Source of the DNA: Porphyromonadaceae bacterium
GTDB taxonomy: Bacteria > Bacteroidota > Bacteroidia > Bacteroidales > Porphyromonadaceae
Length of the DNA stretch: 32,208 nt
NCBI GenBank assembly: GCA_030528555.1
Contig: JAUMYQ010000018.1
Span: 1-32,208, forward strand
Direction of reading: 5' to 3'
Under the pieces are notes generated by a model. It did not search any database. It had not been told where the DNA came from and saw nothing but the letters and a program-made list of their open reading frames with translations. Of the stretch, positions 1 through 32,208 are shown piece by piece. Numbering within the stretch: position 1 is the first letter of the stretch; each line of letters begins with the position of its first letter. Made by a program: the position numbers and the translations under genes.

Positions 1-32
1 ACTTTTTTCTCAAAAATGGGGTACCCTTGTAA
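1..32 (-). repeat. Dispersed intergenic element, copy 1 (cut by window edge)
   Basis: On the minus strand these 32 bases are identical to positions 25376-25407 on the plus strand. The core contains the palindrome GGGTACCC followed by CATTTTTGAG. Only the head of the element is visible because the window begins inside it. It lies beyond the 3' end of the minus-strand gene that ends at 133. The longer copies are at 13500-13556 and 25376-25503. Confidence 0.8.
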
Positions 33-69
33 TAAGCTCTACATAAATAAATTAGATGTATTCATAAGA

Positions 70-110
70 GAGAGGGAAATAGAGCATCTTATGCCCTCTA
101 TTTCCCTCTC
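70..110 (-). terminator. Hairpin downstream of the first CDS
   Basis: Bases 70-84 and 96-110 form perfect 15-bp inverted arms around an 11-base loop, 22 bases past the stop codon of the minus-strand gene at 133-807. No long U-run follows on the minus strand, so this may be a stability or processing hairpin rather than a classical intrinsic terminator. Confidence 0.55.
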
Positions 111-132
111 GATCCGTAGCGCATGTCTGATA

Positions 133-807
133 TTAATGGCGACAAACGACTACCTCACCAGGCATCGTGTGGGTATTGCTATCTAGTTCTTTGATGATAA
201 GCTTACGATCTCTGCCCAGCTCTCGATAGCGCAGGATGAGTAGCCGTCCAGTGATGATGGGCATGGTACGCAGCTCATCGAAGGGGAGTGTATTCCTCTT
301 CCTCAAAAAATGCTCTGCCTCCAAAATATACTCGGGGTATAGCTCGGGTTGATCAGCTTTGGTGGCTAGGAAGTGTTTGTAGTACTTAGTCTGTGCTTGG
401 CGCGAAGCTGCATCAGTCCTCTTGATATGTTGTGGCTCGAAGCGAACATCTGATATACTCTTGAGATGATAGCGTGTGCAGGCGGTGGTGTAGAGACGAT
501 ACTCATGGGGGCTACCTAGGGCAAAGGCTGGCTCAAAGTCCAGGGTTTCTTGCACGAAGTCTACTTTTAGTCGCTCTTCTACGTCTATGATTTCTACGCC
601 TTCTCGAGGCTGAAGATAGGCACTGTCTAAGGGGGCTTGCTCTATCGGACGAATAAGTACGGTATCTCCCTGATGACCGAATTGAAAATCTGTTTCCTTA
701 GCTCCATAGATTACGAGGTCTATACCTCCTAGTGTTAGGCTAAGGCTTTGCCCCATAAGTGATAGGCTTGTTAGGGCAATGAGGAGAATTGAAAAGATTG
801 TTTTCAT
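133..807 (-). CDS. Exported hypothetical protein (224 aa)
   Basis: I do not recognise the family. The protein starts at an ATG with a short basic N-terminus (MKT), a hydrophobic stretch at about residues 4-18 and a likely signal peptidase I site after LMGQ, so it should be exported across the inner membrane. The mature part (about 205 residues) is rich in charged residues, with a helical-looking stretch around residues 130-170 and no obvious transmembrane segment or catalytic motif. It is the last of three minus-strand genes, 100 bases after the PH-domain gene and downstream of sprA. Whether it is cotranscribed with them is unclear. A hairpin follows its stop codon. Confidence 0.75.
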   Translation of the reverse strand: MKTIFSILLIALTSLSLMGQSLSLTLGGIDLVIYGAKETDFQFGHQGDTVLIRPIEQAPLDSAYLQPREGVEIIDVEERLKVDFVQETLDFEPAFALGSPHEYRLYTTACTRYHLKSISDVRFEPQHIKRTDAASRQAQTKYYKHFLATKADQPELYPEYILEAEHFLRKRNTLPFDELRTMPIITGRLLILRYRELGRDRKLIIKELDSNTHTMPGEVVVCRH

Positions 808-907
808 TGCTTTGTGAGTTTTTGTGTAATACTTATTTGATTTAAAAAGGTATGCAGGATATTTTGTGGTCTTTGGGTATATATGGTGTTAGGGCTATGG
901 CAATCTA

Positions 908-1357
908 TTATAGGGCGATGAAGTAGAGCTTCTTGCTCGTGCGGTGCTGTAGGCGCAGGTAGTGCTTGCTCGAGGTATCCGTTTGGTAGAGCCAGTATCG
1001 ACCAAGGCGTGGGCTGGAAAACAGCCCCCAAAAGCCGAAATATCCGCCCGAGGCCCAGAGGCGCATCCCCCAGAAAAGCTGTACGCCGCTCTCGATGTCA
1101 ATTTCGTAGTCAGTGGCCGAAAATACCTTCTGTCCGGACTGCTGATAGAGCACAACCCCAGCTTCGTCCCAAGAGACCGCTTTCGGCGAGCGGAGGTATG
1201 GCCAGATGACCCCTACGATGATCACGGCTAGGCCGCCAAGCATCCCCTCTAGCCCACCCTGCTCAGCCACCAAAAAGTAGGCAAGGCCGAGGAAGACCAG
1301 CAGGCAAAAAACGGTTGCCCCCTTGATGAAGCCCGAGTAGCGAAATTTTTGGTACAT
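908..1357 (-). CDS. Small membrane protein with bacterial PH-like domain
   Basis: The 149-residue protein begins with two hydrophobic segments (about residues 11-30 and 36-55) separated by a short turn. A soluble C-terminal region of about 90 residues follows. That region contains the pattern RLWASGGYFGFWG (about residues 99-111) and a following short beta pattern (GRYWLYQT). This resembles the bacterial PH domain family often annotated bPH_5, whose members pair two membrane helices with one PH fold; the assignment is from memory of the motif. The molecular role of the family is not established. The gene starts 32 bases after the sprA stop on the same strand, so cotranscription with sprA is plausible. 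An overlapping frame (804-1031) is not credible because it lacks any domain signal. Confidence 0.75.
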   Translation of the reverse strand: MYQKFRYSGFIKGATVFCLLVFLGLAYFLVAEQGGLEGMLGGLAVIIVGVIWPYLRSPKAVSWDEAGVVLYQQSGQKVFSATDYEIDIESGVQLFWGMRLWASGGYFGFWGLFSSPRLGRYWLYQTDTSSKHYLRLQHRTSKKLYFIAL

Positions 1358-1389
1358 AGCGTTGAGGGTTTTTTATAGGATTGCTTGGC

Positions 1390-4300
1390 TTACTGCGTGA
1401 GGTTGAAGCGCATGCTTACCCCGAAGGAGGTATTGCGCACAGGGAAAGAGGTCGCGCTAACGAGGGGGCGGTTGCTGTTCCACTCGTAGTAGGCCTTTAG
1501 GCTAAGCATACGGCTGAGGTCGTACTCTGCGCTGAGGCTGATGCGGCTATTGAGATTGCCTGCATTGGCCTGCGAATAATCCTCCTCTATCTTGCGGATA
1601 AGGCTCAGGCTATGGCGGTAGCTATAGTCTGCCCGTAGGTTGATGCCTTTGGGGTTGTTGCTCGCTGTTTGGTGACGACTTCGTCGGCCTCTGGCTGGGC
1701 TAAAGAGGGCGCGTATATCAGCGATCTTATAGCTTGCTCCGAGGCTTACCTCGTTGCTGCTCGTTTCGATAAGGCGGAAGGCCGAGAGATTGAGCGTAAT
1801 GGAGCGGTTTTTCCGCCATTGTCCCGTCATCGTGAGCCCATTCGAGAAGCTTACATCCACGCCAAAGAGGGGAAAGAAGCTCTCCTGAACTGTAATGGAG
1901 GCGATGTCGTAGGCGAGGCTTAGGCGAGGCTTGGGCGAGGCAGCATCAGGTACGAAGCCCAGAGCCGAAGCTTCGTTGCCCAGCCAGCCTGGAAATGAGC
2001 CGTAGTTGTCTATGCGGTACGTCCCCCGATAGGTGTGTCTTAGGGTGACGTTGGAGAAGAGTTTCTTCAGGGCTGGTATCTTGCCTAGACCACTATAGGA
2101 GATACTCCAGTTGGGCAGGATGGAGAGTAGGCGTGGGATTGGAGAGAGGGCAATGCCATCTGCCCCACCACTCTGTGTATAAGCTGCTCGGAATGCAGGG
2201 ATAAGCACGGCGGAGCTATTCTTGTCCAGCTGATAGCTACCCTCTTTGATGGATGCTCCTCCCAGCCCAACCTCGCTGAGGAAGCCCGCATTGGGGTAAG
2301 CTCCTCCCTCTACCTGCCTTGAGAGGCGAGAGGCGATGCGCTCACGAGCTGCGAGAAATGCGTCAAATTGAGGAGAGCGGTAGCCGTCCTCGGCCTGAGG
2401 TATGGAGAAGAAACCACGCAGGCCAATGGTTGTCATGACGAAGTCTCCGCCGTATAAGCGTGGACGACCCTCATACATATACTGGTGCTCTATGCGATTT
2501 GTATGAGTGTGGTTGGCCGTTAGGTTGATGTTTAGATCCTTGATTGGCTGGAGCGTTGCTCGTAGGTCGAGGACAGTTGCTTGGGAGAAGATAGCTGGGC
2601 GGACGTTCTCCAAGTCGCGTGATAACCAGCCTTGATTGGCTGCTTCGTCTATATAGTTTTCGCCCGAGAGGCCGAGGGCGAAGCCAAGCCCTGGAGCCAA
2701 TCCTGTACTGTGGTGGCTCTGTCCGAAGGCTGCCCCCACAGTGGGAAGGAAGCCTGGTAGCTGTGTCGATGTCGTTTCGCGGTAAGATAGCCCTATATCT
2801 TTGATCATTGTGAGGGTATAGACCGTTCTGTCTAGTAGATTTTGCCAAAAGCTTTCGCTAGCCTTCTTGAGGAGAGGCACGATCGTCAGGCTGATCTTTT
2901 GGCTATCGGCACGTAGCAGCTCGATGCTTTTGTCATCTCGTACCCGATATTTAGGTAGAGGGAGGATGCGCCCAGTGCTGTCCTTGGCCACTAGGCGCAG
3001 ACGCTTTGTTCCTAGACCGTGGGTAACTAGGAGGGTAGAGTCAGGCTTGAGGGTGAGGGTCTTAACAAAGTTCTTTGGCTTGGTCTCTGTTTTTTTAGTC
3101 TTCGGCTTCGAGTTGGCGGTAAATCTCTGCTCAAGGGCTTTGAGATACTTACTCTTGGCGTAGAGACTTCTTAGGCGGAGTTGGACGTTACTCTCGAGGC
3201 TCATCTGGTTGCTTACCACATTGGGGAGGCGCTCGGTCCCTATAGCACTACCATCTGCTCCCAAGGCCCAGTTGTACATCCCCGAGTAGTTCATCTGAGC
3301 TGAGAGGAAGTTTAGGGTGGAGATAGAGCTTGTAGGTAGCGTGTAGGTTAGGGTTGTACTTTGAGTATAGCGCATGGGGGTGCCAAGATTGCGGATACTT
3401 TCGTTTACGGCACGCTTCCACTCAGCATAGCTATCTGGATTGAGTTGTTGATTGACCTGCACATGTGGCTCCTCTATGCGTGCATCTGTGCCAGTCGATA
3501 ACCCAAAGATGAGGTTAGGGCTGAGGTTCCAATTGATATTGAGTTTCCTATACCAAACGAACTGTTGGCTAAAGCTCACTGGGAGTTTTGCCCCCTCCGC
3601 AGCATCGAGGTGGTTGCGCAGCTGTTCCTCCTCGTAGGAACGCAGCAGGAGGGTCTGGAGGTTGAGCCTACTTGGCCAGAGGTTTAGGCCATATTGCTTG
3701 AGGTAGTTCGCGAGCGAACCTTGGCCCTTGAGAGAGGAGAAGGGGCGGATAGGTCGCCACTGTGGGCTAAAATCGTAGGTTAGGCCTGCCTGCCAGTTCA
3801 CCTGATGCTGGTATTCGATCTGTGGCGTCTGGCTCTCGGTGTAGCTGTGTGAGAAGGTCGCCGAGAGGTTGGCTGGGTCGTAGGGCATGGGTTCCTTACT
3901 GCGGATGCCGATGCTCGCGTTGCTTAGGCTGATGGAGCGAGTGAGCCGCCTGTCGAGTGCGTAGTCCAGCACCTCTTGGCGTTGCTGATCGCTCCTTGCA
4001 CTCGAGAGGGCATCGGAGAGCAGTACGTCTTCGTCCATCGGGTTGTACTGAGGTGTTTGCCGCTCTTCGCTGATGGCGTAGTAGAGGGGTAAGGAGACCT
4101 TGGCTTTCTCTGGGAAGAATTTACCGAGCTCCAGGTTTGTGGCCAGGCTCAGGCTGCGGCGGTCTTCGAGCTGTCTCTCGGAGAGGGTTTGGTCTATTGC
4201 CCCAAAGCCAGCGGTCGACATTTGACCTCGTAGTGTTACCGAGCCGAGGTCCGAGAGTTGCATCCCGAGGTTGGCATTGGCCGCCCAGCCACCCTCTTCA

Positions 4301-7300
4301 TGGTAGTCCCCTACACGTAGCTCATTGACCCACACCTCGATGCTACGCACCTGGCCACTGTTGTTCCTTAGTCCGATCATGATGGTGCGGACATTGGAGA
4401 GAGAGGGATTACCGAGGACGCTGATGCTATTCTTTGTTGCGGTGGGGTCGCTCTGAGTATAGAGGTCGTAGAGGGATGCTCCAGGCGAGGCCGTTGAGAG
4501 GAGGCTATTGCGCTGTCGTTTGAGGGTAACAAGCTCATCGAGGTTGATATCTACGAAGTTGGCATTTGGCCAGACGCGCCTCTGATCTGCCTCGGAGAAG
4601 CCGTTGTACTGGCCAGCAGCTGTTAGTTTCAGAGGAACAGAGTATTCGTAGTAATTGTTCCGGTAGTCCGACCCTAGGCGTATGAAGAGGGAAAGCTCGC
4701 CATCCTGCGTCTGCGTATCGTCTTCGACTAGCTGCTCGGCGTGGGCGAATAGCTGGAGGCGACGGTAGCGGCGCAGGTCGAAGCTCACGTTGCGGTAGAC
4801 GGCCCGTGCATCGTCTGGGGCAAGTCCTCGTAGCTTGAGGCTCATGGCTTGCTCGTTGAGCTGCGTGCTCTGTGTCTGTTGGGCATCTAGAGATCGTGGC
4901 ACACCTGGGGGGAGGACGTAGTTGATGGGCGAGCGGTCACCGTCCGCCTCGATATTGACAGCACTGACCGAAAGCTGCGCTGTGGAGATGGGGGCAACCC
5001 TGCCGTGCATGGGCTGGTCATACTGTCGCCAGTCTCCTCGTACCAGGGCGAGCGAGCCGAAGCGCAGATTGGTCTGCTCGGCAAAGCCCTTGAGGTATAG
5101 GCGCATGAATCTCATAGAGCGCAGGTCGGATATCCCCCCGATGGCGGAAGAGTATTGCCCAAGTGGCACCTTAAATTGGTACCAATTGACTCGGGAGGTC
5201 TGGCCATTGCGTAAACGTACCTCGGCCTCTCGTTTGGCTACAATGAAGTTTTGGCCTACTTGTAGGTCTTGTGGGCGGAGAGAGACCTTGTATTCGTAGT
5301 AGCGGTCTAGCTCGTTGAGATTGTTGTCTTGGTTGATGTCCTCTACATCGGGTGACACACGGCTCGCTACACTGTAGGCACTATTGCCACTGGCTTCGGC
5401 GGAGTTGCCCTCAGTGCCGTTGTAATATTTGTATCGGTCGATGATGGGCAGGCGAGCTGCGTCATAGTCCTCGCCTCGGTAGTGATGGAAGTTATCGCCC
5501 CCTGGGTCTCTCAGTGGGCTAAATGGGTCATCGCTCCACCGGCTCACGACTTCGCCCGAGAGGATGCCTCTGAGGCGACTTAGATAGCTTGCGTAGCTCT
5601 CGTGGCTATGCTCCTCGGTGGTGCTTAGGCCGTTGAGACCAACGTCCTGACGAGCTCGAGCCCCTGGGGCGTTATCGAAGGAGTAGCCCACGCTCTGTCT
5701 GGTGGGGATTTGTCCCCAAATCGTGGGTTGCATGGCCCCTGGTTCGCTAGAGACGGGGATACCATTCTCAAAGAACTTCTTCTCGTCTTTCAATATATCT
5801 TCCGAAATATCCCCAAGGTTGATGTAGAGGTCGCCTCCCTTGGGCGCACTGCCCTGACTGTGGACGAAGGGGTCCATGAGCCAAAATTCCAGATATTCGA
5901 CATTACTGCTCTCAAAGTCCGCTTGGTCGATTTTGCGCATGATGCCTGCCCAGCTCTCTTCGGGCCGAGCGAGCCGCCCAGTTGGGAGCATTCTGTCCGT
6001 ACCCAGATTGTAGGGCCCACGTTCCTCGGGATAGTAGCTTAGACTGAGCGTCTGGAGGAAGCTAATTTGGGTGGCGTTTAGGTCGCGATAGGGGAAGAGC
6101 TCTCGAAACTCCACCTCACGGACGAAGTGGTTGCTTACGAGGTCGGGGTTGTTCCTGATGTAGGATGGTGTCAGGCTGCTGCGCTCTCGGGTAAAGATGG
6201 GGTCGATGGTGTACCACGAGAGGTGAGCTCGGTCGTAGCCCGTGGCTAGATAGTCTTTTGGGGAGGCCAGGCGATGGTTTGGGTCGTAGGGTACGGAGGC
6301 GAGGCTCCAGGCGTAGGAGTTCATCAGGTCGATGGTGCTCCTTGATGACTCGAAGTCGTCTAGGTAGCTATTACCCTGGGCATAGCGGCTCTCGTAGTGG
6401 CCAGGCAGGAGGTGGGCGAACTCGGCATCAAGGCTAATAGTGCTCGGCGTGGAGAGGTCGAGCAGGGGGACTTTGTTCAGCACATTGGTTAGCCACTGGC
6501 TCTTGGCTCTCCAGCTGAGGTTCGCCCCCCAGAGAAAGTTGCGCATGGACTCATCACCGAGGTTTGTCTTGGTCGTTAAGGGGAGCTCCGACAGATACAT
6601 GGCTGTCGCCCCGAGCTGTAGGTTGCGCGTTAGCTGGTAGCCCATATCCACCCCGAGCATCGTTTTGCGCTGCGTGCCGAAGCCGCCACCGTCCTCGAGG
6701 CTGACCTCGATGGGGGTACGTGCGTTCTGGATCTGGGTGTTGATTATTCGTACAATACCCGATAGGTAGTCTACGGTGTAGTCCACATTCTCCACTAGGG
6801 TCACTCCCCCAGCCGTGACGCGTACGGTGCCAGGCGTGACGTTGAGCGATCCGAGTGAGATTTCTCCACTACCTGCAGCCTTGTATTCGCCACGAAGGAT
6901 GAACTTGTTCTTCTCGGCTACTTGTTGCGCCCGTACCTGAGTTTGGTTGTAGAGCTCACTATAGATGTATTCACTACCAGCACCCTTGTCTTTGAGCGTC
7001 TGGCCAAATGGCTCAAGGGTGGGGAAGTAGATGAGGCCGTAGCGGGTGTTGACTGTGAGCCCCTCGACATAGTCGAAGCGGCCATCAGCGTGTTGCTCCT
7101 GTCGGGCATTTAGCTTGTCGAGGCCCAGCACTTGTAGCAGCCGTTCGCCCTTGAGCGGTCCACTAGGCAGATAGGGCAGGTAGCTCCCAGTAGCATCGCT
7201 GCGGTAGAGGATCTCGAGCCTAAAGCCCTCGGCCTCGAGGTTGTACACCCCCGAGCCGAGGCTGTAGACATTACGCATCATGTTGCTCCAGTAGGGAGCT

Positions 7301-8793
7301 TCGGGGCTCATGTTGCTGCCCTTGATGAGCTTGACGTAGAGGTTCTCTGTGGCCTTGTCTGGGCGGTCGCTGGAGAATTCACCCACACGATACAGCTTGC
7401 CCTGGTAGGTGTATTCGTAGGCCACGGCCAGCACCTCGTCACTCTGAAGCTTGGAGGCGAGACTGAGGTAGCCGAGGCTGGAGTTGAGGTCATATTCGCT
7501 TTCGGAGAGCCGGCGAGCGGACTCCAGCTTGTCGTAGTCGCTGCCAGCGGTCAGCATACCAGACAGCCCTCGGCTCACTTGATCTATCTGGCGCAAGTCC
7601 GTTCGCTCTGCCACGGTACTGTAGAGGCTGTTGGCTTCATTGCGAGGTAAGGGAGAGCCTCCAGGAGTGAGGCTGATGTTGGGGCTGTGTACGCGCCCAG
7701 CCTCCCCGAGGTCGGTGAAGGCTACCACGTTGCGAGCATCGTCATAGCGACCGCGCTTGTTCGTCACCCAGACCTCAACTCGGTTGATTTGTACGGCCGA
7801 GCGGACGTAAGGTAGGGAGCTCATGGCCGAGTTGTACTGCTGGCGAAAGAAGTCCGAGAGGAAGAAGTGTCTATTCTCGTCATAGCTTGCTACGGACACT
7901 TCAAACTCTCTCGTCTGTGCTCCGCCCTTGGTGGCGATGCGCTTGCGCTCGGTACGCTGCTGGCTGGCGATCATGTCGAGGGTTAGTCGCCCAAACTGAA
8001 GCTTGCTATGGATGCCGAAGAGCGCACCACCGCCATTGATGAGTGAGTTTTTGGGCTGCATGGACACGTTGCCGGCCTCGATGAGCTTGATGATGTCATC
8101 CTCCTCGCCCTCGAAGGCGAGCTTGAGCTTCTTGGCATCGAAGTCGAAGGTGCTGGCCGTGTTGTAGTTTAGGTTGAAGTTTAGCTTGTTGCCGACCGAG
8201 GCTTGTACACCTGCCTGAATTTTCTCGTCGAAGTCGAAGAAAGTATTGCGCCGTGCTCGCTCATTGACCGAAGGGTTATCCGTGGCATTGCTCTTGACCC
8301 CAGCGGAGATCTCGGCCGAGCCCTGTAGACGCATCTTCACGCCACCTGGCCCGAAGATGCGCTCTGCCACACCCAGGCCAAACTCCATATTTAGGGGGTT
8401 GAAGCCCTTCTTCTTCTCCTCCTCGGGGCGGTTGAGCTGACCAAAGTAATAGGCATCGCTGCGCCGAGCTCGGTATGCTCGAAACTCCTCTGGTGTATAG
8501 GGAATGGGTACACCGAGGGGTACATCGCCAAGGTAGGTGGTTAGGAAGTAGAGGTTGCTCTGTGGGTCATAGTCGAAGACGGTGCGCAGGTTACTCGGGC
8601 GACGTGGAGCATAGACCGAGGGCTCGGTGAGGGCTTCTGCACTCGTCTGTGGCAGCATGAGGCGTGGGGAGACAACGCGCAGGCTATCTCCCGAGGCAGT
8701 TTGCGCTCCGAGCAGTGAAGCGACTAGGGTCTGCCATATCACGACGAACGCCCACAGCCAGTACCTCTGTGAGCAACCTCTATACCGAATCAA
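1390..8793 (-). CDS. sprA: SprA/Sov, type IX secretion system outer-membrane translocon
   Basis: This 2467-residue protein matches the size of P. gingivalis Sov and flavobacterial SprA, which form the very large outer-membrane beta-barrel through which type IX secretion cargo leaves the cell. Visible support includes a signal peptide ending near LLGAQ (about residue 31) and a family-typical block at about residues 255-350 (GGGALFGIHSKLQFGRL, then SYDENRHFFLSDFFR and VEVWVTNKRG). Long alternating beta-strand sequence reaches to the C-terminus, which ends in an aromatic outer-membrane-type strand (GVSMRFNLTQ). The start is a TTG codon at 8793: a TAA stop lies directly upstream in frame, and the first in-frame ATG would delete the signal peptide. 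A TAnnTTTG promoter element lies 24 bases upstream. No frame disruption is visible. Confidence 0.95.
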   Translation of the reverse strand: MIRYRGCSQRYWLWAFVVIWQTLVASLLGAQTASGDSLRVVSPRLMLPQTSAEALTEPSVYAPRRPSNLRTVFDYDPQSNLYFLTTYLGDVPLGVPIPYTPEEFRAYRARRSDAYYFGQLNRPEEEKKKGFNPLNMEFGLGVAERIFGPGGVKMRLQGSAEISAGVKSNATDNPSVNERARRNTFFDFDEKIQAGVQASVGNKLNFNLNYNTASTFDFDAKKLKLAFEGEEDDIIKLIEAGNVSMQPKNSLINGGGALFGIHSKLQFGRLTLDMIASQQRTERKRIATKGGAQTREFEVSVASYDENRHFFLSDFFRQQYNSAMSSLPYVRSAVQINRVEVWVTNKRGRYDDARNVVAFTDLGEAGRVHSPNISLTPGGSPLPRNEANSLYSTVAERTDLRQIDQVSRGLSGMLTAGSDYDKLESARRLSESEYDLNSSLGYLSLASKLQSDEVLAVAYEYTYQGKLYRVGEFSSDRPDKATENLYVKLIKGSNMSPEAPYWSNMMRNVYSLGSGVYNLEAEGFRLEILYRSDATGSYLPYLPSGPLKGERLLQVLGLDKLNARQEQHADGRFDYVEGLTVNTRYGLIYFPTLEPFGQTLKDKGAGSEYIYSELYNQTQVRAQQVAEKNKFILRGEYKAAGSGEISLGSLNVTPGTVRVTAGGVTLVENVDYTVDYLSGIVRIINTQIQNARTPIEVSLEDGGGFGTQRKTMLGVDMGYQLTRNLQLGATAMYLSELPLTTKTNLGDESMRNFLWGANLSWRAKSQWLTNVLNKVPLLDLSTPSTISLDAEFAHLLPGHYESRYAQGNSYLDDFESSRSTIDLMNSYAWSLASVPYDPNHRLASPKDYLATGYDRAHLSWYTIDPIFTRERSSLTPSYIRNNPDLVSNHFVREVEFRELFPYRDLNATQISFLQTLSLSYYPEERGPYNLGTDRMLPTGRLARPEESWAGIMRKIDQADFESSNVEYLEFWLMDPFVHSQGSAPKGGDLYINLGDISEDILKDEKKFFENGIPVSSEPGAMQPTIWGQIPTRQSVGYSFDNAPGARARQDVGLNGLSTTEEHSHESYASYLSRLRGILSGEVVSRWSDDPFSPLRDPGGDNFHHYRGEDYDAARLPIIDRYKYYNGTEGNSAEASGNSAYSVASRVSPDVEDINQDNNLNELDRYYEYKVSLRPQDLQVGQNFIVAKREAEVRLRNGQTSRVNWYQFKVPLGQYSSAIGGISDLRSMRFMRLYLKGFAEQTNLRFGSLALVRGDWRQYDQPMHGRVAPISTAQLSVSAVNIEADGDRSPINYVLPPGVPRSLDAQQTQSTQLNEQAMSLKLRGLAPDDARAVYRNVSFDLRRYRRLQLFAHAEQLVEDDTQTQDGELSLFIRLGSDYRNNYYEYSVPLKLTAAGQYNGFSEADQRRVWPNANFVDINLDELVTLKRQRNSLLSTASPGASLYDLYTQSDPTATKNSISVLGNPSLSNVRTIMIGLRNNSGQVRSIEVWVNELRVGDYHEEGGWAANANLGMQLSDLGSVTLRGQMSTAGFGAIDQTLSERQLEDRRSLSLATNLELGKFFPEKAKVSLPLYYAISEERQTPQYNPMDEDVLLSDALSSARSDQQRQEVLDYALDRRLTRSISLSNASIGIRSKEPMPYDPANLSATFSHSYTESQTPQIEYQHQVNWQAGLTYDFSPQWRPIRPFSSLKGQGSLANYLKQYGLNLWPSRLNLQTLLLRSYEEEQLRNHLDAAEGAKLPVSFSQQFVWYRKLNINWNLSPNLIFGLSTGTDARIEEPHVQVNQQLNPDSYAEWKRAVNESIRNLGTPMRYTQSTTLTYTLPTSSISTLNFLSAQMNYSGMYNWALGADGSAIGTERLPNVVSNQMSLESNVQLRLRSLYAKSKYLKALEQRFTANSKPKTKKTETKPKNFVKTLTLKPDSTLLVTHGLGTKRLRLVAKDSTGRILPLPKYRVRDDKSIELLRADSQKISLTIVPLLKKASESFWQNLLDRTVYTLTMIKDIGLSYRETTSTQLPGFLPTVGAAFGQSHHSTGLAPGLGFALGLSGENYIDEAANQGWLSRDLENVRPAIFSQATVLDLRATLQPIKDLNINLTANHTHTNRIEHQYMYEGRPRLYGGDFVMTTIGLRGFFSIPQAEDGYRSPQFDAFLAARERIASRLSRQVEGGAYPNAGFLSEVGLGGASIKEGSYQLDKNSSAVLIPAFRAAYTQSGGADGIALSPIPRLLSILPNWSISYSGLGKIPALKKLFSNVTLRHTYRGTYRIDNYGSFPGWLGNEASALGFVPDAASPKPRLSLAYDIASITVQESFFPLFGVDVSFSNGLTMTGQWRKNRSITLNLSAFRLIETSSNEVSLGASYKIADIRALFSPARGRRSRHQTASNNPKGINLRADYSYRHSLSLIRKIEEDYSQANAGNLNSRISLSAEYDLSRMLSLKAYYEWNSNRPLVSATSFPVRNTSFGVSMRFNLTQ

Positions 8794-8816
8794 TTACTCT
8801 AATTCTAAGACTATGA

Positions 8817-8824
8817 CAAAGATA
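8817..8824 (-). promoter_or_regulatory. Promoter -7 element for sprA
   Basis: On the minus strand this reads TATCTTTG, an exact match to the Bacteroidota -7 consensus TAnnTTTG. It lies 24 bases before the TTG start of sprA, leaving a leader of roughly 15-20 bases. No good -33 TTTG was seen at the usual spacing. Confidence 0.7.
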
Positions 8825-8981
8825 CCGAAAATGTCCTTTCTTATTGTCCCTCTTCTGGGGGCACTGGTTGGGGAGGGTGCTAGACCTTTTTGAGGTATCT
8901 ATGGCAAGCAGGTCTATTTGAGGGGGGAGAAAAGTTCGTTTCTATGGGATGGAAAATTGGTTTTATGAGGAAGGAAAGTTC

Positions 8982-9019
8982 AAATTCAATCACGATTTGT
9001 ATAAATCGTGATTGAATTT
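8982..9019. repeat. 17-bp perfect inverted repeat
   Basis: Bases 8982-8998 (AAATTCAATCACGATTT) and 9003-9019 are perfect inverted copies around the four-base centre GTAT. The structure lies in the 407-base stretch without genes between divergent sprA and the beta-galactosidase gene. It could be a regulator-binding palindrome or an RNA hairpin. No regulator is identifiable. Confidence 0.8.
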
Positions 9020-9058
9020 ATATAAACCGTGATTGGATTTGTATAAATCGTGTCACGG
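8995..9058. repeat. Three 21-bp tandem units
   Basis: Units begin at 8995, 9016 and 9037, each with the form ATTTrTATAAAyCGTG. The first two continue ATTGA and ATTGG, while the third diverges after CGTG into TCACGG. The 21-base period equals about two helical turns, so equivalent sites would face the same side of the DNA. They overlap the 17-bp inverted repeat. The remainder of 8794-9200 holds the sprA promoter and no gene. Confidence 0.75.
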
Positions 9059-9173
9059 TTTGAAGTTTTCTTCCCGATGCTCGGAGTTTTCGATGTACTT
9101 CAATCGGTTTTATTGTCCGCTAGAAATGGCTTTTTACTCAGCAGTGGCAGGCGAGGGGCAAGCTATAAAGTGA

Positions 9174-13259
<4,086 letters not shown>

Positions 13260-13349
13260 CCTTGAAGGGTAGGCAGAGAGGGTAGAGCTTTGTATCTTTT
13301 AGTAGCGATCTCATCCTCGCTCCGATGTGGAGCTAGAGGCTGGTCCTAC

Positions 13350-13388
13350 GAGGGATGCACACATATCAATGTGCATCCCTCCGTTTTT
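13350..13388 (+). terminator. Intrinsic terminator after the beta-galactosidase gene
   Basis: GAGGGATGCACA (13350-13361) pairs perfectly with 13370-13381 across an 8-base loop, followed by CGTTTTTG. It lies about 90 bases after the beta-galactosidase stop codon. The rest of 13260-13610 holds one copy of the dispersed intergenic element and no gene. Confidence 0.85.
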
Positions 13389-13499
13389 GTTCCCTCTGTT
13401 GTGCTGGCACTTTCGTACTTCGGGGGCTAAATAGGGGTAGGATGTCGCTTGATCTACCTCTTGCAAAGAACTATTTCTAATTTGCTTATGTCGAATGTG

Positions 13500-13556
13500 T
13501 TATAAGGGTACCCCATTTTTTCTCAGAGTTCCCGAAGATTTTTTCGCTTCGAGGGG
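13500..13556 (+). repeat. Dispersed intergenic element, copy 2 (short form)
   Basis: The head TTATAAGGGTACCCCATTTTT matches copy 3 at 25376 with one substitution. A single TTCCCGA unit (from 13529) follows, then a tail ATTTTTTCGCTTCGAGGGG that resembles the copy 3 tail. Compared with copy 3 it lacks the extra 22-bp units. It lies about 55 bases beyond the 3' end of the minus-strand acyltransferase ending at 13611. Confidence 0.75.
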
Positions 13557-13610
13557 AGGTTGGGTAATGTGTTTATAAATAGATAGGTAAGAAAATATAG
13601 AGGTAACCTC

Positions 13611-14741
13611 CTAAGATCGTCCACCCGTTAGCACAGCCATAAGCCTTGGGCTGAGTTTATTGATGAATTTGTAGCCTATGATACAGACAGCAATAGTTAG
13701 CACGACCCCAGCAAAGTAGGCAAAGAGCTGCCAGTAACCCGATGTACTACCGAGGGTAGAAAGTATACGATTGATCATCTTGTTGATAACGAGCGTATGG
13801 GTCACATATACGAAGAACGAAGCTGGAAGGCAGTAGCGACAGAGCTTTATCCATAGATGAGGGAGGCGATAGGACCGTTCGGCTTGACTAAGCCGATACA
13901 CCCAAGTAGTAGCATTCAGCACTAAGGCTATACCTAGTGGAATGTACAGGCGTATGAGATACTCTACCTGAGGATGCTGATTGTTGAAGAGGGCCAAGAG
14001 CAAGAGCACTGTGAGTGTTAGGGTGATGGCCCAGCGATAACGATGGCAGAGCTCCAAAATATCGACTTTGTTTCTACCGCAATAGATGCCAGCCCCTACG
14101 TAGAGTATAGCTGTACTTCCAAAGCCTGGGATAGGTAGCTCGAGCCCCAGAAGGTAACCGAGGTAGAGGAGCAAAATACCCCATCCTCGGGTGTACTTAA
14201 ATAGGTAATAGAAGAAGGGCAAGATGAGGTTCATCCCGATGAGGTCACGGACATACCAAAGGGGAAAGTTGACTGGCTCGATAAGGTGCCTCCACAGAGG
14301 CGTGGCTAGCATTGCTAACTCTTCATCATAGACCTCTAAGCCAACTCGACCAGAGAGCTTGACCTTGAGGAAGTAAATCCCAAGGCAAATTAAATTCCAA
14401 AGGATGTAGGGAATGAGGAGGGTGTGAGTTTTCTTTTTAAGGTTATGGAGGTAGAAGCTAGGTGTGTAGTCCTCTTTGTACAAAAGCCAGTAGCCTGAGA
14501 TGAAGAAAAAGAAAGGAACGGCTACTCTGCCGAAGGAGTGTGATATTAACTCACTGATAAACAGATAGATATACCCCCCCCCATTTGTTGCGCTATGGAT
14601 TAGTTCTGAGAGGCTTAGTGGCAAGGGTACGGGATGGATAACGTTGTTTAGGGTGTGGATGAAGACTACGAGTACCATCATCGGCCACTTGGCTAGGTCG
14701 AAGACGGTAGATTGCTCCTTGAGATAATAGTTTGTATACAT
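13611..14741 (-). CDS. Acyltransferase family 3 membrane protein, with G9 tract
   Basis: The 376-residue multi-spanning inner-membrane protein belongs by pattern to the acyltransferase 3 family (OafA/WecH-like), which O-acylates surface sugars or lipids. Seen are the early histidine in VLVVFIHT, FFFFISGYWLLY, and about ten hydrophobic segments. An upstream ATG at 14768 overlaps mnmG by 13 bases. I prefer the ATG at 14741 because its N-terminus (MYTNYYLKEQ) aligns with the start of the paralogue at 26704 (MDTKLLLQSR). Nine consecutive G on the coding strand (14574-14582) encode the Gly triplet of ATNGGGYIY, a segment that has no glycine run in the paralogue. As read, the frame is open. The gene follows mnmG by 14 bases and is probably cotranscribed. 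The natural substrate is unknown. Confidence 0.88.
   Translation of the reverse strand: MYTNYYLKEQSTVFDLAKWPMMVLVVFIHTLNNVIHPVPLPLSLSELIHSATNGGGYIYLFISELISHSFGRVAVPFFFFISGYWLLYKEDYTPSFYLHNLKKKTHTLLIPYILWNLICLGIYFLKVKLSGRVGLEVYDEELAMLATPLWRHLIEPVNFPLWYVRDLIGMNLILPFFYYLFKYTRGWGILLLYLGYLLGLELPIPGFGSTAILYVGAGIYCGRNKVDILELCHRYRWAITLTLTVLLLLALFNNQHPQVEYLIRLYIPLGIALVLNATTWVYRLSQAERSYRLPHLWIKLCRYCLPASFFVYVTHTLVINKMINRILSTLGSTSGYWQLFAYFAGVVLTIAVCIIGYKFINKLSPRLMAVLTGGRS
14574..14582 (-). repeat. G9 homopolymer inside acyltransferase coding sequence
   Basis: Nine consecutive C on the plus strand are nine G in the mRNA, about 55 codons after the start. A gain or loss of one base would truncate the protein early. 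Tracts of this kind in surface-modification genes are known phase-variation sites in other bacteria; here variation is inferred. Confidence 0.85.
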
Positions 14742-14755
14742 TGATTTTTTAGGGA

Positions 14756-16636
14756 TTATCGGCCACAAAGGACGAGTAGCACGCTCACATCATGGGGAGA
14801 GATGCCAGGGATACGCGAGGCTTGACCGATAGTTTTGGGGCGGATGGCCTCGAGCTTTTGGCGTGCCTCGGTAGAGAGGGACTGCACATTGGCAAACGAA
14901 AGGTGCTCGGGGATGTGGACATATTCTAGTCGCTCTAGCTTCTCGGCTTGCTCGCGCTCGCGCTCTATGTAGCCACTATACTTGATAAGTATCTCGGCTG
15001 CTTCGATGATCTCGGCTCTTCTGCTCTCGGGTATGCGCTCCGTTTGTCTTTGCAGTGCACTGATAATGGGGATTAGTCGCTCAAAGCTTAGCTGAGGCCT
15101 TAGGATGAGGTCGTAGAGCTTTACGCCTTGTCTTAGAGGGGTGAGCCCCTCTGCTTCGAGGAATGGGTTGATGGAGGTAGGTCTTACCGAGTAGCTCTGT
15201 GTGAAGGCTATGAGTTCATCGCGGAGCCTTCGTTTCTCCTCTAGATACTCGATGCGCTCCTTGGTTGCTAGTCCCAGATCGGCCGATCGGGGAGTGAGAC
15301 GCATATCGGCATCATCCTGGCGTAGCAGGATGCGATACTCGGCACGTGAGGTAAACATGCGGTAGGGCTCGTCTACTCCCTTAGTCACAAGGTCGTCTAT
15401 TAGCACACCTATGTATGCCTCGCTACGGCTGAGTGTAAAAGGGGCAAGCCCATGCACGCTCTGGTGGGCATTGATGCCAGCGATGAGTCCCTGGCCAGCG
15501 GCTTCTTCATAGCCTGTGGTACCGTTGACCTGGCCAGCTAGAAATAGGCCAGGAACAAGTTTGCTCTCGAGTGTATGATGCAGTTGGGTGGGGTCGAAGA
15601 AATCATATTCGATAGCATATCCTGGCCGATAAATCTTGACATTACGGAGCTCGGGGATTTGCCTCAAGGCCTCAAGCTGCACGTCCATCGGGAGGGAAGA
15701 GGAGAAGCCGTTGATGTAGTATTCGTTGGTCTCCTCTCCCTCTGGCTCGAGGAAGAGTTGATGCTTGTCCTTGTCGGCGAAGGTTACGATCTTCGTCTCG
15801 ATACTTGGGCAGTAGCGTGGACCAATGCTCTGAATTTGCCCATTGTAGAGGGGTGACTTATCTAGTGCTGCTCTTAGTACAGCGTGGCAAGCCTCGTTGG
15901 TATATAGGCTGTAGCAGGGGCGTTGCTTGAGGGGGCTGCGCTGCTGGGTGGGCATATACGAGAAGCGATGATGCCCCTCCTCGCCGTACTGCACACCCAT
16001 TTCGCTGGGGTCGAAGCTACGCCCATCGATGCGTGCTGGCGTGCCTGTCTTCATCCGATCCACCCGAATGCCGAGGCTGCGCAACTGCTCGGTGATGCCG
16101 TGCGAAGCAGGCTCCGAGATGCGTCCCCCCTCGAGCTTATGCTCCCCGAAGTGCATCAGCCCACCGAGGAAAGTCCCAGCCGTAAGTATCACGGCAGGGG
16201 CGAGGAAGCGCGCCTGAAGTGACGTCACTACACCTACTACCCTACCCTCTTCGATGATGAGGCTACGTACACCATCCTGCCAAATGTCGAGGTTTGGCTC
16301 GGCATCCAACTCTTGTCGCCATGCTTCCATGAAGCGCATACGGTCGCTCTGCGCCCGAGGGCTCCACATAGCTGGCCCCTTACTGCGGTTGAGCATGCGA
16401 AACTGTATGGAGGTCTTATCTGCAATGAGCCCCATTCGTCCACCGAGCGCGTCAATTTCACGGACTATTTGCCCCTTGGCAATGCCCCCAATGGCTGGGT
16501 TGCAGCTCATCTGCCCAATTTTGTTCATGTCAAGCGTGATGAGCAGCACCTTTGAGCCAAGGCGTGCAGCAGCAGCAGCGGCCTCGTTGCCAGCATGCCC
16601 CGCACCAATCACTATTATATCGTAGTTGCTAGTCAT
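14756..16636 (-). CDS. mnmG: tRNA uridine-5-carboxymethylaminomethyl modification enzyme MnmG (GidA)
   Basis: The 626-residue FAD enzyme works with MnmE to modify the wobble uridine (U34) of certain tRNAs in the cytoplasm. The N-terminus has the dinucleotide-binding pattern IVIGAGHAGNEAA (about residues 8-20). The family signatures CNPAIGGIAKG (about residues 45-55) and GQVNGTTGYEEAAGQG (residues about 365-380) are present, and the C-terminal helical domain ends ISPHDVSVLLVL. Length is normal for the family. The start ATG is unambiguous. A TAATTTTG promoter element lies about 60 bases upstream. The downstream acyltransferase begins within 14 bases of the stop, forming a likely two-gene unit. 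Confidence 0.97.
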   Translation of the reverse strand: MTSNYDIIVIGAGHAGNEAAAAAARLGSKVLLITLDMNKIGQMSCNPAIGGIAKGQIVREIDALGGRMGLIADKTSIQFRMLNRSKGPAMWSPRAQSDRMRFMEAWRQELDAEPNLDIWQDGVRSLIIEEGRVVGVVTSLQARFLAPAVILTAGTFLGGLMHFGEHKLEGGRISEPASHGITEQLRSLGIRVDRMKTGTPARIDGRSFDPSEMGVQYGEEGHHRFSYMPTQQRSPLKQRPCYSLYTNEACHAVLRAALDKSPLYNGQIQSIGPRYCPSIETKIVTFADKDKHQLFLEPEGEETNEYYINGFSSSLPMDVQLEALRQIPELRNVKIYRPGYAIEYDFFDPTQLHHTLESKLVPGLFLAGQVNGTTGYEEAAGQGLIAGINAHQSVHGLAPFTLSRSEAYIGVLIDDLVTKGVDEPYRMFTSRAEYRILLRQDDADMRLTPRSADLGLATKERIEYLEEKRRLRDELIAFTQSYSVRPTSINPFLEAEGLTPLRQGVKLYDLILRPQLSFERLIPIISALQRQTERIPESRRAEIIEAAEILIKYSGYIEREREQAEKLERLEYVHIPEHLSFANVQSLSTEARQKLEAIRPKTIGQASRIPGISPHDVSVLLVLCGR

Positions 16637-16696
16637 TCCTTTTTACTTCCTTGTCGGTGGGGGAAGTCGCCCTTTCTAGTCATTTATTCGCGTCCA

Positions 16697-16704
16697 CAAA
16701 ATTA
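16697..16704 (-). promoter_or_regulatory. Promoter -7 element for mnmG
   Basis: The minus strand reads TAATTTTG, matching TAnnTTTG, about 60 bases upstream of the mnmG ATG. No clear -33 element was seen. Confidence 0.6.
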
Positions 16705-16766
16705 CACCTTTAGCCCTTTATCTACTAATGTATCCTATCAGTATGCGCCTAGCACAAGCCCCTGCG

Positions 16767-16798
16767 TTTTATTATTCGGAATAATAGACCTACATTTA
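16767..16798 (+). promoter_or_regulatory. higBA promoter with palindromic operator candidate
   Basis: TATTATTC (16770-16777) and GAATAATA (16779-16786) are perfect inverted arms around one G. They lie between a possible -33 (TTTT, 16767-16770) and a near-consensus -7 (TACATTTA, 16791-16798), spaced 20 bases apart. Autorepression by the HTH antitoxin HigA, alone or with HigB, is the usual arrangement in this family. This placement would let a bound repressor block the polymerase. Confidence 0.6.
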
Positions 16799-16820
16799 TA
16801 GCGAATTACAATATCTCGGT

Positions 16821-17120
16821 ATGCGCATCGTTTCACACAGAAAACTGGTAGAATACTATCAATCCCCAGGACGAGAAGACAGCCGTACCGCCCTAGAGCG
16901 GTGGTATCAGATCGCTCACAGAGCACAATGGCAAAGCCTCTCGGACATAAGAGTGGACTTCCCCTCGGCAGACTATGTGGGCAATCAGCATTACGTCTTC
17001 AATATTCGGGGCAATTGTCACCGCCTTGTCGTCGTGGTTAAATTCACTATCTCTACCATCTTTGTGCGCTTCATAGGTACGCACGCCGAGTATGACAAGA
17101 TAGATTGTAGCACCATCTAA
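16821..17120 (+). CDS. higB: HigB family toxin (mRNA interferase)
   Basis: The 99-residue protein matches the HigB_toxin family of ribosome-dependent mRNA-cleaving toxins. Recognisable stretches are ERWYQIAHRAQWQSLSDIR (about residues 26-44), VFNIRGNCHRLVVVV (about 58-72) and the conserved end VRFIGTHAEYDKID. The toxin-first order followed by an HTH antitoxin 11 bases downstream is the hallmark of higBA. The length is typical and no disruption is visible, so it should be functional. The start ATG lies just downstream of a palindrome-containing promoter. Confidence 0.92.
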   Translation: MRIVSHRKLVEYYQSPGREDSRTALERWYQIAHRAQWQSLSDIRVDFPSADYVGNQHYVFNIRGNCHRLVVVVKFTISTIFVRFIGTHAEYDKIDCSTI

Positions 17121-17131
17121 CTCATCAAGCA

Positions 17132-17497
17132 ATGAAAACGAACCCAACAAAAGCCCAATACGAATATGCGCTCAAGCGCATCGAAGAGCTGCTCCCCATC
17201 ACACCCGAAACACTGGCGGCTAACGACCCTCTAATGCTCGAGCTATCGCTGCTCTCTGCCGTAGTGGAGGAGTACGAACTAGAGCATTACCCCATAGAAG
17301 CCCCTAGTGTGGCAGCCGTCATTCTCTCCGCCCTATCCGAAAGAGGGATGACCCAACGCCAACTTGCCGAGGCTATAGGTGTCAGCCCCTCGCGCATCAG
17401 CGACTATGTAGCAGGCAGAGGCGAGCCATCGCTGAGGCAAGCTCGGCTCATCTGTCGCTGCCTAGACATTAGCCCTGCGGCTATGCTGAGGCTGTAG
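17132..17497 (+). CDS. higA: HigA family antitoxin, HTH Xre type
   Basis: The 121-residue protein has an N-terminal helical region (residues 1-60) and a C-terminal Xre helix-turn-helix (about residues 73-115; MTQRQLAEAIGVSPSRISDY followed by PSLRQARLICRCLDI). It should bind and neutralise HigB and repress the operon. The gene starts 11 bases after higB, in one transcript. The N-terminal extension ahead of the HTH is characteristic of HigA partners of this toxin family. Confidence 0.9.
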   Translation: MKTNPTKAQYEYALKRIEELLPITPETLAANDPLMLELSLLSAVVEEYELEHYPIEAPSVAAVILSALSERGMTQRQLAEAIGVSPSRISDYVAGRGEPSLRQARLICRCLDISPAAMLRL

Positions 17498-17507
17498 GAC
17501 AGAACCC

Positions 17508-17515
17508 TATATTTG
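17508..17515 (+). promoter_or_regulatory. Promoter -7 element upstream of the small gene pair
   Basis: TATATTTG matches TAnnTTTG and lies 10 bases after the higA stop, about 75 bases before the small lipoprotein gene. The hairpin at 17525-17542 would then fall at the start of the transcript. If that hairpin terminates, this promoter would be attenuated. Confidence 0.5.
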
Positions 17516-17524
17516 TAGCAGTGC

Positions 17525-17550
17525 GAGGGTGGAGATACCCTCCCATTTTT
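17525..17550 (+). terminator. Weak hairpin with T-run after higA
   Basis: GAGGGT (17525-17530) pairs with ACCCTC (17537-17542) across six bases, followed by CCATTTTT. It may end the higBA transcript or act as an attenuator for the small genes downstream. The stem is short, so confidence is moderate. Confidence 0.5.
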
Positions 17551-17589
17551 CAATAAATACAGTTTAACAAATTTAATTGACACATTAGT

Positions 17590-17724
17590 ATGAAAGCTTC
17601 CATCAATGTCTTGATTATTGCAAGTATTCTTCTTGCTCCTCTTCAGTCTTGTTCTAAAGCAGTCTCCTCTGAAGTATCAGGATTTGTGGGAGTCTACACT
17701 TTATCCAGAGTAGCATGTCCATAA
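17590..17724 (+). CDS. Very small lipoprotein (44 aa)
   Basis: The open frame encodes a basic start (MKAS), a hydrophobic helix and the lipobox LQSC (cysteine at residue 21). Only about 23 further residues follow. It would be exported and lipid-anchored. The family is not recognised. The stop codon overlaps the next gene by 10 bases (that ATG is at 17715), suggesting translational coupling. It follows the HigBA pair on the same strand and precedes a perfect bidirectional terminator. It could be a peptide of an unknown envelope or toxin-like module, or a decayed remnant. Confidence 0.55.
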   Translation: MKASINVLIIASILLAPLQSCSKAVSSEVSGFVGVYTLSRVACP

Positions 17725-17894
17725 AAGAGCATACAACTCGAGTGACTATTTGTACTATCTTAGCGATTCTACTCTTAGCAGCAAAAGCTATAAACTATGA
17801 AGTATACTCTTGGTCACTTATCTCAGGAGGTATTGCAGCTCTAATCGGAGTAGCAACCTTGCCATTCATATTACCCAATAAAAAGAAGCCCTAA
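17715..17894 (+). CDS. Small two-helix membrane protein (59 aa)
   Basis: The frame runs from ATG 17715 to TAA 17892-17894, directly at the left arm of the terminator. The product has a short polar N-terminus, a hydrophobic segment at about residues 9-24, a short loop (NYEVYSW), a second hydrophobic segment at about 34-54 and a basic tail (NKKKP). This predicts a hairpin in the inner membrane. The family is not recognised. The 10-base overlap with the preceding lipoprotein gene suggests one operon. Confidence 0.55.
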   Translation: MSIKEHTTRVTICTILAILLLAAKAINYEVYSWSLISGGIAALIGVATLPFILPNKKKP

Positions 17895-17934
17895 AACAAC
17901 CCCCAGGATGCATGTGCATCCTGGGGGTTGTTTT
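17893..17934. terminator. Perfect bidirectional terminator
   Basis: Arms 17893-17912 and 17915-17934 are perfect 20-bp inverted copies. The stem carries five G-C pairs (CCCCC/GGGGG), flanked by AAAA on one side and TTTT on the other. It therefore works in both directions: for the small plus-strand genes and for dtd at the end of the minus-strand operon. Confidence 0.95.
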
Positions 17935-17935
17935 C

Positions 17936-18391
17936 TTAAAACACTCGGTCGTGGCTATCGATGATGATCGTGACAGGGCCATCGTTTGTGAGGCTCACCT
18001 GCATATCCGCCCCAAAGATGCCTCGCTCTATCGATTTGCCGAGGGCGATCTCTAGCTCCTTGCCCAATGCTTCATATAGCGGTATGGCTACCTCGGGACG
18101 GCTTGCCCTGATGTAGCTCGGTCGATTGCCTTTCTTAGTCGAAGCCATTAGGGTAAATTGGCTCACAAGCAGGATGTCGCCTCCTGTCTCCAGGATACTT
18201 CGGTTCATCACGCCCCTCTCATCGGGGAAGATGCGTAGGGTGGCTATCTTTTTGCTGAGGTAGACCACATCCTCTATCCCATCTCTATCTTCAATCCCTA
18301 CGAGGATGAGCATCCCCTCCCCTATTTGTCTGTGAAGCTTTCCTTCGATACTTACGCTCGCTTCCCTGCAGCGCTGAATGACTATTCTCAT
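17936..18391 (-). CDS. dtd: D-aminoacyl-tRNA deacylase
   Basis: The 151-residue cytoplasmic enzyme removes D-amino acids mischarged onto tRNA. It shows the family signatures SQFTL (about residues 77-81) and TNDGPVT (about 134-140), which form the cross-dimer active site, plus the usual start MRIVIQRC. Length is standard. It is the last gene of the operon, 24 bases after uvrC, and is followed at once by the bidirectional terminator. Confidence 0.97.
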   Translation of the reverse strand: MRIVIQRCREASVSIEGKLHRQIGEGMLILVGIEDRDGIEDVVYLSKKIATLRIFPDERGVMNRSILETGGDILLVSQFTLMASTKKGNRPSYIRASRPEVAIPLYEALGKELEIALGKSIERGIFGADMQVSLTNDGPVTIIIDSHDRVF

Positions 18392-18415
18392 GTTTTCGCT
18401 TGATTGGCGTTTTGT

Positions 18416-20230
18416 TTATGATTGTTCCACGTGAAACGCTTCATGGATGAGCCGCGCTTTTTTTTCTCCCACTACGGCCGAGAGTTCCTCGAGGCTCGCT
18501 TGATGAAGGCGGCGCACACTCTTAAACTTAGTGAGGAGTTGGTCTTTGGTCTTAGGACCAATCCCTTTGATGTAGTCGAGCTTGGAGATGAGCTGTCCCT
18601 TGCTACGGACATCACGATGGAAGGTAATAGCGAAGCGATGAACCTCCGACTGGATATGCTCCAGGAGGAGAAAGGTCGCACTTTGATGTTTGATGGGGAT
18701 TGTATTGAGGGGCGAACCGTAGAGCAACTCGCGCGTTTGGTGCCTATTGTCTTTAGCTAGTCCCGCTACAGGTATGGAAAGCCCTAGCTCCTCGAGCGCG
18801 CCAAGGAGAGCTCCGATTTGTCCCTTGCCACCGTCGACCAGAATTAGGTCGGGTAGTGGCTGTTTTGTCTCGATGATACGGACGTAGCGTCTCAGGGCTA
18901 TCTCTCTCATAGAGGCATAGTCGTCTGCTCCCTCGACCGAGCGGATGTGATACTTGCGGTAGTCTTTCTTGCTTGGGCGTGCCTGTCGAAAGACTACGCA
19001 GGCAGCTACGGAGCTTGAGCCTTGAATGTTGGAGTTGTCGAAGCATTCGATATGCTTGGGCAGCCCCTCTAGTCCCAGTGCATCGCGCAGCTCACCGAGG
19101 GTCTGCATCATACGTTGGTCGGGATTTAGTCGCTCAGCTTGCTTGTACTTGTCTACCTTATATTGGCGGACGTTGCGCTCTGAGAGCTCGAGAAGGCGTT
19201 TTTTGTCGCCTCTCTGTGGCACGGTTTGCACAACGCCTCGTGGTGCAAGCTCCCAGTCTAGATGGAAGGGAACAATGAGCTCGCGTGCAGGGCTGTCGAA
19301 GCGACGACGAAGCTCGACAATAATTGAGGACAGAAGCTCCTGGTCGCTTTCGTTGAGCTGTGCCGCGAACTCGACTGTCTGAGCTCGCACTACCATTCCT
19401 TGAGAGATATGTAGGTAATTGACATAGATATGCTTGTCGTCTCTGTCCATGCTGAATACGTCCACCCGATCAATGTGGTGGGGTGCTACTGTATGTTTGA
19501 CCTGGTATTTCTCCAGCTGCTCTAGACGCTCCTTGTAGACTTGCGCTTCCTCAAAGCGTAGCTCGGAGGCCAGCTGCATCATCTCTTCTCGATAGAGATC
19601 TATGACGGTGCTGAGCTCGCCACGCAATAGGCTGGCAATCTCGCGAATATTCGCATCGTAATCTTCCTGTGCTTGGCCTCCAACGCACGGAGCTTTGCAG
19701 CGTTTGATATGATACTGTAGGCATTCCTTGTATCGACTATCGGCTATCTTATGGGGTCTAAGGTCAAGGGTGCAGGTGCGCAGCGGGTAAATATCTTGAA
19801 CCATAGCCAGTGTGGCGCGCGCCATCTGGACGCTCGGATAGGGGCCGAAGCGTAGAGAGCCATCGCGTGCTGCTCGCCGCTCAACGAGAACCCGAGGGAA
19901 AGGTTCATTTTTGATGATGATCTCGGGGTAAGTCTTGCCATCCTTGAGGAGAACATTGTAGCGCGGCTGGTGTTCCTTGATGAGCGCGTTCTCTAGGAGT
20001 AATGCGTCAAACTCGGTGTCTACAACGACATATTCCAATCGCTTAATCTGGCGAACGAGTAGCTTCGTCTTGGTGTGCGTGTGCTCCTTGTGGAAGTAGC
20101 TACTTACTCGTCGGCGAAGGTTTTTAGCCTTGCCGACATAGATGATCACGCCCTCGGCATTGAAGTATTTGTAGCACCCAGGGCTCTCGGGGAGGGTCGG
20201 TAGTATTTGCCGTATTTCTTCTAGGGTCAT
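18416..20230 (-). CDS. uvrC: UvrABC nucleotide excision repair subunit C
   Basis: The 604-residue protein makes the two incisions in nucleotide excision repair. It has an N-terminal GIY-YIG nuclease (about residues 15-95, GCYKYFN and IIYVGKAKNLRRRV) and a UVR motif (about 205-240, ELRFEEAQVYKERLEQLEKY). A C-terminal RNase H-like endonuclease follows (ECFDNSNIQGSSSVAACVVF, ILVDGGKGQ), then a helix-hairpin-helix end (IKGIGPKTKDQLLTKF). The start ATG overlaps the ribF stop as ATGA. An A8 run and a parS-like site lie in its last codons. Confidence 0.97.
   Translation of the reverse strand: MTLEEIRQILPTLPESPGCYKYFNAEGVIIYVGKAKNLRRRVSSYFHKEHTHTKTKLLVRQIKRLEYVVVDTEFDALLLENALIKEHQPRYNVLLKDGKTYPEIIIKNEPFPRVLVERRAARDGSLRFGPYPSVQMARATLAMVQDIYPLRTCTLDLRPHKIADSRYKECLQYHIKRCKAPCVGGQAQEDYDANIREIASLLRGELSTVIDLYREEMMQLASELRFEEAQVYKERLEQLEKYQVKHTVAPHHIDRVDVFSMDRDDKHIYVNYLHISQGMVVRAQTVEFAAQLNESDQELLSSIIVELRRRFDSPARELIVPFHLDWELAPRGVVQTVPQRGDKKRLLELSERNVRQYKVDKYKQAERLNPDQRMMQTLGELRDALGLEGLPKHIECFDNSNIQGSSSVAACVVFRQARPSKKDYRKYHIRSVEGADDYASMREIALRRYVRIIETKQPLPDLILVDGGKGQIGALLGALEELGLSIPVAGLAKDNRHQTRELLYGSPLNTIPIKHQSATFLLLEHIQSEVHRFAITFHRDVRSKGQLISKLDYIKGIGPKTKDQLLTKFKSVRRLHQASLEELSAVVGEKKARLIHEAFHVEQS
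18423..18438. promoter_or_regulatory. parS-like ParB-binding site in the uvrC 3' end
   Basis: The plus strand reads TGTTCCACGTGAAACG. This matches the chromosomal ParB-binding consensus TGTTnCACGTGAAACA at every defined base except the last. It lies in the final codons of uvrC. parS sites commonly sit inside genes. The match is one base off and could reflect the coded residues (FHVEQ), so confidence is moderate. Confidence 0.5.
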
Positions 20231-21132
20231 AGCCGACCTTGGTTGCGGAAGTGCTGGCGAATAGCCACTTCATCGTGGGCAATCTGTGCTTTGAGCTCTT
20301 CAATAGAGGCGAATTTGCAGTCCGCCCGTACGAAGGCCTCAAGCCGCAGCGTCAGAGACTTGGTGTAGAGGTCTGCATTTAGGTCGAAGATATTGACTTC
20401 GATGGTTCGATAGCCTCCATTGTCTATCGTGGGGCGCTTACCTATGTAGAGCATACCGTAGTGGAGATTGCCTCCGTTGAGCACGCTGACGGCGTAGACT
20501 CCATCGGCAGGTATGAGCTTTGTGGCCTCTTCTGGGGCAATGTTTGCCGTTGGATAGCCCATGGCTCGGCCGATGCGCATACCGCCCATCACATGGCCTG
20601 TAACCTCGTAGGGATAACCCAGAAGACTATTGGCTGCCTCTACCCTATTCTCAAGGAGGAGCTGGCGAATGCGGCTCGAACTGATGGGCAAGCCATCGGG
20701 GGTTAGGTAGCAGTCCTCTTGCCAAACCTCCACGCCACAGCGAATGCCCATGGCTCGGTACTCCTCAAAGCTATGCTGCGCACCACGCCCAAAGCGATGG
20801 TCGTAGCCCAGCAATAGTCCACGCACGCCATATTCATTCTTAAGGTAATATATAAACTCTTCGGCAGAGAGGTTCGATAGGTCCCGAGAGAAGACGAGAG
20901 TATGCACATTGGCTATCTGCTCCTTTAGTCTTTCTATGCGCTCTCTTTGGCTACTTAGTAGGCTCGGCACTGCATCGGGTCGCAGTACTTGTGCTGGGTG
21001 TGGGTAGAAGGTAAAAACAGCAGCCTCCATACCTCGCTGCTTAGCTAAGGTATTAAGGCGCGATAGCAGGTGCTGATGGCCGAGGTGAACGCCGTCGAAC
21101 GTCCCGAGGGTAGCAATTATTTCTTGAGCCAT
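20227..21132 (-). CDS. ribF: Bifunctional riboflavin kinase / FAD synthetase
   Basis: The 301-residue cytoplasmic enzyme phosphorylates riboflavin to FMN and adenylates FMN to FAD. The N-terminal FAD synthetase has the nucleotidyltransferase motif GTFDGVHLGHQ (residues 10-20) and SSSRIRQLL. The C-terminal riboflavin kinase has GRAMGYPTANI (about 195-205) and EVNIFDLNADLY. It overlaps envC by 16 bases upstream and uvrC by 4 bases (ATGA) downstream. That spacing points to translational coupling in one operon. Confidence 0.97.
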   Translation of the reverse strand: MAQEIIATLGTFDGVHLGHQHLLSRLNTLAKQRGMEAAVFTFYPHPAQVLRPDAVPSLLSSQRERIERLKEQIANVHTLVFSRDLSNLSAEEFIYYLKNEYGVRGLLLGYDHRFGRGAQHSFEEYRAMGIRCGVEVWQEDCYLTPDGLPISSSRIRQLLLENRVEAANSLLGYPYEVTGHVMGGMRIGRAMGYPTANIAPEEATKLIPADGVYAVSVLNGGNLHYGMLYIGKRPTIDNGGYRTIEVNIFDLNADLYTKSLTLRLEAFVRADCKFASIEELKAQIAHDEVAIRQHFRNQGRL

Positions 21133-22523
21133 GGCCAGGGGTCTTGATTGCGCTGCTCGTACCAGAGTTGGAAGTGTAGGAGGGCATGGCTCTCTCCTGG
21201 AGGTGTGGCGATAGTGCCGAGGGTTTGCCCAGCCTTTACTTTTTGACCGTTGCGGACGCTTACATGGCTGAGGTTGGAGTAAACAGTGAGGTAGTTGCCA
21301 TGTCTTAGGATGACGCTTGTCTCGTAGCCACTAGTGACGAGTACACTGCTCACCGTGCCGGCGAAGACGGCATAGGCGTGTCGGTCTTGCATAGCTCGTA
21401 GGTCTACCCCACCCTTGATGATCTGCACGTGTTTGAGTGTCTCGTGAGGCTGGCGACCGAAGCGATAAACGAGCTGATAACGACCACGGATTGGCATCGG
21501 TAACCTGCCCTTGTTTTGGCGGAAACTGCCGGCTAGGTTGCGTTCTTCGGAGTCCATGGCATAGCCACCACGAGTGTCGGCTCTGCGCTCTTCTATTTCT
21601 GAAGTGGTCTCCTTACTCTTGGGGGAGGGCGTAGTGGCATCTGCACTCGAGCGTGTGGCCGTGCCGCGACTAGGGCTAGGCGTAGTGGGCTTAGGACTTG
21701 TGGCGGACTTTCTGGCTGCTTCGGCCTGTTTTCGTCTTGCCTCTCGAGCTTTGCGAGCTTGCTCCTCGGCTCGCTTGATTTCGGCCGCGATCTGTTGTTC
21801 GATACGTCGCTCCAGTTGGCGAGCTTGCTGTTGAGCCTTGCGTAGCTGAGCCTCGAGCTTGCTCTGCTCCGATTGGAGCTTCTGTACCTGAGCTCTCCGT
21901 CTTCCTTCCTCGCTTGTTAGCTCTTGTTTCTCTTTGTCTCGCAGTTCCACGAGCTTTTTCTTCTCCGTCTGATGCTCTCCGAGGTTTGTTTGGGTCTCTT
22001 GCAGTCCGAGGCGTACTGAGTGCAGCGAGTCAAGGATTTCTCTGCTAGAGCGTGTGTATCGGCTGACGAAGAGCTGGCGACGCATCACTTCGTCAAGGCT
22101 GCTAGCCGAGAAGAGGAAGAGTAGCATATCGGTATCTCGCTCGGTGCGCTGCATACTTCTCAGGCTTATGCGATATTGGTCGAGAAGTCTGCGCTCCTTG
22201 CCCCCAAGGATAGTAAGTTGCCCTCCAAGGCTGTCGATTTGCTGCTGGAGGGAAGAGACCTCGCTGTTTAAGATACCGATGAGTTGTTCCTTCTGCTCGA
22301 TCCGTTTACGCACGAGTTTAATTTGTTGTTGCTCATTGGCTTTATTTTTTTTCAGCTCCTTGATCTTCTTATCCGTGTGCTCGATCCGCTTGAGCTGCTC
22401 GGTGCGCTGCTTTTCTAACTGGCGTAGTTGGCGGCTCTTTTTAGTTTGGGCTTTTAGGCTGGGAGCTATACTAATCGTCAGGATAATAGATAGTAAGAGT
22501 GCACGAGGAGTGGTCATGGGCAT
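21117..22523 (-). CDS. envC: EnvC-like murein hydrolase activator with degenerate LytM domain
   Basis: The 468-residue exported protein probably activates cell-wall amidases during cell separation. It has a signal peptide (to about LKAQ, residue 25), long coiled coils (about 30-120 and 165-275), a Ser/Thr/Pro-rich low-complexity linker (about 275-310) and a C-terminal LytM/M23 fold (about 347-468). The zinc-ligand positions are altered: the usual His of the first motif is absent around GGVDLR, the His of the TxYxHL pattern is Asn in TVYSNL, and the last motif reads LLHFQL. This fits a regulator rather than a peptidase. The start codon overlaps the stop of the lipoprotein gene by one base (TAATG). 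Gene order with DUF4292 and TPR genes is typical of Bacteroidota. Confidence 0.9.
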   Translation of the reverse strand: MPMTTPRALLLSIILTISIAPSLKAQTKKSRQLRQLEKQRTEQLKRIEHTDKKIKELKKNKANEQQQIKLVRKRIEQKEQLIGILNSEVSSLQQQIDSLGGQLTILGGKERRLLDQYRISLRSMQRTERDTDMLLFLFSASSLDEVMRRQLFVSRYTRSSREILDSLHSVRLGLQETQTNLGEHQTEKKKLVELRDKEKQELTSEEGRRRAQVQKLQSEQSKLEAQLRKAQQQARQLERRIEQQIAAEIKRAEEQARKAREARRKQAEAARKSATSPKPTTPSPSRGTATRSSADATTPSPKSKETTSEIEERRADTRGGYAMDSEERNLAGSFRQNKGRLPMPIRGRYQLVYRFGRQPHETLKHVQIIKGGVDLRAMQDRHAYAVFAGTVSSVLVTSGYETSVILRHGNYLTVYSNLSHVSVRNGQKVKAGQTLGTIATPPGESHALLHFQLWYEQRNQDPWPWLKK

Positions 22524-23437
22524 TACATGTTTTCTAGTACTTTGAGTACTTGGTTCAGGCTAAGGCGCTGATAGCTTGGCTTAATGATGGGTTCTATCTG
22601 CATTTGGTCGGCACTCCCCTCCCCTACGCGCTGGAAGTCTAGCTCGAGTGTGCCAAGCTCTCGTCCGCCATCTTTTTTGGGGGCAAAGACACGCAGTTCT
22701 GTCCGCTCGGGGAGGGTCGTCCGCTCCGAGAGCTTCTGCTTGCCAACGTAGCTAGCGGAGAAGCGCACCGCCCCAGCGTAGTCGATGAGGCGGAAGGCGC
22801 GAGGCTTCAAATCTGAGCCAATGTCGAAGGCATAAGCCCCTGGCGCCTCCTGACTAGTGAGGGAGAAATGACCGCTAACTTCCTGCTGGGTTCTTAGCCC
22901 GAAGAGATAATCTAGGTTAGCTATCCGACCGTTGGGGGCGAATATCTGTCCAAGTATTAGGCTCTCCACTTGATCGTAGCTTGGTGTAAAGCCGAGCCTT
23001 TGTCCCAACTCCTGATAACTGACCTCTGTATAGGCATCATTAATGAGGTCTACCAGCACTACACCTTTGGGGGTAAACCACAGTCTTGCTGCCTCGATGA
23101 GGGGAAAGGGTTGAATGGAGAGGCGAAGCCCCTTACCACGCTGAGCTTGCAGGCTGATGCGAGAGGTGAAGCCTTTATTGTTGCCTAGGGTGATTCGGCC
23201 CCGAAGTGTCGCTCTAACGGTTTGCCAACCCTCACGTGAGGAAATGAGTTTCTCAAAACTCGAGGCAAAAAATGAGGCTTCGGAGGCTGACTTACTGCTA
23301 TTGGTTGCCACTTGCTGCTCGATCTTAGGGATTGAAGCTTGAGGTTTGCGCACCTTACAGCTCGAGCCAAGGAGGGTAAGTCCTAGGCCGAGTGCAAGGC
23401 TTATCCCTCGTGTTGTCTTGATAATTGCTTGTAGCAT
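22523..23437 (-). CDS. DUF4292-type lipoprotein
   Basis: The 304-residue protein has a lipoprotein signal (LLGSSC, cysteine near residue 27), a short polar linker and a beta-rich body. Stretches such as TVRATLRGRITL, LRLSIQPFPLIEAARLWFTPKGVVLVD and FNGRIANLDYLFG-like segments are characteristic of DUF4292. As I recall, that family is related in fold to the LolA/LolB lipoprotein carriers. A role in outer-membrane lipoprotein or lipid handling is therefore possible but unproven. It lies 3 bases after the TPR gene and overlaps envC by one base. Confidence 0.82.
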   Translation of the reverse strand: MLQAIIKTTRGISLALGLGLTLLGSSCKVRKPQASIPKIEQQVATNSSKSASEASFFASSFEKLISSREGWQTVRATLRGRITLGNNKGFTSRISLQAQRGKGLRLSIQPFPLIEAARLWFTPKGVVLVDLINDAYTEVSYQELGQRLGFTPSYDQVESLILGQIFAPNGRIANLDYLFGLRTQQEVSGHFSLTSQEAPGAYAFDIGSDLKPRAFRLIDYAGAVRFSASYVGKQKLSERTTLPERTELRVFAPKKDGGRELGTLELDFQRVGEGSADQMQIEPIIKPSYQRLSLNQVLKVLENM

Positions 23438-23440
23438 AGT

Positions 23441-25264
23441 CTATTTCTTACTGTTTTTCTTAATTTTCTTTCGAAGCTCTGACAGGCGCGTCTCAGTCTT
23501 CTTCTCTCTATCACCTCGTCTGCTCTCTTTGAGCTCCTCTAGGTACAGACCCTCTGCCCTCTGCCATGCCGAGAGAGCAGCCTCGGTATCATTCATTGCT
23601 GCCATAATGTCTCCAAGGTGGTCGTACATCACTCCCGATGGTGCGTCTTTGTTGGTATCAATAGCCTTGCGCTGGTAGAGTTGAGCTAGGCTATATTTAC
23701 CTCGTTTGTAGAATATCCAGGCATAGGTGTCGAGGAGGTTGGCATTGTCACCCTGTAGCTTCACCCCCTGGGCTGCCATGCGCTCGGCCTTGTCTAGCTG
23801 CTCCCCTCGCTCGGCAAGGGCGTAGGCGTAGTTGTTCAGTACCGTGGGGTTATCGGGGTAGAGCTCCAGAGCCTCTTCATAGTGGCGGAATGCCGAGAGC
23901 GTATCTCCAGCTTCGCTAGCAAGGTCGCCGAGGTGACCGAGTAGATGTCCCCTACCCTCCTTGTCCATCTCGGGGAGCTTGTTTAGAGCGCTGCTCACAA
24001 GCTCTCGAGCTTCTGCTCGCTTATCCTCCGAGTAGAGCCCGACACTGCCGTAGAAGTAATACCGCCAGTCTGTCTGTATGTATTTGATGGCCTCGAGACA
24101 AAGCTCGGTGACTAGGGCTTCGTCTCCTAGACTAATGGCATCGCCAATGAGGGAGTTCCATACCTCTTCGTTCTCTGGCTCGGTACGTGCTAGAGGGCGA
24201 ATAGTCTCTATGGCCTCTGCATAACGTTGCTGCAAGCGCAGTACCTGTCCGTAAGTCAGGTAGGCGTTGGTATGCTCTGGGTGCAGTTTGATGATGCGCT
24301 CAAATATGTCGTTATAGCTCTCGGGAAGCTTGTCTTCCGTACGCTGCTCTATGAGGAACTGATACCACAGTACCAGCAGATTGTCCACCTCTGCCTCGGG
24401 GGTGTCTATCAGAGAGATGAGGATTTGCTCTGCGCTCTGATAGTCTTTCTGAGCTAGGGCGTAACGGATCTGCATCTCCCGAACGCTGGACGATGTGGTG
24501 CGGTCAGCTAGTTTTGTGAGGGCTTGTTGTCCCTCTACTATCTGCTCACTGCGCAGGCACCAGTCCGTATAGGCCAAGACAGCTTCCTCTCGGTCTGCGA
24601 ACTTTGAGAGTAGGGCTTGCCACGTTTCGGTGGCTTTTTTTTTCTGCCCTCGGGCTTCGAGGAGTGCAACCTTGATGCCTACAATCTGAATGTAGCGATG
24701 GTATTGGCTCTCGGAGGCCAAGAGCTGATCATAGAGTCGCAGGGCTTTGTCGTACGCTCCAGATCGGAAGTAGAGCTTGCCGAGCTGTTGGATGACGACT
24801 TCGTCTGTTGGGTTGCGGTGTAGCCACTCTTCGAGGATACTTTGAGCTTCTTCGTTATTGTTGCCCCAGAGGTAGGCCGAGGCTAAAGCGAGCATATAGG
24901 TTTGCTCAGCCTTGTCGCCCTCATAGGCAGCTCGTAGTAGCCTGATGGTTTCGTTGTAGTTGCCACGCTGCCCATAGGCTTTGCCGAGGGCATGACTGAT
25001 CTCAGGATTTGTGGGCCAGAGGGTATGGCTGTGACGTAGGAGGGCAAAGGCCTCGTTGTGTCGCTCCTGACTGGCCTCAAGTGTACCTCGGTAGAAATAC
25101 TCGTTCGCCTTGATTTTGTGCTCGGAGCTGATGCTGTCCTTTGAGGAAGAGAGGCGTTTGGGGGGGGCTACCTTGAGTACTGACTTCGTCTGCCCGAGTG
25201 CTATGCTGTTTTGTAGCCCCAGGCCTAGTACTACAAGGATGACAAAAATGCTAGACCTATACAT
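23441..25264 (-). CDS. Exported TPR-repeat protein
   Basis: The 607-residue protein has a signal peptide (to about SIALG, residue 23) and many tetratricopeptide repeats covering most of its length. It is probably a periplasmic or outer-membrane-associated scaffold. I place the start at the ATG at 25264. The frame extends to a TTG at 25285, but that codon lies inside a consensus TAnnTTTG promoter element and would be untranscribed. It heads the operon TPR - DUF4292 - envC - ribF - uvrC - dtd. A C8 tract on the coding strand lies about 33 codons in (25160-25167) and an A9 tract further on (24635-24643); both are in frame here. Its exact role is unknown, but it commonly neighbours EnvC in this phylum. 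Confidence 0.88.
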   Translation of the reverse strand: MYRSSIFVILVVLGLGLQNSIALGQTKSVLKVAPPKRLSSSKDSISSEHKIKANEYFYRGTLEASQERHNEAFALLRHSHTLWPTNPEISHALGKAYGQRGNYNETIRLLRAAYEGDKAEQTYMLALASAYLWGNNNEEAQSILEEWLHRNPTDEVVIQQLGKLYFRSGAYDKALRLYDQLLASESQYHRYIQIVGIKVALLEARGQKKKATETWQALLSKFADREEAVLAYTDWCLRSEQIVEGQQALTKLADRTTSSSVREMQIRYALAQKDYQSAEQILISLIDTPEAEVDNLLVLWYQFLIEQRTEDKLPESYNDIFERIIKLHPEHTNAYLTYGQVLRLQQRYAEAIETIRPLARTEPENEEVWNSLIGDAISLGDEALVTELCLEAIKYIQTDWRYYFYGSVGLYSEDKRAEARELVSSALNKLPEMDKEGRGHLLGHLGDLASEAGDTLSAFRHYEEALELYPDNPTVLNNYAYALAERGEQLDKAERMAAQGVKLQGDNANLLDTYAWIFYKRGKYSLAQLYQRKAIDTNKDAPSGVMYDHLGDIMAAMNDTEAALSAWQRAEGLYLEELKESRRGDREKKTETRLSELRKKIKKNSKK

Positions 25265-25282
25265 ATTATTATAATGAGCCTC

Positions 25283-25290
25283 CAAAGTTA
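25283..25290 (-). promoter_or_regulatory. Promoter -7 element for the TPR-to-dtd operon
   Basis: The minus strand reads TAACTTTG, matching TAnnTTTG, 18 bases upstream of the ATG at 25264. The leader would be only about 10-15 bases. This decides against the upstream TTG start. Confidence 0.7.
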
Positions 25291-25375
25291 CTAAATTCTC
25301 TTTGGGCAGAGGGCGATGTATGGAGGTCCTTCGAGGTTGTTACAGGGCGTGTCTAATTGATTTATATCTAGTTTG

Positions 25376-25503
25376 TTACAAGGGTACCCCATTTTTGAGA
25401 AAAAAGTTCCCGATCTTTTGAAAATTTCTTCCCGATCTTTTTCCAAAAAGTTCCCGAAGTTTTTTTTGAAAGTTCGGGAACATTTTTTCGCTCATTCGAG
25501 AGG
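25376..25503 (+). repeat. Dispersed intergenic element, copy 3 (long form) with 22-bp units
   Basis: The first 32 bases equal the reverse complement of 1-32. TTCCCGA then occurs at 25407, 25429 and 25451, and its inverse TTCGGGAA at 25473, an exact 22-base period. The last pair (25450-25458 and 25473-25481) forms a 9-bp inverted repeat with a T-rich loop. The tail ATTTTTTCGCT, then TTCGAGAGG, matches copy 2. The element fills the gap between the TPR operon promoter and the 3' end of the second acyltransferase. Confidence 0.85.
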
Positions 25504-25516
25504 TTTTGTATTTATC

Positions 25517-26704
25517 TTATAGACAGTATGATATATTTTTTTGAGATAGATGCTCGTCTTCAGAGATGTAGGGGTTGGATTTTGAGGCATTGAGCCCTCT
25601 TTCAGTCAGCTTCGCTCCCTTACCTAGGATCTGCCTCCTGTCAGTAGTCCTAGTAAACGAGGGCAAAGGCTGCGCATCGCTTGATAACCCACGAGGCAGA
25701 TAAGAATTGTAAACGTAGGCGTTAGGAAATAGGGTATCAAGGCAAGAGCTCCGTTTTGTGGCCCCAGGCGACCTAGACCTGCGATGACCCAATTGACGAT
25801 GTAAACCGTGTGTGGCGTAGACGAAGAATACAGTGCCCAGGAGATAACGGTAGACCTTGTTCATCTGTGTGTCCTCCCTTGAGGTTGTGCACATTAGGCT
25901 TCGAGTGATTTGTAGCGTGGTCACGACACCCATGGGGATGTATAGCCTATAGAGATGCTCCGCCCAGCTCTCCTGATTGTAGAAAAGGCTTACGACAATG
26001 AGGATGGCAGAGAGTACCCCGATGATGTATCTGTATCGGAAGGTTAGCGCAAGGATATCTAGTTGGCGCATCCCGCAGTATGCACCGAGGCTAACGAAGA
26101 AGACGGATGTGCTGGAAAATCCAGGATGCTCTGGCAAAAGACATAGGCAGTAGCCAAGGGCAAGTAGAGCCATGCCCCAAGCTCTTAAATATTTACTTAC
26201 GAGAAAGATAACAGGGGCGATGAGATTCATGCAAATGAGATCCCTGAGGTACCAGAGTGGGTAGTTGAGCGAGTCGATGAGATGTGCCCAAAGTGGCTTG
26301 GCGAGTGTCTCTATCTCGTAGTCGTAGGCTGTGATGCCAACTCGTGCTCCTAGGTTGACTTTAGCCCAAATTAGCCCCCAATAGATGAAGTTCCAGGCCA
26401 AATAGGGCAGGATGAGCGTTCGTGCCTTTTTCTTCAGATTGGCTGTGTAGGTCCCGAGGTCGTAGCTGTCGGGTTGCTTGAAGAAGAAAAAGTATCCCGA
26501 GATGAAGAAAAATGTCGGTACCGCGATGCGACCAATGTTGTGAGATATAAGCTCCGTGACGAAGTGATAGAGGTTGTTTCCATCAAGCGAAAGTCCGACA
26601 GGAGCAGCAGGCTCGGGGATACTGTGAATGAAAACAACTAGAACGATGAGAGGCCATCGCACAACATCCATTACCCTAGACTGAAGAAGTAGTTTTGTAT
26701 CCAT
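25517..26704 (-). pseudogene. Acyltransferase family 3 paralogue, frameshifted at a CA repeat
   Basis: The open frame codes for 395 residues. Residues 1 to about 300 align with the acyltransferase at 13611-14741 (VLVVFIHS, FFFISGYFFFF, PLWYLRDLICMN). After VYATHGL the sequence becomes hydrophilic and unrelated. In the next frame the nucleotide sequence continues as VYIVNWVIAGLG... and ends LLTGGRS, matching the VLTGGRS end of the paralogue, with a stop at 25624-25626. Adding one CA unit in the CCACACACGG tract near 25807-25816 restores a 360-residue protein including the YATHT motif. The gene is thus either switched off by slippage or a recent pseudogene. A TACCTTTG promoter element lies upstream. 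Confidence 0.85.
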
Positions 26705-26748
26705 TTATGTACAGCGTTGTTTGCGTAAGATAGAGTAGTTTATCTCTG

Positions 26749-26756
26749 CAAAGGTA
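26749..26756 (-). promoter_or_regulatory. Promoter -7 element for the second acyltransferase
   Basis: The minus strand reads TACCTTTG, matching TAnnTTTG, 44 bases upstream of the ATG at 26704. Confidence 0.6.
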
Positions 26757-26906
26757 ATATGTTTGTCTTCGGCACTTACAGAGCATACTGCTCTCCTCCT
26801 AACCATTCTCTCAGCAAGGCAAGTTGGCTATCTCCTTCTTCCACGAGAGACACCAGAGGTGCTTCTCTGGAGACTTTTGATTAAGGGGGATTGATAGGTG
26901 ATTTTG

Positions 26907-26914
26907 TACTTTTG
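26907..26914 (+). promoter_or_regulatory. Promoter -7 element for the restriction-modification operon
   Basis: TACTTTTG matches TAnnTTTG and lies 48 bases upstream of the ATG at 26963. No convincing -33 was seen at the usual spacing. Confidence 0.6.
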
Positions 26915-26962
26915 TAGTATGGTTTGTAATACGCCCAAGATATCAAATTAGTGAATTCGTTG

Positions 26963-27841
26963 ATGAGTGCAAAGCCTTTTGTCAAGTGGGTTGGAGGAAA
27001 AACACAACTCCTACCTGATATAGAACACCGACTTCCTTCCGACTTTAGCCGTAGAGATATAACCTATGTGGAGCCGTTCGTTGGCGGAGGAGCGGTCATG
27101 TTTTGGATACTTCAACGCTACCCCAATGTCCAGCATGCCGTAATTAACGACATCAACCCTCGACTAATCAACGTATATCGGACGATCAAGGCTTCGCCCT
27201 ATGAGCTTATCGAGAGCCTTACTAGGCTTGAGGAAGAATATCTCCCCCTCTCTCATGAGGAGCGAACGGCTTATTTTGGCGAAAAGCGTAAGAGATTTAA
27301 CGATTTTACCCTACCCTTGATAGAGTCGGCTACCCTGTTCATCTTCCTAAACCGGACATGCTTCAATGGCTTATATCGGGAGAATGCCAAGGGATTGTTC
27401 AATGTTCCCCACGGTCGATACGCTCGCCCAAAAATTTGTGACGAGGCAACAATCCTCGCAAACTCGAAGATTCTACAGAGAGTAGAGATACTCTGTGGAG
27501 ATTTCTCCGAGACTATTAAATATGCCTCTCAAAACTCCCTTTTCTACTTCGACCCTCCATATAAACCTCTGAGCGAAACATCATCGTTCAATGCCTATGT
27601 CAAAGAGCCTTTTGATGATGTGGAACAAATCCGTCTTCGAGATTTCTGTCATAGGGTCGTTGAGCGAGGTAGTCAATTCATCCTAAGCAATTCCGATCTC
27701 AAAGGGAAGAACCCCTCAGATGATTTCTTTGATCGGCTCTATGAAGACTATGATATTAGCAGGGTTTTCGCCACAAGGATGGTCAATGCCAAGGCAGATA
27801 AGCGAGGTAAATTGACCGAACTTTTGATTTCGAATTTCTGA
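26963..27841 (+). CDS. dpnM: D12-class adenine-N6 DNA methyltransferase (DpnM-like)
   Basis: The 292-residue enzyme methylates adenine, most likely in GATC, protecting host DNA. The N-terminus has KWVGGKTQLL (about residues 8-17), followed by the AdoMet-binding EPFVGGGAV (37-45) and the catalytic DPPY (197-200, FYFDPPYKPL). The C-terminus has the family-typical ILSNSD. The frame extends upstream to a GTG at 26951, but I prefer the ATG at 26963, which sits just before the conserved block. Its neighbours, a DpnII endonuclease and a second methylase, set the specificity by association. Confidence 0.93.
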   Translation: MSAKPFVKWVGGKTQLLPDIEHRLPSDFSRRDITYVEPFVGGGAVMFWILQRYPNVQHAVINDINPRLINVYRTIKASPYELIESLTRLEEEYLPLSHEERTAYFGEKRKRFNDFTLPLIESATLFIFLNRTCFNGLYRENAKGLFNVPHGRYARPKICDEATILANSKILQRVEILCGDFSETIKYASQNSLFYFDPPYKPLSETSSFNAYVKEPFDDVEQIRLRDFCHRVVERGSQFILSNSDLKGKNPSDDFFDRLYEDYDISRVFATRMVNAKADKRGKLTELLISNF

Positions 27842-27877
27842 ACCTATGGCTTATTAGGGCAAAAGCAGACAAAAAAG

Positions 27878-28753
27878 ATGGAAAAAACAAAGACTTCTAG
27901 AGCCGAGGAGTTTAAGCTTTTTATGGCACAATTAAGGAAGACCAATACGACACTTGGTTTTTATACCGATTTCAAAAAATGCTACGACAACGTAGATCTA
28001 ATTGCTGCCCGGCTTCATGCCCTCAATTTTTTGATAGGAAAAGATGACATCAGAGAGGCCGTCCACACCTTATGGGAAGAAAATCCGAAAGTATTTGGGG
28101 TGCTTGACATCCTGATAGCCGTTCGTACGAGAGACAAGAAGCTCGCTATTAATCGAGAAGGCGAGGTTCAGCCCATTGAATACTATTTTAAAACCGAGGC
28201 AGGAGTCGTGGAGTATCTCCGAGAGACTGGCCTCGAGGGGGTGTTGCGTAGCAAGAAGATTAGCAATCTCGTGGACTATGTATTTGGGATTGAGGTAGGG
28301 CTTGATACCAATGCTAGGAAGAACCGCAGTGGCCATATCATGGAGGCAACAGTAGCTAGCCTACTAAGCAAGGCTGGCATCGACTTTCGGCAGGAGGTCT
28401 ATTCGCATGAATTTCCTACGGTACATCATGTCCTTGGCTTAGACAATAAGCGTTTTGATTTTGTGGTCTCAACATCTCAAAAGACCTACCTCATAGAAGT
28501 AAATTTTTATAGCAGTGGTGGCTCCAAACTTAACGAAGTTGCTAGATCCTACACGGAGATTGCTCTCAAGATAAATGGCTGCAAGGGCTATGAGTATGTT
28601 TGGATTACAGACGGTATCGGTTGGCAGAGTGCCAGGGGGAAGCTAGAGGAGGCATTCTACTCTATACCTAGTGTTTACAATCTGACAACGATTAAGGAGT
28701 TTATTCAAATGCTACAGCTAGAAGCTCTTTCCCTTAGCCCTAACGGACTATGA
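27878..28753 (+). CDS. dpnB: DpnII-type restriction endonuclease (GATC)
   Basis: The 291-residue protein matches the DpnII/MboI endonuclease family, which cuts unmethylated GATC. Characteristic stretches are the helical N-terminus (FKLFMAQLRKTNTTLGFYTDFKK, with LNFLIG at about 49-54) and the catalytic region RFDFVV to YLIEVNFYSSGGSKLNEVARSY. Asp194, Glu207 and Asn209 occupy the nuclease metal-binding positions, a PD-(D/E)xK variant. WITDGIGW follows. The gene is complete. It starts 36 bases after the first methylase and overlaps the second by 4 bases (ATGA), so all three are one operon. Confidence 0.93.
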   Translation: MEKTKTSRAEEFKLFMAQLRKTNTTLGFYTDFKKCYDNVDLIAARLHALNFLIGKDDIREAVHTLWEENPKVFGVLDILIAVRTRDKKLAINREGEVQPIEYYFKTEAGVVEYLRETGLEGVLRSKKISNLVDYVFGIEVGLDTNARKNRSGHIMEATVASLLSKAGIDFRQEVYSHEFPTVHHVLGLDNKRFDFVVSTSQKTYLIEVNFYSSGGSKLNEVARSYTEIALKINGCKGYEYVWITDGIGWQSARGKLEEAFYSIPSVYNLTTIKEFIQMLQLEALSLSPNGL

Positions 28754-29652
28754 TAGAACCGTTCTTTCGATCAGACGACCGAGACTTTACCCTACTTCAG
28801 GGAGATTGCATCACTTTGCTAAATCAGTTTGACTTTAAGTTCAATATGATCTTTGCCGATCCCCCATATTTCCTGAGCAACGGTGGAATAAGTTGCCAGA
28901 ACGGAAAGGTGGTCAGCGTAGACAAAGGAGCTTGGGATAAATCTCGAGGACGAGAGGAGGACGAATTGTTTAATTACAACTGGATAAAAGCTTGCCGAGA
29001 CAAACTCGCAGACGATGGGACAATCTGGATAAGCGGTACCTATCACAATATATTTAGTGTAGCAAACTGTCTGACTACCCTTGGCTTCAAGATACTTAAT
29101 GTCATCACATGGGCAAAGACCAATCCCCCTCCTAATATCTCGTGTCGGTACTTTACTTACAGCTCTGAATTCGTTATTTGGGCAAGAAAATCCAAGAATA
29201 GACCTCATTGCTTCAATTATCAATTAATGAAAGCTATGAATGGAAATAAGCAGATGACCGATGTCTGGAGCTTACCAGCCATTGCACCGTGGGAAAAGAG
29301 TTGTACTAAGCATCCCACTCAAAAGCCATTGGGACTACTTAGTCGTATCATCTTGGCCTCGACCAGGCCGAGAGATTGGATTCTTGATCCCTTCGCTGGT
29401 AGTAGCACTACGGGCATAGCTGCCAATCTTTTTGGACGTAGATATCTAGGTATAGAGCAAGAGTTGTCGTTTTTGGAGATTTCCAGATCGAGGCGTGGAG
29501 AAATAGAAAGCTTAGAGAGAGCTACTTGGTATCGAGATAAGGTGTTGAAACAGCTGAGAAAGTATGCAGGCGATACAGAGCAATCCCTGGCAATAGACGG
29601 AGCTTTAGCTGTGATAGGATTTGATGACCTAGAGGTCGTATTGCCATTTTAG
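28750..29652 (+). CDS. dpnA: Second adenine-N6 DNA methyltransferase (DpnA-like)
   Basis: The 300-residue protein is a beta-class adenine methylase. DPPY (residues 37-40, IFADPPYFLSNGG) precedes the AdoMet-binding DPFAGSSTTG (213-222), and KHPTQKP lies at about 187-193. This motif order differs from the D12 enzyme upstream. In S. pneumoniae the equivalent DpnA also methylates single-stranded DNA; applying that here is an inference. It is translationally coupled to the endonuclease by an ATGA overlap. The order methylase - endonuclease - second methylase differs from pneumococcal dpnM-dpnA-dpnB. Confidence 0.92.
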   Translation: MIEPFFRSDDRDFTLLQGDCITLLNQFDFKFNMIFADPPYFLSNGGISCQNGKVVSVDKGAWDKSRGREEDELFNYNWIKACRDKLADDGTIWISGTYHNIFSVANCLTTLGFKILNVITWAKTNPPPNISCRYFTYSSEFVIWARKSKNRPHCFNYQLMKAMNGNKQMTDVWSLPAIAPWEKSCTKHPTQKPLGLLSRIILASTRPRDWILDPFAGSSTTGIAANLFGRRYLGIEQELSFLEISRSRRGEIESLERATWYRDKVLKQLRKYAGDTEQSLAIDGALAVIGFDDLEVVLPF

Positions 29653-29830
29653 TTGAGGAGTAGTCTGGTGAGGGAGCTGATTTGTCTTGTTTTTTACAGG
29701 ACAACCGCATTGAAATAGAATCGTCTGATAATCGTTAGGTATTTTTATGCCAAAACTCTTAGAGTCAGAGAAAGTAAAGATAGTATAGATGCGCTTGCCT
29801 TGTCCTAACACTTCTTTCGCATCTTTACTC

Positions 29831-29838
29831 TAAATTTG
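29831..29838 (+). promoter_or_regulatory. Promoter -7 element facing the invertible segment
   Basis: TAAATTTG matches TAnnTTTG and points towards 29986. If the segment 29986-30480 were reversed, it would drive the glycosyltransferase with a leader of about 150 bases. In the present orientation it reads antisense to the N-terminal fragment. The rest of 29653-29925 shows an imperfect GATGCG/CGCATC inverted repeat (29788-29823) and no credible gene. Confidence 0.5.
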
Positions 29839-29925
29839 TATTTGTTTCTTGAATTTGTTTGATTTTTTTGGACTTTGATGACGAGTACTTGAAGGTTGCT
29901 CTAGTGAAGAGTATGCCTATTAGAC

Positions 29926-30468
29926 TTATGAATGTGTTGCTCTAAAACAGTTAGAGATGTCTGTTCGATAAGACTTGGATTGAATATATAATGTATTATG
30001 AGAATATCCCTCTTCCTTGCCTAGACGATAGGTATAGTGTTTCCTAGAAGTTTCTTCATACACTTCATCATACTCATAGTAAACAACATCTACTTGTGGT
30101 TTTCGTTTGAATACCTCAATACATCTCCTATACAAATCTAAGTCTATCCAATCATCACTATCAACATAGGCAATATAAGTACCAGAAACTCTATCCAATC
30201 CATAGTTTCTTGCCGAAGAAAGTCCACCATTAATCTTGTGATAGACTTTTATGCGATTATCGCGATCTGCATATTGATCACAAATATCCCCTGAAGAATC
30301 AATGCTTCCATCATCAACTAGAATTATTTCAAGATGAGGATAAGTTTGATTTATAATACTATCAAGACATCGAGGCAAAAACTTCTCCACGTTATACACA
30401 GGAACAATCACAGAGATTAATCCATTCTCGGGTGTTACACTCATTTGCAAAGGCATTTTATCAACCAT
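29926..30468 (-). pseudogene. N-terminal half of a family 2 glycosyltransferase
   Basis: The 180-residue fragment has the GT-A fold start of a family 2 glycosyltransferase: LISVIVPVYNVEKFL, the DDGS motif, the nucleotide-sugar metal motif in YVDSDDW (about residues 103-109). Family members continue for another 170 or so residues, which are missing here. The real homology ends at about residue 161 (HNTLY), inside the left inverted repeat, and the last 19 residues are unrelated. The start ATG lies inside the right inverted repeat. No promoter is evident in this orientation: upstream lies the antisense of the C-terminal half. This is best read as the 5' half of a gene on an inverted segment. Confidence 0.85.
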
Positions 30469-30480
30469 AATACATTATAT
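29986..30480. repeat. Putative invertible segment bounded by 15-bp inverted repeats
   Basis: ATATAATGTATTATG (29986-30000) and its reverse complement (30466-30480) are perfect 15-bp inverted repeats exactly bounding the N-terminal half of the glycosyltransferase. Reversing the segment brings that half directly upstream of the C-terminal half on the plus strand and behind the TAAATTTG promoter element. After reversal the two halves are out of frame by one base. The first stop would be at 30505-30507, unless an A is lost in the AAAA run at 30494-30497, which would give a protein of about 342 residues. No recombinase gene is in the window. Confidence 0.75.
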
Positions 30481-31027
30481 GATGAATTGCTTCAAAAGTA
30501 TGTCTAGGGGACATTATAATCCCGCTGTGTGGAATAAGATTTATAAGGCATCGGTTGTTCGTGACCTTAGGTTTGCTGATGGAAGAAACTATGAGGATGT
30601 TGTATACACATTCTTAGCCTCAGTACTAGTTCGAGGTTATAGTCTTGTGGCTGCTCCGGGAGAGTATACAGGATATTTTTATAACAGATCTAATGTAACA
30701 TCTATAAGTTATCGCTTAGGTGTAGATATAGCAGATTTATATGAGCAGTTGTTTGACATATATGATTTGCTTGAGAGGACGGCTCCTGAGTTGCAGCCAT
30801 ATGTTGGTTCTCTTGCTTACAGGGAAATCATAAATCAGAATATAAACTTCTCAAAAGATGACGAGGAAATAACACGGATGATGAAGAGCTATGCCAAGCG
30901 TGTAGCCAGAATGAAGCAGTTGCCATCATTGCTTTTTAAAGATAAGTTAAAGCGAGCTTTTCTCCGTGCGTTTCCAGGTTTATTCGTTTTGTGTTTTTGT
31001 AAATGGATTCCAAGATACAAGGGATAA
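30479..31027 (+). pseudogene. C-terminal half of a family 2 glycosyltransferase
   Basis: The 182-residue fragment begins with a few non-homologous residues, then has the typical second half of family 2 glycosyltransferases acting on surface polysaccharide: GHYNPAVWNKIYK, LRFADGRNYEDVVYTF, YFYNRSNVTS and a basic C-terminal tail (CKWIPRYKG). It lacks the entire nucleotide-sugar-binding domain, which is encoded on the opposite strand just upstream. The ATG pair at 30479-30484 overlaps the inverted repeat. The tract is visibly richer in A and T than the sprA or mnmG genes, consistent with transfer. Confidence 0.85.
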
Positions 31028-31072
31028 TAGGGCTTTGTAATGTATTGACATTAAACTTTTTGGAGCCAACTC

Positions 31073-31102
31073 TTGTGGATCGGAAAATAAATCGTAAATT
31101 TG
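31073..31102 (+). promoter_or_regulatory. Promoter for rpsH-rplF
   Basis: TAAATTTG (31095-31102) matches the -7 consensus, and a TTG at 31073-31075 sits 19 bases upstream as a -33 candidate. The start of transcription would lie about 120 bases before rpsH. A promoter here fits the absence of the normal upstream ribosomal genes. Confidence 0.65.
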
Positions 31103-31114
31103 CGTGCTTTTTGT

Positions 31115-31210
31115 GCTCCGAGTTGTGCGTTTCACTGTCGCACAGAGCGTGGTATGAGGGGCAGAGATAGTAGTTTAATTTTTAAATATTGTACGGGGAG
31201 CCGTATCAAT
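31115..31210 (+). promoter_or_regulatory. Structured mRNA leader of rpsH
   Basis: In the predicted leader, TGTGCG (31124-31129) pairs with CGCACA (31139-31144), and GCTC (31115-31118) pairs with GAGC (31145-31148) with a 5-base bulge between. A second small hairpin (ACGG GGAG CCGT, 31193-31204) lies just before the start codon. Ribosomal protein leaders often bind their own product. Whether S8 binds this one is not known. Confidence 0.4.
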
Positions 31211-31226
31211 TTAATTCATTCTCAAA

Positions 31227-31622
31227 ATGACAGATCCTATAGCGGATTACCTGACGCGTCTGCGTAACGCAGTGAAGGCTGGCCACAGGGTGGTTGAGAT
31301 CCCAGCGTCAAACCTTAAGAAAGAGATCACGAAGATCCTTTTCGACAAGGGCTACATCTTGAACTTCAAGTTCATCGAAGAAGGCCCTCAGGGTAGCATC
31401 AAGGTTGCTCTTAAGTATGACCGTACGGGTCGTGTGAATGCGCTCAAGGCACTCAAGCGTGTATCTCGTCCTGGTCTGCGTAAGTATGTTGGTTACCGTG
31501 ATATGCCACGTGTACTCAACGGATTGGGTATTGCCATCCTATCTACGAGTAAGGGTGTGATGACCGACAAGGAAGCGCGCACGCTCAAGGTTGGTGGCGA
31601 AGTACTATGTTATGTATACTAA
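31227..31622 (+). CDS. rpsH: 30S ribosomal protein S8
   Basis: The 131-residue protein shows the usual S8 start (MTDPIADYLTRLRNA) and C-terminal signature (GIAILSTSKGVMTDKEAR with GGEVLCYVY). It binds the central domain of 16S rRNA in the small subunit. rpsH normally follows rplE and rpsN in the spc operon. Here the gene directly upstream is a glycosyltransferase fragment, so the operon appears split at this point. rplF follows after 20 bases. Confidence 0.98.
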   Translation: MTDPIADYLTRLRNAVKAGHRVVEIPASNLKKEITKILFDKGYILNFKFIEEGPQGSIKVALKYDRTGRVNALKALKRVSRPGLRKYVGYRDMPRVLNGLGIAILSTSKGVMTDKEARTLKVGGEVLCYVY

Positions 31623-31628
31623 TCAAAT

Positions 31629-31634
31629 AGGAGG
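31629..31634 (+). promoter_or_regulatory. Strong Shine-Dalgarno sequence before rplF
   Basis: AGGAGG lies 8 bases before the rplF ATG. Most genes in this window lack such a site, as usual in Bacteroidota. Confidence 0.6.
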
Positions 31635-31642
31635 AACAAGCA

Positions 31643-32194
31643 ATGTCAAGAATTGGTAAGTTGCCTATCAGCATTCCTGCAGGCGTTACTGTTACTCTGA
31701 ACGAAGGAGTAGTAACGGTCAAGGGACCAAAGGGTGAGCTCAAGCAGAGCGTAGACCCTCGCATCGTAGTTAAGGTAGAGGACGGTTCGGTAGTTGTAGA
31801 GCGTCAGAGCGATGAGCGCCAGGAGCGTTCTATGCACGGCCTATATCGTGCTCTTATCAACAATATGGTTATCGGAGTATCTCAGGGCTTTGCCAAGACC
31901 CTAGAGCTCGTGGGTGTAGGTTATCGTGCTTCAAATCAGGGTCAGCTCCTAGAGCTTTCGCTTGGCTTTACGCACAATATCTATCTACAGCTGCCCGCCG
32001 AGATCAAGGTAGAGACGAAGACTGAGCGTAACAAGAACCCACTTATTATCCTCGAGAGCGCAGACAAGCAGCTCCTAGGTCAGGTTTGCACGAAGATCCG
32101 TTCTTTCCGTAAGCCAGAGCCTTATAAGGGTAAGGGTATCAAGTTCGAGGGTGAGGTTATCCGTCGTAAGTCTGGTAAGTCAGCTGGTAAGTAA
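31643..32194 (+). CDS. rplF: 50S ribosomal protein L6
   Basis: The 183-residue protein has the L6 start (MSRIGKLPISIPAGVTV), the duplicated beta-rich fold and the conserved C-terminal block RSFRKPEPYKGKGIKF. It belongs to the large subunit near the factor-binding site. The gene order rpsH-rplF is standard, and rplR and rpsE would be expected beyond the window end. The gene is complete. Confidence 0.98.
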   Translation: MSRIGKLPISIPAGVTVTLNEGVVTVKGPKGELKQSVDPRIVVKVEDGSVVVERQSDERQERSMHGLYRALINNMVIGVSQGFAKTLELVGVGYRASNQGQLLELSLGFTHNIYLQLPAEIKVETKTERNKNPLIILESADKQLLGQVCTKIRSFRKPEPYKGKGIKFEGEVIRRKSGKSAGK

Positions 32195-32208
32195 GCTCAA
32201 AAACTCAA

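What the first reader, a model, noticed from the sequence alone, without database searches (positions are those of the whole stretch)
29986..31027. Glycosyltransferase gene split by an apparent DNA inversion
The N-terminal half of a family 2 glycosyltransferase is on the minus strand and the C-terminal half on the plus strand, head to head. The N-terminal half is bounded exactly by perfect 15-bp inverted repeats (29986-30000, 30466-30480). Reversal would place the halves in tandem behind a TAAATTTG promoter element at 29831. This is the form of a site-specific on/off switch acting inside a coding sequence rather than on a promoter. The reversed halves are still off by one base, with an AAAA run at the joint. 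There may therefore be a second slippage control, or the gene has decayed. No recombinase is nearby.
Basis: partly seen in the sequence, partly recalled or inferred. Interest (0 to 1): 0.85.

Follow-up and report, generated by a model that had tools for sequence, protein, structure and literature searches.

The report
Sugar-transferase gene split by DNA inversion
A gene for a likely surface-sugar enzyme has had its first half flipped round between two short mirror-image DNA repeats, which switches it off; as assembled, the two halves would still be out of step if flipped back, so it may be a stuck on/off switch or simply a dying gene.

Summary
A family 2 glycosyltransferase (GT2) gene lies in two head-to-head halves. 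The N half (minus strand) matches positions 3-146, and the C half (plus strand) positions 155-314, of a 326-position profile of intact relatives. The N half sits between perfect 15-bp inverted repeats, 29986-30000 and 30466-30480. None of 3000 shuffles of the two breakpoint neighbourhoods gave a repeat that long. One 495-bp inversion between the repeats is the simplest reading. Whether it is a programmed, reversible switch is not shown. The 15-mer occurs nowhere else in the held assembly (0 or 1 mismatch), no second orientation could be looked for in reads or strains, and no relative searched carries the gene. The genome has 11 tyrosine-recombinase matches and no serine-recombinase match; none lies in this contig. 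The two halves are in different frames, so neither orientation of the assembled sequence encodes a full-length enzyme. An acyltransferase about 3.3 kb away is also frameshifted. Within-gene inversion in Bacteroidales is already described (PMC12632263, section 11). I file it as a new instance of an inverted-repeat-bounded intragenic inversion, not as a demonstrated on/off switch.

The parts
29986..30000 (+). left arm of the 15-bp perfect inverted repeat (holds a 5+2+5 dyad ATAAT-GT-ATTAT)
30466..30480 (-). right arm of the inverted repeat; contains the ATG (30468-30466, minus) that opens the N half
29986..30480 (.). 495-bp segment inferred to have been inverted
   Evidence: opposed halves of one GT2 plus repeats at both breaks; the inversion itself is inference
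29926..30468 (-). N-terminal half of a GT2 glycosyltransferase (180-aa ORF; profile match 30432 to 29995; the part beyond the left arm is read-through past the break)
   Evidence: PF00535 E 8.6e-38; profile 3-146
30479..31027 (+). C-terminal half of the same glycosyltransferase (182-aa ORF; similarity begins at 30491-30506)
   Evidence: paralog match E 2.0e-30; profile 155-314
29831..29838 (+). TAAATTTG, possible -7 promoter element (weak)

Best explanation
A GT2 glycosyltransferase gene, probably for a cell-surface glycan, was split when the 495-bp segment 29986-30480, carrying its start codon and first ~156 codons, inverted by recombination between two 15-bp inverted repeats, one at the start codon and one inside the coding sequence. 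In the present orientation no full enzyme can be made, because the N-terminal catalytic domain and the C-terminal part are on opposite strands: the gene is off. I think the likeliest agent is a tyrosine recombinase acting in trans, as in other Bacteroidales inversions. The frame mismatch just beyond the right repeat means that, if the sequence is right, the gene is now locked off even if the segment flips back. Shown: repeats, halves, frames, no serine-recombinase match in the held assembly. Inferred: the inversion, its agent, its reversibility, the glycan role.
For: Perfect repeats at both homology breaks; 0 of 3000 shuffles. The halves cover profile 3-146 and 155-314 of one protein. The intact 324-aa paralog in the same genome shows the undivided order. 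GC skew is negative where the inverted segment lies (-0.13 at 29800-30399) and positive on both sides, which fits a reversed coding strand but follows from the ORF direction. A scan of 93 fetched loci for complementary opposed halves found 5, all copies of this same place. 11 tyrosine-recombinase matches in the genome, 0 serine. Within-gene inversions in gut Bacteroidales are stated in PMC12632263 section 11.
Against: No second orientation seen. The 15-mer is unique to this site: besides the two arms, one search found 5 look-alikes with 2 mismatches, against 2 for the reversed-pattern control. In 9 stretches holding 10 of the 11 recombinase matches the only inverted repeat of 14 bp or more is one pair in L068, about 5.7 kb from its recombinase and unlike this one; the locus of the 11th has none. 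The halves are out of frame. A neighbouring acyltransferase is frameshifted too, so general decay is a simpler story for the frame. The assembly is 85.6% complete in 42 contigs, so a recombinase or second site could be missing.
Confidence: 0.5

Rival explanations
1. One-off inversion in a decaying gene: the segment flipped once between short AT-rich repeats (template switching or illegitimate recombination, no dedicated recombinase), killed the gene, and a frame lesion followed.
For: Frames differ; a second likely surface-glycan gene nearby is frameshifted; no cognate invertase or second site found; the stretch beside rpsH is low in GC and lies at a site whose upstream neighbours vary between relatives.
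Against: Both halves have no internal stop over about 156 and 182 codons, so decay is not old. Bacteroidales are rich in programmed inversions at surface-glycan loci (PMC12632263).
Confidence: 0.4
2. Programmed switch with a real 'on' state, the frame mismatch being a sequencing or assembly error in a draft genome. This overlaps with the best explanation.
For: Draft of 42 contigs, 85.6% complete; a single-base mismatch of frame separates the halves.
Against: From reading the ORF list, the other long genes of the window are open; only the acyltransferase showed a second frame break. This was not tested gene by gene.
Confidence: 0.2
3. Assembly artefact: the inverted join does not exist in the cell.
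For: No reads could be checked.
Against: A 15-bp repeat is far shorter than the overlaps assemblers use (general knowledge), so a false flip exactly at it is unlikely.
Confidence: 0.05

Closest known systems
Intragenic invertons (Chanin et al. 2024 Nature, 10.1038/s41586-024-07970-4; seen only as a citation; paper not held)
   Same: short inverted repeats bounding a segment inside a coding sequence; reversal recodes or truncates the protein (recalled)
   Different: no evidence here of both orientations; the assembled halves are out of frame either way
Gene-altering programmed inversions (Milman et al. 2023, 10.1093/nar/gkac1166; seen only as a citation; not held)
   Same: inversion that changes a coding sequence
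   Different: as I recall those systems, they mostly swap alternative gene ends with a recombinase nearby; here no alternative N half was seen and no recombinase is in the contig
Invertible promoters of Bacteroides capsule loci (PMC12632263, passages and section 11)
   Same: Bacteroidales, surface glycan genes, DNA inversion, a recombinase that can act on several sites
   Different: there the promoter flips and the genes stay whole; here the coding sequence itself is cut

Membership tests
Intragenic inverton | inverted repeats bounding a segment that overlaps a coding sequence | tested here: met
   15-bp perfect arms at both homology breaks
Intragenic inverton | both orientations present in reads or strains | not testable with these tools
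   one genome per species, no reads; no relative searched carries the gene; within 1 mismatch the 15-mer is only in this contig
Intragenic inverton | orientation changes the encoded protein | tested here: met
   present orientation separates GT2 profile 3-146 from 155-314
ON/OFF phase-variable gene by coding inversion | one orientation encodes an intact protein | tested here: not met
   frames of the two halves differ; the N-half frame closes at 30505-30507; tested on the frames of the assembled sequence only
Site-specific inversion system | cognate recombinase | tested here: inconclusive
   11 tyrosine-recombinase matches, 0 serine, none in this contig; 9 of the 11 scanned with Pfam; no site link found
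GT2 glycosyltransferase (PF00535) | family match over cut-off | tested here: met
   N half 130.3 bits against a cut-off of 23.3; C half has no Pfam match of its own and is tied in by paralog and profile

The most novel reading that the evidence does not exclude
A doubly locked surface-glycan switch: a trans-acting tyrosine recombinase flips the first half of a glycosyltransferase gene in and out of place, and a second frame change at the joint sets whether the joined gene is read, so only a small fraction of cells ever makes the enzyme.
Probability: 0.08. Interest if true: 0.65.

Novelty: new member of a known kind. Interest (0 to 1): 0.33.

Why it matters
If reversible, it would be a clean on/off inversion inside a glycan-synthesis gene rather than at its promoter. 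In the open-licence library I saw no such report for this group, in the papers found (2 and 3 papers, passages read); papers outside that library were not searched. If not reversible, it is an example of how short repeats break surface-glycan genes. Orientation-specific reads would decide quickly.

Tried and rejected
Close relatives of the locus: the DNA search of 61 genomes found, outside the own genome, the rpsH leader and short scattered matches. C-half protein searches of 38 family genomes and 393 order genomes found nothing closer than the own-genome paralog (the second at E 1e-15 only). Two scans of named genomes gave none and three distant relatives; two scans of viral contigs, one per half, gave none; plasmid DNA gave two distant Lactiplantibacillus matches. 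Scans from a single protein reach close relatives only. So no orientation comparison was possible.

Other split GT2 genes: a family search counted 400 GT2 matches in 38 genomes (my sum of the table) and listed only the best part of them. Among the listed rows I noted three with open frames under 240 aa: the window's and two in G011. Of those two, one (L092) is a same-strand frame break; the other (L093) has N-terminal-type frames on both strands that are not complementary halves.

Recombinase site link: 9 stretches holding 10 of the 11 recombinase matches showed no repeat like this one; the 3.5-kb locus of the 11th (L047) has no inverted repeat of 14 bp or more. An earlier repeat scan failed on coordinates.

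Misassembly beside the ribosomal operon: considered because rpsH is not preceded by rpsN here. Thought unlikely, since 5 of 8 other genus members inspected (of 25; chosen because their rpsH leader matched) also lack rpsN before rpsH.

Structure prediction and fold search were not used.

Full report
What is there. The window is a whole 32,208-bp contig (C35) of a 1.78-Mb draft in 42 contigs, 85.6% complete. At its right end a DpnII-type restriction-modification set (26951-29652) is followed by the split glycosyltransferase and then rpsH and rplF (the two ribosomal names are my reading).

The split gene. Minus strand 30468 downward carries a GT2 domain (PF00535, E 8.6e-38). The plus-strand ORF 30479-31027 has no Pfam match but is 32% identical (E 2.0e-30) to the C-terminal part of an intact 324-aa paralog elsewhere in the same genome. 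The profile was built from 16 intact ORFs, the paralog among them. Against it the minus-strand piece takes positions 3-146 and the plus-strand piece 155-314 of 326; of 99 stop-to-stop segments in 29600-31100 no other scores better than E about 2. They are therefore complementary halves of one enzyme. The N half is 56% identical to the paralog over the aligned columns. The paralog has solved relatives such as the putative glycosyltransferase GalT1 (5hea, E 4.2e-38).

The repeats. The arms are perfect over 15 bp with 465 bp between them. The right arm holds the start codon of the N half; the left arm holds the last residues that match the profile. Chance: 3 of 2000 shuffles of the 1574-bp region and 2 of 100 of the whole window give an inverted repeat this long with a spacer of 50-1500 bp. 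0 of 3000 shuffles of the two breakpoint neighbourhoods give it there. With longer spacers the window has one other 15-bp pair, inside a 2467-aa ORF, so length alone is not rare on that scale; the coincidence with both breaks is. Each arm has a 12-bp dyad, ATAAT-GT-ATTAT, which could be a recombinase site or simply AT-rich sequence.

Frame and promoter. Carried across the right arm, the frame of the N half reaches TAG at 30505-30507; the C half runs in another frame. So the assembled sequence has no state that encodes the full enzyme. The A run beside the joint is four bases long. TAAATTTG at 29831 is a fair -7 match (recalled consensus), but no -33 partner was found and the motif is common in this window (27 found, 12.8 expected). 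One more such motif (30500-30493, minus strand) faces the N half as it lies now, so the promoter argument does not choose an orientation.

Agent. The genome has 11 matches to the tyrosine-recombinase family, 10 over the cut-off and one with a stop inside, and none to the serine family. Two look like XerC and XerD (my reading of size, domains and neighbours). Of 9 recombinases scanned with Pfam, 5 have an Arm-DNA-binding domain as in mobile-element integrases; two on contig C38, of 308 and 298 aa, have none and are the most invertase-like by size (inference). None is in the window contig. No further copy of the 15-mer with 0 or 1 mismatch exists in the assembly. The agent is thus unknown; missing sequence could hold it.

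Setting. The site before rpsH is variable in the genus. Of 8 other genus members inspected (of 25 in the listing; chosen by their rpsH-leader match), 3 have an 89-aa ORF that I read as rpsN directly before rpsH, and 5 have no such protein in the 10-11 kb stretch fetched. One of the 5 (G001) has what I read as a methyltransferase and an endonuclease there (no family search was made). No S14 family match was found in the held assembly of this genome. The GT stretch is 34-40% GC in a contig of 51%, so it is probably a recent arrival.

Decay evidence. The acyltransferase at 25517-26704 matches its 45%-identical paralog (13611-14768) up to residue 301 and then loses the frame; the continuation is in another frame at 25624-25860. 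Two damaged glycan-type genes in one contig favour decay, relaxed selection or local sequence error.

Literature. A 2025 review states that invertible regions of gut Bacteroidales include within-gene inversions (PMC12632263, section 11 read in full; other passages). PMC11892184 and PMC10939037 mention gene-intersecting or intragenic inversions (passages). PMC11868660 cites PhaseFinder and PhaVa counts (passages). PMC13343947 describes an inverton by a capsule locus of Akkermansia (passages). The two primary papers on within-gene inversions were not held. A search for Porphyromonas with 'phase variation', 'inversion' and 'glycosyltransferase' gave three papers: PMC3989065, PMC12355684 and PMC8698959. 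I read passages holding inversion and phase-variation words in each, and none of those passages describes such a split gene. Four further searches gave no paper.

Verdict. The inversion is very well supported as a feature of the sequence. Its status as a live switch is open, and the frame mismatch counts against it as the sequence stands. I put a trans-acting, inverton-type event at 0.5 and a one-off event in a decaying gene at 0.4. The 0.2 given to sequence error at the frame overlaps with the first.

Noticed in passing
25517-26704 (minus): Acyltransferase-3 gene that loses its frame at about 25803; its C-terminal part continues in another frame (25624-25860). A paralog without the break lies at 13611-14768.
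   Followed up: partly
31227 (rpsH) and loci L045, L070-L076: The ribosomal operon is broken between rpsN and rpsH in 5 of 8 other genus members inspected, with different genes upstream of rpsH: a variable rearrangement site.
   Followed up: partly
26951-29652: DpnII-type restriction-modification set (two adenine methyltransferases and a DpnII endonuclease), lower in GC than the contig as a whole.
   Followed up: partly
16821-17497 (plus): Two small genes matching PADLOC PD-Lambda-2 A and B models (toxin-antitoxin-like pair); the B match covers only positions 9-118 of a 402-position model.
   Followed up: no
L092 929-2948: In relative G011 a GT2 gene is in two overlapping same-strand frames (1960-2550 and 2493-2948): a plain frame break, without inversion.
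   Followed up: partly
8995-9052 and 25400-25488: Short tandem repeats of 21 and 22 bp between genes, the latter with AAAAAGTTCCCGATC-like units.
   Followed up: no
4563-4577 and 6996-7010: A second perfect 15-bp inverted repeat, 2418 bp apart, inside the 2467-aa ORF 1390-8793; no sign of inversion was looked for.
   Followed up: no
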